Shown: in pieces, positions 1 to 64,000 of the stretch | Layout: each line of letters begins with the position of its first letter | How positions within the stretch are numbered: position 1 is the first letter of the stretch | Notes under the pieces: generated by a model | What the model was told of the DNA's origin: nothing | The model's input: only the letters and a program-made list of their open reading frames with translations | The model's database searches: none | Source of the DNA: Dokdonella sp. | GTDB taxonomy: Bacteria; Pseudomonadota; Gammaproteobacteria; Xanthomonadales; Rhodanobacteraceae | Direction: 5' to 3' | Assembly (NCBI RefSeq): GCF_019634815.1 | Contig: NZ_JAHCAP010000003.1 | Coordinates: forward strand, 1 to 64,000 | Length of the DNA: 64,000 nt | Made by a program: the position numbers and the translations under genes

Positions 1-118
1 GCGCTGGCCCCTTTATTTCGGTGCTGCCCCGGTTTGCAGCTAGCGTAGTATTGTCTATTTTCACCGCATCTCTCCTGCTAAAAGCGCCAATGGACTTGCC
101 AGAGAGCTTAGGAAATTA

Positions 119-3100
119 ATGAACACTAAATCGGCTCCTCTGCTAGCGAGTGTTTTGGCTTTTGTGTTCGGAAGTGTCGCAATTCACGCCCAATCCGATT
201 CGACCTGTCGGATTGATGGCGGGGATGCGGAATGTCGAAACGGCATAGGTACGCCGTGGTGGTGGTGGTGGCCAGGGCCTTATACCGATCCAGTTCACTC
301 AGATCCGTACTGCGTTAGCAACTCGCCTCCCTATCAGGAATCTCAACACTGCACCGAGGAGGATCAGACTTGGCAGGCCGTTACAGAAAACGTTCTCTCG
401 GGTGCGCCATACGCCTGCGCGCCTCCAGATCGAATTTTCCTTAATGAGGGCATTACCAAAAAGCTAGGAATCGATGCCAATGTAGGACGTTCCTATGATG
501 TCACGATTTGGTGGGATCCTTACGGAGGGCAGGCTGGAAGCCACTGCGATCCGATAGTGTTTCCAAATAGAATCTCGATCGGTCGTAGAGACGTATTTTG
601 CCCCGCTGGATATCATGAAGACTCACGGGGGCAGTATTGCTACGGGACGAAGAAGGAAGTATGTCCCGTCGGTAATCCGATTCAATGTGCTGACGGCCAA
701 AAAATACAGGCGGAGCTTGATCGTACCAATGTAGGTTCTGGGATAGAGTTTATTCGCTACTATTCCAGTTCTGGCTTTTATAATTCGCCCGGCACTTCGC
801 CAGAAGATGTGTTAGGACCGCATTGGCGCCACAGCTGGCAACGCAGTGTAGCTGTGGAATCCCCTGTTACCCAAGGGCAGACCACATTTGCGTACGTCGT
901 ACGTCCCGATGGGGATTATCGCCACTTCAGATGGAACGGTCAGACATGGGATGGCAGAAAGGACAAATCTGAAACATTGCAAGAGCTAACTAGCCAAGGA
1001 CAGCGGACCGGCTGGCGGTATACGGATGCGACCGATGGAGTAGAAAACTATGATGCTGCTGGTACGCTGTTATCAATTGTGTCTGTCTCAGGCAAAATCA
1101 TCACTCTAAGCTATAGCGATACATCAACGCCTCCGGAAATTGCCCCTAAACCTGGCCTACTAATTCGCGTCTCGGATCGTAGTGGTCGAGCGCTTGATCT
1201 ACACTACGATACAAATTCCTTGTTGAAGGAGACGGTAGGCTCCGATGGTCTTGTGCATACGTACACTTACGATACCTCTAGATTTTTGTCCGCTGTTCAT
1301 TTCGGAGACACGCAGCGGAAATACCTCTATGACGAGTCCGTATACTCGGAAGCTGGGGGCGCTCGCGGGCTGATGACCGGTCTTATCGATGAGAGCGATG
1401 TGCGTTATGCCACGTTCAATTACGATGCGCAAGGAAGGGCAACTCAGGAGTGGCACGGTGCAGATTCGGACCCGCTTAGTATCTTTTATGATCAAGCGGG
1501 ATCGATAGTTATCGATGCTATGGGCGCAGCATCAAGACGTCGTTTCATTACAATCAATGGCATCCTGCGTAATGCCGGGGTGGATCGCTGCAGCGATGCA
1601 ACGTGCGCAACTGCGGTCTCCAGCTCGTCAAGAACCTACGACGCCAACGGTAATCCCGACCGCGATACAGATTTCAATGGCGACATTACCGCTCACGGTT
1701 ACAACACGCGGGGACTGGAGACCATTCGTGTCGATGCGTCGAACGACCCATCGGCAGCGTCGACGTCGGCCAAAAGAACAACGGTAACGAGTTGGAATCC
1801 CAACTTCAACGTTCCCGATCAGCGCACGGTCAAGAACGCGAGTGGTGCGACCGAGTCCCTGACCAGATGGGCCTACAACACCCGGGGCCAGCCGACCGCG
1901 CGTTGCGAGGTCGATCCCGCCATTGGCAGCGCCACGAGTTATACCTGCGGCTCGGCCAAGAATGCTCCTGTCGGCGTCCGCCAGACCCGAACAACGTATT
2001 GCGAACAGCCCGACGTCAGCGCCGGCAGCTGTCCGCTGGTCGGCCTCGTCACTTCCGTCAACGGCCCGCGCGCGACGTCCGATGCTGGTACGGGTGGCTT
2101 TGACGACACGACCACCTACACCTACTACCAGACCGATGATCCGACCTGCGCCAGCGGTGGCGCCTGCCCGCACCGCCACGGCGACTTGTGGAAAGTCACC
2201 AACGCGCTCGGCCAGGTCACCGAAACGGTCAGCTATGACAAGAACGGCCGCGTCACGCGCTCGAAAGACGCCAACGGCACACTCACCGACTTCGCCTACC
2301 ACCCGCGCGGCTGGCTGACCGACCGCATCGTGCGCGCGAACGCGAACGGCACGCGCTCAGCCAATGACGCGACGCTGCACATCGACTACGACCCGGTCGG
2401 CAACGTCGTCAAGGTGACTCAGCCCGACGGCGACTATCTCGCCTACACCTACGACAACGCGCACCGCCTCATCAAGATCGCCGACAACCTCGCCAATACC
2501 ATCGACTACTGCCCCGGCGGCGTCGGCAGCGTGGAGTGTCTGGACGCGGCGGGCAATCGCCGCGTCGAGCAGGTCAAGGATGCGAGCGGCGCGATCAAGC
2601 GCCAACTGCACCGGGTCTACAACCAGCTCGGGCAGCTCACGCAGCAACTCAACGCCGCCAACGCCCCGGTCGAGTCGTCCATGGGTCTGAGCGAGAACTT
2701 CGCCGGTCAGCCCGCCGTTGCCGACGGCTACGACGGCAACGGCAACCGCGTGCTGTCCGACGACGGTCTGGGCACGCGAACCAAGCAGCAATACGACGGC
2801 CTCAACCGCCTCGTCGCGACGATCCAGAACTACAACGGACTCGACACCGCGACAGCCAACACGACCACGCACTACGCCTACGACACGCGTGACAACCTGC
2901 GCCAGGTTACCGACCCGGATGGCCTCAACACGGTCTACGACTACGACGGGCTGAACAACCTCACCGGCCTGCACAGCCCCGACACGGGTAACGCGAGCTA
3001 TACCTACGACAAAGCCGGCAATCGCATCACGCAGACCGACGCGCGCAACGTTACGAGCACCTACACCTACGACGCGCTCAACCGCCTGACCGCCATCGCG

Positions 3101-5044
3101 TATCCAGACAGCAGCCTCAACGTCGGCTATGCCTATGACCAGCCGGACGCGACCACGGGGTGCAGCGGGTCGTATCCGCGCGGCCGCCTCACGCGCATGA
3201 CCGACCCCACGGGCAGCACGACCTACTGCTACGACCGCCACGGCAACGTGACGAAGAAGACGCAGTTCGGCACCCGGATCGTCTCGTGTCTGAACGGCAC
3301 GTCCGGCTGCGGCGGCGACGCGTCCAGCTTTGCCGCGGGCCTCGGCGTGGAAGTGGGCGGCATCGCCAATCCGACCAAGTCCACGACGATCACCCTCGTC
3401 ACCGCGATGGCCTACACGAAAGGCGACCGCATCCAGAGCATCACCTACCCGAGCGGCGCGATCATCAGCTATGGCCGCGACCCGCTCGGCCGCATCACCT
3501 CGGTGCAGTACAAGGCAAATGCCAATGCCACCGCGGTCAAGCTGATCGGCAGCGCGACGTATTACCCGTTCGGCCCGCTGCACACGCTGACTTGGGGCAA
3601 CGGCCGCACGCTGACCAAGACCTACGACGCCGACTACGCGATCGACTCGGTTCAAGCCACACCGACCGGCCTCACGCTCGATGCGATCACGGACGTGATG
3701 GGCAACGTCACTGCCTTGAGCCAGACGCTGAGTCCCGCCGCGCCCGATCGCAGCTATCAATACGATCCGCTCTACCGTCTGAGCAAAGCCAATGCCGGCG
3801 CGACGACGCGCGAGAGCTATACCTACAGCCCCACCGGCGATCGCACCAGCGCCACCGTCAACGGCGCGACGCAGGCCTACACCTACACCGCCGGCACGCA
3901 CCACCTCGCCAGTGTCGGCGCCACCGCCCGCAGCTACGACGCCAACGGCAACACCACCAGCAACAACCTGGCCTACGACCAGCGCAACCGGCTCGCCGGC
4001 TGGAAGCTGCAAGGCGGCCAGATCGGCCTCGGTGGCGACTCGGCCCGATACGGCTACAACGGCAAGGGCGAGCGCACGGTCAAGCAGGTGACGTACAACG
4101 ACCATTGCCTCGCGCCTGCCTGCTATCCCGGCCCCGGCGCGCCCACCGGCTGGCTCACGGGCACCGCAGCCTTCGCCTACGACGAAGCCGGGCACCTGAT
4201 CGGCGAATATCCCAGCCTCTACGGCCCCGGCAGGAACACCGAATACATCTATCTCGACAGCACGCCGATCGCGGCGATCCGCAGCGGCCAGCTCCACGAG
4301 ATCGAAACCGATCACCTGGGCACCCCGCGCGCGGTCGTCAGGCCTGGAACCACGCCCAGTGCAGACGTGACGGTGTGGCGCTGGGACTTGCTTGGCAACA
4401 CCTTCGGAGCGGACGCCCCGAATGAAGATGCCGATGGCGACGGCACCGCCTTCGCCTTCAGCCTGCGATATCCCGGTCAGTACCAAGATGCCGAGACTGG
4501 CCTCAACTACAACTACTTCAGGGATTATGAGCCGGGGACCGGACGCTATGCCGAAAGTGATCCCACTGGGTTGGGCGGAGGTATAAACACATACGCTTAC
4601 TCATTCAGTAGGCCTGGTACTTTCTTTGATCGCCAGGGTAACATTCCGCAGCCTGGATTCCAGATACCGCCAAATTATCCAAATCCAACTATTGTGTGCG
4701 ATGGAAATGGTGGTATTGAACCATATTTGACTCCGCTTTCTCCTTTCGACTTGGCGTGCTTTGGCGACTGCGTTCATCAGCATGAAATGATACACATTCG
4801 CGATTTTTCGAGAGCGAATCCAGTCGTTTGTCATGGTCAAATACGTGGGACAATGGTTAATGAGTTTGATAATCTATCGCTTTGGCAAACTGAAGCAAAC
4901 GCGTGGAAGGCCGAATTACAGTGTCTCGAAAAACGACTTGAAGAAGAGAAGAAAAGTGATTGTCCTGCATGCAAACTCCGTCTTGAGACTGAGATTGCTC
5001 ACGCTCAAGACATGGTCAATCGCTATACATATGCGATAAGGTAG
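119..5044 (+). CDS. Secreted RHS/YD-repeat protein with metallopeptidase-like C-terminal tip
   Basis: This is a polymorphic-toxin-like RHS protein of 1641 residues. It begins with a signal peptide (hydrophobic residues about 5-24, ending near AHA), then a W-rich stretch near residues 45-49. A DUF6531-like entry motif (GNPIQCADGQKIQ) lies near residue 190, followed by YD repeats from about 310 to 1470. The RHS core closes with GRYAESDPTGL (D1481). The tip after it, about 155 residues, contains H1555-E1556-M-I-H1559, an HExxH zinc-peptidase signature, followed by acidic residues E1592 and E1599 and several cysteines. The repeat core (about 1620-4560) is GC-rich, whereas the N-terminal third and the tip are visibly AT-richer, so the gene looks mosaic. 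An AGGA ribosome site precedes the ATG. The RHS class is certain; the peptidase role is inferred. Confidence 0.93.
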   Translation: MNTKSAPLLASVLAFVFGSVAIHAQSDSTCRIDGGDAECRNGIGTPWWWWWPGPYTDPVHSDPYCVSNSPPYQESQHCTEEDQTWQAVTENVLSGAPYACAPPDRIFLNEGITKKLGIDANVGRSYDVTIWWDPYGGQAGSHCDPIVFPNRISIGRRDVFCPAGYHEDSRGQYCYGTKKEVCPVGNPIQCADGQKIQAELDRTNVGSGIEFIRYYSSSGFYNSPGTSPEDVLGPHWRHSWQRSVAVESPVTQGQTTFAYVVRPDGDYRHFRWNGQTWDGRKDKSETLQELTSQGQRTGWRYTDATDGVENYDAAGTLLSIVSVSGKIITLSYSDTSTPPEIAPKPGLLIRVSDRSGRALDLHYDTNSLLKETVGSDGLVHTYTYDTSRFLSAVHFGDTQRKYLYDESVYSEAGGARGLMTGLIDESDVRYATFNYDAQGRATQEWHGADSDPLSIFYDQAGSIVIDAMGAASRRRFITINGILRNAGVDRCSDATCATAVSSSSRTYDANGNPDRDTDFNGDITAHGYNTRGLETIRVDASNDPSAASTSAKRTTVTSWNPNFNVPDQRTVKNASGATESLTRWAYNTRGQPTARCEVDPAIGSATSYTCGSAKNAPVGVRQTRTTYCEQPDVSAGSCPLVGLVTSVNGPRATSDAGTGGFDDTTTYTYYQTDDPTCASGGACPHRHGDLWKVTNALGQVTETVSYDKNGRVTRSKDANGTLTDFAYHPRGWLTDRIVRANANGTRSANDATLHIDYDPVGNVVKVTQPDGDYLAYTYDNAHRLIKIADNLANTIDYCPGGVGSVECLDAAGNRRVEQVKDASGAIKRQLHRVYNQLGQLTQQLNAANAPVESSMGLSENFAGQPAVADGYDGNGNRVLSDDGLGTRTKQQYDGLNRLVATIQNYNGLDTATANTTTHYAYDTRDNLRQVTDPDGLNTVYDYDGLNNLTGLHSPDTGNASYTYDKAGNRITQTDARNVTSTYTYDALNRLTAIAYPDSSLNVGYAYDQPDATTGCSGSYPRGRLTRMTDPTGSTTYCYDRHGNVTKKTQFGTRIVSCLNGTSGCGGDASSFAAGLGVEVGGIANPTKSTTITLVTAMAYTKGDRIQSITYPSGAIISYGRDPLGRITSVQYKANANATAVKLIGSATYYPFGPLHTLTWGNGRTLTKTYDADYAIDSVQATPTGLTLDAITDVMGNVTALSQTLSPAAPDRSYQYDPLYRLSKANAGATTRESYTYSPTGDRTSATVNGATQAYTYTAGTHHLASVGATARSYDANGNTTSNNLAYDQRNRLAGWKLQGGQIGLGGDSARYGYNGKGERTVKQVTYNDHCLAPACYPGPGAPTGWLTGTAAFAYDEAGHLIGEYPSLYGPGRNTEYIYLDSTPIAAIRSGQLHEIETDHLGTPRAVVRPGTTPSADVTVWRWDLLGNTFGADAPNEDADGDGTAFAFSLRYPGQYQDAETGLNYNYFRDYEPGTGRYAESDPTGLGGGINTYAYSFSRPGTFFDRQGNIPQPGFQIPPNYPNPTIVCDGNGGIEPYLTPLSPFDLACFGDCVHQHEMIHIRDFSRANPVVCHGQIRGTMVNEFDNLSLWQTEANAWKAELQCLEKRLEEEKKSDCPACKLRLETEIAHAQDMVNRYTYAIR

Positions 5045-5050
5045 GTTGCG

Positions 5051-5515
5051 ATGATAAAGAGTGTCGCACTAACGCTTGCGTTTATTTATCCGATTTCATT
5101 GAGTGCGGCGGACCTTGGTGTAACCGCATGCGTCGCTATTGATGGTGATAGTCCAGCATTGCACTTCGAAATTCAAAACAAAACGGCAAGCAGCATTTCT
5201 ATCCCGAGTAGCAACTTTCCTTGGCGTGAGGATGGGGCAATCGTTATTGCATATCGAGGTGACGCGCTTATTGGCAAGGTTATGAATCGCGCTTATCAAA
5301 TACAAGATAGTGTCTCTGGCAATGTTGTATTGCGTAGCGGTGAGAAACAAGCCGGCGAGTTGGTTTTGAAATATCTGTATCCTGAAATTGTTAAACTCGA
5401 TGATCGATCTTCGGTCACGATTCTTTGGGCTTACACGCCACGAGGGTACGCTGCAAAAGATATAACGCTCGGCGGTGCGCTAACGCTGCGCGATAAAGAT
5501 CGGTGTACGAATTGA
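5051..5515 (+). CDS. Small exported protein, candidate immunity protein for the RHS tip
   Basis: I do not recognise a family for this 154-residue protein. It starts with a clear Sec signal peptide (MIKS, a hydrophobic run, then SLSAAD), so the mature protein should be periplasmic. It contains C27 and a C-terminal cysteine (RCTN). It starts 6 bp after the RHS stop on the same strand and shares the low GC of the RHS tip, which suggests that tip and small gene were acquired as a unit. Immunity genes of RHS and CDI toxins commonly sit exactly here. A periplasmic location would fit a toxin that acts in the periplasm. The immunity role is inference from position. Confidence 0.7.
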   Translation: MIKSVALTLAFIYPISLSAADLGVTACVAIDGDSPALHFEIQNKTASSISIPSSNFPWREDGAIVIAYRGDALIGKVMNRAYQIQDSVSGNVVLRSGEKQAGELVLKYLYPEIVKLDDRSSVTILWAYTPRGYAAKDITLGGALTLRDKDRCTN

Positions 5516-5664
5516 GCGGGGTCTGTCAATCGAACTGTGTAACTGCCGTTGAGGTCATCGATTGACCGGCACGCGGTCCTCGCCGAACAGGATGGTTCTT
5601 CCGGGTTTTTCGTGAAGTCACATCTTGTAAGAGGCGCCTGGGGCGTCTGGACAGAGGCGCAGAC

Positions 5665-5905
5665 TGCCTGCCCGCACCGCCGAAAGTCGCCAACGCGATC
5701 GGCCAAATCACCGAAACCGTCAGCTACGATAGGCATGGCTGCGTCCGCGCTCGAAGAGGTCAACGACACGCCCACCGACGTCGCCTGTCACCCGTATGGC
5801 TGGCTGACAGACCGCATGGTGCGAGCGCACGTGAGCGGTAGCGCGGCGACCAACCACGCCACGCCGCACATCGACTACGATCCGCTGGGCGCGTGGGAAA
5901 CGTGA
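5665..5905 (+). pseudogene. Decayed duplicate of an RHS core segment
   Basis: This stretch is recognisably homologous to about 2169-2402 of the RHS gene upstream. Matching blocks include the segment encoding ITETVSYD, the HPYGWLTDRMVRA block and the block encoding HIDYDPLG, all with many substitutions. Small indels have shifted the frame, so different blocks are readable in different frames, and nothing upstream supplies a start. It is best read as the remnant of an older RHS copy or displaced cassette, left after recombination in the core. The 150 bp between the putative immunity gene and this block (5516-5664) shows no gene. Confidence 0.75.
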
Positions 5906-5966
5906 CGCAGGGCCTTGGGCTGGACCAAGCGCAGCGGAATCGCAGCAATCTTGCCGCGTCGGTTAG

Positions 5967-6001
5967 GGCATGAACGCAGTTCTGACGGCATGAACGCAGT
6001 T
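5967..6001 (+). repeat. Two copies of a 15-bp direct repeat upstream of pntB
   Basis: GGCATGAACGCAGTT occurs perfectly at 5967-5981 and 5987-6001, with a 20-bp period, between the RHS remnant and pntB. It may be an operator pair, or a duplication scar at the edge of the inserted RHS region. Confidence 0.6.
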
Positions 6002-6064
6002 ATGCTCCTTGGGTAGAGACCTTATGATCCGCCACTTCGTTGCAAGCTCAATCGGGAATCGCTG

Positions 6065-7474
6065 ATGGACACCCAAACCCTGCTCGTCACCGCGGCCAAG
6101 GCCAGCTACCTGCTGGCGGCGCTGTTGTTCATCCTCGGCATCAAGCGCATGTCCTCGCCGGTGACCGCGCGCGCGGGCATCAAGTGGGCCGGCGTGGGCA
6201 TGGTGATCGCCACGCTCGCCACCTTTGCCATCACCGGCGCGCACAACATCGGCTGGATCATCGGCGGCATCGCGATCGGTGTACTGCCGACCTGGCTGTG
6301 GGGCAAGAAGGTCGCGATGACTGACATGCCGCAGATGGTGGCGCTGTTCAACGGCATGGGCGGCGGCTCGGCGGCGGCGATCGGCGCGATCGAGCTGCTC
6401 AAGTTCTCGAGCGCGCCGGAGGCCTCGCATCCGCTGGCGACGCTGGTGCTGGCGGTGGTCGGTGCGCTGATCGGTTCGATCTCGATGACCGGCTCGATCA
6501 TCGCCTGGGCCAAGCTCGACGGGCGCATGGACAAGGTGTTCCGCTTCGGCGGCCAGCAGGCGCTCAACTTCATCGTGTTCATCGCCGCCGTGCTGGCTGG
6601 ACTGGCTTTGGTGTTCTGGAAGCTCGACAGCAACCTCATCATCGTGTTCTTCGTGCTCGCGCTGGTGTTCGGCATCCTCATGACCCTGCCCATCGGCGGC
6701 GCCGACATGCCGGTGGTGATCTCGCTCTACAACGCCTTCACCGGTCTCGCAGTGGCCTTCGAAGGCTATGCGATGGGCATCGAGGCGCTGATCGTGGCGG
6801 GCATGGTGGTCGGCGCGGCCGGCACCTTCCTCACCCAGCTCATGGCCAAGGCGATGAACCGCCCGATCAGCAACGTGCTCTTCTCGAACTTCGGCGGCGG
6901 CGGCGGTGGAAGCGAGATCGCCGGCGCGCAGAAGCCGATCGAGGCGGCCGATGCGGCATCGCTCCTGTACATGGCCGAGAAGGTCATCATCGTGCCCGGC
7001 TACGGCATGGCGGTGGCGCAGGCCCAGCACAAGATCTGGGAATTGAGCCAGGCCTTGATCAAGGCCGGCAAGGAAGTGAAGTTCGCGATCCACCCGGTCG
7101 CCGGGCGCATGCCCGGGCACATGAACGTGTTGCTCGCCGAAGCCGGCGTGCCCTACGACCTGATCGCCGACATGGACGACATCAATCCCGAGTTCAAGAC
7201 CTGCGATGTCGCCATCGTGATCGGCGCCAACGATGTGGTGAATCCGGCGGCGAAGACCGACAAGGCCTCGCCGATCTTCGGCATGCCGATTCTCGACGTG
7301 GTCGACGCGCGCCAGGTGATCGTCATCAAGCGCGGCAAGGGCACGGGATTCGCGGGCATCGAGAACGCGCTGTTCTATGCCGACAACACGCGCATGCTCT
7401 ACGCCGACGGCAAGGAAGCGGCCAACCAGCTCATCACCGAGCTCAAGGCGATCGACGGCGGCGGCGGACACTGA
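6065..7474 (+). CDS. pntB: NAD(P) transhydrogenase subunit beta
   Basis: PntB is the beta subunit of the proton-translocating transhydrogenase, which couples the proton gradient to reduction of NADP+ by NADH in the inner membrane. At 469 residues it has the usual length. The N-terminal half (about 1-265) is a series of membrane helices, including the glycine-rich [13 protein letters not shown] segment. The C-terminal domain III binds NADP through [10 protein letters not shown] near 316-325, and ends with the conserved [16 protein letters not shown]. The partner subunits (pntAA/pntAB), normally directly upstream, are not in the window: the upstream DNA is the RHS region. The SD is weak. pgi follows after 28 bp. 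Confidence 0.96.
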
Positions 7475-7502
7475 GGCGCGTGCGGGACAGGCAGGCAGGG
7501 CG

Positions 7503-9170
7503 ATGAGCAAGACCGACCAGCGCGGACAGCGCGTGCCGCCGGCGCGCGCGCTGGCGTCGCGCCCGCAGTGGCAGGCCTTGCAGCGCCATGCGGCGACGAT
7601 GCGCAAGCGTCACTTGCGCGATCTCTTCGCCGCCGATGCGGATCGTGGCACGCATTTCGCGCTCGAGGCGGCGGGCTGGCATTTCGACTACGCCAAGCAG
7701 CGTGTGGACGCCGAGACGCTCAAGCTCCTGCTGCGCCTGGCCGAGGCCTGCGCGCTGCGTGAGCGCATCGCGGCGATGTTCCGCGGCGATCGCATCAACA
7801 CCAGCGAAGATCGCGCCGTGCTGCATGTCGCGCTGCGCATGCCCAGGAAGCGGCGGCTGATCGTCGATGGCGTGGACGTGGTTGCCCAGGTGCACGCCGT
7901 GCTCGAGCGCATGGCCGCGTTCTGCGATCGCGTGCGCGCGGGCGCATGGCGCGGGCACACGGGGGTGGCGATCCGCCACGTTGTCAACATCGGCATCGGC
8001 GGCTCCGATCTCGGGCCGGTGATGGCGCATGAAGCACTGCGGCAGCATTGCGATCGCAGCCTCGACCTGCGCTTCGTCTCGAATGTGGATGGCAGCGATT
8101 TCGTCGAGGCGGTGCGCGATCTGGATCCGGCGCGCACCTTGTTCATCGTCTGCTCCAAGACCTTCACCACGCAGGAGACGCTTGCCAATGCACACGCGGC
8201 GCGGCGCTGGTGTCTGGACGCGCTGGGCGACGAGCGCGCGATCGCGCGGCATTTCGTCGCGGTATCGACCAATCGCGGCGAAGTGGAAAAGTTCGGCATC
8301 GACCCCGCCAACATGTTCGGCTTCTGGGATTGGGTCGGCGGCCGCTATTCGATGGACAGCGCGATCGGGCTGTCGACGATGCTCGCAATCGGGCCAGCGC
8401 GGTTTCGCGAGCTGCTCGCGGGGTTCCATGCGATGGACGAGCATTTCCGCAAGGCGCCGCTGGCGCGCAACCTGCCGGTCCTGCATGGCCTGATCGGCAT
8501 CTGGAATACCAACTTCCTCGGCATTGCCAGTCATGCGGTGCTGCCGTATGCGCAGTACCTCAAGCGTTTTCCGGCCTATTTGCAGCAGTTGTTGATGGAG
8601 AGCAATGGCAAGCGCGTGACACATGCGGGCAAGCCGGTCGGTGTCGACACCTGTCCGATCGTCTGGGGCGAGCCGGGTACCAACGGCCAGCATTCGTTCT
8701 ATCAGCTCATCCATCAGGGCACGCGCGCAGTAGCCTGTGACTTCATCGGCTTCTGCGAGAGCACCAGTGCGCTCACCGCGCAGCACGATCTCTTGATCGC
8801 CAACATGCTCGCGCAAGGCGAGGCGCTCGCGTTCGGCAAGACCGCAGCGCAGGTGCGCGCCGAAGGCGTGCCCGCCGCGCTGGTGCCGCACAAGGTGTTC
8901 GATGGCAATCGACCGAGCAACACGATGCTTGCGCGACGCCTCGATCCCGCTGCGCTCGGCGCCCTGGTTGCGCTCTACGAGCACAGCACCCTCGTGCAGG
9001 GCGCGATCTGGGACATCGATTCCTTCGACCAGTGGGGCGTCGAACTGGGCAAGGTCCTGACCCGGCGCATCGCCGATGAATTGAGCGCAGCGAAGACGCC
9101 GCGCCTGACACATGACAGCTCGACCAATGCGTTGATCCGCCGTTACCGGCGCCTGCGCGGGAATTCTTGA
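7503..9170 (+). CDS. pgi: Glucose-6-phosphate isomerase
   Basis: Pgi interconverts glucose-6-phosphate and fructose-6-phosphate in the cytoplasm. The 555-residue protein shows the sugar-phosphate-binding signature [12 protein letters not shown], the catalytic region with MESNGKRV, the [18 protein letters not shown] block (general-base histidine) and the C-terminal [12 protein letters not shown] signature. The ATG at 7503 (MSKTDQRG) was preferred over longer in-frame starts that run into pntB. Its stop TGA shares one base with the ATG of pgm, so the two should be translationally coupled. They form a glucose-phosphate pair. Confidence 0.97.
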
Positions 9171-10819
9171 TGGCCATCACGTTGCACCCCCTGGCCGGCA
9201 AATCGGCCACGCTCGCGCCGCTTGTCGATATCGACCGCCTCATCGCCGCCTACCACGAGATCCGTCCCGACCCCGCGCTCGCGGCGCAGCGCGTGAGTTT
9301 CGGCACCTCGGGTCATCGCGGCAGTTCGCTGCACGGCAGTTTCAACCAGGCCCACGTGCTCGCGATCAGTCAGGCGATCTGCGAATACCGCGCGCAGGCA
9401 GGCATCGACGGCCCGCTGTTCCTGGGCATCGACACCCATGCCTTGTCGCAGCCGGCGCAGGACAGCGTGCTCGAAGTGCTGGCCGCGCACGGTGTGGAAG
9501 TCCGCATCGCGCGGGATGCGGGTTACACGCCGACGCCAGCCGTCTCGCACGCGATCCTCAACTGGAACCGCGGCCGCGAACGCGGCCTGGCCGATGGCAT
9601 CGTGGTCACGCCCTCGCACAATCCGCCCGAGGATGGCGGCATCAAGTACAACCCGCCCAATGGCGGCCCGGCCGACACGGCGGTTACGCGCGCGATCCAG
9701 GAGCGCGCCAATGCCCTGCTTGCCGATGGGTTGCGACAGGTGCGCCGCCTGCCGCTCGCGCAGGCGCGCAGCGCGACCACCACGCGCGAGTTCGATTTTC
9801 TTTCGAGCTATGTCGAAGATCTGGGCGCGCTGATCGACTTCGAGTCGATCCGCAGCGCGGCCTTGCGCCTCGCAGTCGATCCGCTCGGTGGCGCGGGTGT
9901 GGCCTATTGGCCGCGCATCGCCGAGCGCTGGCGCATCGACTTCGACATCGTGAGCAGCGAGGTCGATCCACGGTTCGCCTTCATGAGCCTCGACTGGGAC
10001 GGCCGCGTGCGCATGGATCCGTCCTCGCCGCCGGCGATGCAGCGCCTGCTCGCGCTGCGCGATCGCTACGATGTGGCGATGGCCTGCGACACCGACCACG
10101 ATCGCCACGGCATCGTCACGCGCAGCGTCGGGCTGATGCCTGCCAATCACTATCTGGCGGTGATGATCGACTACCTGTTTCGCGAACGCGGGCAGTGGCG
10201 CAGCGATGCCGCGATCGGCAAGACCGTGGTCAGTAGCGCGATTATCGACCGCGTGGCACAGCGACTGGGGCGGCGCATCTTCGAGACGCCGGTCGGACTC
10301 AAGTGGTTTGCCGCGGGTCTGTTCGATGGCTCGCTGGGTTTTGGCGGCGAGGAAAGCGCAGGCGCGACTTTCCTGCGCCGCGACGGTGGCGTCTGGACCA
10401 CCGACAAGGACGGCATCGCGCCGGGCCTGCTTGCCGCCGAGATCAGTGCGCGCCGCGGCCGCGATCCGGGCGAGTGCTACGCCGCGCTGTGCGCCGAACT
10501 GGGCACGCCGTTCTTCGATCGCGTCGACGCGCTCGCCACCCGCGAGCAGAAGGCGCGCCTGTCCGCACTCACGCCGCAGCAGCTCGCCATCACCACGCTT
10601 GCGGGCGAGCCGGTAACGCAAGTGTTCGATCGAGCGCCGGGCAATGACGCCGCGATCGGCGGCATCAAGGTGGTCGCTCGAAACGGCTGGTTCGCAGCGC
10701 GCCCCTCGGGCACCGAGGACATCTACAAGATCTACGCCGAGAGTTTCTGCAGCCAGCAGCATCTGGCCACGATCCTCGGCGAGGCGCAGGCCGTGGTGGA
10801 CGGCGTAATCGCCGCCTGA
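9170..10819 (+). CDS. pgm: Phosphoglucomutase (alpha-D-glucose phosphate-specific)
   Basis: Pgm interconverts glucose-1-phosphate and glucose-6-phosphate, linking glycolysis to glycogen and nucleotide sugars. The 549-residue length matches the E. coli Pgm type. Visible motifs are the N-terminal [11 protein letters not shown] block, the phosphoserine loop [12 protein letters not shown], the metal loop DTDHDRHG, the sugar loop [10 protein letters not shown] and the phosphate-binding [12 protein letters not shown] near the C-terminus. The start is the ATG that shares one base with the pgi stop (TGATG); a TTG one codon earlier is less likely. Confidence 0.97.
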
Positions 10820-10915
10820 GCCCTGCCTACGCGCGGCGCTTGCGGTGTCCGCTGCAGGCCCCATCTTGGCTGCATTCGCGCGGGTTTGCTGCGCACTTGA
10901 GGGATTGATTGCGCC

Positions 10916-11575
10916 ATGAGCCAGCCGCTGCGTATCGACTTCGTCTCCGACATCGCCTGTCCCTGGTGCGTGATCGGCCTGCTGTCGCTTGAACAGGCGA
11001 TTGAACGTCTCGATGCCCGATCGCATATCCAGCTGCACTTCCAGCCCTTCGAGCTCAACCCGCAGATGGGCGCTGCCGGCGAGGACGCCGACGAACACCT
11101 GCTGCGCAAGTACGGCATGCCGCGCGAGCAACTCGAGCGCAACCGCGCCGCAATCCGTGAACGTGGGGCGGAGCTGGGCTTCACATTCGGCAAGCGCACG
11201 CGCGTGTGCAACACCTTCGACGCGCACCGCCTGCTGCATTGGGCCGGCATGCTCGGCGGCGACGCGCAGCGCAGTCTCAAGCATGCCCTGCTGACCGCCT
11301 ACCACGCCGAGGATCAGGACGTTTCCGCGCGCGAGGTGTTGTTGGCCGTGGTCGCAGCCTGCGAACTGGATGTCGCCGTTGCGGCGCGGGTGCTTGAAAG
11401 CGGCGAGTTCACCGGGGCCGTGCGCGAACGCGAGCAGCATTACCTGCAGCGCGGCATCCAGGGCGTACCCGCCGTGATCCTCGCCGAACAGGGCTTGATC
11501 TCCGGTGGCCAACCGGTGGAAGTCTTCGAACGCGCCCTGCGCCAGTTCGCCGCCGAGCCCGCAGCACGGGCCTGA
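10916..11575 (+). CDS. DsbA-family oxidoreductase (FrnE-like)
   Basis: This 219-residue thioredoxin-fold protein of the DsbA/FrnE class has the redox motif CPWC at residues 15-18 (DIACPWC) right after the first strand. The FQPFELNPQMG segment, the all-helical insertion and the cis-proline region GVPAVILAEQ are typical. There is no signal peptide, so it should be cytoplasmic, unlike classical DsbA. Members act as polyketide isomerase-like or disulfide proteins; the substrate is unknown. It follows pgm by 96 bp and is convergent with the next gene. Confidence 0.9.
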   Translation: MSQPLRIDFVSDIACPWCVIGLLSLEQAIERLDARSHIQLHFQPFELNPQMGAAGEDADEHLLRKYGMPREQLERNRAAIRERGAELGFTFGKRTRVCNTFDAHRLLHWAGMLGGDAQRSLKHALLTAYHAEDQDVSAREVLLAVVAACELDVAVAARVLESGEFTGAVREREQHYLQRGIQGVPAVILAEQGLISGGQPVEVFERALRQFAAEPAARA

Positions 11576-11582
11576 CGGGCCT

Positions 11583-12017
11583 TCAGCGCGCGCGCGGCAG
11601 CATCGCCAGCGCCGCGGCGATGATCGCGGCGGCGATGATCCAGAGTGTCGTCGGGTCGAGGTTGACGCGGGCGATGTCCCAGGCGAAGGCGAGGTTCATG
11701 CGGGTGAGGGCGTCGCGCGCGGGAATGCCGAGCATTCCGGCAATGCGGGTGATTGCTTGCAGATACAGGGCATAGGCGCTGGCGATGGCGACCAGGAAGG
11801 GCGCAAGTGCAATGCCTGACCAGTGCGCGCCGAAGCCGTGACGGCGCAAGGCCCACACCACCATCGCGGCGACGACGAAGGCGAAGCCGGCGAGATCGCC
11901 AGCGGCTCGCAGCGCGAGCAGACACCACAGCGCGCCGCCGGCCAGCGCGAACATGAGCGCGGTGGCGATGCCGATCAGGCGTGGGGCAGGAGCGGGCGTG
12001 CTTGGCGTGGGAGACAT
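11583..12017 (-). CDS. Small integral membrane protein, unknown function
   Basis: This 144-residue protein has no family that I recognise. After a proline-rich N-terminus (MSPTPSTPAPAP) there are hydrophobic segments at about 13-35, 40-56, 66-88 and 118-138, consistent with four membrane helices. The ATG at 12017 was chosen because the hydrophobic region begins just after it; a much longer reading to 12428 would run antisense through the next gene. It ends only 7 bp from the convergent DsbA-family gene. Confidence 0.65.
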   Translation of the reverse strand: MSPTPSTPAPAPRLIGIATALMFALAGGALWCLLALRAAGDLAGFAFVVAAMVVWALRRHGFGAHWSGIALAPFLVAIASAYALYLQAITRIAGMLGIPARDALTRMNLAFAWDIARVNLDPTTLWIIAAAIIAAALAMLPRAR

Positions 12018-12090
12018 GGGTTGCTTGCGCAGATGAAAAGCGCAAGCCGTTGCCGCGCCAGGCGATGATAGCGGCTGGATGCGTGGTGTG

Positions 12091-12498
12091 TCAGGTGATG
12101 CGCGCCGTGGGATCCAGCCGCCAGGCATTGGCTGCGTGGGCAAGGCCGACGTGCGCGTAGTAATCGCTAGCAGCGGGTGCGGCAAGCAACAGGAGTTTTG
12201 CTTGCGGCGCAGCGGCCTGCGTGTGTTGCATGAGCTGCTTGCCGATGCCGCGACGCTGATGCGAGACGCGCACCGCAAGATCAGCGAGATAGGTGGTCCA
12301 CACCATGTCGCTGATACTGCGTGCGATGCCGACCAGGAGTTCACGGTCCCATGCGGTGATCGTGATGTTGGCGTTGGCGAGCATGGCAGCGAAACGGGTT
12401 TCATCGTCGATCGGTCGGCGCTCGCCAAGGGTGGACGCGCGATAAAGGTCGATCGCCAGTGCGAGCGTGATGGGTCGGTCCCGGTGGTATTCGATCAT
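12091..12498 (-). CDS. GNAT-family N-acetyltransferase
   Basis: This compact 135-residue GNAT has the acetyl-CoA-binding motif A: LADLAVRVSHQRRGIGKQLMQH, containing Q/RxxGxG/A as QRRGIG. A C-terminal YYAHVGLAHA block matches the usual YxxxGF. The acceptor substrate is unknown. Its ATG overlaps the stop of the upstream PNPOx-like gene by 3 bp (ATGA), so the two form a coupled pair. Confidence 0.85.
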   Translation of the reverse strand: MIEYHRDRPITLALAIDLYRASTLGERRPIDDETRFAAMLANANITITAWDRELLVGIARSISDMVWTTYLADLAVRVSHQRRGIGKQLMQHTQAAAPQAKLLLLAAPAASDYYAHVGLAHAANAWRLDPTARIT

Positions 12499-13169
12499 GC
12501 GCGGAACCTCGGATCGGTGCTGCAGCGAAGGATCGATGCCGGTACGGCGATGTCGGCATCGAGGTCGGCGTTGGCGACCGGCTCCCGCGCTTGTTGATGC
12601 AGGGGCAGGACGCCGGCCCAGTACGGCAGGGCGAGATCCTCGGCCTTGTCTTCGGCATCGCCGCTGCGCAGCTTCGCGCTGACATCGACGATGTCCAGGC
12701 GCAGCACGCTGGTCGCCGCGAGTTCCTTGCGATCGGCGGGACGCGACTCGGTGGTGCGTCCGGGCAACAAGGCTTCGACGAATCGTTCGAGCGCGGCGGC
12801 TTTGGCCGCTGCGGCCGTGATCGCGCTGGCGCGGCCGAACACCACCACCGACCGGTAATTGGCCGAGTGATTGAACTGCGAGCGCGCGATCACCAGTCCA
12901 TCGAGGTGGGTGATGCTCGCGCAGGCTTCGATGCCGTTGCCCAGTGCGCGCATGAGTCGGCTGGCGACCGCGCCATGCAGGAGCAGGGCGTCACCGTCGC
13001 GTGCATACAGCATCGGAATCACGAACGGCTGGCCATTGATGCTGAAGCCGACATGGGCAAGCAGGCCGGCATCGAGGATCGCGTGAACCAGCGTGCGGTC
13101 GTAGGCAGCGCGCTTGCGGCTGCGGCGAACCTGGTGGCGTGGCAATGTGGCGGCTGGCATGGGATCCAT
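12495..13169 (-). CDS. Pyridoxamine 5'-phosphate oxidase-family (flavin-binding split-barrel) protein
   Basis: The protein resembles the NimA/PNPOx-like flavin-binding family: an N-terminal RRSRKRAAYD segment, then HAILDAGLLAHVGFSINGQPFVIPMLYARDGDALLLHGA, which is the typical first half of the barrel. The NHSANYRSVVVFGRA block follows. Members bind FMN or heme and several reduce nitro compounds; the substrate here is unknown. The start at 13169 (MDPMPA) is one of two close ATGs (the other is 13160), and neither has a strong SD. It is coupled to the downstream GNAT gene. Confidence 0.82.
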   Translation of the reverse strand: MDPMPAATLPRHQVRRSRKRAAYDRTLVHAILDAGLLAHVGFSINGQPFVIPMLYARDGDALLLHGAVASRLMRALGNGIEACASITHLDGLVIARSQFNHSANYRSVVVFGRASAITAAAAKAAALERFVEALLPGRTTESRPADRKELAATSVLRLDIVDVSAKLRSGDAEDKAEDLALPYWAGVLPLHQQAREPVANADLDADIAVPASILRCSTDPRFRA

Positions 13170-13320
13170 GATCGGCAGGCGATGCGCCACGATACGACAG
13201 GCATTTGGCACCATACAGCGCCAGAATCAGGGATGCAGGAGGAGCCAATTGGCGGGGTGATCCGGTTGTGGGGGCGGGCGCGCGGCAAGCCGCTCGCGCC
13301 CACGCAGCGCCGCTTGCCGA

Positions 13321-13956
13321 TCAGCGCCGCTTGATGCCGGGCTCGGTGGGCAACTCGTTCGGGTCCGCTTCTTCAAGGTCGCCGGCGAACGCGCGCTGGA
13401 TCGGTACCCCGGTCCACTGCGTCAGCAGGGAGCTGAGCCATCGACACTCCTCTCGCGTGCGCATGCCATCGAATGCAAGTTCCCGCTGCTTGCCGTCATC
13501 GGCGTTCCAGTACAGGAACGTGACCCACCTGCCATCGCTCCCCGTGGGATCACTCTTGCCGGGTGGCGTGTAGGTTTGCTCGATGCGGGTGATCGCCGCG
13601 CGCCTGATCTCGCTGTGGCTCGTGCTGAACACCGATAGCGTGTGGATGGACAGCTGTGTTTCGCCAAGCAGGTAGTCGACGCGCGCCCACAAGGTCCGAC
13701 CCAGGCAGTACACGCCCGCGAACAGCGCGCCGCCGCTCACGATTCCGAGCAGGATCCAACCGGCAACGGTGAGCGCACCGTCACCCTGTGTGAGCCAATG
13801 GGCGAACCCGGCAGCACCGAGCACGAGGGCCGTGCCGAGAACCAGCAAGGTCCAACGTCCGGCGCCCGAACGGATTGCGAATCGCAGGTGCTGGCGGTTC
13901 TGGTGGTCGGTGGTGAGCCGCCAGAACTCCGGTACCGCTGGATCAAGGCTCGGCAT
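13321..13956 (-). CDS. Membrane protein of unknown function
   Basis: This 211-residue protein has a cytosolic N-terminus of about 30 residues. Two hydrophobic segments follow (about 35-55 and 62-86), then a soluble C-terminal domain with repeated charged residues, which includes EQTYTPPGKSDPTGSDGRW. The domain layout resembles proteins with a two-helix anchor and a PH-like domain, but I cannot assign a family. Its ATG lies inside the end of the 72-residue reading frame upstream (14-bp overlap), suggesting coupled expression. Confidence 0.6.
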   Translation of the reverse strand: MPSLDPAVPEFWRLTTDHQNRQHLRFAIRSGAGRWTLLVLGTALVLGAAGFAHWLTQGDGALTVAGWILLGIVSGGALFAGVYCLGRTLWARVDYLLGETQLSIHTLSVFSTSHSEIRRAAITRIEQTYTPPGKSDPTGSDGRWVTFLYWNADDGKQRELAFDGMRTREECRWLSSLLTQWTGVPIQRAFAGDLEEADPNELPTEPGIKRR

Positions 13957-14161
13957 ATTCGAACTGCCCGGGGTCGAGGATGAAATCGAGGTAGTCCAAG
14001 GGATACTTGTGGCGTGCTTTCACGATGCGGTTCCTTGCCTCACGCACGATCTTCGCATCCAGGCTCTTTCGGTCGTGCTGATGGATCGTGGGGTTCGGCA
14101 GCGCCAGTGCGCCCACGGCAGAAAGGAAGGTGTCGAGCGAAATTGACTTCCTTGCCGTCAC
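13943..14161 (-). CDS. Small hypothetical protein
   Basis: This is a 72-residue reading frame with a basic middle (KSLDAKIVREARNRIVKARHK) and a C-terminal DYLDFILDPGQFEYAEP. No family is recognised. Overlap with the downstream membrane protein gene and a protein-like composition argue that it is real. It could also be the C-terminal end of a once larger gene, because the 48 bp before it hold no clear promoter. Confidence 0.4.
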   Translation of the reverse strand: MTARKSISLDTFLSAVGALALPNPTIHQHDRKSLDAKIVREARNRIVKARHKYPLDYLDFILDPGQFEYAEP

Positions 14162-14209
14162 GAAAGGTCTTCCCGCGGTGGTGGTGATTGGCGGCGCAGG
14201 CAGTGGAGC

Positions 14210-15628
14210 TCACATCCCGGCAACGATCTGCAGCAGGCGACCTGTCACCGATTGCACCGCGTATTCGTCGATCCCGCCCGCGTTCGCGTTGGCCATCGCG
14301 ATCACCACCCAGGGATCCTCGTTGGTGTTTTCGAGCATCCAGGCATGGGTGAGCACGAGCAGACCATTGCTGCCCGACTCGAGGCTGCCGCCCTTGTACC
14401 AGACGCGGTTCCAGTGGTCGCGGACATCGGGCTGGGCGGCGCTTGCGCCCAACGCATGGTCGATCAGCCAGAGCGCGTCCGAACCCTGCGGCGCACGACG
14501 CAGGCGCGAGAAGGCGTTGCAGATGTCGAATGGGCTCGCGCGCCAGGAGCCGAGCGTGAACAGGGATTCGTTGTTGTAGGCACCGCCTCCAAGATAGGGG
14601 CCGAGCGGATCGATCTGGTTGTCGATGAATTGCTGCTGGAATGGCTCGGTGCCGTTGACGTAGCTGGTCGAGGTGGCGAGCGGAAACGAGAAGAACAGGT
14701 GGAACTGTTCACTGATGCCCAGGAGCGGCTTGAGCACGTTCGCATCGGCGACACCGGAGTGATCGATGAAGGCGTCAATCGCCGGTCGCCCGACCAGATG
14801 ATGAATGTGATCGGTGGCGGCGTTGTCGCTGATGCCGATCATCAACGCGGTCATGTCCGACAAAGGCAGCGCGGTACCCAGTGGCTCGCCATCGAGGAGC
14901 GCGCCGAGTGCAAGGAAGTTCGAATCGAGCACGACATTCTCGTCGAGATCGATCTCGCCCTTGGCAACTTGATCGGTCAGTCCGCCGAGTACCCAGGTCT
15001 TGAAGATCGAGCCTGTTGCGCGCAGCGTGCCGGCATCGGCCTGGGCGACGGCAGTGCAGGTTCCGGTGAGGCGATTGATGCGTCCGACCAGCACCGAGCT
15101 GTCGCTGGCGAGCGTCTGGAACCTGGTGACGGCCTGGTTGAGAGTGAGTGCCTGATCCGCGGGGTACATCACCGAGCCGCTGAAATTGCTGACGCCGAAC
15201 GAGGTCACCAGCTGGCTGCCGGTGTAATGGGCCTGCAGCTGCACGAAACCATATGGCGGCGGTGCGCCCGGACTGGCGATGACGACGGCAAGCGCGAGGG
15301 GCGTCACGGTGACGACATCGGTGACGATCGCATTGGCAAACGGACCGCGCAGGGAATTGATGAAGCTCGCCATCGTGGCCGGGTCGTAGGCGGCAACGAA
15401 GTGCGCCGAGACTTCGGCCGTCGTCGTGGTTTCGCCGCTCGCCAGTTCGCCGAGGATCCATGCCAGCTGGTCGGCCGCGGGTCCGGATGGAATCTGACGC
15501 TCGCCGTTCTCGATTGGAAACTGGCTGGGCGGAACCGGTATCTGGAAGCCGTCGGCAAACAGGCGGTCGGCGTGTGCCGCGGGCGAGAGAACGAGACAGG
15601 CGGCGACGAGATGGGCACGCAGATTCAT
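14210..15628 (-). CDS. Exported class-A beta-lactamase-like serine hydrolase
   Basis: The protein (472 residues) starts at the ATG behind an excellent GGAGG site and has a Sec signal peptide (MNLRAHLVAACLVLSPAAHA). The catalytic serine/lysine pair SIFK, the SDN motif (GISDNAATDH) and a KGG triad (WYKGGSLESG) mark the penicillin-binding/beta-lactamase fold. At this length, with about 200 extra N-terminal residues, it is larger than a true class A enzyme (about 290) and is more likely a serine hydrolase of unknown substrate. Just after the signal peptide is RLFADGFQ, an F-ADGF-type tag that I associate with exported proteins of this bacterial group. The gene is divergent from a MocR regulator. 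Confidence 0.85.
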   Translation of the reverse strand: MNLRAHLVAACLVLSPAAHADRLFADGFQIPVPPSQFPIENGERQIPSGPAADQLAWILGELASGETTTTAEVSAHFVAAYDPATMASFINSLRGPFANAIVTDVVTVTPLALAVVIASPGAPPPYGFVQLQAHYTGSQLVTSFGVSNFSGSVMYPADQALTLNQAVTRFQTLASDSSVLVGRINRLTGTCTAVAQADAGTLRATGSIFKTWVLGGLTDQVAKGEIDLDENVVLDSNFLALGALLDGEPLGTALPLSDMTALMIGISDNAATDHIHHLVGRPAIDAFIDHSGVADANVLKPLLGISEQFHLFFSFPLATSTSYVNGTEPFQQQFIDNQIDPLGPYLGGGAYNNESLFTLGSWRASPFDICNAFSRLRRAPQGSDALWLIDHALGASAAQPDVRDHWNRVWYKGGSLESGSNGLLVLTHAWMLENTNEDPWVVIAMANANAGGIDEYAVQSVTGRLLQIVAGM

Positions 15629-15806
15629 GGCAAACCTCCAGCACGCGATCGAATACGAAACTCGATTTCCCCAATGCGGCACGCGGTGCAGTCGGCAATC
15701 CGGCTTCGAGCGGATCGCGGTTTGTGGTGCGCGGCCACCTTAGCACGCCCCGGAATCGACCTCGTCGCGGCCTGCGTTATCGATCCGGTGGCTTCTGGGG
15801 CGGCCG

Positions 15807-15860
15807 CACAATTGGTACTGTTGTATCCAGCAGGTGGGGCAGGCTACGGAGCCAATTGTG
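15807..15860. promoter_or_regulatory. Inverted repeat in the serine hydrolase/MocR divergent region
   Basis: CACAATTGG (15807-15815) and CCAATTGTG (15852-15860) form a perfect 9-bp inverted repeat with a 36-bp spacer. Between them lies a second, imperfect symmetry, GGTACTGTTGTATCC. The right arm covers the GTG start chosen for the regulator. The placement suits an autoregulatory operator. Confidence 0.5.
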
Positions 15861-17300
15861 TATCTTGAACTCGACGGGCAAGGCCCGCGCTACGCGCAGC
15901 TGATCCGCGCGCTCAAGGGCGCGATTCTCGATCGCCGCTATGTCGCGGGCACGCGGCTGCCACCGAGCCGTGCGCTCGCGCGAGAACTCGACGTGTCGCG
16001 CAATACGGTGCTGGCAGCCTATGAGCAGCTGCAGGTCGAGGGCTTCCTGCTCGGCCGCGTCGGCTCGGGCAGTTTCGTCGCCAACGTCGGGCCGGGCGGA
16101 CCGCGCAAGATGCCAGCCAATACCCTGGTCGCACCGCTGTCGACCTTTGCGCGGCGGGCGCTGGCCAACACCGACGGCCGTCACGTGCCTGGCCACCAGC
16201 ATCAGGATCTGCGCTACAACCTGCAGTACGGCGTGCCGCTGGCCAATCCGCTGCTGGCGAGTGCGTGGCGGCGCGAGGTCACGCGCGCCGCCGAACACGT
16301 GCAACTGGATTATCCCGATGCGCAGGGGCTCGAACGCCTGCGTGTCCAGGTCTGCGACTATCTGGCGCGACGTCGCGGTGTGCCGGCCGAGCCCGAAGAC
16401 GTGCTGATCGTCAACGGCACCCAGCAGGCATTCTCGCTGGCTGCGCGGGTACTGCTCGAAGCGGGCGACGTGGTCGCCCTCGAGGAGCCGCATTATCGCG
16501 GCGCGCGGCAGGTGCTGGTTGCGCATGGTGCGCATCCGCGCGGCTGCCGCGTCGATGGCGAGGGCTTGGTGCCGGCGGCCCTGCCGCGCCATGCGCGGCT
16601 GGCCGTAGTCACGCCGTCGCACCAGTTTCCCACGGGCGCGCTGCTGCCGCTCGCGCGGCGCATGGAGCTGCTGGCGTGGGCCGCGCGCGAGCACAGTTGG
16701 CTGATCGAGGACGACTACGATGGCGAGTTCCGCTATGGCGGGCGGCCACTGGCCGCGCTCAAGTCGCTCGATCGCGATGGGCGCGTGATCTACATCGGCA
16801 GCTTTTCCAAGGCGCTGTTCCCGGCGCTGCGCCTGGGCTACATGGTGTTGCCGCCGGCGCTGCGTGAAGCCTTCGTTGCCGCGAAGTGGCTCGAGGATCG
16901 CGGCAGCAACACCTTGGAGCAGGCCGCACTCGCGCACTTCATGGCCAGCGGCGGTTTCGAGCGCCACCTGCGTCGCGCCGCGGTGGCCTTGCGTGCGCGG
17001 CGTGCGGCAATGCTCGCTGGGCTTGCACGGCATGCCCGTGATGCGCTCGAGGTGGTCGACTCCAATGCCGGCATGCATCTCACTGCCTGGCTCGGGCAGG
17101 CCAATCATGGCCAGTGCGAGCACCTGATCGCGCATGCGCGCACGCGTGGGCTGGGTCTGTATGCGATCGCGCCGTATTGCCTCAAGCCGCCGGCGCAACC
17201 CGGCCTCGTGCTCGGTTACGCGGGTCTGCCGCCTGCCGATATCGACGCCGCGATGCGCCTGCTCGGTCGCTGTCTGCGCGAAACGGGGCTACTCGCGTGA
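15858..17300 (+). CDS. MocR/PdxR-type transcriptional regulator (GntR HTH plus aminotransferase fold)
   Basis: This is a fused regulator of 480 residues. The N-terminal winged helix (about 1-70) includes LPPSRALARELDVSRNTVLAAYEQLQVEGFL, a GntR-type signature. The C-terminal part is a fold-type I aminotransferase domain with the PLP lysine in YIGSFSKALFPALRLGY and the DDYDGEFRY block. Family members sense PLP or amino compounds. The GTG at 15858 (VYLELDG) is favoured over the GTG at 15834, because GGAG lies about 8 bp before it and family members usually begin close to this motif. The target may be the divergent serine hydrolase gene or itself. Confidence 0.9.
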   Translation: MYLELDGQGPRYAQLIRALKGAILDRRYVAGTRLPPSRALARELDVSRNTVLAAYEQLQVEGFLLGRVGSGSFVANVGPGGPRKMPANTLVAPLSTFARRALANTDGRHVPGHQHQDLRYNLQYGVPLANPLLASAWRREVTRAAEHVQLDYPDAQGLERLRVQVCDYLARRRGVPAEPEDVLIVNGTQQAFSLAARVLLEAGDVVALEEPHYRGARQVLVAHGAHPRGCRVDGEGLVPAALPRHARLAVVTPSHQFPTGALLPLARRMELLAWAAREHSWLIEDDYDGEFRYGGRPLAALKSLDRDGRVIYIGSFSKALFPALRLGYMVLPPALREAFVAAKWLEDRGSNTLEQAALAHFMASGGFERHLRRAAVALRARRAAMLAGLARHARDALEVVDSNAGMHLTAWLGQANHGQCEHLIAHARTRGLGLYAIAPYCLKPPAQPGLVLGYAGLPPADIDAAMRLLGRCLRETGLLA

Positions 17301-17394
17301 GCTGGCCCCGAAGCAGTCTTGGATGCACTGCAACATCCGTGTGCCGATGGCGCATAATGGCGGGTGGTCGAACAAGGCAATCACGAGTCAATCG

Positions 17395-17949
17395 ATGGGC
17401 TACAGCCAAACCAGCGAGCCGGTGCAACTGCAGCGCGACTGCGCTGCGGTGATGGTGCCGCAAGGCGACGAGGTCACCCTTCCGGCCGGGCAGATCGGCT
17501 ACATCACGCAGGCGCTCGGTGGCAGTTTCACCCTGTATGTCGAGGGCAACCTGTTTCGCGTCGACGGTGTCGATGCCGATGCCTTGGGCAAGGAACAGCC
17601 CAAGCCGATCGAGCTGGCCGCCGATGCCGGTGATGCCGACGTCGAAAAGATCGTCTGGGAGCAGTTGCGTACCTGCTTCGATCCGGAGATCCCGGTCAAT
17701 ATCGTCGAACTCGGCCTGGTCTATGAGTGCGATGTCGTGCATCGCGAGGATGGCCAGCGATCAGTGCGCGTGCGCATGACACTCACCGCGCCGGGTTGCG
17801 GCATGGGCGACATCCTCATTGACGATGTGCGCACCAAGCTCGAAATGATCCCGACCATCGCCGAGACCGATGTCGAACTGGTGTTCGATCCACCGTGGAA
17901 CCAGACCATGATGTCGGACGTGGCGCGGCTGGAAACGGGAATGCTCTGA
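17395..17949 (+). CDS. sufT: Fe-S cluster assembly protein SufT (DUF59/MIP18 domain)
   Basis: The 184-residue protein has an N-terminal extension (LQRDCAAVMVPQGDEVTLPAG, then ITQALGGSFTLYVEGN) followed by a MIP18/DUF59 domain from about residue 80. That domain contains FDPEIPVNIVELGLVYE and the TAPGCGMGDIL motif with the conserved cysteine. SufT-type proteins help mature Fe-S proteins. No other suf genes are in the window. The ATG at 17395 is chosen because family similarity begins there; an upstream in-frame ATG at about 17347 is possible. Confidence 0.9.
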   Translation: MGYSQTSEPVQLQRDCAAVMVPQGDEVTLPAGQIGYITQALGGSFTLYVEGNLFRVDGVDADALGKEQPKPIELAADAGDADVEKIVWEQLRTCFDPEIPVNIVELGLVYECDVVHREDGQRSVRVRMTLTAPGCGMGDILIDDVRTKLEMIPTIAETDVELVFDPPWNQTMMSDVARLETGML

Positions 17950-18066
17950 TTCGCCTGGCAACCAACTTCAGCCGGGAATTCCAGCGAAGACCGGGAGGAA
18001 ACCCTTCGCCCACGGAGAGGGCGGGGACGAGAGCGGTTCATGGCCCACTTCCGGCGCTTCGCGCCA

Positions 18067-18087
18067 CCTTCTCCCGCCGGGAGAAGG
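18067..18087. terminator. Hairpin between convergent sufT and infA
   Basis: CCTTCTCCC and GGGAGAAGG form a perfect 9-bp stem with a 3-base loop, between the stops of sufT (+) and infA (-). It may act as a two-way terminator. The flanking 17985-18105 stretch has the look of an interspersed intergenic repeat common in this group, which I infer from composition only. Confidence 0.5.
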
Positions 18088-18113
18088 GAAAACACCGTCC
18101 CGAACCGAGGGGC

Positions 18114-18332
18114 TCAGCGATTGCGGTAAGTGATGCGGCCCTTGGTCAGATCGTAGGGCGTCATCTCGATCTTGACCTTGTCGCCGGTAAGGATGCGGAT
18201 GTAGTTCTTGCGCATGCGCCCGGAAATATGCGCCGTGACCACGTGTCCGTTCTCGAGTTTCACGCGGAAAACCGTGTTGGGAAGGGTCTCGAGGATCGTG
18301 CCTTCCATCTCGATGACATCGTCTTTGGACAT
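18114..18332 (-). CDS. infA: Translation initiation factor IF-1
   Basis: IF-1 binds the A site of the 30S subunit during initiation. The 72-residue length is exact for the family, and the S1-type OB fold is evident: [33 protein letters not shown] and [18 protein letters not shown]. infA and aat neighbour each other in many proteobacteria; here an amidotransferase-like gene lies between them on the same strand. Confidence 0.98.
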
Positions 18333-18483
18333 TCGTGTGCGGCGTCTTGGGGGTCATTCGACCCGGAAAGCCCGCGATTTTGCCACGATCGGGCAGGCGC
18401 TGGAAGCACGAGACCGTTTGAGGGTCCCGCGCCGCCCCTACTGGCGTCGCTCGGCGCCCGCGCCCGCGGCGGCTTGGACTGGC

Positions 18484-19233
18484 CTAGACCCACTCGCGCG
18501 ACGGCAGCACGAGCATTCGGCGCGGCTGGCCGACAAGGTCGAGAAAGGCGCCGAATACCGCCTCGGCCTGGCGCTGCATCCCATCGATGTGCCGCGAGGT
18601 GGCGGCGCGAATCGCATCGGCGCAGCCACCGTGGGCCAGCAGTTCATCGCGGTAGGCGGGTGTGCGCAACCAGCGCTCGATCAGGGCCGGATTCATTTCC
18701 AGATGAAACTGGAAACCGTAGGCGGCCTCGCCGTGGCGGAATGCCTGTGGCGCACAAGTCTCGGTGGAGGCGAGATGGATGGCCTCGCGCGGTATCTCGA
18801 AACGACAGGCGTGCCATTGGAACACGGGACTGACCTCGCCCAGCGGGGCGAGCACGGCATCGCTGCGCCCGTGTGGGGTGATGTGCAACGGGTACCAGCC
18901 GATTTCGGGTACCGGATTGCGCTCGACTGGCGCGCCGAGCACATGCGCGAGCAACTGGGCACCCAGGCAGATTCCGAGCACGGGCTTGCCCTGATGGAGC
19001 ATTCTTTCGATTGCCCGCATTTCCACCAACAGGTGCGCGCGCCGGGAATGATCGCGCACGTTCATTGGGCCGCCGAGCACGATCAGGCCACGGTAGGAAT
19101 CCACGTCCGGATCCGCATCGGGTTCGCGTTCGAAATTCACGAAACGGATGCGATGGCCGCGCCGCCGGATCAGGCGATCAAGCGTGCCCAATGGTTCGGC
19201 GGCAACGTGTTGGAAGACCAGCAATCGGGACAT
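18484..19233 (-). CDS. Class I glutamine amidotransferase-like protein (GATase1)
   Basis: The 249-residue protein is a stand-alone GATase1 of the GMP-synthase-like family. The nucleophile elbow is GICLGAQLLAHVLGA (cysteine in GICLG), the oxyanion region is GGPMNVRD, and the His-x-Glu of the triad is in FQFHLEMNP. Such stand-alone domains are annotated as putative amidotransferases; some hydrolyse gamma-glutamyl compounds. The synthase partner is not in the window. The start ATG (MSRLLVFQ) fits the family. Confidence 0.88.
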   Translation of the reverse strand: MSRLLVFQHVAAEPLGTLDRLIRRRGHRIRFVNFEREPDADPDVDSYRGLIVLGGPMNVRDHSRRAHLLVEMRAIERMLHQGKPVLGICLGAQLLAHVLGAPVERNPVPEIGWYPLHITPHGRSDAVLAPLGEVSPVFQWHACRFEIPREAIHLASTETCAPQAFRHGEAAYGFQFHLEMNPALIERWLRTPAYRDELLAHGGCADAIRAATSRHIDGMQRQAEAVFGAFLDLVGQPRRMLVLPSREWV

Positions 19234-19295
19234 GGAGAGCAGGGCGAGCGTCTTGATCGACGACGATAGCAAAGCCGACGCAGCCGCTGAACCGC

Positions 19296-20063
19296 TCAGG
19301 CTGCGGGTGATGGCGTGCGGGGGAGCGCAAAGGCTTGCGCGAGCGCGGCGGCTTGACTGAACGGAAAAACCCCGCGCCACGAACCTTCGCGCCCCGGCTG
19401 GGCGCACAACGTGGCCACCTGCGCGCAAAAGCGCGCGCGTGGCAGTTCGAACGCGCCCAGCGAATGCAGATGGGGCGTCGACATCTGCGCATCGAGCAGG
19501 GGAAAACCCCAGCGCGAGAGTCCTGCGCACAGCGCCAGCAGCGCGACCTTGGAGCCGTTGCTGCGTGCGCTGAACATCGACTCGCCGTAGAACATGCGAC
19601 CCAACGCGACGCCGTAGATGCCGCCAACGAGCGTGCCATCGGCAGCGCGCACCGCGAGCGCATGGGCATGGCCCAGCGCGTGCAGATGCGCATAGGCGTC
19701 GAGCATGGCCTCGGTGATCCAGGTGCCGTGATGGCCCGCACGCGGCGCGGAGCAGGCGTGCATGACTTCGGCGAAATCTCCATCCGCTTCGATCGTCCAA
19801 TCGCATTGGCGCAGCCAGCGCAGCATGCGCCGCGGAATGTGTGCGGCAGCGGTGTCGAACACCGTGCGCTGCGAGGGCGACCACCACAGGATCGGCTGGT
19901 CGTCGGAATACCAGGGGAAGATTCCGCGTCGATAGGCTTCAAGCAGACGCTCGGGGCTGAGATCGCCGCCCTGGGCGAGCAAGCCATCCGGCTCGGCGAG
20001 CGCGTGCTCGACCGGCGGGAAATTGATGCTTGCGAACTTGGACAGGCGCATGAGCTGCATCAT
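19296..20063 (-). CDS. aat: Leucyl/phenylalanyl-tRNA-protein transferase
   Basis: Aat transfers Leu or Phe from tRNA to N-terminal Lys/Arg of proteins, which marks them for ClpS/ClpAP degradation. The protein is 255 residues. Signature elements are GLLAQGGDLSPERLLEAYRRGIFPWY, ILWWSPSQRTVF, and further on HGTWITEAMLDAYAHLHALGHAHA plus GGIYGVALGRMFYGESMFS. Two in-frame ATGs (20063 and 20051) are possible starts. Confidence 0.96.
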   Translation of the reverse strand: MMQLMRLSKFASINFPPVEHALAEPDGLLAQGGDLSPERLLEAYRRGIFPWYSDDQPILWWSPSQRTVFDTAAAHIPRRMLRWLRQCDWTIEADGDFAEVMHACSAPRAGHHGTWITEAMLDAYAHLHALGHAHALAVRAADGTLVGGIYGVALGRMFYGESMFSARSNGSKVALLALCAGLSRWGFPLLDAQMSTPHLHSLGAFELPRARFCAQVATLCAQPGREGSWRGVFPFSQAAALAQAFALPRTPSPAA

Positions 20064-20097
20064 GCCTGATGCAGCCCATGCCCGTGTTTCGTCTGTC

Positions 20098-23000
20098 TCA
20101 GTGTGCGGCGACGACAGGCACGAGTCCGTCGTCGACCTTGTGGGCCGCCTCGTTGTGATGGTCTTCGCTGAGCATCATGTAGAAAGCCGGCACCACGAAC
20201 AGCGTGAACAGCGTGCCGATGGTGAGGCCGGTGACGATCACCAGCCCCATGTTGAAGCGGCCGGCGGCGCCGGCGCCACTGGCGAGCACCAAGGGCAGCA
20301 CGCCCAGCACCATCGCCGCAGTGGTCATCAGGATCGGACGCAGGCGAATCGAGGCGGCGTCGACGATCGCATCGAATTTGCTCTTGCCCGTGCGCTGCAG
20401 TTCGTTGGCGAATTCGACGATGAGGATGCCGTGCTTGGAGATCAGGCCCATCAGCGTCACCAGACCAACCTGGGTGTAGATGTTGAGCGAGGTGGACCAG
20501 CGTGTGGAGATCGCGCCCATGCCGACAAAACCGGGCAGCAGGTTGATGAACACGAGTGCGCCGAACAGCGCCATGGGTACCGATACCAGGATCACGATCG
20601 GATCGCGCAGCGAGTTGAACTGCGCCGCCAGCGCCAGGTAGACGATGATCACCGCAAACAGCAGGGTGAGCGCGAAGCCACCCGATTCGTTCACGTATTG
20701 GCGGGCCTGGCCGGAGTAATCCACGGTGTAGCTGGACGGCGCGAGTTCGCGGATGGTGTCGCGCACCATGGCGATCGTTTCGCCCTGCGACCCGGTCGGC
20801 ACGCCCTGGAAGGTCACCGAATTGAGCTGCTGGAAACGCATCAGCGCCTGTGGCACGACCTCGTCCTTGATGGTGGCCACGGTCGCGGCCGGGATGACCG
20901 CGCCCACCGGTGTACGAACGTAGTAGTCGAGCACCTGGTCGGGATTGAGGCGTTCGGTCTGAAGCACCTGTGGAATCACCTTGTATGAACGGCCCGCAAT
21001 CGAGAAGTAGTTGACGTAACCACCGCCGAGCGCCGCGCCGAGCGCGCTGCCGACATCCTGCTGGGTCATGCCCATTGCGGCGATCAAGTCACGGTCGAGC
21101 TCAACCGTGCTTTGCGGCTTGTCGATCTTGAGGTTCATGTCGACGAAAAAGAACTGTCCGCTCTTCTGCAGGCGGTCGAGCACGGCCTGCGCGACTTCGT
21201 AGAGATTCTCGAACGGCTCGGTGGTCGACATCACCACCTCGACCGGCATGCCCTGTGCGCCCGGCAAAGGCGGGAACTGGAAGGCCACCGCATTGATGCC
21301 GGCAATGCCGGACCAACGCTGCTGCAGATCCTGTTGGATCTGATTGGCGTTGCGGCTGCGCTCCGACCAGGGCTTGAGCTGGGCCCCGGTGAATACCGAG
21401 TTGGGGCCGGCAAACCCGGTGAACTGGAAGGTCTGGGAGACCTCGGGCAGCGACTTGGCGATCGCGTTCATCTGCGGCAGGTAGCCCGCGACCTGGCTGG
21501 GTGATGCATTGGGCGCTGCGGTTCCCATGCCGGCGACGATGCCCTGGTCCTCTTCCGGTGCCAGGGCGGTGGCCGAATGCGTGAACAGGTAGGCAGTGCC
21601 GCCGAGCAGCATCAGGCCCATGACCACCGGTACGCTCCAGGTTTGCAGGGTGCTTGTGAGACGACGCTTGTAGCCGTGATGCAGGCGGTCGAAATTGCGG
21701 TCGAGAAAGTCAACGAAGCGACTCTTGCCATGCTCGCTCTTGAGCAGGCGCGAGCCGAGCATCGGCGACAGCGCGAGTGCAATCAGGGCCGATACCGTGA
21801 CCGCGCCTGCGAGCGTGAAGGCGAACTCGGTGAACAGCGCACCGGTGAGACCGCCCTGGAAGCCGATCGGCACGTAGACCGCGACCAGCACGATGGTCAT
21901 TGCGATGATCGGCCCGGCCAGTTCGCGCGCGCCGATCAGCGCGGCCTCGAATGGCGATCGACCTTCTTCCTTGATGTGGCGATCGATGTTCTCGACGACG
22001 ATGATCGCGTCATCCACCACCAGACCGATCGCCAGCACCAGCGCGAGCAAGGTGATGAGATTGATGGTGTAACCGAGCACGAGCATGACGAAGAAGGCGC
22101 CGATCAGCGACAGCGGCATCGCGATCAACGGAATCATCACCGCGCGAAAACTGCCCATGAACAGGAAGATCACCAAGGTCACGATCAGCAACGCCTCGAT
22201 CAGCGTCTTGATGACCTCTTCGATCGAGGTGTTGATGTAGTTGGTGGCGTCATAGACGATCTGGCCGTCGATGCCATTGGGCAGCTGCGCCTGGATTTCC
22301 GGGAAGGCATCGCGAATGCGCTGCGCCACGTCGAGCACGTTGGCATCGGGCGAGCTCTTGATGCCGAGGAACACCGACTGCTTGCCGTCGAAGGCGACTG
22401 CGGAATCGTAGTCCTCCGCACCCAGCACGACATTGGCGACATCCTCGAGGCGCACCAGCGCGCCATCCTTCTGCTTGACCACGAGTTTGCGGAACTCGTC
22501 GACGTTGTGCAGATCGGTGTCGGCGGTCAGGGCAACCGTGACGGCCTGACCCTTGGTTGCGCCCACGGCCGTGAGGTAGTTGTTGGCTGACAGCGCGGAA
22601 TAGACGTCGGCAGCAGTCACGCCGTGTGCGGCCATGCGTGTCTGATCCATCCAGGCGCGCAGCGCGAATTGACGGCCACCGAGCAATTCGGCGGTCTGCA
22701 CGCCGTCGATCGCATCGAGCCTGGGCTTGACCATGCGCACGACGTAGTCGGTGATGTTGTTGGCGGCAAGGGTGGTGCTGTTGAAGCCCATGTACATCGT
22801 TGCGGTGGTCTCACCGACCTGCACCGAAATCACGGGTTGCTGCGCCTGCGCCGGCAACTGGTTGCGCACCGAGCTGATCTGGGTCTGGATCTCGGTGAGC
22901 GCGCGGTTGGAATCGTAGTTGAGCTTGAGCGTGGCGGTGATTGTCGACACGCCGGTCATGCTTGACGAGGACATGTAGTCGATGCCCTGTGCCTGCGCAA

Positions 23001-23211
23001 TGGCTCCTTCCAGTGGCTGGGTGATGAAGCCGGCAACGGTGGCGGAATCGGCGCCGTAATAGGCGGTGGTCACCGTGACCACGGCGTTTTCGGTCTTGGG
23101 GTATTGGCGGATCGTGAGATCGGTCGCCGAGCGCAAGCCCAGCACGAGCACGAGCAGGCTGACGACGATCGCCAGTACCGGCTTCTTGATGAACAGGTCG
23201 GTGAAATTCAT
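20098..23211 (-). CDS. RND multidrug efflux permease (HAE1 family)
   Basis: The permease of a tripartite efflux pump uses the proton gradient to export hydrophobic compounds across the envelope. At 1037 residues it has the usual length. It starts MNFTDLFIKKPVLAIVVSLLV (TM1), shows two large periplasmic loops, and the TM4 proton-relay motif GLVVDDAIIVVENIDRHIKEEG (Asp-Asp). The C-terminal half repeats the fold, with LLFAVIIVYLALAAQFNS and GLISKHGILIVEF. The adaptor gene lies 91 bp upstream on the same strand. No TolC-like channel gene is nearby. Confidence 0.96.
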   Translation of the reverse strand: MNFTDLFIKKPVLAIVVSLLVLVLGLRSATDLTIRQYPKTENAVVTVTTAYYGADSATVAGFITQPLEGAIAQAQGIDYMSSSSMTGVSTITATLKLNYDSNRALTEIQTQISSVRNQLPAQAQQPVISVQVGETTATMYMGFNSTTLAANNITDYVVRMVKPRLDAIDGVQTAELLGGRQFALRAWMDQTRMAAHGVTAADVYSALSANNYLTAVGATKGQAVTVALTADTDLHNVDEFRKLVVKQKDGALVRLEDVANVVLGAEDYDSAVAFDGKQSVFLGIKSSPDANVLDVAQRIRDAFPEIQAQLPNGIDGQIVYDATNYINTSIEEVIKTLIEALLIVTLVIFLFMGSFRAVMIPLIAMPLSLIGAFFVMLVLGYTINLITLLALVLAIGLVVDDAIIVVENIDRHIKEEGRSPFEAALIGARELAGPIIAMTIVLVAVYVPIGFQGGLTGALFTEFAFTLAGAVTVSALIALALSPMLGSRLLKSEHGKSRFVDFLDRNFDRLHHGYKRRLTSTLQTWSVPVVMGLMLLGGTAYLFTHSATALAPEEDQGIVAGMGTAAPNASPSQVAGYLPQMNAIAKSLPEVSQTFQFTGFAGPNSVFTGAQLKPWSERSRNANQIQQDLQQRWSGIAGINAVAFQFPPLPGAQGMPVEVVMSTTEPFENLYEVAQAVLDRLQKSGQFFFVDMNLKIDKPQSTVELDRDLIAAMGMTQQDVGSALGAALGGGYVNYFSIAGRSYKVIPQVLQTERLNPDQVLDYYVRTPVGAVIPAATVATIKDEVVPQALMRFQQLNSVTFQGVPTGSQGETIAMVRDTIRELAPSSYTVDYSGQARQYVNESGGFALTLLFAVIIVYLALAAQFNSLRDPIVILVSVPMALFGALVFINLLPGFVGMGAISTRWSTSLNIYTQVGLVTLMGLISKHGILIVEFANELQRTGKSKFDAIVDAASIRLRPILMTTAAMVLGVLPLVLASGAGAAGRFNMGLVIVTGLTIGTLFTLFVVPAFYMMLSEDHHNEAAHKVDDGLVPVVAAH

Positions 23212-23302
23212 GGCAGATTCGGTCGGTGGTCGGATACGGGCAGGTGGATGCGTTCAGCGCAGGCCTGGACGACGCAGTCCTGACCTGCGGGCGATCACGA
23301 TC

Positions 23303-24454
23303 TCAGTGTTCCTGCGGCGTTGGATTGGCCTGGTCGCTCGGCGGATGACTGTTGTCGATCACCAGAGGGGTGCCGTTCTTGAGCTTGAGCTGGCCGCTGC
23401 TGACCACTTCGTCACCCTCGACCACGCCGCCGAGGATCGCGATCTGGTCGCCGCGCGTGGCGCCGGTCTTCACGAAGGCTTGCTGTGCGGTTGGCTTGTC
23501 CTGCTTGCCGGTGGGTGGTTTGACCAGGAATACCGTTTCGCCGTACGGATTGAAGGTGATCGCGGCCTGCGGCAGGGTGAGTTGGCGCGCCGACGCGCCG
23601 ACGTCGACCGCGACGTTGACGAACATGCCCGGCACCAGCAGCGCGTCGGGATTGGCTGCGCTCGCCTCGACGCGGACATTGCGTGTGGACAGGTCGATCT
23701 TCGGATCGATCGCGGTCAATCTTGCCTCGAACTCGCGGTCGGGATGGGCGTCGCTGCGCAAGGTCACGCGCTGGCCGAGCTTGAGTTCGGCGAGGTTGCG
23801 CTGCGGCACGTTGAAATCGGCGTAGACCGGATCGAGCTGCTGCAAGGTGACCACCGCGGAACCTGCAGCAACATAGGCGCCGGGGCTGAGCGTGATGATG
23901 CCGACGCGGCCCGCGAATGGCGCGCGCAGCTGCTTCTTGGCAAGCACCGCGCGGGCGTACTGCACGCTGGCTTGCTTGGCCTTGAAGTCGGCAGTGGCGC
24001 TGTCGAAGTCGGCCTGGCTGATTGCCTTGACGTTGATCTGGCGCTGGGCGCGATCGAGCGTGACCTTGGCCAGCGCTGCGGCGGTCTCCGCCTGATTGAG
24101 CAGGGCTGCATCGTCCTCGCTGCGCAGCTGCACCAGAACATCGCCCGGTTGAACCGAGTCGCCGGACTTGAAGTTGATTGCAGCGATCACGCCCGCGACG
24201 TCGAAGGCCAGATCGGCGCCGCGGCTCGCGCGCAGGCTGCCAACCGCATGTTGCTGCGGTTGCCACTCGTCGTAGCGGGTCTTGATCGAAGTCACGGTCT
24301 GCGGCGGCACCGGCATGTTCTGCGCGGCCTTTTTCATCATGATCTGGCCGAGTACGTTCCAGCCGATCAGCAAGGCCAGGAGCAGGCCAACGCTGATCAC
24401 CATGATCGTCATGCGGCGGGTGGTGCTGGGCTTGCCGCTTTCGGTTCGCGCCAT
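23303..24454 (-). CDS. RND efflux periplasmic adaptor subunit (membrane fusion protein)
   Basis: This 383-residue HlyD-type adaptor has an N-terminal membrane anchor (about residues 16-36) without a lipobox. It is followed by a barrel-sandwich half (GVIAAINFKSGDSVQPGDVLVQL), a short coiled coil and the second half (LRAPFAGRVGIITLSPGAYV). The beta-barrel and membrane-proximal domains end with a Q/P-rich tail. It bridges the permease encoded next to it to an outer-membrane channel. A Fur-box-like site lies 76 bp before its start. Confidence 0.94.
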   Translation of the reverse strand: MARTESGKPSTTRRMTIMVISVGLLLALLIGWNVLGQIMMKKAAQNMPVPPQTVTSIKTRYDEWQPQQHAVGSLRASRGADLAFDVAGVIAAINFKSGDSVQPGDVLVQLRSEDDAALLNQAETAAALAKVTLDRAQRQINVKAISQADFDSATADFKAKQASVQYARAVLAKKQLRAPFAGRVGIITLSPGAYVAAGSAVVTLQQLDPVYADFNVPQRNLAELKLGQRVTLRSDAHPDREFEARLTAIDPKIDLSTRNVRVEASAANPDALLVPGMFVNVAVDVGASARQLTLPQAAITFNPYGETVFLVKPPTGKQDKPTAQQAFVKTGATRGDQIAILGGVVEGDEVVSSGQLKLKNGTPLVIDNSHPPSDQANPTPQEH

Positions 24455-24529
24455 GTTCGGGTCCCTCGGTCAGATGCCTGTGCGCACGGGATCGGCGGCC
24501 GCTTGACGGGACGCGCGGTGCGCGAAAAA

Positions 24530-24542
24530 GAGAATCATTATC
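24530..24542 (-). promoter_or_regulatory. Fur-box-like site upstream of the RND operon
   Basis: GAGAATCATTATC on the + strand (GATAATGATTCTC on the minus strand) resembles the core of the classical Fur box (repeats of GATAAT/ATTATC). It stands out in a GC-rich neighbourhood, and it lies upstream of the adaptor gene. The rest of the 330-bp intergenic region (24455-24784) shows no gene; it must also hold the deoB promoter. Confidence 0.45.
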
Positions 24543-24784
24543 GAGGATTGGAAACTGGCAAGTCCAGTAATTTGATCGCTTTCGCGGCCGTGCCCGTAGC
24601 CACTTGCAATCGGCGCGAAACTTGAGACAAGTCAAGGCGTGCGGGGACGGATCTGCCTAGGCTGCGGAGCATGGAACATGCCTTTCTTCGCGCGCAACGT
24701 GTCGCTCGGCCGGACCGTGCGGCGGCCGTGGAATTCTCCCGTGGACGTGCGGCGAAGCTGCCTGCGTGGCGGCGGTAAGCGGCC

Positions 24785-25990
24785 GTGGCCCGTGCGATCT
24801 GGCTGGTTCTGGACTCACTGGGTATCGGCGGTGCGGCCGATGCGACCACCTATGGCGATGCCGGCGCCGATACCTTCGGTCACATCGCGGCCGTCTGCGC
24901 GCAAGCTGCGCGCGGGCCACTACGATTGCCGGCCCTCGAGCGACTTGGACTTGCGCATGCGCATCAGCTCGCCACGGGCTCCATCGCGCCGGGTTTCGAG
25001 TTGTCGAACATGCCCGCTGCCCAGTGGGGCTGCATGGAAGAACGCGCCTGCGGCAAGGACACGCCGTCGGGCCATTGGGAGAGCGCGGGCGTCGTGCTGG
25101 ATCGACCCTTCGGGTTGTTCGGCGCTCGCGAGCAGAGCTTTCCCCGGGAGCTGCTGGACGCGCTGATCGCGCAGGGGCATTTGCCCGGCGTGCTCGGCAA
25201 CTGCCACGCATCGGGGACCGAAATCATTGCCCGGCTCGGCGCGCAGCACATCGCGAGCGGCAAGCCGATCGTCTACACCTCGGCTGACTCGGTGTTCCAG
25301 ATCGCCGCACACGAGGAAGCATTCGGGCTGGAGCGGCTGCTCGACCTGTGCCAACTCGCACGCCGCCTTCTCGCGCCCTACGACATCGGCCGGGTTATTG
25401 CGCGGCCCTTCGTCGGCACGGTGGAAGCAGGGTTCAAACGCACCGGCAATCGCCGTGACTATGCATTGCCGCCGCCAGCGCCAACCCTGCTCGATCGCGT
25501 CTGTGCAGCGGACAAGGACGTGATCGCGGTCGGCAAGATCAGCGACATCTTCGCTGCGCGGGGCGTCACGCGGAAGCTCCCGGCGAGCGGCCACGAGGCC
25601 TTGTTCGACGCCACGCTCGCCGCGCTCGCGCAGGCTGCCGACGGCGCCTTGATCGCGACCAACTTCGTCGATTTCGACAGTGTGTACGGTCATCGCCGTG
25701 ATCCCCTTGGCTATGGCGCAGCGCTCGAGCGTTTCGATGCGCGCCTGCCGCAGTTGCTCGACCGCCTGCGCGACGGCGATCTGCTCGTGCTCAGTGCCGA
25801 CCATGGCTGCGATCCGACCTGGCCGGGCAGCGATCACACGCGCGAATGCGTGCCCTTGCTCGCATTCGCGCCGGGCTTGCAACCGCGTGCGCTCGGCCGG
25901 CGCGCGAGCTTCGCGGATCTGGGGCAGGGCATCGCCAGCCATCTTGGCCTGCCGCCGTTGGCGGCGGGCCGCTGCTTTCTCAAGGACTGA
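24785..25990 (+). CDS. deoB: Phosphopentomutase
   Basis: DeoB moves phosphate between C1 and C5 of ribose or deoxyribose phosphate in nucleoside salvage. The 401-residue length fits. It is an alkaline-phosphatase-like metalloenzyme with the N-terminal metal site VLDSLGIGGAADA, the phosphorylated threonine in GKDTPSGHWE and the C-terminal metal loop SADHGCDPTWPGSDHTRE. The start is GTG (VARAIWLVLDSLG), the only start that keeps the conserved N-terminus without an artificial extension. deoD follows after 3 bp, so they are one operon. Confidence 0.96.
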   Translation: MARAIWLVLDSLGIGGAADATTYGDAGADTFGHIAAVCAQAARGPLRLPALERLGLAHAHQLATGSIAPGFELSNMPAAQWGCMEERACGKDTPSGHWESAGVVLDRPFGLFGAREQSFPRELLDALIAQGHLPGVLGNCHASGTEIIARLGAQHIASGKPIVYTSADSVFQIAAHEEAFGLERLLDLCQLARRLLAPYDIGRVIARPFVGTVEAGFKRTGNRRDYALPPPAPTLLDRVCAADKDVIAVGKISDIFAARGVTRKLPASGHEALFDATLAALAQAADGALIATNFVDFDSVYGHRRDPLGYGAALERFDARLPQLLDRLRDGDLLVLSADHGCDPTWPGSDHTRECVPLLAFAPGLQPRALGRRASFADLGQGIASHLGLPPLAAGRCFLKD

Positions 25991-25993
25991 TAC

Positions 25994-26701
25994 ATGACTA
26001 CACCCCACATCGAAGCCGCCGCCGGCGCGATCGCCGATACGGTCCTGTTGCCCGGAGACCCGTTGCGCGCGCGCTTCATCGCGCAGGAGTTTCTCGACGC
26101 GCCGGTGCAGGTAACCGCGCGGCGCAACATGCTCGGCTTCACTGGCCGTTGGCAGGGTCACGCAATCACGGTGATGGGCGGCGGCATGGGCATCGCCTCG
26201 ACCGCGGTCTACTCAACCGAACTGGTGCGCGTGTATGGCGCGCGTCGCTTGATCCGGGTCGGGACCTGCGGCGGTCTCGGCGAGATCGCGCTCGGCGACA
26301 TCCTGCTGGCGCAATCGGGCAGCACCGATTCGCGCTTCAATCGCATGCAGTTCGGCGACCACGATCTGGCCGCCTGTGCCGATTTCGCCCTGCTGCGTGG
26401 TGCCGTCGATGCGGCCGTCGCATTGGGCGTCGATGCCCGCGTGGCCCATGTCTTCAGCACCGATTGCTTCTACGATGGTGCGCCCGGGCTGCACGATCAC
26501 CTGCGCCGGCATCACATCCGCGGTATCGAAATGGAAACCGCGGGCTTGTATGGACTGGCGATGCGCGAGGGCGTGCAGGCTCTTTCGATACTCGCCGTCA
26601 GCGATCATCTGGATCGGCACGAGAAGATGAGCGCGGCCGAGCGCGAGCGCGGCCTGAGTCGGGTGGCCAGGCTGGCGCTGACCGTCTGCGCGGGGCCCTG
26701 A
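25994..26701 (+). CDS. deoD: Purine-nucleoside phosphorylase (hexameric, DeoD type)
   Basis: DeoD cleaves purine nucleosides with phosphate to give base and ribose-1-phosphate, the substrate of DeoB encoded next to it. The 235-residue protein has the phosphate loop LPGDPLRARFIAQEFL, the MGGGMGIAST block, RVGTCGGL, and the nucleoside-binding GIEMETAGLYGLA. The length and motifs are those of the bacterial hexameric type rather than the trimeric one. Confidence 0.96.
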   Translation: MTTPHIEAAAGAIADTVLLPGDPLRARFIAQEFLDAPVQVTARRNMLGFTGRWQGHAITVMGGGMGIASTAVYSTELVRVYGARRLIRVGTCGGLGEIALGDILLAQSGSTDSRFNRMQFGDHDLAACADFALLRGAVDAAVALGVDARVAHVFSTDCFYDGAPGLHDHLRRHHIRGIEMETAGLYGLAMREGVQALSILAVSDHLDRHEKMSAAERERGLSRVARLALTVCAGP

Positions 26702-26792
26702 GCGCGATCGCATCGTGTGTGCCGCCGCATGCTGATTTGCAGCGCGTATGCGATTGCGCGAGGATCGGGCTTTCACCCGACGGAGACGCGTC

Positions 26793-27029
26793 ATGGCTGA
26801 TGTCTGGTTGAGTTCCCTGCTGACTTCGAGCCCGCAGGAAGGTTTCGAGCTGGCGATCAAACTTGCGCGCATGGGTGTCAAGTACACCCAGCCTTCGGCG
26901 GAGGTGCGTGATCGCCTGCGTCCGCAGTACGGCGAGGATGCGGCTGCGCTGATCGCCTCGTCACAGGTGGTCGCGATCAACTTCCAGACCATTGCCGCGG
27001 CCAATGGCTACTGGCGCGACGTGCGTTGA
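26793..27029 (+). CDS. Small hypothetical protein
   Basis: This 78-residue protein, MADVWLSSLLTSSP followed by an amphipathic region and ending ANGYWRDVR, has no family that I recognise. It has a GGAG ribosome site 8 bp before the ATG, and its composition is protein-like. It lies between deoD and the FNR-boxed DUF2249 gene and may be independent of both. Confidence 0.6.
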   Translation: MADVWLSSLLTSSPQEGFELAIKLARMGVKYTQPSAEVRDRLRPQYGEDAAALIASSQVVAINFQTIAAANGYWRDVR

Positions 27030-27045
27030 AAGTGTGCGTGCATCC

Positions 27046-27059
27046 TTGACGTGGATCAG
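27046..27059 (+). promoter_or_regulatory. FNR/Dnr-like site upstream of the DUF2249 gene
   Basis: TTGAC-GTGG-ATCAG matches the FNR/Anr/Dnr consensus TTGAT-N4-ATCAA at 8 of 10 positions. It lies 56 bp before the ATG of the DUF2249 gene, near where such activators bind. It suggests control by oxygen or nitric oxide. Confidence 0.55.
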
Positions 27060-27115
27060 AATGGAACGGGGACAGCGGCGTAGCATGGCACGCGATTTCA
27101 TCCGTGGAGCCGATC

Positions 27116-27382
27116 ATGTCCAGCCAACTTGACCCTGAACCGAATGTCTTCGTCTTCGATGCGCGTGGCGTGGCGCGGCGTTTCCGCCATTCGGCGATCT
27201 TCGGTGCGCTCGGTGCGCTGCGCAACGGCGAAACCATGCGCTTCATCAACGATCACGATCCGATACCGCTGCTGGGTCAGCTCAACCAGCGCTATGGCGA
27301 TTACCTGAGCATCACCTATCGACAACGCGATCCCGGTCCGATCGTGATCGATTTCGGTATCGATGGCCTGCCGGACGAGTAG
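27116..27382 (+). CDS. DUF2249 domain protein
   Basis: This 88-residue protein is of the DUF2249 type: FVFDARGVARRFRHSAIFGALGALRNGETMRFINDHDPIPLLGQL, containing the family's NDHDPxPL motif, then YGDYLSITY. In other bacteria such domains accompany denitrification or nitric-oxide-response genes; the molecular function is unknown. The ATG at 27116 has GGAG 6-10 bp upstream. The next gene starts 5 bp after its stop. Confidence 0.85.
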   Translation: MSSQLDPEPNVFVFDARGVARRFRHSAIFGALGALRNGETMRFINDHDPIPLLGQLNQRYGDYLSITYRQRDPGPIVIDFGIDGLPDE

Positions 27383-27386
27383 GGCA

Positions 27387-28001
27387 ATGGGCTTTCCGGC
27401 ATTCTTTGCCCAGGCGCCGCGCATCCAGGTGCGCGATGATCTGGCCGATCTGCTCGGCGCGGCCGATGGTGGCCTGATCGAATACAGCTATGCCGATGCG
27501 GTGCGACTGGCTGGCCATTCCTGCCCGACCGTGGCCGGTGCCTGGCTCATGCTGCGCGCGGCGCTGCGTGCGCTGTACCCCGATGGCCCGGCCGAACGCG
27601 GCGCGATCACGGTGACGATGAGCGAGGCCGAGGCGGAAGGCACCACCGGCGTCATGGCGCAGGTATTCACCCTGGTCACCGGTGCCGCGGCTGCCAACGG
27701 GTTTCATGGCATCGGCGGTCGCTACAAGCGGCGCGGTCTGCTGCATTACGCCAGCAATGAACGCGGTGCGATCGCGAGTCTGCGCCGCAATGACAGCGGA
27801 GAAACCGTCAATGTGGCGATGGATCTGTCCAGCGTGCCACCCGCGCCCGAGATGCGCATGCTCATGGGGCAGGCGTTGTCACCCGCAGCGAGCGATGCCG
27901 ATCGTGCTGCGCTCGGCGCGGTGTGGCAGGAGCGCGTGCGTCGCCTGCTGCTCGAGCATGCCGATGATCCGCGTGTGATCATCGTTCATCGCCGCAGTTG
28001 A
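27387..28001 (+). CDS. GHxCP-motif protein, resembling the FmdE family
   Basis: The 204-residue protein contains RLAGHSCPTVAGAWLM near residues 42-57, a GHxCP motif with histidine and cysteine that is typical of FmdE-like (formylmethanofuran dehydrogenase subunit E-type) domains. It also has a histidine-containing GFHGIGGRYKRRG segment. It lacks the C-terminal zinc-finger that longer family members carry. It is coupled to the DUF2249 gene (4-bp gap) under an FNR-like site, so a role in anaerobic or nitrogen-oxide metabolism is suggested. The assignment to FmdE is from motif memory, so moderate. Confidence 0.65.
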   Translation: MGFPAFFAQAPRIQVRDDLADLLGAADGGLIEYSYADAVRLAGHSCPTVAGAWLMLRAALRALYPDGPAERGAITVTMSEAEAEGTTGVMAQVFTLVTGAAAANGFHGIGGRYKRRGLLHYASNERGAIASLRRNDSGETVNVAMDLSSVPPAPEMRMLMGQALSPAASDADRAALGAVWQERVRRLLLEHADDPRVIIVHRRS

Positions 28002-28070
28002 GCTGCGGCGAGACGCCGATGGCGTCGGTAATGGACAATGCGTCTTTCCGCTCCCGATCGCGGTGGCCGC

Positions 28071-28982
28071 ATGCCTGTGCTTCGCCTGATCCTCATCGTG
28101 CTGATGATTCCGCTCAGCACGGTGTCGCACATCACGCCCTTGCTGCTGCTGACCCTGGTCAAGGCCCTGCTGCCGCTGCCGGGCGTGCGCCGGATCTGCA
28201 ACGGCCTGCTCACGGGGATCGCCGAAAGCTGGATAGGTGTGAACAACTGGATGTGGGATCACCTCACCAGCACGCGCCTGAGCATCGTGGGTCTGGCCGA
28301 TGCCGATCTTCGCCGCGATGGCCACTATCTCGTGCTTGCCAATCACCAAAGCTGGGTTGACATCCTCACCCTGCAGAAGGCTTTCAATCGGCGTATCCCG
28401 CTGCTGCGCTTTTTCCTCAAGCGCCAATTGTTCTGGGTGCCCTTGCTTGGTCTGGCATGGTGGGCACTGGATTTTCCGTTCATGGGCCGCTACACGCCCA
28501 AGCAGATTGCGCGCAATCCGGAACTGGCGGGGCGCGACATCGAGGCCACGCGCCGCGCCTGCGAGAAGTTCCGCGAGATTCCGATCTCGATCATGAACTT
28601 CGTCGAGGGCACGCGCTTCACGCCAGCCAAGCACGATGCCCAGCATTCGCCGTACCGGCGCCTGCTCAAGCCCAAGTCCGGCGGCGTCGCCTTCGTGCTT
28701 GATGCGATGGGGCCTGGCTTGCAGGCGGTCCTGGACATCACCATTGCCTATCCGGATGGCGTGCCGTCCCTTGCCGACCTGTTGCAGGGGCGCGTCACCG
28801 AGGTTCGGTTGCAGGTGCGCAGGCATCCCTTGCCGGCGCACCTGCAGGGTGGCAGTTACCAGAATGATCGGGAGTTTCGCGTGCGCTTCCAGAAGTGGAT
28901 GAACGGCTTGTGGGAGCAGAAGGACGCCGACCTCGCGGGTCTGCTCGGCGGCGACACGCAAGAAACTGCAAAGCCGTCTTGA
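28071..28982 (+). CDS. Lysophospholipid acyltransferase-like protein (PlsC/YihG type)
   Basis: The 303-residue protein has an N-terminal hydrophobic stretch, then the acyltransferase HX4D motif NHQSWVD, and the glycerophosphate-binding motif FVEGTRFT (block III). The C-terminus resembles the YihG-like acyltransferases of gammaproteobacteria, which modify membrane phospholipids. The ATG at 28071 (MPVLRLILIV) keeps the hydrophobic start; an ATG 33 bp upstream is also in frame. A cytochrome b gene follows. Confidence 0.9.
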   Translation: MPVLRLILIVLMIPLSTVSHITPLLLLTLVKALLPLPGVRRICNGLLTGIAESWIGVNNWMWDHLTSTRLSIVGLADADLRRDGHYLVLANHQSWVDILTLQKAFNRRIPLLRFFLKRQLFWVPLLGLAWWALDFPFMGRYTPKQIARNPELAGRDIEATRRACEKFREIPISIMNFVEGTRFTPAKHDAQHSPYRRLLKPKSGGVAFVLDAMGPGLQAVLDITIAYPDGVPSLADLLQGRVTEVRLQVRRHPLPAHLQGGSYQNDREFRVRFQKWMNGLWEQKDADLAGLLGGDTQETAKPS

Positions 28983-29044
28983 TCGGCGAAGAGAAGCGCG
29001 CAGTTTGCGCGATACGATTTCGCAAGCCAAAACCGGAGCGTGCC

Positions 29045-29584
29045 TTGGTCGCCGAAACCCGCCCCTGCTACACCCCGCTGCAGCGCCGTCTGCACTGGCT
29101 GATGGCGCTGCTGATCCTCGCTGCCTACCTCCTCATCGAGCAACGCGGTTATTTTCCGCGCGGCAGTGGCGGGCGGGTGGTCATGATGCAAGGCCATTTC
29201 TGGGCTGGCATCGCCATTCTCGTGCTCGCGTTCTGGCGCATCTTCACGCGCCTTCGCAATGGCGCGCCGCCGATCACGCCGCCGCTCGGACACTGGACGG
29301 CATTCATCGCCAAGGCCATGCATCTGTCCTTGTATGCCTTCTTCATCGTCATGCCGCTGCTCGGGCTCGCCACGGCCTGGACCGATGGCAAGGCGATCCT
29401 GATTCCGTTCACCGACATCGCCCTGCCGGCCCTGCTGGCACCGAACAAGGAAGTGGCACATTCGCTCGAGGATCTGCACGGCGCAATCGGTCATGCGTTC
29501 TATTGGGTAATCGGCGTGCACATCCTGGCTGCGCTATGGCACCACTGGGTCAAGCGCGATGACACCCTGCGGCGCATGGTGTAA
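29045..29584 (+). CDS. Cytochrome b561-family protein
   Basis: This 179-residue integral membrane protein starts with TTG, with GGAG 8 bp upstream. It has four hydrophobic segments. Histidines likely to bind heme are in RRLHWLMALL, MQGHFWAGIAIL, HLSLYAFF and the C-terminal AFYWVIGVHILAALWHHW. It is a di-heme cytochrome b561 (YodB/YceJ-like), accepting electrons from or to quinone. No start ATG is available at the right point. Confidence 0.9.
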   Translation: MVAETRPCYTPLQRRLHWLMALLILAAYLLIEQRGYFPRGSGGRVVMMQGHFWAGIAILVLAFWRIFTRLRNGAPPITPPLGHWTAFIAKAMHLSLYAFFIVMPLLGLATAWTDGKAILIPFTDIALPALLAPNKEVAHSLEDLHGAIGHAFYWVIGVHILAALWHHWVKRDDTLRRMV

Positions 29585-29634
29585 ATGGCTGCGTGCCGGC
29601 GCATGATGCCGGCGTTGCCATCGAGAGGCGTGCC

Positions 29635-29820
29635 ATGAGAGCGAACGTGGGCGGCATCGACAAGATCCTGCGCATCATCCTGGGCCTGGCCCTGATGGCG
29701 TGGACCTTGTTCTTCCAGGGGCCGCTGTGGGCGTGGATTGGCGTGGTGCCGCTGGCCACCGGCCTGTTCAACTTCTGCCCGGTCTATCGTCTGCTCGGCA
29801 TCAACACCTGCCGGCGTTGA
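29635..29820 (+). CDS. DUF2892 (YgaP-type transmembrane) protein
   Basis: This 61-residue protein MRANVGGIDKILRIILGLALM with CPVYRLLGINTC at the C-terminus matches the DUF2892 membrane module found at the end of YgaP-like rhodaneses or on its own. Here it stands alone, with no rhodanese domain. A weak AGAGG site is upstream. Confidence 0.85.
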   Translation: MRANVGGIDKILRIILGLALMAWTLFFQGPLWAWIGVVPLATGLFNFCPVYRLLGINTCRR

Positions 29821-29890
29821 GTCGGGCTTGATGCTTGTGCAGGCGCCGCGGCCCTGACCATTTGGATCAGGGCTCACGCGTGCTCCTGCC

Positions 29891-30394
29891 TCAGAGCTGG
29901 CGGTCTTCGACCTTGAATTGGCCGTTGCTCACGGTGATGGCCTTGCCGGCGGCATCCTTGAGCCGGAACTTGAACGTTCCCTCGTAGACCTTGCCTTCGG
30001 CTCGGGTGATCTCGAAGTGGTTCTCGGCGCTGTTCTTGTCGAGACGATACTCGGCATCGGGTTCGCCCCCCATCGACTTGGTGCCCTTGGCAAAGCTCAC
30101 ATCGCAGGTGCTGCGCTCGAAGGCCTTGTGGTCGAGCACGAGCGGCTTGCCGTCGGTGAAGCCATCGCAGGTGATCGAGAGGCGATCGATGCGCGTTTTC
30201 GGCGGAGGCCAGGCCGAAGCGCCCGCGGTGCTCGCGCCCAAGGAAAAGCTGCCGTTGACCGGCACGAGGGTGATGTCCTCGTCGGCCGATGCGAACGCGA
30301 TATCGCCGACCTGTGCGCTCAGGGATTGCGGCGTGTCGGCGTGGGCAAGCGTCGTGGCGAGGACAAGGGCAAGACAGGTCAGCGATTTGCGCAT
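29891..30394 (-). CDS. Exported hypothetical protein
   Basis: The 167-residue protein begins MRKSLTCLALVLATTLAHADT, a clear Sec signal peptide cleaved after AHA. The mature part (about 147 residues) has a pair of cysteines, C79 and C98, that could form a disulfide, and reads as a beta-rich domain. No family is recognised. It lies 136 bp downstream of gcvP on the same strand, so it may be a separate gene or read through. Confidence 0.7.
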   Translation of the reverse strand: MRKSLTCLALVLATTLAHADTPQSLSAQVGDIAFASADEDITLVPVNGSFSLGASTAGASAWPPPKTRIDRLSITCDGFTDGKPLVLDHKAFERSTCDVSFAKGTKSMGGEPDAEYRLDKNSAENHFEITRAEGKVYEGTFKFRLKDAAGKAITVSNGQFKVEDRQL

Positions 30395-30529
30395 GATGGC
30401 TCCGCAAGCGAAAGAAAAGCAGGCGACGCGGGGCGACGCCTGCTGCATCAATACGCACGAGGGTGGCGAATCAGGACACGATGCCTGCGGACTGTCCGCA
30501 GGCTGCAGTGTCGCCCCGACTTGAGCCAC

Positions 30530-33454
30530 TCAGGCAGCGTGGTCGCCCTCGGCGTAAGCGCTCAAGGGAATGCAGGCGCAGAACACGTTCTTGTCGCCGT
30601 AGACGTTGTCCACGCGTGCTACCGGCGGCCAGTACTTGACCTGCTTGAGGCTCGCCAAGGGGAACGCGGCCAGTTCGCGCGCGTAGCCATGTGCCCAGTC
30701 GCCAGCGCTCACCTGGAGCGCGGTGTGCGGGGCGTGCTTGAGCGGGTTGTCGGCGCGATCGAGCTTGCCGTCGATCACCTGCTGGATTTCGGCGCGGATC
30801 TGGATCATCGCGTCGATGAAGCGGTCGAGTTCGTGCTGCGATTCGGACTCGGTCGGCTCGACCATCAGCGTGCCGGCCACCGGGAAGCTGAGCGTCGGCG
30901 CGTGAAAGCCAAAATCGATGAGGCGCTTGGCGACATCCTCGGCGCTGATGCCGGAGAGTTTTTCCAGCGGCCGCAGATCGAGAATGCACTCGTGCGCGAC
31001 CAGCCCATTGCGGCCGGTGTACAAGGTCGGGTAGTGCGCTTCGAGTCGCCTGGCGATGTAGTTGGCATTGAGCATCGCCACCTGGGTCGCCTTGCGCAGG
31101 CCATCGCGACCCATCATCGCGATGTACATCCAGCTGATCGGCAAGATGCTGGCGCTGCCGAACGTTGCCGCAGCGACCATCGCGCCGTTGCCGGTGCCTT
31201 GCGTGCGCACGCCGTCCTCGCCGAAGGCCTTGGGCAGGAACGGCGCGAGGTGGGCCTTGACCGCGCAGGGGCCGACGCCCGGGCCGCCGCCGCCATGCGG
31301 AATGCAGAAGGTCTTGTGCAGGTTGAGATGCGAGACATCCGAGCCCCACTTTCCGGGCTTGGCGAGGCCGACCAGCGCGTTCATGTTGGCGCCGTCGGTG
31401 TACACCTGACCGCCGTGCTGGTGGATGATCTCGCAGATCTCGACCACGTCTTCCTCGAACACGCCATGCGTGGACGGGTAGGTCATCATGATCGCGGCGA
31501 GATGGGCCGAATGCTTCTCGGCCTGCGCGCGGATGTCGGCGACGTCGACGTTGCCGTTGGCATCGCACTTGGTCACCACGACCTGCATGCCGGCCAGATG
31601 CGCCGAGGCCGGATTGGTGCCGTGCGCGGATTCGGGAATCAGGCAGATGTTGCGATGGCTCTCGCCACGCGAGGCATGCCAGGCGCGAATCGCGAGCAGG
31701 CCCGCGTATTCGCCCTGCGCACCGGAGTTGGGCTGCAGACTCACCGCGTCGTAGCCGGTGGCTTCGACCAGCATGGCTTCGAGGCCACTGATGAGTTCCT
31801 CGTAACCTTGCGTCTGTTCGGCCGGCGCAAACGGATGGATGTTGCCGAATTGTGGCCAGGTCACCGGGATCATCTCGGCGGTGGCGTTGAGCTTCATCGT
31901 GCAGGAGCCGAGCGGGATCATCGTGCGATCCATCGCCAGATCCTTGTCGGCGAGCGTGCGCAGGTAGCGCAGGAGCTCGTGCTCGCTGTGGTGGCTGTTG
32001 AACACCGGATGGGTGAGGAAGGCGCTGCTGCGTTGCAGTTCGGCGGGGATCAGTGACGGCGCGCTGGCATCGAGGGCCTCGATCGACGGCAGCCTGGCGT
32101 CATCACCGCCGAAGATCCGCCACAGCAGTTCGAGGTCGGCGCGCGTCGTGGTCTCGTCCAGCGAAATGCAGATGTAACCGTCCCAGGCCTTGCGCAGGTT
32201 CGCGCCCAGCGCGCGTGCACGCGCGAGCAGTGCATCGGTTTGGCCATCGGTCTTGAGGCTGATGGTGTCAAAGGCACTGGGATGGTGGTCGTGCCTGAAG
32301 CCGAGCTGCGCGAGCCCGGCCTTGAGGATCGCGGTGTAGCGCGCGACGCGCTGCGCGATGCGCTTGAGTCCTTCGGGGCCATGGTAGACCGCGTACATCG
32401 AGGCCATCACTGCGAGCAGCACCTGCGCGGTGCAGATGTTGGAGGTCGCCTTCTCGCGGCGGATGTGCTGCTCGCGCGTCTGCAAGGTGAGGCGATAGGC
32501 GGGATTGCCGGCGGCATCGACCGAGACGCCGATCAGGCGACCGGGCATCGAGCGCTTGTAGGCATCGCGGCAGGCCATGAAGGCCGCATGCGGGCCGCCG
32601 AAACCGAAGGGCACGCCGAAACGCTGGCTGTTGCCGATCACGATGTCGGCGCCCATCTCGCCCGGCGGCTTGAGCAGGGTCAGCGCGAGCAGGTCGGTGG
32701 CGAAGATCAGCAAGGCGCCCTTGGCGTGGATCGCATCGGCATCCTTGCCCCAGTCATGCAGCCAGCCGCTCGATGCCGGGTACTGCACCAGCACCGCGAA
32801 GTAGTCACCACGCGCAAGCGCGGCCGTGTATTCATCGGCCGAGTTCGCCAGTTCGATCGACAGCCCGAGCGGCTCGGCGCGAGTGCGCAGGACTTCGAGC
32901 GTCTGCGGATGGGTGTCGCCGGAAACGAGCAGGGTGTTCGATTTCGATTTTGCGCTGCGCTTGGCCAGCGTCATCGCTTCGGCCGCGGCGCTGCCTTCGT
33001 CGAGCAGCGAGGCGTTGGCGATCTCCATGCCGGTGAGATCGGCGACCATGGTCTGGAAGTTGATAAGCGCTTCCATGCGCCCCTGCGAGATTTCCGCCTG
33101 ATACGGCGTGTAGGCGGTGTACCAGGCGGGATTCTCGAGGATGTTGCGCAGGATCACGTTGGGCACGTGGGTGCCGTAATAGCCCTGGCCGATGAAACTT
33201 CTGAACACCTGGTTCTTGTCGGCGATGGCGCGGATCTTCGCCAGCGCATCGACTTCGCTCATCGCCTCGGGCAATGCCAGCGGCTGCGCGGATTTGATCG
33301 AAGCCGGCACGATCGCATCGGTGAAGGCTTCCAGCGAGGCGTGACCCACCACGCGCAGCATCTGCGCGATTTCGGCATCGTTGGGGCCGATGTGGCGGGC
33401 GACGAAGGCATCGTGTTGTTCGAGATCGCGCAGGGACGGCGTGGTCTGGCTCAT
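30530..33454 (-). CDS. gcvP: Glycine dehydrogenase (decarboxylating), P-protein
   Basis: GcvP is the PLP-dependent P-protein that decarboxylates glycine and passes the aminomethyl group to H-protein. The 974-residue single-chain form is the gammaproteobacterial type. The PLP lysine is in [24 protein letters not shown], and the ends are typical. The start is MSQTTPS, with a long N-terminal extension rejected. It is preceded by a tandem glycine riboswitch. No gcvT or gcvH gene is in the window. Confidence 0.97.
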
Positions 33455-33500
33455 GGCAAAGGGCTTCCGCTGGAATCCGTGCGAGCCGCACGGCGAGGCG

Positions 33501-33693
33501 CCCCTCTGTCCTTTTGCCTGAGAGTTTGGAAGCGCGACATTCCACATGGAAGCCGGCTTCGTGCCCCTTCGGCGCCGGTTCGAACCGGTCTCTCCAGAGT
33601 GTCCGTGCGTGATGGTTGCGAGCCTGAGCGATTACGGGCGTTGCGCCTTCGGCAGCGGCTCCCGGAACCCGAGGGGCCGCTTCTCCCATCACG
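33501..33693 (-). promoter_or_regulatory. Tandem glycine riboswitch of gcvP
   Basis: Two glycine aptamers in a row precede gcvP on the minus strand. The downstream one (33501-33603) has GGAGAGACC, CGCCGAAGGGGC and CTCTCAGGCAAAAGGACAGAG, which are hallmark conserved segments. The upstream one (33608-33693) has GGGAGAAG, GCCGAAGGCGCAA and CTCAGGC. Such RNAs turn on gcv genes when glycine is high. 46 bp separate the downstream aptamer from the ATG. Confidence 0.95.
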
Positions 33694-33709
33694 AACTATG
33701 AACCGCGCG

Positions 33710-33715
33710 ATTATA
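33710..33715 (-). promoter_or_regulatory. -10 box of the gcvP riboswitch promoter
   Basis: TATAAT on the minus strand lies 16 bp before the upstream aptamer, a perfect -10 match in GC-rich DNA. No strong -35 is visible. Confidence 0.6.
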
Positions 33716-33839
33716 GCCGAGTGATGGAATGGCAGTGACCTGCCGGCATTCTTCGGACAAAGAATTGGTTTAGGACAGCCGCCGCGGTTGGGTTTGTTGA
33801 TCCATTCTTGTTCCGAGCCTTGTCCCTGATCCTGAGCAG

Positions 33840-34136
33840 TCACCGTGACCCGGCTGCGCCAGCAGCTTGAGTCAGTTGTCCAGGCCCTGCAAGCGCGACC
33901 ACCGCCTCCTCATTGCCCGTCGTGATCAAGGCCCACAAAGCTCGGCACTTGGCCAGCACGTCGCCTGGTGCGCCCCCCAGTTGCTTGATCAGGTCCAGTT
34001 CCAGTTCGGCGCGCTGCCTGGCCTTCTTGGACGACGCATTGCCGAACCACGTCACGCTGTTCGAGCTGACGGTCGATCCGTCAGCGCTGTGGGATGAGCA
34101 GCGCGAGAGAGTCGGGCTCTGAGGTGGAGACCCCAA
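33840..34136 (-). CDS. Doubtful small reading frame beside the toxin-antitoxin pair
   Basis: A TTG-started 98-residue frame follows the GNAT toxin gene on the same strand after 1 bp. Its second half (AELELDLIKQLGGAPGD and onwards) is protein-like, while its first 30 residues are not. An opposite frame at 33913-34122 is almost as good. It may be a gene fragment left from a mobile region. No function can be assigned. Confidence 0.25.
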   Translation of the reverse strand: MGSPPQSPTLSRCSSHSADGSTVSSNSVTWFGNASSKKARQRAELELDLIKQLGGAPGDVLAKCRALWALITTGNEEAVVALAGPGQLTQAAGAAGSR

Positions 34137-34137
34137 C

Positions 34138-34641
34138 TCAGTTCAACATGCCCTTGAGATCCTTGAGCATCAGGAAGAGATGGTACGGATCAGTCGGGCT
34201 GGGCTCGAACTCCCATGATTCGTACCACTGCCGTGCTGCGTCGTCCTTGGCATGGACCAACAGGCAGCGGATACCGGCGATGTCGGCGGCTTGTGCTGTG
34301 CGCAGCAGCGCATTCTTGAGCAAGGCCTGGCCCAAGCCCTTGCGCTGATGCTCTTTGTCCACCGCCAGCCGGGCCAGGATCATGACTGGCACCGGGTGGC
34401 GCGCCAGTCCCTTCATCACTCTCGACGGTGCGGCCTCTGGATCGACACTGCCGACTGCGAGGCTGTAGAAGCCGACCACCACGTCACCTTGGCAGCAGAC
34501 GTAGGTCTGCGCGCTGTTGGCCTTCTGGTTGATGAGCGCGTAGCGCTGCAGGAACTGGTTCAGCGCGACCTGGCCGCAGTCGAACGCATCGATCTGATCC
34601 GTTGCAGCGAGTTTGCGAACGGGTGAGTAGTCATTGCTCAA
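34138..34641 (-). CDS. GNAT-family toxin of a type II toxin-antitoxin pair (TacT-like)
   Basis: This 167-residue protein shows the TacT/AtaT-like GNAT fold: DAFDCGQVALNQFLQRYALINQKANSAQTYV at the N-terminus, and acetyl-CoA motif A with VMILARLAVDKEHQRKGLGQALLKNAL (RKGLG). A C-terminal tyrosine in ARQWYESWEFEPS is the usual catalytic candidate. Family members acetylate aminoacyl-tRNA and stop translation. The start is a TTG that overlaps the antitoxin stop by 4 bp (TTGA). Confidence 0.9.
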   Translation of the reverse strand: MSNDYSPVRKLAATDQIDAFDCGQVALNQFLQRYALINQKANSAQTYVCCQGDVVVGFYSLAVGSVDPEAAPSRVMKGLARHPVPVMILARLAVDKEHQRKGLGQALLKNALLRTAQAADIAGIRCLLVHAKDDAARQWYESWEFEPSPTDPYHLFLMLKDLKGMLN

Positions 34642-34916
34642 CCCAGCACCCCGGGTTCGCGCAGCAACTTCTTCAGACGCGGCTTGCGTTGCACCGGACG
34701 GTCCAGTGCCTCTTGGAAGGCTTGCCACTGCGTGTCGTCGAGCACGAACTGGCGACGATCCGCCAGCGTCTGCGCGGCCGCCGTCACGCCCGCGTCGAGC
34801 AGGAACTCGCTGACGTTCTTGTGGCAGGCACGCGCGGCTTCCTGCAGCAGTTGCTTGACCGGCGTGCTGGCACGAACGTCAATGCGTTCGGTCTTGGAAA
34901 GACTCTGGGTGCTCAT
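34638..34916 (-). CDS. DUF1778 antitoxin (TacA-like)
   Basis: The 92-residue protein starts MSTQSLSKTERIDVRAS, a ribbon-helix-helix N-terminus that binds DNA. It continues with the DUF1778 core KQLLQEAARACHKNVSEFLLDAGVTAA and ends with a C-terminal toxin-binding tail (FVLDDTQWQAFQEALDRP). An excellent GGAGGGG site lies 6 bp before the ATG. It is placed upstream of, and overlaps, its toxin gene, the standard order. An operator-like palindrome lies in the promoter. Confidence 0.92.
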   Translation of the reverse strand: MSTQSLSKTERIDVRASTPVKQLLQEAARACHKNVSEFLLDAGVTAAAQTLADRRQFVLDDTQWQAFQEALDRPVQRKPRLKKLLREPGVLG

Positions 34917-34944
34917 GGTGCCCCTCCGGACTGATCTTGGATGC

Positions 34945-34978
34945 CCTAATTTTAGGCGTCCGGACATTGTCCTGACAA
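34945..34978 (-). promoter_or_regulatory. Promoter and operator of the toxin-antitoxin pair
   Basis: On the minus strand TTGTCA (34973-34978) and TAAAAT (34949-34954) are 18 bp apart and make a credible sigma-70 promoter 32 bp before the antitoxin start. The inverted repeat CCTAA-TT-TTAGG (34945-34956) overlaps the -10, where a ribbon-helix-helix antitoxin would repress. Confidence 0.55.
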
Positions 34979-35097
34979 GGTGCTTCTTGTCTTGGTCACC
35001 ATCCAGGCACGTACTCCCGCGTCGCAATGTGTCGGTAGTACTTGATGACTACCGACGAAACGCACCCGCAGCGTGTCCTTCGCCCCCCGATGCTGCA

Positions 35098-35120
35098 CAA
35101 AATCGCCGGGAGCGATTTTG
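35098..35120. repeat. Perfect hairpin in the gene-poor stretch
   Basis: CAAAATCGC, a 5-base CGGGA loop, and GCGATTTTG form a perfect 9-bp stem. The surrounding 34980-35380 has no gene I can support; frames reading across it look like non-coding DNA or degraded element sequence. Confidence 0.5.
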
Positions 35121-35382
35121 GACGACGCAAGTCGGCCCCGCAGGGGCGATCCCCAGGGATGGGGTGAGCAACCCAACCGCTTGATTCGTCCGCGCGTAAC
35201 CTTTTGACCTGTATGGGTATGAGTTGCGGCCCTTGCGGACTTCGGGCCAGTTCCAGGGAGCGAGGTCGGAGCGAGGAATGGTCAAGAGAGTGTGGAATGT
35301 GGCCTGGAACGGGCTGAGAGGCTGACCTGCGTAGTCCGCAGGAACCCCCAACAACACGCGGGATCCGGCGCGATCAGGCAAG

Positions 35383-35438
35383 AAAAAAGCCCAACCGAGA
35401 ACGGTTGGGGTTTCGCTATTGGTGGAGGCGGCGGGAAT
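35383..35438 (-). repeat. Displaced copy of the tmRNA 3' end with terminator
   Basis: The 19 bases TGGTGGAGGCGGCGGGAAT at 35420-35438 repeat the last 19 bases of the tmRNA gene (35619-35637) exactly and in the same orientation. Beyond it, CCCAACC and GGTTGGG form a stem followed by a U-run on the minus strand (35383-35409). This is what an att site duplicated by integration into ssrA leaves behind. Confidence 0.75.
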
Positions 35439-35585
35439 GGCTCGGACCGTTCTGGTCCTCGCCCGCGCTTGCGCGCGGGCCAGCGCCGTCGGCGCTGTCC
35501 GCTGCGGCATCCTGCCTGCGCAGTGAACCCGCGGCACGCGGCGCGTGCGCTGGGCTTCGCATCCACACCACCCGCGCCAAACGCA

Positions 35586-35612
35586 AAACGGCCACCGCAA
35601 GGGTGGCCGTTT
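35586..35612 (-). terminator. Terminator of tmRNA
   Basis: AAACGGCCACC and GGTGGCCGTTT form a perfect 11-bp stem with a 5-base loop, 6 bp beyond the tmRNA 3' end; the short T-run follows on the minus strand. Confidence 0.75.
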
Positions 35613-35618
35613 CGTGTT

Positions 35619-35970
35619 TGGTGGAGGCGGCGGGAATTGAACCCGCGTCCGAAGGCACTCCGTGCCCGGCGCTACATGCTTGTCACGCTGTTTGATCTCG
35701 TCTTGCGGCAACACAACGTGCGAGGCGCACCGCAGGACCAGCCTCTTGGATTTGATCCGCAACCGAAAGGCGCCGGCGCGGACGATCCTGTGATAGTGAC
35801 CCTACATCCACGAGCACAGGCACAAGTGGGTTCGGGGCTAGGCCTTAAGCGGCCAGAGCGTAGACGTCGTCGTTCGCGTCTAGTTTTTTGCCACCGGATT
35901 AACGAGGAAGATGACGCCCTCGGCATGCTCCAGACTACTTCGCGTCCCCCGTCGAAACCATGTCGCCCCC
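35619..35970 (-). ncRNA. ssrA: tmRNA (transfer-messenger RNA)
   Basis: tmRNA rescues ribosomes stalled on broken mRNAs with SmpB. The 5' GGGGGCG pairs with the 3' CGCCUCC of the acceptor stem, and the gene ends with encoded CCA. The 3' part contains the T-loop GGTTCAATTCC. The tag frame reads ANDDVYALAA and then TAA (resume codon GCG). Length about 352 nt, normal for a one-piece tmRNA. It lies just downstream of smpB on the same strand. Its 3' end is an integration site (see the displaced copy). Confidence 0.97.
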
Positions 35971-36028
35971 GGGGTAGGGCAATGGTGGTGGCAGTGCCGG
36001 GTGAAATCAAGCCGTCGCAACACGCGAA

Positions 36029-36520
36029 TCAGGCTTGGCGGTTCTTCGCGCGCATCACGCGTTGCTTCTCGCGGTTCCAGTCGCGCTCCTTTTCGCTGTC
36101 GCGCTTGTCGTGTTCCTGCTTGCCGCGGGCAAGGCCAAGATCGATCTTGGCGCGGTTGTTCTTCCAGTACATCGCCAGCGGGATCAGGGTGTAGCCCTTG
36201 CGTTCGATCGCGCCAATGAGCTTGTCGATCTCTTCGCGATGCAGCAGCAACTTGCGCGTGCGGCGGTCGTCGGCGACGACATGGGTGGAAGCCGAGATCA
36301 GCGGCACGATCGAGGCACCGAACAGGAAGATCTCGCCACCCTTGACGATCGCGTAGGCATCGCCCAGATTGGCGCGCCCGGCGCGCAGACTCTTGACCTC
36401 CCAGCCTTGCAGCGCGATACCGGCCTCGTAGTGCTGGTCGATGTGGTATTCGTGGCGCGCGCGCTTGTTCAGCGCGATCGTCGCATTCGCGGATTTGTCC
36501 TTGGATTTCGGGTTTGCCAT
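36029..36520 (-). CDS. smpB: SsrA-binding protein
   Basis: SmpB delivers tmRNA to stalled ribosomes. The 163-residue protein shows ALNKRARHEYHI, the GWEVKSLRAG motif, the DRRTRKLLLHREEI segment and the basic C-terminal tail (KRDSEKERDWNREKQRVMR) that occupies the mRNA channel. It directly precedes the tmRNA gene, a functional pairing, and is divergent from ratA with only 21 bp between the starts. Confidence 0.97.
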   Translation of the reverse strand: MANPKSKDKSANATIALNKRARHEYHIDQHYEAGIALQGWEVKSLRAGRANLGDAYAIVKGGEIFLFGASIVPLISASTHVVADDRRTRKLLLHREEIDKLIGAIERKGYTLIPLAMYWKNNRAKIDLGLARGKQEHDKRDSEKERDWNREKQRVMRAKNRQA

Positions 36521-36541
36521 CAGGGTTGCCAGGTTGCTTGC

Positions 36542-36973
36542 ATGATCCAGATTCGACGCCAGGCCATCGTTCGCCGCACGCCCGAGCAGATGTTCGATCT
36601 GGTCAATGACGTGGAAGCATACCCGAGCCGCTTCAGCTGGTGCGCAGCCAGCCGCGTGCTCGAGCGTGCGGAGCAGTCGCTGGTCGCGCGGCTGGACCTG
36701 CGCCTGGCCGGCTTCACCCAGAGCTTCACCACGCGCAACACCTTCGAGCGCGCGCAGCGCCTGCACATGCAACTCGTCGATGGCCCCTTGCGCACGCTCG
36801 ATGGCGAGTGGAGTTTCGTGGCGTTGGGTGAGGCAGGCTGCAAGATCGCGCTGGCACTGGATTTCGATTATTCCGGCAAGCTCATGGGGCCGGCGCTGCG
36901 GCTCGGCTTTCAGGGCCTGGCCACGCGCATGGTCGATGACTTCGTGCTGGCGGCATCGAAACTCGATGGCTGA
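36542..36973 (+). CDS. ratA: START-like ribosome association toxin RatA family protein
   Basis: The 143-residue protein is a START/coenzyme-Q-binding-type domain: RTPEQMFDLVNDVEAYPSRFSWC, then FTQSFTTRNTFERAQRLHMQLVDGPLRTLDGEW. RatA/YfjG-type proteins are described as inhibiting 70S formation, while homologues (Coq10) bind ubiquinone. It overlaps ratB by 8 bp, the usual operon. Confidence 0.93.
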   Translation: MIQIRRQAIVRRTPEQMFDLVNDVEAYPSRFSWCAASRVLERAEQSLVARLDLRLAGFTQSFTTRNTFERAQRLHMQLVDGPLRTLDGEWSFVALGEAGCKIALALDFDYSGKLMGPALRLGFQGLATRMVDDFVLAASKLDG

Positions 36974-37256
36974 AAAAACGCCCATGCTGCGTGTGGAAGT
37001 GGCCTGGGCGACGCCCGAGGTTCAAGTCCTGCGCGCGGTCGAGTTGCCTGCGGGAAGCACGGTGCGCGATGCAATCACGGCTTCGGCAGTGGAGCGCGAG
37101 TGCGGCATCGATGCGGGCACGCTGCAGGCGGGCATCTGGTCCAGGCGCGTGACGCTCGATGCGCCGGTGGCCGCGGGCGATCGCATCGAGCTGTATCGGC
37201 CGCTCAAGATCGATCCGAAGGATGCGCGTCGGCTGCGAGCACAGCGCCGGCGCTAG
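36966..37256 (+). CDS. ratB: RnfH family ubiquitin-like protein (RatB)
   Basis: This 96-residue beta-grasp protein has VEVAWATPEVQVLRAVELPAGSTVRDAI and the closing GDRIELYRPLKIDPKDARRLRAQRRR, the RnfH signature. Its function is not established. It overlaps the end of ratA by 8 bp. Confidence 0.93.
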   Translation: MAEKTPMLRVEVAWATPEVQVLRAVELPAGSTVRDAITASAVERECGIDAGTLQAGIWSRRVTLDAPVAAGDRIELYRPLKIDPKDARRLRAQRRR

Positions 37257-37262
37257 GTGGTT

Positions 37263-37682
37263 TCACCCCTGCTGCTGGCCGCGGCGCTTTTTCTTCTTCT
37301 CTTCGTCGCTGCGCTTTTCGTCGGGATACTGGCGTTTGTACTTGCGCGCATCCTTGACCAGTTGTTCGGGGTTCTCTTCGAAGTAATCGCCTTCAATCCT
37401 GGCCAGCACGTCGTTCTCGAAATGCAACACGAGGTCCTTGCGGTCCATCTTGCCGCGGCCGCGCCGCACAGTGGAAACGTAGTCCCAACGGTTCTGTTCG
37501 AACGGGCTGATCACCGAGGGCGAACCCATCACCAACAGCACCTGACGCTTGCTCATGCCCGGTTGCAGGGCTTCGACCGTGCCCTTGTCGAGCAAGCTGC
37601 CCTGCTGTGCATCGACCTTGTAGATGAGGCCGCAGCCGGTCAGCGGGGCGAGGGCGAGCAGGAGGGTCCAACGCAGGCGCAT
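37263..37682 (-). CDS. bamE: Outer-membrane protein assembly factor BamE
   Basis: BamE is a lipoprotein of the BAM complex that inserts outer-membrane proteins. The signal ends in a lipobox LTGC (C17), with GLIYKVDAQQG then GMSKRQVLLVMGSPSVISPF typical of the SmpA/OmlA fold. The unusually long lysine/glutamate-rich C-terminus (KRSDEEKKKKRRG) is notable. It is divergent from fur. Confidence 0.94.
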   Translation of the reverse strand: MRLRWTLLLALAPLTGCGLIYKVDAQQGSLLDKGTVEALQPGMSKRQVLLVMGSPSVISPFEQNRWDYVSTVRRGRGKMDRKDLVLHFENDVLARIEGDYFEENPEQLVKDARKYKRQYPDEKRSDEEKKKKRRGQQQG

Positions 37683-37787
37683 GCAAGCGGTTTCCGAGGT
37701 GGCGAAAGCAGCGATGATACACTACGAGCCTGATCCGCAAGCTTGGGAGGCCATCATCCGATGAACGCATCCGCGGGGGACAAGTCG

Positions 37788-38195
37788 ATGGAATCCAATG
37801 AGTTGCGCAAGGCCGGTCTCAAGGTCACGCATCCGCGCATGCGCATCCTCGAAATTCTCGACAGCCGTGAGGGCAGGCACTTCACGGCCGAGGACATCTA
37901 CCGCCAATTGCTCGACAACGACGACGACATCGGCTTGGCCACGGTGTATCGCGTGCTGACCCAGTTCGAAGCCGCCGGCATCGTGCTCAAGCACAATTTC
38001 GAGGGCGGCCAGGCGGTGTTCGAACTCGATCGCGGCAAGCACCACGATCACATGGTCGATGTCGAGACCGGCAAGGTGATCGAATTCGCGAGCGAAGAGA
38101 TCGAGCGCCTGCAGCACGACATCGCGGCCAGGCACGGCTACACGATCGAGGATCACAGCCTCGTGCTCTACGTGCGCCAGGTGAAGAAGAAATAA
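37788..38195 (+). CDS. fur: Ferric uptake regulator
   Basis: Fur represses iron-uptake genes with Fe2+ as corepressor. The 135-residue protein has the DNA-binding helix-turn-helix (DDDIGLATVYRVLTQFEAAGIV), and the metal site HHDH. Where most proteobacterial Fur proteins have CxxC after HHDH (as in HDHLICLDC), here the sequence is HHDHMVDVETGKVIEF, so the structural zinc pair is absent. I believe this is normal for the Xanthomonas lineage. The start at 37788 matches family N-termini (MESNELRKAG); an ATG at 37761 has a better SD. A TGATACACT extended -10 lies at 37715-37723. Confidence 0.95.
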   Translation: MESNELRKAGLKVTHPRMRILEILDSREGRHFTAEDIYRQLLDNDDDIGLATVYRVLTQFEAAGIVLKHNFEGGQAVFELDRGKHHDHMVDVETGKVIEFASEEIERLQHDIAARHGYTIEDHSLVLYVRQVKKK

Positions 38196-38243
38196 ACCTG
38201 CGGCCACTTCGGAGGGCCGGGTGCCGCAGCTGCGGCAAGCCCC

Positions 38244-39926
38244 TCAGGACCGATCCGCCCCCGTGGCGCGGGTGAGCATCTGGCGCGCGTGGGCGCGGGT
38301 TTCGCGGGTGATCTCGATTCCGCCGAGCATGCGTGCGATTTCATCCTCGCGGGCGGCGCTGGCGAGGGGTTCGATGCGTGTGTGCGTGCTGTCGCCCTCA
38401 CTGCGCTTGCTCGCGCGCAGATGGGCGTGGCCTTGCGCGGCCACCTGAGGCAGGTGCGTCACGCACAGCACCTGACGCTGCGTGCCCAGCGCGCGCAGTT
38501 TCTGGCCGACGATTTCGGCAACCGCGCCGCCGATGCCGGCATCGACTTCGTCGAACACCATCGTGGCGATCTCGTCGCTGCCGAGCGCGGCCACCTCGAT
38601 GGCCAGGCTGATGCGGGCCAACTCGCCGCCCGATGCCACTTTGCGCAGTGGCCGCGGCGGCTGGCCGGGATTGGCGCTGACGAGGAAGTCGACGCGCTCA
38701 GCGCCTTGCACATCGGGTTCATCGCCTGATTGGGCATCCAGCTGCACCTCGAAGCGGCCGCCGGACATTCCCAGTTCGGACATGAGGGCGCTGACCGATT
38801 CGCCCAGGCTGCGGGCGGTCGCGCGGCGGCGTGTCGACAAAGCTGCGGCTGCCTTGGCGTAGTCGGCGCCGAGCTGAGCCTGCTCGCCCCGCAGTGCCTC
38901 GATGCTGGCGCTGGCGCTGCGCAGGCTCTCGAGTTCTTCGCGCAGTCTCTGGGCCTGGGCGGGCAGGTCGGCGACGCGCAGGCGGTGTTTGCGTGCGAGT
39001 TCGTGCAGTTTGCCCAGTTGTGACTCGATTCCGGCCAGCCGTTCGGGGTCGAGATCGAGTGCCGACTGGTAGCGCACGATGCTGTCGCCGGCTTCGTTGA
39101 GCTGGATCTGCGCCGCGTCGATGAGTTCGCCGATCGGTGCCAGCCTTGGGTCGAGTGCGATCAGCTGATTGATGTCGCCTTGGGCGCGTGCGACCTGCCG
39201 CAGCAAGGCGAAATCATGATCGCCGTCGAGACGTTCGGCGAGCGCAGCGCAGCCTTGCAGCAATTGTCCCGAGTTGGCGAGGCGCCGGTGGTTCACTTCG
39301 AGTTCGGCCAAAGCCTCTGGCGCGAGCGCATGGCGGTCGAGTTCGGCAAGTTGGTGGTCCAGCCAGTCGATGCGTTCGCCCGGGTCGGCACTGCGCGAAA
39401 GCTCGGCGATGCGGGCGGCGGTCGCGCGCCAGGCACGCGCTAGGCGGGCGACTTCGACCAGTTCGTCGGCATGACCGCCGAAAGTGTCGAGCAGGGTCAG
39501 TTGCTGGCCGCGGTCGAGCAGGGCCTGATGTTCATGCTGGCCGTGAATCTCGATCAGGCGTGCGGCGAGTATCTTGAGCTGACCGAGCGTGACCGGTCGC
39601 CCATTGATCCAGGCGCGCGAGCTGCCTTCGCTGCGCAGCACGCGGCGCAGCTGGCAGGCGCCATCCTCGTCGAGGTCCTCGGCCACGAGCCAGTCACGCA
39701 GGTCGGCGCGGCCGGTCAGGTCGAACTCTGCCGATAGTTCGGCGCGCTCGCAGCCGTGTCGCACCATCGTCGCGTCACCGCGCCCGCCGGCAAGCAGCAG
39801 CAGGGCGTCGACCAGCAGCGATTTGCCGGCGCCGGTCTCGCCGGTGACCACGGTGAGGCCGGGACCGAAGCTGACATCGGACTCGCCGACGATCGCGAAA
39901 TCCTTGACGTAGAGGCTTTTCAGCAT
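38244..39926 (-). CDS. recN: DNA repair protein RecN
   Basis: RecN is an SMC-like ATPase of double-strand break repair. The 560-residue protein has Walker A GETGAGKS near residue 31 and the Walker B region ATMVFDEVDAGIGG. The ABC signature lies between VASGGELARISLAIE, and the arms are long coiled coils. The start is MLKSLYVKDFAIV, which is typical. It runs opposite to the fur gene. Confidence 0.97.
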   Translation of the reverse strand: MLKSLYVKDFAIVGESDVSFGPGLTVVTGETGAGKSLLVDALLLLAGGRGDATMVRHGCERAELSAEFDLTGRADLRDWLVAEDLDEDGACQLRRVLRSEGSSRAWINGRPVTLGQLKILAARLIEIHGQHEHQALLDRGQQLTLLDTFGGHADELVEVARLARAWRATAARIAELSRSADPGERIDWLDHQLAELDRHALAPEALAELEVNHRRLANSGQLLQGCAALAERLDGDHDFALLRQVARAQGDINQLIALDPRLAPIGELIDAAQIQLNEAGDSIVRYQSALDLDPERLAGIESQLGKLHELARKHRLRVADLPAQAQRLREELESLRSASASIEALRGEQAQLGADYAKAAAALSTRRRATARSLGESVSALMSELGMSGGRFEVQLDAQSGDEPDVQGAERVDFLVSANPGQPPRPLRKVASGGELARISLAIEVAALGSDEIATMVFDEVDAGIGGAVAEIVGQKLRALGTQRQVLCVTHLPQVAAQGHAHLRASKRSEGDSTHTRIEPLASAAREDEIARMLGGIEITRETRAHARQMLTRATGADRS

Positions 39927-40078
39927 CGCATGGGTGTTGCTGCGGAAGGCGCCGCACGCTAGCACGCGTGGCGATGGCGGCCAAGCCGCGCGCAGGCATG
40001 GAAATCACCCGGCGGCGGGCTTATTGTGTAGGCAATGCAGCTGCGCGTCCCGTCGATGGGCACACGCACCGGAGATTG

Positions 40079-41116
40079 ATGAACGCGGTATCCCGACATC
40101 TCGATGCACGTGCGCGCCATCTGCTGCGTTCGTTGATCGCCCAGTACATCCACGAGGGCCAGCCGGTCGGTTCGCGCTCGCTGTCCAAATCCTCGGGTCT
40201 GGACGTGAGCCCGGCGACGATTCGCAACATCATGGCCGATCTCGAGGATTTCGGTCTGGTCGCCGCACCGCATACTTCGGCCGGACGGGTGCCCACCGCG
40301 CAGGGCTATCGGGTATTCGTCGACAGCCTGCTGGAAATGCAGCCGCTGGGCGAGGGCGAGCTGGCGCAATTGCGCCGCGAGCTGCCCACCGAGGCGGCCA
40401 CCCCCGATCTGCTCGGCAGCGCCAGCGCGCTGCTCTCGCAGATGACCCATTTCGTCGGCGTCGTCAGCGTGCCGCGGCGCGAAGAGTTCCCGTTCCGCCA
40501 GATCGACTTCGTGCCGCTCGATGGCGGCCGCGTGTTGGTGATCCTGGTGTTCACCGACGGCCAGGTGCAGAACCGCGTGATCGTGCCGCAGCGTCCCTAT
40601 GCGCCATCCGAGCTCGAGCAGATCGCCAACTTTCTCAACGCCAATTTCAGCGGCCTGCGCATCGACGAGATTCGCACGCGCCTGCTGCGCGAGATGCAGG
40701 ACGAGGGCGCGCGCCTCAACACTTTGCTGACCGCGACCATCGAGGTGGCCTCGAAGGCATTCCAGGACAGCGGCAACGACATGCTGGTGGCCGGTCAGAC
40801 CAACCTCATGGGCCGTCAGGACGGCGCCGACGTCGATCGCCTGCGCGAACTGTTCGAGGCTTTTCAGCGCAAGCGCGACCTGCTGCAACTGCTCGAGCGC
40901 TGCGCACATGCCGACGGGGTGCGCCTGTTCATCGGTGAGGAATCCGGTTTTCCCGCACTCGATGGCTACAGCCTCGTGACCGCGCCCTATGGCGTGGACA
41001 GTCGCGTGCTCGGGGTGCTGGGCGTGATCGGCCCAACGCGCATGGCCTACGAGCGGGTGATCCCGGTGGTGCAGGCCACCGCGCAGATCATTTCCAGCGC
41101 GCTGCGCCGCGCCTGA
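40079..41116 (+). CDS. hrcA: Heat-inducible transcription repressor HrcA
   Basis: HrcA represses chaperone genes by binding CIRCE. The 345-residue protein begins with a winged helix (DARARHLLRSLIAQYIHEGQPVGSRSLSKSSGLDVSPATIRNIM) and ends in the dimerisation region. GGAG lies 5-8 bp before the ATG. No CIRCE element was seen upstream of this gene, grpE or dnaK, so its targets (likely groESL) are elsewhere. The following grpE and dnaK appear to use sigma-32. Confidence 0.96.
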   Translation: MNAVSRHLDARARHLLRSLIAQYIHEGQPVGSRSLSKSSGLDVSPATIRNIMADLEDFGLVAAPHTSAGRVPTAQGYRVFVDSLLEMQPLGEGELAQLRRELPTEAATPDLLGSASALLSQMTHFVGVVSVPRREEFPFRQIDFVPLDGGRVLVILVFTDGQVQNRVIVPQRPYAPSELEQIANFLNANFSGLRIDEIRTRLLREMQDEGARLNTLLTATIEVASKAFQDSGNDMLVAGQTNLMGRQDGADVDRLRELFEAFQRKRDLLQLLERCAHADGVRLFIGEESGFPALDGYSLVTAPYGVDSRVLGVLGVIGPTRMAYERVIPVVQATAQIISSALRRA

Positions 41117-41182
41117 TACGCCTGCGGGTCTACGAATCGGCTACCATCGGCGGCTTTGCGCCCGGCCATGGGCCAGAGCGGC

Positions 41183-41208
41183 CTTGAAGCTGGTTCCGAA
41201 GGCCGCAT
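41183..41208 (+). promoter_or_regulatory. Sigma-32-like promoter of grpE
   Basis: CTTGAA (41183-41188), 14-bp spacer, CCGCAT (41203-41208) followed by TA. The consensus is CTTGAA-N13-17-CCCCAT. One mismatch in the -10. It lies 85 bp before the grpE start. Confidence 0.6.
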
Positions 41209-41292
41209 TAAGCGGTTTCGTGCAGGTCGGATACATCAGCGCAGGCTGCTGCCGCCATTGGCGGGGCAGGCGCGATCGAATGGGAGGAAGGA

Positions 41293-41814
41293 ATGCAAAG
41301 CACCACGCCGATGCCGGAGGCGACGCCGGCGGATGCGACCGATGCGGTCGATCAGGGCATCCAGACACTCAGCCGCCAGTTGGGCGAGGCCGAGGCCAAG
41401 CTCGCGGAAATGCGCGAGACGGTGTTGCGCGAGCGCGCCGATCTCGACAACCAGCGCAAGCGCCTGCAGCGCGATCTGGATCAGGCGCGCAAGTTCGCCA
41501 ACGAAAAGCTGCTTGCCGACTTGTTGCCGGTGCTCGACAACCTCGAGCGCGGGCTCACCGCCGAGACCGGCGATGCGGCGGCGCTGCGCGGCGGCGTGGA
41601 ACTGACCCTGCGCGAATTCGAGCGGGTGGTTGGCGCGCATGGGCTGTGCGCGGTCGGCGTGGTCGGTGAGGCCTTCGATCCCGAACGCCATCAGGCGATG
41701 GCGATGGTCGAGGCGCCCGGGCTGGGTGCCGGCAAGGTCGCGCTGGTAATGCAGAAAGGCTATGTGCTCAACGAGCGCCTGCTGCGACCGGCGATGGTGT
41801 CGGTGAGCAAATGA
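41293..41814 (+). CDS. grpE: Nucleotide exchange factor GrpE
   Basis: GrpE exchanges ADP on DnaK. The 173-residue protein has an N-terminal coiled coil (QGIQTLSRQLGEAEAKLAEM) and the GrpE signature VMQKGYVLNERLLRPAMVSVSK at the C-terminus. It has an exceptionally strong GGAGGAAGG ribosome site. dnaK follows after 102 bp with its own sigma-32-type promoter. Confidence 0.97.
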   Translation: MQSTTPMPEATPADATDAVDQGIQTLSRQLGEAEAKLAEMRETVLRERADLDNQRKRLQRDLDQARKFANEKLLADLLPVLDNLERGLTAETGDAAALRGGVELTLREFERVVGAHGLCAVGVVGEAFDPERHQAMAMVEAPGLGAGKVALVMQKGYVLNERLLRPAMVSVSK

Positions 41815-41835
41815 GTCGGGCGCCGTTGCGCGGCG

Positions 41836-41859
41836 CTTGAAAGCGGCCATACGCCCCAT
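41836..41859 (+). promoter_or_regulatory. Sigma-32-like promoter of dnaK
   Basis: CTTGAA (41836-41841), a 12-bp spacer and CCCCAT (41854-41859) followed by ATT. All six bases of both elements match the heat-shock consensus. The start of dnaK lies 57 bp beyond. Confidence 0.8.
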
Positions 41860-41916
41860 ATTTTCGAGACAGCGCGGCATTCGGCCGCAACCAGATCAAT
41901 CGCGGGAGACAACACA

Positions 41917-43824
41917 ATGGGCAAGATCATCGGTATCGACCTTGGCACGACCAATTCGTGCGTGGCGGTGATGGAAGGCAGCACGGCGCGCGTCATCGAG
42001 AACTCCGAGGGTGATCGCACGACCCCATCGGTGGTCGCCTTCAAGGACAACGAAGTCGTCGTCGGCGCCACTGCCAAGCGTCAGGCCGTGACCAACCCCA
42101 AGAACACCTTCTACGCGGTCAAGCGCCTGATCGGCCGCAAGTTCACCGATGCCGAAGTGCAGAAGGACGTCGGCATGGTGCCCTACGGCATCGTCGCGCA
42201 CGGCAATGGTGACGCCTGGGTGGAAACTTCCGACGGCAAGAAGATGCCGCCGCCGGAGATTTCGGCCAAGGTGCTGATGAAGATGAAGAAGACCGCCGAG
42301 GATTTCCTTGGCGAAGCCGTCACCGAGGCGGTGATCACGGTGCCGGCCTACTTCAACGACAGCCAGCGCCAGGCGACCAAGGATGCCGGCCGCATTGCCG
42401 GTCTGGAGGTCAAGCGCATCATCAATGAGCCGACCGCGGCCGCGCTCGCCTATGGCCTGGACAAGAAAGGCGGCGATCGCAAGATCGCGGTGTATGACCT
42501 GGGTGGCGGCACCTTCGACATCTCGATCATCGAGATTGCCGAAGTCGATGGCGAGAAGCAGTTCGAAGTGCTCGCCACCAATGGCGACACCTTCCTCGGC
42601 GGCGAGGATTTCGACAAGCGCGTGATCGACTACCTCGTCGACGAGTTCAAGAAGGACCAGGGCGTGGATCTCAAGAACGATCCGCTCGCGTTGCAGCGCC
42701 TCAAGGACGCGGCCGAGCGCGCCAAGATCGAATTGTCGTCCTCGCACCAGACCGAAGTGAACCTGCCCTACATCACGGCCGATGCCTCGGGCCCGAAGCA
42801 TCTCAACATCAAGCTCACGCGCGCCAAGCTCGAAGCGCTGGTCGGCGACTTGGTCGAGAAGACCATCGCGCCGTGCCGCACCGCGCTCAGCGATGCGGGG
42901 CTCAAGGTTTCGGATGTCAACGAGGTGATCCTCGTCGGCGGCCAGACGCGCATGCCCAAGGTGCAGGAAGTGGTCAAGGACTTCTTCGGCAAGGAGCCGC
43001 GCAAGGACGTCAACCCCGACGAGGCGGTTGCGGTCGGTGCGGCGATCCAGGGCGGCGTGCTGTCTGGCGCGGTCAAGGACGTGCTGCTGCTCGATGTCAC
43101 CCCGCTGTCGCTGGGTATCGAGACGCTCGGTGGCGTGATGACCAAGCTGATCGAGAAGAACACCACCATTCCAACCAAGGCCAGCCAGGTGTTCTCGACC
43201 GCCGAGGACAACCAGAGCGCCGTGACCGTGCATGTGCTTCAGGGTGAGCGTGAGCAGGCGCGTTACAACAAGTCGCTCGGCAAGTTCGACCTCACCGGCA
43301 TCCAGCCGGCGCAACGCGGCATGCCGCAGATCGAAGTCGGCTTCGACATCGATGCCAACGGCATCCTGCATGTCTCGGCCAAGGACAAGAACACCGGCAA
43401 GGAGCAGCGCATCGAGATCAAGGGCAGCTCGGGTCTGTCCGAGGACGAGATCCAGCGCATGGTGCGCGATGCCGAGACCAACAAGGAAGAGGACAAGAAG
43501 TTCCACGAATTGATCGGCGCGCGCAACAAGGCCGACCAGCTGATCGCAGCCACCCGCGCGGCGATCAAGGATCACGGCGGCAAGGTGCCGGGCGAGATCG
43601 GTCGTATCGAAGAAGCACTGGCCGAACTCGAGAAGGTTGCCAAGGGCGAGGACAAGGCGCAGATCGAATCGCGGACCAATGCGCTCGAACAGGCGGCCCA
43701 GCCGCTGTTCGCCGCCGCGCAGCAGGGTGCAGGCGAGGGTGAGGCACATTCCGGTGCCGGCGCACACAAGGATGACGACGTCGTCGACGCCGAGTTCACC
43801 GAGGTCAAGGACGACAACAAGTAA
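41917..43824 (+). CDS. dnaK: Chaperone DnaK
   Basis: DnaK is the Hsp70 chaperone. The 635-residue protein has [16 protein letters not shown] at the N-terminus, [28 protein letters not shown], and the substrate-binding domain from about residue 390. The acidic tail ends in [10 protein letters not shown]. An HSP-type promoter precedes it. A strong hairpin after the stop explains why dnaJ is not simply read through. Confidence 0.99.
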
Positions 43825-43833
43825 GAGTCACTC

Positions 43834-43864
43834 GCGCCGCCTTCGCATTGAAGGCGGCGCTTTT
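43834..43864 (+). terminator. Terminator after dnaK
   Basis: GCGCCGCCTTC, a GCATT loop and GAAGGCGGCGC form a perfect 11-bp stem, followed by TTTT. It starts 10 bp after the dnaK stop. Confidence 0.85.
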
Positions 43865-43917
43865 GCACGCACGGTGTCGCCGCGCGGCAGCGGACGCTGG
43901 GGAGCGTCGGGGGGAGC

Positions 43918-44511
43918 ATGGAAAAGGGCAGAGTCGAGGCGTTTTCGGACGGCGTGATCGCCGTGATCATCACGATCATGGTGCTCGAGCTCAAGCCACC
44001 GCATGCGGCGGATTGGGATGCGCTGCTCGAAAACGGGCACATCTTCCTCAGCTATGTGCTCAGCTTCGTCTACGTTGGCCTGTACTGGAACAATCACCAT
44101 CATTTGTTCGCCTCGTGTCGCCACGTGAGCGGGCGCGTGCTGTGGGCGAATCTGCATTTCCTGTTCTGGCTCTCGCTCCTGCCATTCGCCACTGCCTGGC
44201 TCAACGAGGCGCAGCCGCTGCCCGCGCCCTTGCCCACCGCCGCCTACGGATTCGTGCTGCTGATGGCCGCCCTCGCGTGGCTGCCCTTGGGGCGCGCACT
44301 GATCGCGGCCAATGGCGGCGCGCAGGGCAAGTTGGCCAAGGCCATCGGTGCCCGCGTCGACGGCAAGACGGTGTTGTCGCTCGCGCTCTATCTGGGCGCA
44401 GTTGTGTTGGCGGTGTTCGTCCCCATTCTTTCGTGCGTCGTCTACGCGGTCGTGGCGGCGCTGTGGTTCATCCCCGATCGACGCATAGAAAACGGATTGT
44501 CAGGTCAATGA
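43918..44511 (+). CDS. TMEM175/DUF1211 family membrane protein (putative K+ channel)
   Basis: The 197-residue protein begins with [21 protein letters not shown], the signature FSD motif of the bacterial TMEM175 family, in which FSDG lines the pore, and has several further hydrophobic segments. Family members conduct potassium. It is placed between dnaK and dnaJ, overlapping the dnaJ start by 4 bp (ATGA), so it is probably cotranslated with dnaJ. Confidence 0.92.
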
Positions 44512-45635
44512 GCAAGGCGGATTACTACGAGGTGCTCGGCGTCGAACGCACGAGCAGCGCCGAGGAGTTGAAGAAGGCGTTCCGGCGCGTGGCGATGAAA
44601 TGCCATCCCGATCGCTGCCCCGATGATCCGCAGGCACAGGAGAAGTTCAAGGAAGCCAAGGAGGCCTACGAAGTCCTGTCCGACCCGCACAAGCGGCAGC
44701 TCTACGACCAGCATGGTCATGCCGCGTTCGAGCACGGCATGGGTGGCGGTCGCGGTGGTTTCCAGGGGGATGTCGGCGACATCTTCGGCGACATCTTCTC
44801 CGACATCTTCGGCATGGGCGGCGGTGGCCGTCAGCGCGCGCGCCGCGGTTCGGATCTGCGCTACTTGCTCGAACTGGATCTGGAAGAAGCCGTGTTCGGC
44901 GTCGACAAGACGATCCAGGTGCCGACCCTGGTCGAGTGTGCGACTTGCCACGGCGCCGGCTCGGCCGACGGCAAGACCAGCACCTGCGCGACCTGCAAGG
45001 GGCACGGACGCGTGCGCATGCAGAACGGAATCTTCTCGATTCAGCAGGCCTGCCCGCATTGCGGGGGCAGTGGTCAGGTGGTCAAGAATCCATGCAAGGA
45101 TTGCAAGGGCGAAGGACGTGTGCACGATGAGCGCACGCTCGAGGTCAAGATTCCCGCAGGCGTCGACAACGGCGATCGCATCCGCCTGAGCGGACAGGGC
45201 GAAGCCGGCCCGGCCGGCAGCGTGCCGGGCGATCTGTATGTCGAAGTGCGCGTGCGCGAACACGCGATCTTCCAGCGCGATGGCGATGACCTGCATTGTG
45301 AAATACCGCTGCGTTTCGGCCAGGCGGCACTCGGCGCGGTGCTCAAGGTGCCTACGCTCGATGGCGAAGCCCAGCTCACGATTCCCGCCGAGACCCAGAG
45401 CGGCAAGCTGTTCCGTCTGCGCGGCAAGGGCGTGAAGTCGGTACGCAGTGGTCGCACCGGCGACCTGTTGTGCCGCGCCGTGGTCGAAACACCGGTGCGC
45501 CTCACCGGTGAGCAGCGCGAGTTGTTGCAGCAGTTCGAGGCGACTTTCGGCGGTGACAATGCCGCGGCGCATTCACCGCGCAACAGCAGCTGGCTCGATG
45601 GCGTCAAGCATTTCTGGGATCGCGTGACCTCCTGA
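44508..45635 (+). CDS. dnaJ: Chaperone DnaJ
   Basis: DnaJ activates DnaK ATPase and delivers substrates. The 375-residue protein has the J domain with the HPD motif ([13 protein letters not shown]), a G/F-rich linker, and the cysteine-rich zinc domain of four CxxCxGxG-type repeats ([32 protein letters not shown]). It is coupled to the TMEM175-like gene by 4 bp. Confidence 0.98.
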
Positions 45636-45707
45636 CGACGATGGCCGCGGATGTCGGCGCGCACCCGGGATCGGGTAGCATGCGCGCTCCGCAGCCGATC
45701 AAGTCGC

Positions 45708-46433
45708 ATGAACGTACCGCTTCGCCTCGCCATCAATGGTGCCGGGGGCCGCATGGGCCAGCTTCTGTGCGCGTTGGCTGTCGAGGACGCGCGCTTCGAA
45801 CTGGTCGCGGCATGCACGCCTGCGACCGATTTCGCTGCGCTGACGGCGATCGATGTCATGGTCGACTTCAGCGCACCCGCGGGCCTGGTGCGCGCACTCG
45901 CCCATTGCGAGAAGAACGGCGTGGCCCTGGTCAGTGGCACCACCGGTCTGGATCCTGGTTTGCAACAGCGCCTGGACGCCGCCGGCCAGCGAATTGCGCT
46001 GCTGCATGCGGCCAACTTCAGCCTCGGCATGGTCCTGCTCAGCCATCTGGTCGCGCAGGCTGCAGCAATACTGCCGGGATGGGATCTCGAAATCCTCGAG
46101 GCGCACCACCGCGCCAAGCGTGACGCACCCTCAGGTACCGCGCTCGCGCTCGGACAGGCGGCAGCGAATGCGCGTGGTGTCGAGTTGGATGCGGTCAAGG
46201 CAATCGAGCGCGGCGGCCAGCGCGCACCGGGCGCGATTGGTTTTGCCGCGCTGCGGGCGGGTGACATCGTCGGCGAGCACAGCGTCCTGCTGGCCACGCC
46301 GGGAGAACGGATCGAGTTGACGCATCGGGCGACCGATCGCGCGATCTTCGCGCGAGGCGCCCTGCATGCGGCGGTCTGGATCGCCGGCCGCGAGCCTGGG
46401 CGCTACGGCATCGACGAGATGCTTGCGCCCTGA
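45708..46433 (+). CDS. dapB: 4-hydroxy-tetrahydrodipicolinate reductase
   Basis: DapB makes tetrahydrodipicolinate, a step of lysine and diaminopimelate synthesis. The 241-residue protein has the dinucleotide motif NGAGGRMGQ and the catalytic LEAHHRAKRDAPSGTAL (HHRxKxDAPSGTA). The length is slightly below the family norm (about 265-270). The ATG at 45708 (MNVPLRLAING) was preferred to longer starts. Confidence 0.96.
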   Translation: MNVPLRLAINGAGGRMGQLLCALAVEDARFELVAACTPATDFAALTAIDVMVDFSAPAGLVRALAHCEKNGVALVSGTTGLDPGLQQRLDAAGQRIALLHAANFSLGMVLLSHLVAQAAAILPGWDLEILEAHHRAKRDAPSGTALALGQAAANARGVELDAVKAIERGGQRAPGAIGFAALRAGDIVGEHSVLLATPGERIELTHRATDRAIFARGALHAAVWIAGREPGRYGIDEMLAP

Positions 46434-46705
46434 GTCGCGCGGCGTTCGTCGCGTGTGTCCTGCCCGGCGACACATGGCTTTCCTGGTCGCGCAGTGGTCG
46501 CCGCGGGTTGCTGAAGTGGATGCCCCGGAGAGCGGCGTGCATCCGAACGGCACGGGCGCTGTTGCAAGCGATAGTCATTTGCCGCGCGCTGGCGGTCGGT
46601 TCGGCTTCTGTCGTGGTTCAGCGACTGCATGCTCAAATCCCGGCAGGTACGGTGTCATGGTCGTCATGCGGAGAAGGATCCGCGGCGGCCTGCGGTGGAG
46701 GCGAC

Positions 46706-47239
46706 ATGAAGGTGGCGGTATGGTTGGCAATGCTGGGTCTCGCGGGAACCGGGATCGCGGCAGCGCAGGATCGCGGCTACGCGGACGAGGCTTCGAACAA
46801 TTTCAAGGTGGCTTGGGCCGATGTCTTGCGCGTCGATCCGGTCTACGACCGTGCGCGCGGCGCTGCGCGTGAAGTCTGCGAGGAAGTGCCGGTCGAACAT
46901 CGCGTCGACGAGCGGGGCAACCGGGTTGCCGGCACGGTCGTCGGTGCGGTCATCGGCGGCGTGATCGGCAGCTCCGTGGGCAAGGGGGATGGTCGTCGCG
47001 CGGCGACCGTGGCTGGCGCCGTCGCCGGTGGTGCGATCGGCAATCAGGTTGCGCGCGGCGACGATGGCTACTATCAGGGCGTCGAACGCCGTTGCCGCAT
47101 GGAGGCTGGGCCGGCCGAAGAACGCGTGGTCGCCTATGACGTGCAGTACCGCTACCGCGGCGATGTATTCATGTCGCGCCTGAGTTACGACCCCGGCGAT
47201 CGCCTGCGCGTACGCGTGAGCATCGAGCCGGTGGAGTGA
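46706..47239 (+). CDS. Exported glycine-zipper (17-kDa antigen-like) protein
   Basis: The 177-residue protein has a signal peptide (MKVAVWLAMLGLAGTGIAAAQ), without a lipobox cysteine. A glycine-zipper 2TM-type segment follows (GTVVGAVIGGVIGSSVGKGDGRRAATVAGAVAGGAIGNQVARG), as in SlyB-like envelope proteins. A strong GGAGG site precedes the ATG. The 272 bp upstream (46434-46705) hold no gene that I can support. Confidence 0.85.
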   Translation: MKVAVWLAMLGLAGTGIAAAQDRGYADEASNNFKVAWADVLRVDPVYDRARGAAREVCEEVPVEHRVDERGNRVAGTVVGAVIGGVIGSSVGKGDGRRAATVAGAVAGGAIGNQVARGDDGYYQGVERRCRMEAGPAEERVVAYDVQYRYRGDVFMSRLSYDPGDRLRVRVSIEPVE

Positions 47240-47351
47240 AACTCTGGTGCGGCGACGCCTTTGCACCGTCGAAAGCAAGTTCTATTGCGCTGCAGCAACT
47301 TTGCCGCTAAGGTGCCCCGCTCCGAGTCAACACTTGTACGCACTCCGACGC

Positions 47352-47456
47352 ATGTTTCGATCCGCCCGCCCACCGCAAGGTCTCAGCAGCGCCCGCATGG
47401 CCGCTGGCATGACTTCGCGTGCGCGTCGACCGGAAGCTGGACATTCCGCCGGGTAG
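47352..47456 (+). CDS. Candidate arginine-rich leader peptide of the arg cluster
   Basis: This in-frame short reading ends at TAG 47454-47456. Its last 16 codons from ATG 47409 read MTSRARRPEAGHSAG, with Arg codons at 47418, 47424 and 47427. Earlier starts at ATG 47397 and 47352 add more arginines; a GTG at 47247 with GGAG upstream would give 69 codons beginning with three Arg codons. None of the internal ATGs has a good SD. High GC makes Arg-rich frames common, so coding is unproven. The stop overlaps the antiterminator strand GCCGGGT (47448-47454). Confidence 0.4.
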   Translation: MFRSARPPQGLSSARMAAGMTSRARRPEAGHSAG

Positions 47457-47516
47457 GCTGTCGCGTACTGCTGTCTTGAGTTGACGACCAAAACCCGGCC
47501 CGCGCCGGGTTTTTTG
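47448..47516 (+). promoter_or_regulatory. Candidate transcription attenuator of the arg cluster
   Basis: GCCGGGT (47448-47454) can pair with ACCCGGC (47493-47499) over 7 bases. The same ACCCGGC strand forms the stem of the terminator 47490-47516 with GCCGGGTTTT. The two structures exclude each other. A ribosome paused at the Arg codons (47418-47429) would leave the first strand free; one reaching the stop would cover it and allow termination. The genes of arginine synthesis begin 37 bp after the terminator. Confidence 0.5.
47490..47516 (+). terminator. Intrinsic terminator in the arg cluster leader
   Basis: AAAACCCGGC, a 4-base CCGC loop and GCCGGGTTTT form a perfect 10-bp stem, followed by TT, G and TTTT. 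It lies 251 bp past the upstream gene and 40 bp before the first arg gene, leaving little room for another promoter. Confidence 0.9.
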
Positions 47517-47556
47517 TTTTCCACCGTTTGTCGATTGCACCGAGGGGACACTGCCG

Positions 47557-48558
47557 ATGCGTCACTTTCTCTCCACCCAGGACTGGTCCCGCGCGGATCT
47601 CGACGCATTGTTGGCTCAGGCCGCGGCGTTCAAGCGCTGCAAGGCCGGCACGCAGCTCGCAGGCAAGTCGATCGCGCTGCTGTTCTTCAATCCCTCGATG
47701 CGCACGCGCACGAGCTTCGAACTGGGTGCGTTCCAACTCGGTGGCCACGCGGTCGTGCTGCAACCGGGCAAGGACGCCTGGCCGATCGAATTCGAATTGG
47801 GCACGGTAATGGATGGCGAAGCCGAGGAGCATGTGGCCGAGGTTGCGCGCGTGTTGTCGCGCTATGTCGATCTGATCGGCGTGCGCGCGTTTCCGAAATT
47901 CCGGGACTGGTCGGTCGATCGCGAGGACCGCGTGATCCATGCCTTTGCCCGGCATGCGACGGTACCGGTGATCAACATGGAGACGATCACCCATCCGATG
48001 CAGGAGCTCGCCCACATCCTCGCCCTGCAGCAGCATTTCGGCAGCAGCGATCTGCGCGGCAGGAAATACGTGCTGACCTGGACCTATCATCCCAAGCCGC
48101 TCAATACCGCGGTGGCCAATTCGGCGCTCCAGATCGCCACCCGCTACGGCATGGACGTGACCCTGTTGTGCCCGAATCGCGACTACCTGCTTGATTCCCG
48201 CTACATGGAGTTCGCCGCGCGCAATGTCGCCGAAAATGGTGGTTCGCTGACGATCAGCCATGAGCCGCAGCAGGCCTATCGCGGCGCCCACGTGGTGTAC
48301 GCAAAGAGCTGGGGCGCACTGCCGTATTTCGGCCGCTGGGACGAGGAGAAACCGGTTCGCGATGCGCACCGCCATTTCATCGTCAACGAGGCCAAGATGG
48401 CGCTCACCGATGGCGCGGTCTTCAGTCACTGCCTGCCCCTGCGTCGCAACATCAAGGCGACCGATGCGGTGATGGATTCGGCCGCCTGCATTGCCGTCCA
48501 GGAAGCCGAGAACCGCCTGCATGTGCAGAAGGCGGTGATGGCGGCATTGGCACAGTGA
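47557..48558 (+). CDS. argF': N-acetylornithine carbamoyltransferase
   Basis: This enzyme makes acetylcitrulline from acetylornithine and carbamoyl phosphate, replacing normal OTCase. The 333-residue protein has the carbamoyl-phosphate site FFNPSMRTRTSFELG and the CLPLRRN motif. The 80s-loop reads WPIEFELGTVMDGEAEEHV, as in Xanthomonas AOTCase, rather than OTCase. A GAGGGG site lies about 10 bp before the ATG. It heads the arginine cluster. Confidence 0.93.
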   Translation: MRHFLSTQDWSRADLDALLAQAAAFKRCKAGTQLAGKSIALLFFNPSMRTRTSFELGAFQLGGHAVVLQPGKDAWPIEFELGTVMDGEAEEHVAEVARVLSRYVDLIGVRAFPKFRDWSVDREDRVIHAFARHATVPVINMETITHPMQELAHILALQQHFGSSDLRGRKYVLTWTYHPKPLNTAVANSALQIATRYGMDVTLLCPNRDYLLDSRYMEFAARNVAENGGSLTISHEPQQAYRGAHVVYAKSWGALPYFGRWDEEKPVRDAHRHFIVNEAKMALTDGAVFSHCLPLRRNIKATDAVMDSAACIAVQEAENRLHVQKAVMAALAQ

Positions 48559-48618
48559 TAAGCACGCAGCGCCGCGGCAGCGGCGCTGCGCATTCCATTT
48601 CAAATTTCGGATGAGTGA

Positions 48619-49833
48619 ATGACGATGACGACCAACAAGGACATCGTGCTGGCATTTTCGGGCGGCCTCGACACGAGCTTCTGCGTGCCCTGGCTGAAGG
48701 AACGAGGCTGGGCCGTGCATACCGTGTTTGCCGATACCGGCGGCGTCGATGCGCAGGAACGTGCCTATATCGAGCAACGCGCCGCAGAACTCGGCGTTGC
48801 CTCGCACGTCACCATCGATGGTGGGCCGGCGCTATGGCGTGACTTCGTCAAGCCTTTCGTGTGGGCTGGCGAGGCCTACCAAGGCCAGTATCCACTGCTG
48901 GTTTCCGATCGGTATCTGATCGTCGATGCGTCGCTCGAGCGCGCGCGCGCACTGGGCACACGCGCGATCGCGCACGGCTGCACCGGCATGGGCAACGATC
49001 AGGTGCGCTTCGATCTTGCGGTCAAGGCGCAGGGCGACTGCGAGATCATTGCGCCGATCCGCGAGATCCAGAAGGAACACACACAAACACGCGCCTACGA
49101 GCAGCAGTTCCTGGAACAACGCGGATTCGGCGTGCGCGCCAAGCAGAAGGCCTACACGATCAACGAGAATCTGCTCGGTCTGACGATGTCGGGCGGCGAG
49201 ATCGATCGTTGGCTTGCGCCCGGTGAAGGTGCGCAGGGCTGGTGCAAGCCGCGCGCCCAATGGCCGGAGGCGCCGTTGCGCGTGCGGGTGGGTTTCGAGC
49301 GCGGTGAAGCGGTCGCGCTGGATGGCGAACGTCTCGCCGGTGCAATGCTGCTCGCGCGGCTCAATGCGCTGTTCGCAGCCTATGGCGTGGGCCGCGGAAT
49401 CTACACCGGCGACACCACCATCGGGCTCAAGGGTCGGATCATCTTCGAAGCACCCGGCCTCATCGCTCTGCTCGCCGCGCATCGCGCGCTCGAGGAAGCA
49501 GTGCTCACCAAGCAACAAAACCGCTTCAAGCCCGATGTCGCGCGCAAGTGGATCGAACTGGTGTACGAGGGATTTTTCCACGATCCGCTCAAGACCGATC
49601 TCGAAGCCTTCCTCGCTTCGAGCCAGAGCTGCGTCGAGGGCGAGGTCGTGCTCGAGACGCATGGTGGCAACGTCGCTGCGGTCGAGATTCGTTCCACGCG
49701 CATCCTCAATGCCAAGGGCGCGACCTATGCGCAGAGCGCCGACTGGGGCGTCGCCGAAGCCGAGGGCTTCATCAAGCTCTACGGCATGAGCAGCACGCTG
49801 TGGGCCGAAGTCAATGCGGATCGGCGCGCATGA
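48619..49833 (+). CDS. argG: Argininosuccinate synthase
   Basis: ArgG joins citrulline and aspartate with ATP. The 404-residue protein has the PP-loop AFSGGLDTS near residue 13 and the [14 protein letters not shown] block. The end overlaps the next gene by 4 bp (ATGA). An ATG 6 bp inside the reading frame is an alternative start. Confidence 0.97.
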
Positions 49834-50927
49834 GCCAATTGCTCGATACCACGCTGGCGCATCTGCGTGTGCTGGTCGCCTTCGATACGCGCAACCCGCC
49901 GCGCGCGATCGACGGCGGCGGCATTTTCGCGTGGCTGCGCACGAATCTACCGGGTTTCGAATGCCGCGTGATCGATCACGGTGCGGGTGCGGTGAGCCTG
50001 TTGGCGATTCGCGGCAAACCGCGCTTGCTGTTCAACGTGCATCTGGACACGGTGCCCGACTCGCCGCACTGGAGTGCAAGTCCGTTCGAGCTGCGCGTCG
50101 ATGGCGAACGTGCGGTCGGCCTCGGCGCTTGCGACATCAAGGGCGCGGCGGCCGCCTTGCTGGCGGCGGCGCAGGCAACACAGGGTGATGCCGCGTTCCT
50201 GTTCACGAGCGATGAGGAAGCCAACGATCCGCGCTGCATCGCTGCGTTTCTCGCCGGGTCGCAAGCGGACAGGTTCGATGGCGTGATCGTTGCCGAGCCG
50301 ACGCATGGCGCGGCGGTGCTCGCGCATCGCGGCATCAGTTCGGTGCTGATGCGCTTTCATGGTCAGGCCGGGCATGCGTCAGCGCGTCAGGATCCGGCTG
50401 CGAGCGCCTTGCATCAGGCGCTGCGCTGGGGCGCGCGTGCGCTCGATCAGGTCGATGCACTCGCGCAGGAACGCTTTGGCGAACTCAGCGGCCTGCGTTT
50501 CAATGTCGGTCGCATCGAGGGTGGCATCAAGGCCAATGTGATCGCGCCGGAGGCCGAGCTGCGCTTCGGCTTCAGACCGTTGCCATCGATGGATGTGGAT
50601 GCCTTGCTCGCGCAATTTCGTGCGCTGTTGCCCGTCGCGGGCAGCGAGTTCAGCGAGACCTTCCGCGGCCCGGCGCTGCCGGCGAGCAAGCCGGCGCAGG
50701 CGCAGGAGGCGCGTGCCCGGGCGCAGGCACTCGCCAATTCGCTGGGTTTGCCGATCGGCGCCGCGGTCGACTTCTGGACCGAAGCCGCGCTGTTCTCGCA
50801 GGCCGGGAAAACCGCCTTCGTGTATGGCCCGGGCGACATCGCCCAGGCACACAGTGCCGATGAGTGGGTTGCGCTCGATCAGTTGCAGGCCTACGTCACC
50901 CAAGTCCACCGGATCCTGCAAGCATGA
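49830..50927 (+). CDS. argE': Acetylcitrulline/acetylornithine deacetylase (M20 family)
   Basis: The 365-residue M20 metallopeptidase removes the acetyl group. The context (AOTCase upstream) indicates that the substrate is N-acetylcitrulline, as in Xanthomonas, rather than acetylornithine. Metal ligands are in [29 protein letters not shown] and VAEPTH. Overlap of 4 bp with both neighbours implies coupled translation. Confidence 0.9.
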
Positions 50928-52246
50928 ATGAGCAGACCCATCTGCAGATGCGCCAGACCATCGTGCGACTGCTGTCGAGCATGGCCAGCGCGCGCGAGAT
51001 CGATCAATACCTCAAGCGCTTTTCGCAGCTCGATGCCAAGCGCTTCGCGGTGGTCAAGGTCGGTGGCGCGGTGCTCCGCGATGATCTCGACGCGCTCACT
51101 TCCTCGCTCGCCTTCCTGCAACAGGTCGGCCTGACCCCGATCGTCGTTCACGGCGCGGGCCCGCAGCTCGACGAGGAGCTCGCTGCCGCCGGCATCGCCA
51201 AGCAGACCGTGAACGGCCTGCGCGTGACTTCGGCGCAGACGTTGGCGATCGTGCGCCGCGTGTTTCAGGCGCAGAACCTCAATCTGGTCGAGGCGCTGCA
51301 GCAGGTCGATGCGCGCGCCACCTCGGTGCTCTCGGGCGTGTTCGAGGCCGAGGCGATCGATGCGGCGACGCTTGGCCTCGTCGGTCGCGTGAGCCGCGTC
51401 AACCTTGCACCGATCGAAGCGAGCCTGCGTGCCGGATCGATTCCGGTGATCGCCTCGCTCGGTGAAACCGAAGCAGGGCAGATCCTCAATATCAACGCCG
51501 ATTTCGCCGCCAACGAGCTGGTGCGCGTGTTGCGCCCTTACAAGATCATCTTCCTCACCGGCACCGGCGGCCTGCTTGACGAGCAGGGCAAGGTGATCGA
51601 TTCGATCAACCTGAGCACCGAGTACGAGCGATTGGTGAAACAACCATGGCTCAATGGCGGCATGCGCGTGAAGATCGAGCAGATCAAGGAATTGCTCGAT
51701 CATCTGCCGCTGTCCTCGTCGGTGTCGATCACGCGACCCGATGAGCTGGCCAAGGAGCTGTTCACGCACAAGGGTTCGGGTACGCTGGTACGGCGCGGCG
51801 AGCGCGTGCACGTGCATGAGGACTGGGATGGCATTGACCGCGAACGCCTGCGCGCACTCATCGAAGCGAGCTTCAAGCGTCGCCTCGTCGCCGACTATTT
51901 CGAGCGCACCAAACCCTGCAAGGTGTATTTGAGCGAGAACTACCGCGCCGCGCTGATCCTCACGCGCGAGGCGGGCATGACCTATCTCGACAAGTTCGCG
52001 GTCGCCGATGATGCACAGGGCGAGGGTCTGGGTCGCGCGGCCTGGCAGGTGATGCGCGCCGACAATCCGAGCCTGTTCTGGCGCTCGCGCCACGGCAATC
52101 CGATCAATCCGTTCTACTACGCCGAGTCCGACGGCTGCTGGAAGCAGCCGCGCTGGAAGGTGTTCTGGTATGGCATCGATGATCTCGCCGCGATCGACCA
52201 GTGTCTGGTGCACTGCCGCGACCGCCAACCCACCCTGATGGACTGA
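50924..52246 (+). CDS. argA/B: Bifunctional N-acetylglutamate synthase/kinase
   Basis: The 440-residue fusion has an amino-acid-kinase domain (about 1-280: [28 protein letters not shown]) and a C-terminal acetyltransferase domain (about 290-440: [27 protein letters not shown]). This is the NAGS-K type known in Xanthomonadales and related groups. It does the first two steps of arginine synthesis, so argA and argB are not needed separately. The start overlaps argE' by 4 bp. Confidence 0.94.
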
Positions 52247-52250
52247 ATCC

Positions 52251-53201
52251 ATGCACAAGGCAACCGTCGGCATAGTCGGCGCACGCGGCCACACCGGGGC
52301 GGAGCTGATTCGCCTGATTGCGCGCCACCCGCAGCTTGAACTCGCTTTCGTTTCCTCGCGTGAACTCGACGGCGAGCGCGTGAGCGAGCAGGTCGCGGGA
52401 TACACGGGCGAGCTGCGCTACGAAAGCCTGGCGCATGACGCGGTGGCGTTCAGGCGCGCCGATGTCGTCGTGCTGGCCCTGCCCAATGGCAAGTCGCAGG
52501 AATTTGTCGCTGCGATCGATGCGCTCAAGCCCGACACGCTGATCGTCGATCTGTCGGCCGATCATCGCTTCGACGAGACCTGGTACTACGGCCTTCCCGA
52601 ACTCACGCGCGCGCAGGCTGCGGGTCGCAGACGCATTGCCAATCCGGGTTGCTATGCGACCGCAATACAGCTGGCGATAGCGCCAGTCAAAGACCAACTC
52701 GCCGCGCCTCCGGCCTGCTTCGGCGTGTCGGGCTATTCGGGCGCGGGCACGACGCCGTCCGAGCGCAACGATCCCGCCAAGCTGCGCGACAACCTCATGC
52801 CTTATGCGCTGACCAATCATATCCACGAGCGCGAAGTCACGCGCCAGTTGGGTCTGCCGGTCGAATTCATGCCACATGTGGCGCCGCACTTCCGTGGCAT
52901 CACGATGACGGTCAATCTGTGGCTGCAACAGGCGGTCACGCTTGCGCAGGTGGAGGAAGCTTTCCGCAGCTTCTATGCGCATGAGCCGTTGGTGCGCATC
53001 ACCGAATCGGTGCCGTGGGTGAGTGCGATCGCGGGCCGTCACCATGTCGAGATCGGCGGCTTCAGCGTGGCGCCAGGCGGCAAGCGCGTGGTGGTGGTTG
53101 CGACGATCGACAACCTGCTCAAGGGCGCGGCGACGCAGGCGCTGCAGAACATCAACCTCGCGCTGGGCCATCCCGAACTGGAGGGCATTCCCCATGACTG
53201 A
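52251..53201 (+). CDS. argC: N-acetyl-gamma-glutamyl-phosphate reductase
   Basis: ArgC reduces acetylglutamyl phosphate to the semialdehyde. The 316-residue protein has the dinucleotide motif [13 protein letters not shown] and the catalytic cysteine in [12 protein letters not shown]. The short length is normal for this type. It overlaps argH by 8 bp. Confidence 0.96.
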
Positions 53202-54489
53202 CTTGCTGTGGCAGAAGGCCGGCGTGCGTACCGACGAGCGCATCATGCAGTTTCTCGCCGGCGATGACGTGATCCTCGATTGCGAGTTTTTCCTGCACGA
53301 CATCGAGGCGAGCAAGGCGCATGTCGGCGGACTGCTCAACATCGGCTTGCTGTCTGCGGACGAGCACGCCGTGCTGGCGCGCGAACTCGACACGCTGGCC
53401 GAGGATTTTCGCGCCGGCCGCTTTGTGCTCGATGCGCGCTTCGAGGATGGCCATTCCGCGATCGAGGCACGTCTGAGCGAGCGACTGGGCGATGCCGGAC
53501 GCAAGGTTCACAGCGGACGCAGCCGTAACGACCAGATTCTTGTCGCGACCCGACTGTGGCTGAAGGCACGTCTGGGCGATTTGCTGGAGTCTTGCCGCGC
53601 GGTCGCGCGCATCTGTCTTGAACGCGCCGCGGGAGAGGACTTGCCGCTGCCGGGCTACACCCATCTGCAGCGCGCAGTGGTGTCATCGACTGCACTGTGG
53701 TTTGCGGGTTTTGCCGAAGCCTTCATCGACAATGCACGTCGTGCGCACGACACCTTGACTTGGGTCGATGCCAATCCGCTCGGCACTGCAGCGGGCTATG
53801 GCGTCAACCTGCCGCTCGATCGGCAGCACAGCACGAACGCGCTCGGTTTCGCGCGCATGCAGATCAATCCGATCTACGCGCAGCTCTCGCGCGGCAAATT
53901 CGAGATCGCTGCGCTTGATGCGCTCGGCGGCGCGCTGCTTGACCTGCGACGTCTGGCCTGGGATCTGTCGCTGTTCACCACAGCCGAGTACGGCTTCGTG
54001 CAACTGCCGGGTGAGTACACCACCGGCAGTTCGATCATGCCCAACAAACGCAATCCCGACGTGATTGAACTCATGCGCGCGAGTTACGCAAGCCTGGCCG
54101 CGGCGCGCTGCGAGATCGAGCAACTGCTGTCCTTGCCGTCGGGCTACCAGCGTGACCTGCAGTTCTCCAAGGGCGCGATCGTGCATGGCTTCGGACGCGG
54201 ACTTGCCGCGCTCGCGCTGCTTCCCGACCTCTTGGCGCAAATGCAGTGGAATGCGTCGGCGATGCTCAGCGCGATCGAGCCGTCAATGTATGCGACCGAT
54301 GTCGCGATCGAGCAGGCGGCAGCGGGTGTGCCGTTTCGCGATGCCTATCGCAAGGCCGCGGACGATGCCGGCAAGGCGGGTGCGGGTCGCACACCGCAGG
54401 CGAGTCTCGCGGCGCGCGTTTCACCCGGTGCCGCCGCGGATCTGCGCCTGGACGAACTGCGCGCGCGGTTGCGCGCACTGGAAACCTGA
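53194..54489 (+). CDS. argH: Argininosuccinate lyase
   Basis: ArgH splits argininosuccinate to arginine and fumarate. The 431-residue protein has the signature [18 protein letters not shown] (catalytic serine loop) and [10 protein letters not shown]. An ATG overlaps the end of argC. Confidence 0.97.
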
Positions 54490-54537
54490 ATCACGTCATT
54501 GAGGCTCCTGCGGGCAGCCATGGCATGGGGGAAGAGC

Positions 54538-55677
54538 ATGGGGAGCGGATTCACGCAGCAGGCATTGCCGACTTGGCGGCGCGCGGTGCTCAAGGTCGGC
54601 AGCAGTCTGCTCGCCGATCGCGACGGCAATCTGTCCGATCGCACTGCGCGCGGCCTCGCGGCGTTCATCACGGCCGCACGCGCAGTCGGTCACGAAGTCG
54701 TGCTGGTGTCCTCGGGCGCGGTCGCGGCCGGACGTGCGCAGGTGCCGACCACGCCGCGCAAGGGCGGGGGGCTGGTCTTGCGTCAGGCCTTGGCCGCGCT
54801 TGGGCAGACGCGCATGATCGGACTCTGGCAGGGCCTGCTCGCGATGCCGGTAGCCCAGGTCCTGCTCAGTCACGATGACCTGCGTGATCGCCGCCGCTAT
54901 CTCAACGCGCGCAATACCTTGCTCGAACTGCTGCGCCTGCATGCCGTGCCGATCATCAACGAGAACGACACGGTTGCGGTCGAGGAGCTCAAGCTCGGTG
55001 ACAACGACAATCTCGCGGCGATCGTCGCCGCGCTGGTCGATGCCGACCTGCTCCTGATCGCCAGTGACGTCGATGGTCTCTACGACGCGCATCCCTTGCA
55101 TGATCCCGCGGCGCGCCCGATCGAGCGGGTGGATGCGATCACGCCGGCCGTGCTCGCGGTGGCCGGCGGCAGTGGCAGCGCGGTGGGCACCGGCGGCATG
55201 CGCACAAAACTCGAGGCCGCAAGCAAGGCGGGCAAGGCCGGCATCGCGACGGCGCTGTTCAATGGCGCCGATGCCGATACGGTCGCCTTGCTCGCGCGTG
55301 GATGCCTGCGTGGCACGCACTTCGCCGCGGCCGGTTCGCGCCTCGCGGCGCGCAAGTACTGGTTGCGCCATGCGCCTGGAACGCAGGGATGGGTGCGGGT
55401 CGATGCGGGCGCGGCGGCGGCGCTGCGCTGCGGCGCTTCCTTGCTCCCCGGCGGTGTCGTCGGGATTGACGGCGAGTTTGCGCGCGGCGATCTGGTCGAC
55501 ATCGTCGATGGCGCGGGTAGCGCCTTTGCGCGCGGTCTGTGCCAGTACGCCGCCGGTTCGGCCCGGCGCATTGCCGGTCGGCACACACGCGAGATCGAAG
55601 CCTTGCTTGGCTACTCTTACGGCGAGGAAATGATACGCCGCGATGACCTCGTGCTGTTCGACGAGGCCGTGGCATGA
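54538..55677 (+). CDS. proB: Glutamate 5-kinase
   Basis: ProB makes gamma-glutamyl phosphate, the first proline step. The 379-residue protein has an amino-acid-kinase domain ([25 protein letters not shown]) and a C-terminal PUA domain. The ATG at 54538 has GGGGA 8 bp upstream, better than the ATG at 54520. It couples to proA by 4 bp. Confidence 0.96.
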
Positions 55678-56939
55678 GCGTTTCGGTGCGCGAACTGGCC
55701 CTGCAGGCGCGCGCCGCAGCGCTGGAGATCGCCGCGCTGTCTGGCGAGCGCAAGCGCGTGGCGCTGGCGGCGATGGCCGATCGAATTGAACAGCATGCGC
55801 CGCAGATCCTTGCCGCCAATACGCGCGATGTCGCGGCAGCGCAGTCACGTGGCGCCGCTTCACACCTGATCGATCGGCTGCGTCTGGATGCGACACGGCT
55901 CGCTGCGGTGGCTGCGGCGGTACGTGCGGTGGCCGCCTTGCCCGATCCGGTCGGTCAGCTGACCCATCGCGAATCGCGACCCAACGGCCTCGTCATCGAG
56001 CGCGTGCGCATCCCGCTCGGCCTGATCGCGATGATCTACGAAGCCCGGCCGAACGTGACCGCCGATGCGGCCGCACTGTGCTTCTTTGCCGGCAACGCGG
56101 TGCTGCTGCGGGGTGGATCGGAGGCTTTGGAGAGCAATCGCGCGATCGCCACGGCGCTGCGCGAGGCGCTGCATGGCCAAGGCCTGCCGCCCGCCGCAGT
56201 CACCCTGATCGAAGATCCACGCCGCGAATGCGTGCTCGAACTCCTGCAACTGCACGGGCTGATCGATCTGGCGATTCCGCGTGGCGGCGAGAGCCTGATC
56301 CGCTTCGTGGTCGAACACGCGCGCGTGCCAGTGATCCAGCACTACAAGGGCGTGTGTCACCTGTATGTCGATGCTGCCGCTGATCCACAGCTTGCGCTGC
56401 GTCTGTTGATCGACGGCAAGACCACGCGGCCCGCGGTCTGCAACGCGCTGGAAACGCTGCTCGTGCATGCCGAAATCGCCGCCGCCTTCCTGCCCGCAGC
56501 ACTCGCAGAGTTGCATGTGCGTGGCGTCGAAGTGCGTGGCTGCGAGCGTAGCCGCGCGCTGGGTCCGCATGTGATCGCCGCAAGGGAAGCCGACTTCGGC
56601 TGCGAGTTCCTCGATCGCATCATCGCCGTGCGCGTGGTCGAGGATTTCGAGGCCGCGATTGACCATATTCGCCGTCATGGTTCGGATCACACCGAAGTCA
56701 TCGCCACTTCGGATCCGGCAACCGTGGAGCGCTTCGTCGATGCACTGCGCAGCGCGGTGGTGATGGTCAATGCCTCGTCGCGTTTCAGCGATGGCGGTGA
56801 ATTGGGTCTGGGTGCCGAAATCGGCATCTCGACCTCGCGCCTGCATGCCTACGGGCCGATGGGCGCGCAAGCGCTGACGATCGAGCGCTTCGTCGTGCGT
56901 GGCGACGGACAGGTGCGGCATCCCTTGTCGAGTCCGTGA
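55674..56939 (+). CDS. proA: Gamma-glutamyl phosphate reductase
   Basis: ProA reduces gamma-glutamyl phosphate to the semialdehyde. The 421-residue aldehyde-dehydrogenase-like protein has the catalytic cysteine in [15 protein letters not shown] and the ANVTADAA and GGSEALESN binding segments. It overlaps proB by 4 bp. Confidence 0.97.
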
Positions 56940-57002
56940 CGCGCAAGGATGCGGCTGCTGTTGGGCTATGCTTGCGGGGCACCGCCTGGAGTAGCCTGTT
57001 CG

Positions 57003-58019
57003 ATGCGACCGCAGTCGCCGGAAATTCGCTTTGCGCCACGCGATCGCCTGTTGGTGCTTGCCCCCCATCCCGATGACGAGACCCTTGCCAGTGGCGAACT
57101 GATTCAGCTCGCACTCGCGGCAGGCGCCCATGTGCGCGTGTTGTTCGTGACTGACGGCGAGAACAATCCCTGGCCGCAACGCTGGATGGAAATGCGGCTG
57201 TGGATCAACGCCGCCGCACGCCGGCGCTGGGGTGAGCGTCGGCGCGGAGAAGCCGTCGCGGCCCTGAAGGTGCTCGGTGATGGCGCGATCACGTTCCGCT
57301 TTCTCGGATTTGCCGACCAGAGCGTGACCGCAGCGCTGATGGATGATGATGCGCTGCTTGTCGCTCTGGCCGCGGAGGTAACGGGTTTCGCGCCGACTCA
57401 CCTGGTGGCGCCAGCGCTGGGCGATCGGCATCCCGATCACAGTGCCCTGCACATCCTGAGCGAACTTGCGCTGCTGCAGACGGGGCATTCCTGTGTTCGC
57501 CTGACTTATCTCGTCCACGGCCCTGGTCGGGGATACGGTGAATCGAGCGCTGCGCAAGAACGCCAGCAGCGCAAGCTCGAAGCACTGGCGTGTCATGCCA
57601 GCCAGCTGGGCCTCAGTCGTGGCCGCCTGCAGCGGATCGCGCGTGCCCCGGAGCGTTTTGCGATCGCAGCATGGACGCCAACCAGCTCGTCAGCCGGTGA
57701 GGCGGACCGCCTGCGGATCGCAATGGATGTCGGTGTCGGATCGTCGCTGCGACATCACATTCTGGTGGTGGTCGCGGGCGAGCAAGGGATCTGGCGCGCA
57801 CGCGTGCGCCTGCCACTACTGCCGCGTGCCGGAATGAGTCTGGAAGTTCTCGGAGACAGTCCGCTCCAGCTGCACCTGGACGGCGGGATGATCGTGATTC
57901 CCTGTCCCTCCGGCGCCGGGAAGATCAGCAATGCGTGGATGAAGCTGCATCGCCGCGAACCTCGCTTGGTGGTCTTCGACAAGCAGACTTGGCAGGCCCT
58001 GGTGCGTGTTGATTGCTGA
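57003..58019 (+). CDS. PIG-L family deacetylase
   Basis: The 338-residue protein has the zinc site LAPHPDDETLASGEL and the second site GDRHPDHSAL of N-acetylglucosaminyl deacetylases of the PIG-L/LmbE family. A C-terminal region of about 100 residues is less conserved. The substrate is unknown; cell-envelope sugars or small thiols are usual. It follows proA by 63 bp. Confidence 0.9.
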   Translation: MRPQSPEIRFAPRDRLLVLAPHPDDETLASGELIQLALAAGAHVRVLFVTDGENNPWPQRWMEMRLWINAAARRRWGERRRGEAVAALKVLGDGAITFRFLGFADQSVTAALMDDDALLVALAAEVTGFAPTHLVAPALGDRHPDHSALHILSELALLQTGHSCVRLTYLVHGPGRGYGESSAAQERQQRKLEALACHASQLGLSRGRLQRIARAPERFAIAAWTPTSSSAGEADRLRIAMDVGVGSSLRHHILVVVAGEQGIWRARVRLPLLPRAGMSLEVLGDSPLQLHLDGGMIVIPCPSGAGKISNAWMKLHRREPRLVVFDKQTWQALVRVDC

Positions 58020-58154
58020 GACAGCAGGACTGCCGAGGACCGTCATGGCTCCGGTGAGGGTGGGTGCGAGGTGGAATCGATCGAACCTGCACATACAAAA
58101 AGTGATATAAAACAGTTATCTAACGTACATACCGCATCTTGTACTTTATTGCGC

Positions 58155-58187
58155 GTAACAGTTTTCTCACGTGTTACCGGGCATAAT
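58155..58187 (+). promoter_or_regulatory. Inverted repeat and -10-like box upstream of the 120-residue gene
   Basis: GTAACA (58155-58160) and TGTTAC (58172-58177) form a perfect 6-bp inverted repeat with an 11-bp spacer, followed by CATAAT (58182-58187). The 260-bp gap (58020-58279) is clearly AT-richer than its surroundings, which suits a promoter. Confidence 0.35.
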
Positions 58188-58279
58188 CCCTTTCCCGATC
58201 CTGGTTCAACCCCTTGCGTACCTTCGCGCACTGGCCTTGCGGCTGGATCGGTTGACTGTCCTGAATTTGCGAGGTTGAA

Positions 58280-58642
58280 ATGACCTACGACATCGGCATT
58301 GGCCGTTGCATGGAAATCGGCGACGACACCGTCGTCGTCAAGTTGGAAAGCGTCATGGTCGAGCGACTGTCCCCGGGTTACCCGTGGCAACGCCCAGGTA
58401 CCACCACCCTGCGCTTCAAACGCGATTTGTGCAGCGCCGCGCGCCCGCCGCAGCCGGACCGCGAAGTCTTCGTCGATCGCGCCGCGCTGTCGCGCAGGAC
58501 GATGGGTGCGCTCGACCTGGCCGGCAACGGCAAGACGATTTCAGTCGACCTGCGGGCCTTGTTGACCAATCTGGACCCGCAGCCATCGGCCGGGCCACAG
58601 CCCAAAGGCGGCCCGGGCTCGCGCAAGAGCGCACCGCGCTGA
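58280..58642 (+). CDS. Hypothetical protein
   Basis: The 120-residue protein (MTYDIGIGRCMEIGDDTVVVKLESVM...) has no family that I recognise. The first 95 residues look like a compact beta-rich domain and the end (about 100-120) is a disordered, G/P-rich basic tail. It stands alone, divergent from or followed by a convergent transporter gene. Confidence 0.6.
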   Translation: MTYDIGIGRCMEIGDDTVVVKLESVMVERLSPGYPWQRPGTTTLRFKRDLCSAARPPQPDREVFVDRAALSRRTMGALDLAGNGKTISVDLRALLTNLDPQPSAGPQPKGGPGSRKSAPR

Positions 58643-58783
58643 TTCCGATGTGATCTCGATCGGGGCGGCATGTCAGCGACGTGCCGGCCCGATTGTTTTT
58701 GCATTCAATGCAAGGGATTGCTTGACGCACTTCAGGAGGAATGGCGCCCTGGATGCGAATGACTTCGTGGCTCGCACAAGGTT

Positions 58784-59755
58784 TCAATCGACCAATTGCT
58801 TGGCCTCGGAGGTGCCGAGGATCTCGGCATGTGCGACCGTGCGCTTCCCGCCCAGCAAGGGATGCAGGAAGACGGCAAGCAGGATCGTCCCTGCACCGGC
58901 ATAGAAGGTCAGCGTGAGTTCGCGCTGCTCGCCCAGGAGCAGCGCTGCCAGAATGATCGCGTAGACCGGTTCCAGATTTGTCGCCAGTTGTGCCGCGAAC
59001 GCACTCATGTGGCGCAACGCAACAAGCGAGAGCGTGAACGGCAACAGCGTGCAGGCCAGCCCCAGGGCGAGCAGAAGCGCGCAGTCGCGGGGCCCCGGAA
59101 TGGCAAGGATGTCGGCGGCCAACGGCGGAAACAACCAAGGCAGGGCAGGGGCAATCAGGGCCAGTGTGAGCGCCCCTGCGCCGAGTTCAAGTGCGGTCAC
59201 GGCCATCGCGTCGGCATGTTCGACCAAGCGCTTGTTGAGCGATCCGAAGATCGCCACCAGCAGCGCCGACACCGTGCCGACGAGCAGGCCCAGCCGCATC
59301 GAGCCGGGCAAGCCGCCGACGACCAGGGCGACGCCGGGCAGGGCGGCAATCCCGATCACCAGTTCGCGCCACGAAAAACGGCGCCGCGCCAGCCACGGTT
59401 CGAGCAGGGCCGTCATCGGCGTCGCCAGCGCGATGCAGGTGGCGCCGACCGAGGCATTGGCAAGCTTGATCGAACCGTAGAACGTCAACCAATGCAGGGC
59501 GACCAGCACGCCGATGCCGGCGTAGGCGCCCAGCAGACGCGTCGGAATCGCGCGCAGGCCGCGCCACATTTTCGGCACCAGCGCCAACGCGACCACCACG
59601 ATCAGCATGCGCCACCACACGATCGGCAACGCCTCCAGCGTGATCATCTTGCCGAGGATTGCGGTGAAGCCCCACAGCAGCACGCAGAAGTGGATTTGCC
59701 ATTGAGCTTTCGCAGCGGGCGACAGGGTGCTCACGAATCGGGACAATGGCGGCAA
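58784..59755 (-). CDS. EamA/DMT-family transporter
   Basis: This 323-residue protein has ten hydrophobic segments and is of the drug/metabolite exporter fold (two EamA repeats). The N-terminal half includes LCVLLWGFTAILGK-like and WWRMLIVV segments, the C-terminal GEQRELTLTFYAG. The substrate is unknown. It is divergent from the aminotransferase gene. Confidence 0.92.
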   Translation of the reverse strand: MPPLSRFVSTLSPAAKAQWQIHFCVLLWGFTAILGKMITLEALPIVWWRMLIVVVALALVPKMWRGLRAIPTRLLGAYAGIGVLVALHWLTFYGSIKLANASVGATCIALATPMTALLEPWLARRRFSWRELVIGIAALPGVALVVGGLPGSMRLGLLVGTVSALLVAIFGSLNKRLVEHADAMAVTALELGAGALTLALIAPALPWLFPPLAADILAIPGPRDCALLLALGLACTLLPFTLSLVALRHMSAFAAQLATNLEPVYAIILAALLLGEQRELTLTFYAGAGTILLAVFLHPLLGGKRTVAHAEILGTSEAKQLVD

Positions 59756-59792
59756 TCAGGGCTGCGCATCGTAGCGCAGCGGGAGCTTGCGC

Positions 59793-60590
59793 ATGTGGCC
59801 ACCTCGATGGACCTTGAATGGCGAAACCGCCACGCTCGAAGCCATCGCCAGTCTGGCCGGCAACAACTATGGCCATTTCACCGCACTGCAGGCGCGTGCC
59901 GGGCTCATCCAGGCTTGGCCGCTGCATTTGGCGCGGCTGCAGGCAGCAACGCGCGAGCTGTTCGGCAAGGAGCTTGCCGCTGAACCGTTGCGTGCCTGGT
60001 TGCACGATGCCCTGCGCGGGCAGGATGCCGCAGTGCGCATCAGCGTGTTTTCGCGTGCGTTCGATCGTGACCGGCCGTCGCGTGCGGCCACGCCCGATGT
60101 GCTGATTGCGCTCCATCCGCCCCGTGTTCGCAGCACGGGACCGCTGCGGGTGTGCAGCGTCGTCCATCAGCGTGAAGCGCCGCACATCAAGCATCTGGGC
60201 AGTTTCGGCCTGTTCAATCAGCGTCGTCTGGCGCAACAGCGCGGGTTCGATGATGCGCTGTTCCTGGGCGTCGACGGTTGCGTGTCCGAAGGCACGACCT
60301 GGAACCTCGGCTTTCACGACGGCGAGCGGATTGTGTGGCCGGCTGCGCCCATGCTTGACGGGATATCGATGCAGTTGCTCAAGGAGGGGCTGGCGCGACT
60401 GGGCGTCCCCCAGATGACACGCCCACTCAGGTTGTCGGACCTGCGTGGCATGCGCAGCGCATTTTTTACCAACGCCGCGTGCGCATGCATGCCGCTGGCA
60501 TGCATCGATGATCTCGTCTTTGAAGCCGATGCGGAAACTGTGGACTTGCTGCGAGCGGCGCTGGCGACCACGCCGTGGCAAGACCCTTGA
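59793..60590 (+). CDS. Class IV aminotransferase-like PLP enzyme
   Basis: This 265-residue protein is of the BCAT/D-alanine aminotransferase/PabC fold. It has HIKHLGSFGLFNQRRLA (PLP lysine in HIKHLGS) and the EGTTWNLGF motif near 175. The short length and motif resemble aminodeoxychorismate lyase or a broad aminotransferase; no single reaction can be assigned. GGGAG lies before the ATG. Confidence 0.85.
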   Translation: MWPPRWTLNGETATLEAIASLAGNNYGHFTALQARAGLIQAWPLHLARLQAATRELFGKELAAEPLRAWLHDALRGQDAAVRISVFSRAFDRDRPSRAATPDVLIALHPPRVRSTGPLRVCSVVHQREAPHIKHLGSFGLFNQRRLAQQRGFDDALFLGVDGCVSEGTTWNLGFHDGERIVWPAAPMLDGISMQLLKEGLARLGVPQMTRPLRLSDLRGMRSAFFTNAACACMPLACIDDLVFEADAETVDLLRAALATTPWQDP

Positions 60591-60891
60591 CGGCAGCGTG
60601 CTTGGCTTGCCGCTCCCATCGCCAATCCCATCCTTGTTTTGCGTTGCAGCAAGCGAGTGGTTGGCCTCTGCCGAGCCGGAATTTCGTGTATTGCATCGCA
60701 ATGAAACCGTGAGCTGATTCCGCATCTCGATGCGTGATGGTGCCGGTCTGGCGTTGGATCACACCTGTTAGACTGCGCGCCGAGTTGCTTCGCAAGGCCG
60801 GATACGGGCATTCATTCGCATCCGATCCGAATTGGGGCGTGGCGGCGTACGGGTGTCAGTGTCGAAAACAACCGGAGTCGGGAGACAACAG

Positions 60892-61602
60892 ATGAAGAAG
60901 TCGCATCTCGCAGTGGTCGTGGCCTTGTTTGGTTTTGCCGCCAGTGCCAGTGCATTGGCCGAAAGGCCCTCGATCGGCGTTGCCGAGTTCAAGAACGAAT
61001 CAGGGGCGGGTTGGTGGCGTGGCGGCGTGGGCTGGGAGCTTTCCGGCATGCTCTCCAACGAACTGGCCAGCAGCGGACATTTCCGGGTCGTCGAACGCAA
61101 CAAGCTCGAAAAAGTCCTTGAGGAACAGAATCTCGGCGCTTCCGGTCGCGTGCGCTCGGGAACCGCCGCCAAGATGGGGCAGGTCACCGGTGCCGAATAT
61201 CTGGTGTTCGGTACAGTCACCGACTACGAAGAGAACACCGCAAGCACGGGCGGCGGCATCAGCTTCCGCGGCATTTCGCTGGGCGGCAAGAAGAGCCAAG
61301 CCTACGTGCGCGTCGATGTGCGCGTGGTCAATTCATCCACGGGTGACATCGAGTTCTCGCGCGCAATCGAAGGTCGCAGCTCGGGTGGCGGCATCAGCGT
61401 CGGCGTCTACCGCGGCGGCTTCGGTGGTGCTTTGGGCCACGAGGAAAACACGCCTGCCGGCAAGGCGATCGGTGCCGCGCTGGTCGAGATCAGCGAATAC
61501 CTCGATTGCAAGATGGTCGTGCGTGGCAACTGCGAAGCCGAGTACGACGCCAAGGAAGCCAAGCGCCGTGCCGGAACCAAGAAGGCACTCAAGCTGGACT
61601 GA
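60892..61602 (+). CDS. CsgG/HfaB-like exported protein
   Basis: The 236-residue protein has a signal peptide (MKKSHLAVVVALFGFAASASALA) without a lipobox. It shows the CsgG-type domain: GVAEFKNESGA, LSNELASSGHFRVVERNKLEKVLEEQNL, and GAEYLVFGTVTDYEEN. CsgG forms the curli secretion pore; shorter relatives of unknown function are common. GGAG precedes the ATG. The 301-bp gap before it holds no gene. Confidence 0.88.
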   Translation: MKKSHLAVVVALFGFAASASALAERPSIGVAEFKNESGAGWWRGGVGWELSGMLSNELASSGHFRVVERNKLEKVLEEQNLGASGRVRSGTAAKMGQVTGAEYLVFGTVTDYEENTASTGGGISFRGISLGGKKSQAYVRVDVRVVNSSTGDIEFSRAIEGRSSGGGISVGVYRGGFGGALGHEENTPAGKAIGAALVEISEYLDCKMVVRGNCEAEYDAKEAKRRAGTKKALKLD

Positions 61603-61676
61603 TCGCGCGCACCAGCATGACAGGAAAACGGCGGGCATTGCCCGCCGATTTCTTGCGTAATCGAGGCGCGTCTCGA

Positions 61677-63221
61677 TCAGCGACCGCGGCGCCCGCCACG
61701 ACCGCCACCGGGACGGCGATTGCCGCCACCCGGACCCTCGTAGATCGAATTGCCGGGTGTTCCGCGATTGCCTGAATGCGGAGCATGGTTGCCGGACGAC
61801 GGGGCGCGATTGCCCGACTGCGGGGCGCGATTGCCAGTGGGCCAGGCCTTTGGAGCGGGTGCAATGCGATTGCCGTGGACCTTGGGCGTTTGCGGTTGGA
61901 ACTGGCCCGAGTGGAAGGACACTTCCTGACCCGGTCGTGCGCCGCGGCGCTTGCGGCCACCCGGTTGGGCGGCCGAATCAGGGAACCAGCTGCGCAATAC
62001 GGCTGGGCTCAACCCCGGCTCGCTCCAGGGCCCGCCAGCGCCAGCCGATTTGCCGCGTGCCGGATCCTGCCCTCGCTGCGGGCGTTGTCCCTGGGCGCCA
62101 CGATTCTGGCCCGGGCGACCTGCGCCTTGGGCATTGCCGGGGCCGCGGCCTTGCCCTTGTCCCGGACCACCACGCTTGCCAGCGCCGGGACCGCCACGAC
62201 CTTGACGGGCGGGGCCGGCGCCTTTGGCGCCACGCTTGCCGCGTCCGGGCTTGCCTGCGCCCGCCCGCCACCCGTCGTCGCGCATGCGATCGAAGGCAGC
62301 GAATTCACGTGCTTCCTCGCCGCGCGCCCCGGTCCATGCTTGCTGCGCGCTCGGTGTTGGGCGGAATTCCGTGGGTGCGACTCGGCGCTGGCCAATCACC
62401 GGCGCAAGGGTGAGGCGGGGCTCCGCCTTGGGGATGCCGCTGCGCTGGCGCAATTCGATGATCTGTGCGGGATCAAGTTCCTGGTGGCGGCCGCGCAGCA
62501 GGCCGCGTGGCAACTCGACGCTGCCGTAGCGGATGCGCTTGAGGCGCGAGACCATCAGGCCCTGGGATTCCCACATGCGGCGCACTTCGCGATTGCGACC
62601 TTCACGGATCACCACCCGGAACCAGGAGTGACTGCTGCCGCGGCTGATCACGCCGATATCGTCAAAATGGGCGGGGCCATCTTCGAGCTCGACGCCGCTG
62701 CGCAGACGTTCGAGCACTTCGTCGGGAACTTCGCCATGCACGCGGCAGATGTACTCACGCTCGATCTCCGAACGCGGATGCATCAACGCATTGGCGAGTT
62801 CACCGTCGGTGGTGAGCAGGAGCAGCCCGGTGGTGTTGATGTCGAGACGACCCACGGCGATCCAGCGCGCGCCCTTGATCTGCGGCAGCTGTTCGAACAC
62901 GGTCGGGCGTCCTTCCGGGTCCTCGCGCGTGGCAACCACACCGTCGGGCTTGTTGTAGAGGAGCACCTGCGCGTGTTCGGCATTGTCCGCCACGACCACG
63001 AAGCGCTTGCCATCGAGCTCGATGCGATCGCCGCTGCGCACGCTCTGACCGATGTTTGCGGTGGCGCCATTGAGCTGAACCTCGCCCGCTTCGATGCGCG
63101 TTTCGAGCATGCGCCGCGAGCCCAGGCCGGCGTTGGCGAGCACTTTGTGCAGACGCTCCTCAACCGAAGGTGCATCGGCACCGCGTTTGAGCGAGAGGAT
63201 GGAGCGGGAGGAGGTGGTCAT
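61677..63221 (-). CDS. rluB: 23S rRNA pseudouridine synthase RluB with long Gly/Arg tail
   Basis: RluB modifies U2605 of 23S rRNA. The 514-residue protein has an S4 domain (ERLHKVLANAGLGSRRMLE), the catalytic GRLDINTTGLLLLTTDG (Asp), and REGRNREVRRM. After residue about 290 a Gly/Arg/Gln-rich, basic region of about 220 residues follows, with repeats of the GNRAPxSGN type. The normal enzyme is about 290 residues. It overlaps scpB by 4 bp. Confidence 0.95.
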   Translation of the reverse strand: MTTSSRSILSLKRGADAPSVEERLHKVLANAGLGSRRMLETRIEAGEVQLNGATANIGQSVRSGDRIELDGKRFVVVADNAEHAQVLLYNKPDGVVATREDPEGRPTVFEQLPQIKGARWIAVGRLDINTTGLLLLTTDGELANALMHPRSEIEREYICRVHGEVPDEVLERLRSGVELEDGPAHFDDIGVISRGSSHSWFRVVIREGRNREVRRMWESQGLMVSRLKRIRYGSVELPRGLLRGRHQELDPAQIIELRQRSGIPKAEPRLTLAPVIGQRRVAPTEFRPTPSAQQAWTGARGEEAREFAAFDRMRDDGWRAGAGKPGRGKRGAKGAGPARQGRGGPGAGKRGGPGQGQGRGPGNAQGAGRPGQNRGAQGQRPQRGQDPARGKSAGAGGPWSEPGLSPAVLRSWFPDSAAQPGGRKRRGARPGQEVSFHSGQFQPQTPKVHGNRIAPAPKAWPTGNRAPQSGNRAPSSGNHAPHSGNRGTPGNSIYEGPGGGNRRPGGGRGGRRGR

Positions 63222-63952
63222 GCGGCGGTTTCCGGTGGTTCTTTGATGTGCTCGAGATCGGGCTCGGCAGGGTGATCCGGGGCGGATGCGGAAAGCAGTG
63301 CCGCGGGCGCGGCGTCATCGTCTGCATCGGCATCAGCATCAGCGTTTGCATCGGCATCGGCAGCAGCCAGATCCAGTGGCGCGGTGGGAATCGCTTCGTC
63401 GAAGGCGAACTGACGCTCGATTTCCTCGAGATCGTGGATCTCGCTCAGCGGCGGCAGCTCATCGAGCGACTTGAGCTTGAAGTAGTCGAGAAACTGGCGG
63501 GTGGTGCCAAGCAGGGCAGGTTTGCCGGGCAGGTCGCGGTGACCGACCACGCGAACCCAATCGCGCTCCTCGAGCGTGCGCACGATGTTGGTCGAGACCG
63601 CCACGCCGCGAATCGATTCGATTTCGGCACGCGTGATCGGCTGGCGATAGGCGATCAGGGCCAGCGTTTCGAGCAAGGCGCGGGAGTAGCGCGAAGGCTT
63701 CTCGGCCCACAGCTTGCCGACATGGGCATGTACGTCTTCGCATACCTGGTAGCGGTAGCCCGAAGCGACCTCGACCAGTTCGACGCCGCGTTCGGCGCAG
63801 TCTGCCTGCAGCGCTTCGATCGCCTTGGCCAATTGGTCGGGCGCGGGCATGTCGAACTCGTCGAACAGCGCGCCCAGCTGCGGCAGTGTCAGCGGATGCG
63901 AGGCCGCGAGCAGGGCGGCCTCGATGATGCGTTTGATCAGGGGCAATTCCAT
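63218..63952 (-). CDS. scpB: Segregation and condensation protein B
   Basis: ScpB is a kleisin-associated winged-helix protein of the SMC-ScpA-ScpB condensin. The 244-residue protein has SRALLETLALIAYRQPITRAEIESIRGVAVSTNIVRTLEE. The C-terminal end has an Asp/Ala-rich tract (about 195-215) and an acidic tail. The ATG at 63952 shares a base with the stop of a preceding reading frame (TGATG). It starts the rluB pair. Confidence 0.95.
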   Translation of the reverse strand: MELPLIKRIIEAALLAASHPLTLPQLGALFDEFDMPAPDQLAKAIEALQADCAERGVELVEVASGYRYQVCEDVHAHVGKLWAEKPSRYSRALLETLALIAYRQPITRAEIESIRGVAVSTNIVRTLEERDWVRVVGHRDLPGKPALLGTTRQFLDYFKLKSLDELPPLSEIHDLEEIERQFAFDEAIPTAPLDLAAADADANADADADADDDAAPAALLSASAPDHPAEPDLEHIKEPPETAA

Positions 63953-64000
63953 CAATGGGATGTCGGCTGGGAAATGGCGTTGGTCAGGCGGTGGCGGTGT
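63952..64000 (-). CDS. Partial reading frame upstream of scpB, perhaps scpA
   Basis: A frame on the minus strand enters from the window edge and ends at TGA 63952-63954, one base overlapping the scpB ATG. Only about 15 residues (…LTNAISQPTSH) are visible. scpA usually precedes scpB, so it may be its end, but the sequence alone is too short. Confidence 0.35.
   Translation of the reverse strand, partial: HRHRLTNAISQPTSH

What the first reader, a model, noticed from the sequence alone, without database searches (positions are those of the whole stretch)
119..5515. RHS protein with HExxH tip and an exported candidate immunity protein
The tip of the RHS protein carries H1555-E-M-I-H1559 and cysteines, and has different base composition from the core. 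It is followed, 6 bp on, by a small AT-rich gene with a signal peptide. The pair looks like a toxin/immunity cassette in which the immunity protein acts in the periplasm. The unit may be a previously undescribed metallopeptidase toxin.
Basis: partly seen in the sequence, partly recalled or inferred. Interest (0 to 1): 0.7.

Follow-up and report, generated by a model that had tools for sequence, protein, structure and literature searches.

The report
RHS zinc-peptidase-like toxin with exported immunity
This looks like a weapon bacteria use against each other: a large secreted protein whose tip resembles a small zinc-dependent protein cutter, followed by a gene for an exported partner shaped like a protease inhibitor that probably protects the producer; both protein families match no known family we searched.

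Summary
In detail: a 1641-aa RHS protein (signal peptide, DUF6531, YD repeats, RHS core) ends in a low-GC tip (1508-1641) with H1555-EMI-H1559, and a 154-aa exported protein starts 6 bp later. Neither tip nor partner matches Pfam, NCBIfam, PHROGs or the PDB by sequence.

Relatives make it a real family. Of 22 tip loci found in the family and order, all 22 are followed by a small gene with a signal-like start (15 of 53 control genes). HExxH and a second glutamate (E1592, ExxA) are invariant in 18 of 18 tips that reach the motif. Tips nearest the window's pair with the window's partner family; more distant tips pair with other exported proteins.

AlphaFold2 gives a confident tip (pLDDT 88.9), but fold searches return helical bundles, so a zincin fold is not shown. 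The partner's best fold matches are the N-terminal part of the AsaP1 metalloprotease and the BsuPI proteinase inhibitor; general Ig-like domains score nearly as high.

The genome has no T6SS sheath or PAAR hit but has GspD, so delivery probably resembles the T2SS-dependent RHS bacteriocin Bcn-A. Orphan partner genes exist.

Verdict: two new families within a known kind of system; peptidase activity likely, unproven.

The parts
119..5044 (+). RHS polymorphic-toxin gene, 1641 aa
   Evidence: DUF6531 185-268, RHS repeats, Rhs_assc_core 1440-1507; ORF
119..190 (+). Sec-type signal peptide of the RHS protein (MNTKSAPLLASVLAFVFGSVAIHA)
   Evidence: read by eye; no signal predictor available
4559..4573 (+). 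first DPxGL motif (DPTGL, residue 1481)
   Evidence: motif described in PMC8636562 (passages)
4628..4642 (+). second, degenerate autocleavage motif D1504-RQGN (canonical PxxxxDPxGL); inferred cleavage at the start of the tip
   Evidence: PMC8636562 passages; cleavage itself is inferred
4640..5041 (+). C-terminal tip, residues 1508-1641, candidate zinc-peptidase toxin domain
   Evidence: low GC, family alignments, AlphaFold2 model pLDDT 88.9
4781..4795 (+). HEMIH (H1555-H1559), candidate metal ligands and general base
   Evidence: invariant HExxH in 18 of 18 tips
4892..4894 (+). E1592 of the ExxA motif, candidate third metal ligand
   Evidence: invariant in 18 of 18 tips; on the helix after the HExxH helix in the model; ligand role inferred
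5051..5515 (+). exported candidate immunity protein, 154 aa, predicted Ig-like beta-sandwich
5051..5107 (+). signal peptide of the candidate immunity protein
   Evidence: hydrophobic N-terminus; cleavage site by eye
5682..5884 (+). decayed RHS-core relic (80% identical over 206 bp to the core of the gene upstream)
   Evidence: blastn E 1e-39 and two frames by tblastn

Best explanation
An RHS polymorphic toxin with its immunity gene, aimed at the cell envelope. The RHS protein is exported by Sec and probably leaves through a type II system; the YD shell carries the tip (1508-1641), which is probably released by aspartyl autocleavage near D1504. The tip is a small disulphide-rich domain that probably binds one zinc through H1555, H1559 and E1592, uses E1556 as base and cuts envelope proteins of a rival. 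The producer is protected by its exported 154-aa partner, an Ig-like protein that probably blocks the tip in the periplasm. Shown by computation: gene structure, family conservation, partner co-variation, partner fold class. Inferred: signal peptides, secretion route, cleavage, metal binding, peptidase activity, target and neutralisation.
For: RHS architecture. Tip and partner differ from the core in GC and GC3. Tip relatives in 15 of 233 genomes of the family and in 5 more genomes of 250 of the order; all 22 tip loci have a signal-like small ORF next door, 15 of 53 controls do. HExxH and the ExxA glutamate 18 of 18, C64-equivalent 18 of 18, other cysteines 15 to 17 of 18. Partner type clusters on the tip tree: 2 changes against 6.2 by shuffling, reached by 0 of 500 shuffles. 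Tip model pLDDT 88.9, HExxH helix followed by the glutamate helix. Partner fold: AsaP1 residues 23-150 Z 9.1 (rmsd 3.6, 111 aligned), BsuPI 3isy Z 8.0 (rmsd 3.9, 115 of 117); AsaP1 is a zinc metalloendopeptidase known for propeptide inhibition (title of a paper in a reference list). The BsuPI guess was noted before the fold was run. No VipB or PAAR hit, two GspD over cut-off in the genome. Precedents: VgrG2b/PA0261, Bcn-A.
Against: No zincin among the listed fold matches of the tip; best Foldseek E 0.021, to ferritin-like proteins. No sequence match to any metallopeptidase family. The partner's Ig-like fold is common: transglutaminase domains score Z 7.7, and IPI/BsuPI itself was reported ineffective against metallopeptidases. 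Partner homologues without tips exist. The fused model has pTM 0.53, so no interface can be read from it.
Confidence: 0.62

Rival explanations
1. The pair is a toxin/immunity cassette, but the tip is a metal-dependent enzyme of another kind (for example a helical-bundle hydrolase or oxidase) whose HExxH-E site is not a peptidase site.
For: All listed fold matches are helical bundles, many of them diiron ferritin-like proteins. The model has only a two-stranded hairpin and three long helices.
Against: One HExxH plus one glutamate on the next helix is a mononuclear gluzincin arrangement (recalled); diiron proteins need more carboxylates, and only E1556 and E1592 are invariant. The partner's top fold matches are peptidase-linked.
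Confidence: 0.2
2. The small gene is a dedicated chaperone or secretion partner of the RHS protein and not an immunity protein.
For: It overlaps or abuts the rhs stop codon and is exported.
Against: It changes with the tip and not with the core, and it persists behind damaged tips (G416, G550, G545) and where no RHS core is left, as immunity genes do.
Confidence: 0.08
3. The cassette is a remnant and not functional in this genome.
For: A decayed RHS-core relic lies directly downstream, and relatives in G416, G550 and G545 are frameshifted or truncated.
Against: Both window genes are intact with every family-invariant residue present.
Confidence: 0.1

Closest known systems
VgrG2b C-terminal domain / PA0261 of Pseudomonas aeruginosa (PMC6899460; abstract and sections 9, 10, 12 read)
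   Same: C-terminal HExxH domain on a large carrier, glutamate as further ligand, acts in the periplasm, immunity protein exported, small immunity ORF directly downstream, cysteines matter
   Different: Carrier is VgrG with T6SS; domain is DUF4157-like and about 190 aa with more helices; our tip has no DUF4157 hit and the genome has no VipB or PAAR hit
Bcn-A RHS bacteriocin of Xanthomonas perforans (PMC7259588; passages read)
   Same: RHS protein, activity lost in a T2SS (xpsD) mutant, downstream immunity gene, same order of bacteria (recalled)
   Different: Three accessory ORFs lie between toxin and immunity gene; its immunity protein was predicted in the inner membrane; its tip was not described as a metallopeptidase in the passages read
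Tox-MPTase1-5, PVC-metallopeptidase and HopH1-like toxin domains (PMC3482391; passages read)
   Same: Small HExxH domains at the C-terminus of RHS proteins
   Different: No immunity protein is listed for Tox-MPTase1-5 or PVC-metallopeptidase in the table passages read; our tips hit no Pfam model
BsuPI/IPI proteinase inhibitor (3isy; PMC3901451 passages read) and AsaP1 (2x3a-c; propeptide inhibition known from a title only)
   Same: Ig-like beta-sandwich of the partner: Z 8.0 to 3isy, Z 9.1 to residues 23-150 of AsaP1
   Different: No sequence similarity found; IPI acts on subtilisins and was reported ineffective on metallopeptidases

Membership tests
RHS polymorphic toxins | YD/RHS repeats and RHS-associated core before a variable C-terminus | tested here: met
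RHS polymorphic toxins | C-terminal tip of different composition with a partner gene next to it | tested here: met
RHS polymorphic toxins | two DPxGL-type motifs before the tip (autocleavage) | tested here: inconclusive
   first motif intact, second is DRQGN; Asp retained
T6SS-delivered RHS effectors | T6SS sheath gene and PAAR domain in the genome | tested here: not met
   no VipB and no PAAR match in a 60-contig assembly; VgrG was not searched
VgrG2b-type (DUF4157) metallopeptidase effectors | HExxH | tested here: met
VgrG2b-type (DUF4157) metallopeptidase effectors | match to the DUF4157 or another metallopeptidase Pfam model | tested here: not met
MA(E) gluzincins | zincin fold | tested here: inconclusive
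   confident model, no zincin in the listed matches
MA(E) gluzincins | HExxH plus a downstream glutamate ligand | tested here: inconclusive
Tox-MPTase1-5 | match to their profiles | tested here: inconclusive
   no Pfam match; whether all five are in Pfam was not checked
BsuPI family (PF12690) | sequence match to the profile | tested here: not met
   no match of any of 8 members up to E 10
BsuPI fold | Ig-like beta-sandwich covering most of the domain | tested here: met
   Z 8.0, 115 of 117 residues aligned; other Ig-like domains score close
Immunity proteins of periplasmic toxins | neutralises the toxin by binding | not testable with these tools
   no co-folding with interface scores; fused model pTM 0.53

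The most novel reading that the evidence does not exclude
The pair works as a split zymogen: the immunity protein is a propeptide-like Ig inhibitor, of the kind that silences AsaP1, acting in trans in the periplasm. It belongs to a T6SS-independent class of secreted RHS weapons of Dyella and its relatives that arm themselves with a superfamily of small HExxH tips and swap exported inhibitors of several unrelated folds.
Probability: 0.22. Interest if true: 0.75.

Novelty: new variant of a known kind. Interest (0 to 1): 0.52.

Why it matters
If true it adds a compact, unclassified family of envelope-acting RHS toxins that do not depend on a type VI system, together with an immunity family that resembles peptidase inhibitors. 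The pairs give a set of natural, specific inhibitor-target couples, and make it testable how a Sec-exported RHS shell delivers a protease into a rival's periplasm.

Tried and rejected
Single-sequence search of 398 genomes of the phylum gave one outside hit at E 0.0054 (L003); its region is no RHS tip and I dropped it. A1 over 369 genomes of the class hit only the window's own genome, so the tip family looks concentrated in the order. No match in plasmids (single sequence) or viral contigs. PADLOC and PHROGs gave nothing.

Fold searches of the tip: best Foldseek E 0.021 (ferritin-like), best VIA Z 7.2 (a de novo protein); no metallopeptidase is among the 50 rows shown of either, or of the viral library. 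I do not take this as evidence of a new fold. I considered that the second partner family (alignment A7: L009, L011, L012, L058, L060) might be PepSY-like, but found no support and dropped it.

The tip tree has long branches and one starred branch of 15, so I use it only for clustering of partner type, not for branching order. The control uses genes from the window and five loci, so controls and tips are not matched one to one, and the 22 tip loci are related to each other. The best of several candidate ORFs was taken in both groups. For L057 the ORF chosen by the rule is one frame of a frameshifted partner gene.

Rows set aside: the 4 of 22 tip loci whose ORF does not reach HExxH (L013, L057, L058, L060) are left out of the 18-row alignment; 8 of the 23 partner-family places lie above E 1e-20 and are left out of the count of 15 (one of them, L036, sits behind a variant HExxH tip).

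Full report
What is there. The window begins at the first base of contig C23 of a 3.24 Mb, 60-contig genome. Gene 119-5044 encodes 1641 aa with a Sec-type start, DUF6531 (185-268), RHS repeats and the RHS-associated core domain (1440-1507). After a first DPTGL motif (1481) and a degenerate second motif, D1504-RQGN, the tip runs from 1508 to 1641. The passages read of PMC8636562 place C-terminal aspartyl autocleavage at two DPLGL motifs 17 residues apart, with the catalytic Asp in the second; here that Asp is kept but the motif is not, so cleavage is inferred. The tip has GC 0.443 and GC3 0.373 against 0.648 and 0.823 in the core; the small gene has 0.465 and 0.409. The small gene (5051-5515) starts 6 bp after the stop.

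Family libraries. The tip and the small protein match nothing convincing in Pfam, NCBIfam, PHROGs, PADLOC or PDB sequences. Six further distant tips also had no Pfam match of note.

Relatives of the tip. One-sequence search found matches in 11 of 233 genomes of the family; the profile A1 found 17 places in 15 of 233, and in the order 7 of 250 genomes, 5 of them new. In the class (369 genomes drawn) only the window's own genome matched. The named records found by the one genome-contig scan are three Dyella genomes and two MAG contigs; the family is therefore probably Rhodanobacteraceae (recalled). An 18-row alignment of the tips that reach the motif has HExxH 18 of 18, the glutamate equivalent to E1592 18 of 18, the alanine of ExxA 17 of 18, one cysteine 18 of 18 and four more cysteines 15 to 17 of 18. 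The rows were found with a profile that already holds HExxH, so the invariance is not independent of the search; but identity to the window row is only 24 to 56% in A1.

Partner genes. At all 22 tip loci a small ORF with a hydrophobic N-terminus starts between -65 and +103 bp of the tip's stop. By the same rule 15 of 53 other long genes have such a neighbour. At 10 of 22 loci the partner belongs to the window's family (alignment A2; strong at 9, weak at L056); 5 have another, mutually related exported family (L009, L011, L012, L058, L060), and 7 have exported proteins without convincing relatives in the set. On the tip tree the two partner labels need 2 changes against 6.2 on average when shuffled; 0 of 500 shuffles were as low for the A2 label and 1 of 500 for the other. 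Branches are long and mostly weakly supported, so this shows clustering only.

Orphans. Profile A2 found 23 places in 22 of 233 genomes. Of the 15 at E <= 1e-20, 9 lie directly behind a tip or a tip remnant (L016-L020, L022-L024, L029), one behind a tipless RHS end (L021) and 5 (L025, L026, L027, L028, L038) away from any RHS core (about 6 to 8 kb searched on each side). Two weaker places looked at (L079, L080) also lacked RHS. Orphan immunity genes would look like this; so would a small cellular family from which an immunity gene was recruited.

Structure. With six sequences AlphaFold2 gave the tip mean pLDDT 88.9 and pTM 0.81: two short strands (17-20, 26-29 of the tip), a helix 35-59 that holds HEMIH (48-52), a helix 78-103 that holds E85 (=E1592) and a helix 109-133. 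PDB and viral Foldseek searches gave no match at E <= 0.001; listed matches are ferritin-like and other helical bundles. So the arrangement of helices fits HExxH-plus-glutamate, but a zincin fold is not demonstrated, and I had no coordinates to measure the site.

For the partner I folded tip and partner as one chain by reading the in-frame TAG between the genes as Q. The partner part is an all-beta sandwich with 40-90 pLDDT; pTM 0.53 means the mutual placement is not to be read. Its best fold matches are AsaP1 (2x3b, residues 23-150, Z 9.1, rmsd 3.6, 111 aligned) and the B. subtilis proteinase inhibitor BsuPI/IPI (3isy, Z 8.0, rmsd 3.9, 115 aligned of 117), followed by transglutaminase Ig-like domains at Z 7.7 and below; Foldseek agrees (2x3c 1.1e-4, 3isy 1.2e-4). 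The inactivating mutations in those AsaP1 entries are at E294, far from residues 23-150, and a paper title reports intramolecular propeptide inhibition of AsaP1 (seen in a reference list only); that residues 23-150 are the propeptide is therefore an inference. I had written the BsuPI guess into the notebook before folding. [quoted passage not shown]

Delivery. The genome has no match to VipB or PAAR, and two GspD genes over the cut-off. The RHS protein has a Sec-type start, as does the complete homologue in Dyella sp. SG609 (by eye). In X. perforans the RHS bacteriocin Bcn-A lost activity in an xpsD mutant and has a downstream immunity gene (passages). A Sec/T2SS route exposes the producer's own periplasm to the toxin, which is why an exported immunity protein makes sense. 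The route is inferred.

Comparison. VgrG2b/PA0261 is the nearest tested analogue: a C-terminal HExxH gluzincin with a third glutamate ligand, toxic in the periplasm, neutralised by an exported immunity protein (PMC6899460; abstract and sections 9, 10, 12). Zhang et al. 2012 describe five small Tox-MPTase families and others on RHS proteins (PMC3482391 passages). So the kind is known; the tip family, the partner family and the likely T6SS-independent route are the new points. Searches of the paper library for RHS metallopeptidase tips showed no description of this family in the listings; subscription journals and preprints are mostly not held.

Scores. Toxin/immunity cassette: about 0.9. Partner periplasmic: about 0.85. 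Tip a zinc peptidase: about 0.7. Partner a direct, inhibitor-like blocker: about 0.4. These are judgements.

Noticed in passing
window 5682-5884: Decayed piece of an RHS core, 80% identical over 206 bp to the core of the gene upstream: a relic of an older RHS copy or rearrangement.
   Followed up: partly
window 119-1500: The N-terminal third of the RHS gene has GC 0.515 and GC3 0.487, far below the core (0.648, 0.823), so the gene is a three-part mosaic and not only a core with a foreign tip.
   Followed up: no
L040 1-6893: Dyella tabacisoli carries an RHS gene followed by what look like three successive tip plus exported-small-gene cassettes, the last one of the window's type.
   Followed up: partly
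L009, L011, L012, L058, L060: A second exported partner family (HWIVxxDxxSGxxxIxxG) goes with more distant HExxH tips; no Pfam or PDB match.
   Followed up: partly
L010, L013, L057: Related cassettes with frameshifted or truncated tips still keep the partner gene (in L057 itself frameshifted).
   Followed up: partly
L056 994-2405: A tip with HENTH and a cysteine-poor 'TIVTDGKGGI' start, with a diverged partner of the window's family, may link this family to a wider set of RHS tips.
   Followed up: no
L067, L068 (own genome, contig C21): Two further RHS ends in the same genome with other, unrelated tips.
   Followed up: partly

Follow-up and report, generated by a model that had tools for sequence, protein, structure and literature searches.

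The 64,000-nt stretch of DNA analyzed here (the window; positions 1 to 64,000 of contig NZ_JAHCAP010000003.1 of Dokdonella sp., assembly GCF_019634815.1) carries a cluster of arginine and proline genes that begins with argF' and runs on through argG to proA (Table 1). The names given to the genes from argG to proA are inferred from their domains and order, and co-transcription of the cluster is likewise inferred. A glycine-zipper gene on the same strand as argF' ends at 47239, and the region between the two holds a predicted promoter, a short open reading frame (ORF) and an intrinsic terminator. Elsewhere in the window, on the minus strand, are tandem glycine riboswitch aptamers at 33502-33698 (two RF00504 matches, 33502-33601 and 33603-33698) and a tmRNA gene at 35619-35970 (RF00023, 181 bits).

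Table 1. Features of the argF' leader and the genes downstream, in window coordinates
Feature	Position	Strand	Basis
Predicted promoter: -35 TTGCGC (47285-47290), 17-nt spacer, -10 TAAGGT (47308-47313)	47285-47313	+	comparative scan; unmapped in this organism
Leader peptide ORF, 34 codons plus TAG	47352-47456	+	same core in 115/118 argF' leaders; pN/pS
Match to Rfam RF02242 (Xoo5 "sRNA")	47353-47477	+	52.6 bits against a gathering score of 50; full length of model
Conserved core S-A-R-M-A-A-G-M-T-S-R-A-R-R	47388-47429	+	per-codon table
Regulatory Arg codons CGT (47418-47420), CGT (47424-47426), CGA (47427-47429)	47418-47429	+	conservation across 139 leaders
Antiterminator strand GCCGGGU, overlapping the stop codon	47448-47454	+	7-nt Watson-Crick complement of terminator 5' arm; covarying position
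Intrinsic terminator, stem 47490-47499/47504-47513, U-tract to 47521	47490-47521	+	sequence; terminator in 139/139 leaders
Ribosome-binding-site-like GAGGGGA of argF'	47542-47548	+	sequence
argF' (N-acetylornithine carbamoyltransferase type), first gene controlled	47557-48558	+	OTCace_N and OTCace domains; orthologue PXO_00353 named N-acetylornithine carbamoyltransferase
Downstream cluster: argG, M20 peptidase (argE'), AA_kinase-NAT fusion (argA/B), argC, argH, proB, proA	48619-56939	+	Pfam domains

The terminator is a 10-bp stem, AAAACCCGGC-CCGC-GCCGGGTTTT, followed by the U-rich tail TTTGTTTT, and about 40 nt separate it from the ATG of argF'. The ORF ahead of it, from the ATG at 47352 to the TAG at 47454-47456, would encode MFRSARPPQGLSSARMAAGMTSRARRPEAGHSAG; its translation is inferred. 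Overlapping this stop codon is GCCGGGT, the exact complement of ACCCGGC within the terminator's 5' arm. An earlier reading of this DNA, made from the sequence alone, had picked out the terminator, its distance from the first gene, the alternative partner over the stop codon and the three Arg codons near the end of the frame, and had compared the layout to the attenuators of his, trp, and leu operons; each of these features is borne out. However, a 7-nt complement also occurs in 2.4% of shuffles (121/5000) of this sequence, so that the single sequence is only suggestive and the case rests on comparison with relatives.

Such a comparison reveals that a single peptide, whose core reads S-A-x-M-A-[AS]-G-M-T-S-R-A-R-R, is encoded in 115 of 118 distinct argF' leaders, the exceptions being a copy displaced by repeats (L092), a GMA variant (L015), and a copy lying further upstream (L059). 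In L092 and L059, from Dokdonella-like genomes, an expansion of tandem repeats (CACCCTCACCCCAACCCTCTCC...GGGAGAGGGGG) separates argF' from the attenuator terminator. Over 139 distinct leaders, the Xanthomonadaceae, the Rhodanobacteraceae, and two further families share A-x-x-A-[AS]-GMTSRARR in near-invariant form upstream of argF'. Across 90 distinct codon strings of the core the residues A, A, G, M, T, S, R, A, and the final R do not change, while the third codon base is variable for G, T, A, and two of the R residues. The pN/pS ratio over the 14 codons of the core is 0.25 in frame, as opposed to 2.1 and 3.3 in the other frames, which shows selection on an encoded peptide. The GMTSRARR pattern occurs once in the Dokdonella genome itself and, in a sample of 369 genomes of Gammaproteobacteria, is confined to the Lysobacterales. 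In one other genome (G282) the ATGACNTCNCGNGCNCGNCG motif occurs twice, once on each of contigs C9 and C14 (L210 and L211). The leader peptide has no match in Pfam or NCBIfam at E-values up to 1, including SpeFL/ORF34 (PF10940), although very short peptides are hard for profiles to detect.

All three Arg codons of the core are kept in 138 of the 139 leaders. In 134 leaders the last of them is CGA, which accounts for only 0.7% of Arg codons in the argF' genes at these loci; that pairing also constrains its choice cannot be ruled out. The sequence-only reading had conceded that Arg codons abound in any DNA of high G+C content. This objection holds for the frame comparison, as all three frames of this G+C-rich stretch are rich in CGN codons (3.9, 3.4, and 2.9) and Arg richness by frame in the core is uninformative. 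It was replaced by codon conservation and by shuffles in deeper families (below).

The terminator is present in all 139 leaders; its alternative partner, which reads GCCGGGU or GCUGGGU, sits at the stop codon or overlaps it. With the best match picked in each leader, the longest antiterminator run is 7 Watson-Crick base pairs in 101 of the 139; the mean run is 6.5, compared with 5.6 when arms are swapped between leaders and 4.4 in shuffled regions. Counted at a fixed pairing register, the third pair between antiterminator and terminator arm is C-G in 75 leaders, U-A in 60, and U-G in 4, with no mismatches. On the argF' tree the antiterminator base switches about four times, and its partner follows in 2.8 of 3 supported contrasts. 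Because the independent events are few, this covariation is supportive, not overwhelming. The last Arg codon lies 18 nt from the antiterminator in 117 of the 139 leaders. When folding was predicted with a ribosome shadow (the A-site codon plus 12 nt removed), the antiterminator formed in 127-129 leaders with the ribosome at the three Arg codons and in none with the ribosome at the stop codon, the latter partly by construction, given the overlap of stop codon and antiterminator. A 1:2 (anti-antiterminator) hairpin is plausible, but not clearly conserved: upstream pairing averages 0.72 overall and 0.22 in the window, with no single partner site. Loss of the Arg codons or of the alternative pairing in relatives would have refuted the original proposal, as would a promoter inside 47516-47557. 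Both elements are kept, the pairing with compensatory change, and a consensus scan of 46000-48500 finds no promoter-like site, hence none between terminator and argF'. The proposed his/trp/leu-type layout is thus supported by conservation over 139 leaders, selection on the reading frame, and compensatory pairing.

By comparative scan, a promoter of the form TTGCGC-like/N16-18/xAxxxT is found in 121 of the 139 leaders, against 17 of 139 shuffled ones, and its position is consistent with the 5' RACE end of the small RNA Xoo5 in X. oryzae (PMC3039613). The ATG of most Xanthomonadaceae leaders follows the -10 box by only 7-10 nt, and no Shine-Dalgarno sequence is therefore expected; this spacing predicts a leaderless mRNA, again in line with the 5' RACE end. 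The distance is 25-40 nt in Dokdonella and several other Rhodanobacteraceae. The ATG of the window leader lies 38 nt past the predicted promoter (TTGCGC-N17-TAAGGT), which leaves a 5' untranslated region of about 30 nt without an obvious Shine-Dalgarno sequence. A missing Shine-Dalgarno sequence had been raised as a weak point, and to that extent rightly; the start codons considered then, however, were internal ones, and the conserved start is the ATG at 47352.

The element in the window is by score a member of RF02242, the Rfam family of Xoo5. Cloning, 5' RACE, and Northern blot in Xanthomonas oryzae yielded eight RNAs, among them Xoo5 (PMC3039613). It lies between PXO_00354 and PXO_00353, the latter named in the same paper as N-acetylornithine carbamoyltransferase and PXO_00352 as argininosuccinate synthase; in the passages found there, these genes are not linked to Xoo5. 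Xoo5 is thus the Xanthomonas copy of the leader, directly upstream of the same gene. The RF02242 model has 124 nt, the length of the RACE-defined RNA, and for this reason the 5' RACE end should, by inference, be model position 1, 2 nt before the AUG. The Northern bands of about 130 and 100 nt (PMC3039613) are shorter than the 165 nt predicted for a terminated leader. An RNA of about 131 nt would end at the foot of the terminator, which suggests that Xoo5 is trimmed to the hairpin foot or has another 3' end. Rfam types the family as "Gene; sRNA" and gives it no function. In view of the selection on the reading frame shown above, this non-coding label looks wrong, while the sequence family looks right. 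Rfam matches to the rnk and Trp leaders (E-values of 0.14 and 0.75) were rejected as terminator look-alikes.

Beyond these four families, in families f5, f7, f8, f10, and f11 of the Lysobacterales, the GMTSRARR motif is absent. Most argF' genes there follow a short ORF with an Arg cluster, for instance LRRRRRSSQRRAG, TNPRRRRVLQSTAG, and IRRLRRPRTGNRAG (each running to a stop codon), PIRRRRRRDPALAG, IRRRRRRDPALAG, and RRESSRRRRC. The best count of Arg in six codons averages 3.7 in 31 such leaders versus 1.6 in dinucleotide shuffles. GCTGGGT often lies near or over the stop codon, together with a terminator of the form ACCCAGC...GCTGGGT. A further compensated variant can be read in one leader (L190, f11), with antiterminator GCTGGGC and arm GCCCAGC; in some deep leaders (L186, L191, and L234) a terminator was not found. 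In L189 (f8), a stretch with an Arg-cluster leader (TTCCCGGGCCGCCGCGCACGACG...GGCCGGGTAGCC) occurs twice in the contig, about 190 nt apart, which may be a duplication or an assembly artefact. The common denominator of the leaders is thus the Arg codons rather than the peptide. Since the deep families share the codons and not the peptide, codon sensing would be the basic mechanism, and the comparison argues that the invariant peptide is an elaboration upon it in families f1-f4. Three aspects go beyond the earlier reading: the element is a described Rfam family, its peptide is conserved past the Arg codons, and other families have unrelated Arg-cluster peptides.

Arginine synthesis in proteobacteria is textbook ArgR territory. 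The earlier reading had contrasted its proposed attenuation with this usual regulator. No match to PF01316 or PF02863 is found in the Dokdonella genome. PF02863 is detected in only 8 of 200 Lysobacterales genomes, all eight belonging to one family (f12), and a search with PF01316 agrees, with one sub-threshold exception. No leader ORF of the attenuator type was found in the two f12 genomes examined. About 1.4 kb separate argR and the OTC gene in one f12 genome (G011:C17:19494-22044). This distribution suggests that the repressor may have been replaced by the attenuator, although an unrelated transcription factor (e.g., the AraC-type ArgR of Pseudomonas) is not excluded.

Four of the features by which a ribosome-mediated attenuator is recognized are present here: an ORF with codons for the regulated amino acid, an intrinsic terminator, an antiterminator that excludes it, and a suitable stall geometry, though a few leaders have their stop codon further upstream. 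There is little doubt that the device is a translation-coupled attenuator, and it is probably an arginine attenuator of the his/leu type, which would sense mainly through decoding of its Arg codons; stalling and the response to arginine are inferred, and no experiment on the arginine response of this leader was found in the literature. RNA polymerase would start upstream of the leader ORF with a ribosome close behind. When charged Arg-tRNA is scarce, the ribosome would slow at CGU, CGU, and then the rare CGA, covering the RNA just downstream but leaving GCCGGGU, 18 nt on, free. Pairing of GCCGGGU with ACCCGGC in the 5' arm would block the terminator, and argF'-argG-argE'-argAB-argC-argH-proBA would be transcribed. 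With plentiful arginine, on the other hand, the ribosome would reach the stop codon and cover GCCGGGUAG, the terminator would form, and only a short leader RNA (Xoo5 in Xanthomonas) would be made. The leader and its RNA switch very probably turn the arginine genes on when arginine is short.

The point against plain codon counting is that the core is kept beyond the Arg codons (G, M, T, S, and A), and this conservation suggests an added nascent-chain contribution. As a tentative possibility, the leader may encode an arginine-responsive arrest peptide, in which a chain read by the tunnel and slow decoding of CGA would together make the ribosome an arginine sensor, derived, in Lysobacterales without ArgR, from a simple Arg-cluster attenuator. 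It is unlikely, though given the conserved peptide still a real possibility, that the peptide is the sensor proper, i.e., that A-x-x-A-[AS]-GMTSRARR arrests the ribosome through the exit tunnel under modulation by arginine (free or as Arg-tRNA) and works the same RNA switch, much as has been described with ornithine for SpeFL and tryptophan for TnaC. The stretch that is near-invariant over four families spans about 13 residues up to the last Arg, while some 10 N-terminal and 4 C-terminal residues vary. With the ribosome at RARR, 13 residues are about the length of chain in the upper tunnel. Moreover, three leaders of family f4 (L147, L148, and L149) have a stop codon directly after RRP (or RRPG), and despite this early stop they retain the GMTSRARR core together with a downstream antiterminator-like GCTGGGT or CCGGGT. 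Against a peptide sensor, the deep families keep the Arg clusters and lose the motif, which is hence unneeded for the basic device; the preference for rare CGA speaks for decoding rate, and arrest has not been demonstrated.

Sensing mainly by codon decoding is therefore retained, and two other explanations fare far worse. It is very improbable that Xoo5 is a trans-acting small RNA with its own targets, placed before argF' by chance: its Rfam type and its detection as a discrete short RNA by 5' RACE and Northern blot (PMC3039613) would fit, but a terminated leader is also expected to appear as a short RNA, and Xoo5 is conserved as a reading frame, stands in cis before argF' in families f1-f4, and pairs at its downstream end with the argF' terminator. 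This leaves room for an additional role in trans. That the hairpin merely terminates the upstream glycine-zipper gene, with the Arg codons a by-product of high G+C content, is scarcely tenable: this gene does end on the same strand, and the 7-nt complement alone does turn up in shuffles, yet a conserved promoter-like site and an ORF intervene, and the conservation of Arg codons, frame, and pairing already contradicts it.

With the his, trp, and leu leaders of enterobacteria, the codon-sensing attenuator proposed here shares a short ORF with codons for the regulated amino acid, an antiterminator and a terminator that exclude each other, and a stop codon over the antiterminator; a rare regulatory codon, CUA, is also found in the leu leader (PMC1183508). 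Unlike these attenuators, it would sense arginine, has a peptide core almost invariant beyond the regulatory codons, is predicted to be leaderless in most Xanthomonadaceae, and is found in ArgR-less lineages. The trpL mRNA of Sinorhizobium is likewise leaderless. Its peptide (peTrpL) also belongs to a transcription attenuator (PMC7298713), though one of a tryptophan operon in the Alphaproteobacteria and unrelated in sequence. In SpeFL/ORF34, the leader peptide of speF in Salmonella and E. coli, low arginine pauses the ribosome at consecutive Arg codons and alters mRNA folding (PMC6386406). However, no intrinsic terminator is involved: SpeFL controls an ornithine decarboxylase by way of Rho, RNase G, and the accessibility of the ribosome-binding site, and its peptide (HIRRT-HIMM) is unrelated. 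Rare Arg codons in the leader peptide rbfL of Staphylococcus aureus also sense arginine limitation (PMC13009471), by translational occlusion of a biofilm regulator rather than attenuation of arginine synthesis. A leader peptide precedes carAB, an arginine/pyrimidine gene, in P. aeruginosa (cited in PMC4997734); that article ascribes it to attenuation by pyrimidines and places arginine control at the level of transcription, and the operon is a different one. In the open literature, only speF and rbf were found as arginine-sensing leaders (PMC6386406; PMC13009471), and in a survey of RNA-regulated pathways arginine appears only by way of T-boxes (PMC1262725). No paper on arginine attenuation of arg biosynthesis was found in the open literature, a search that leaves out most subscription journals. 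Within that limit, a ribosome-mediated attenuator for arginine biosynthesis looks new; attenuators are a known kind of device, and the RNA is already in Rfam, as an sRNA without function, which is here read as a translated attenuator leader.

The model gives the orphan Rfam sRNA Xoo5 a function. Ranging from leaders with only an Arg cluster to ones with a fixed peptide motif, the families form a natural series in which codon sensing and nascent-chain sensing are separable, and the f4 leaders with an early stop are a natural test of where the stop codon is required. Most of the Lysobacterales, including major plant pathogens (Xanthomonas) and Stenotrophomonas, are apparently without ArgR, and their main arginine cluster is apparently under the control of a translated leader.
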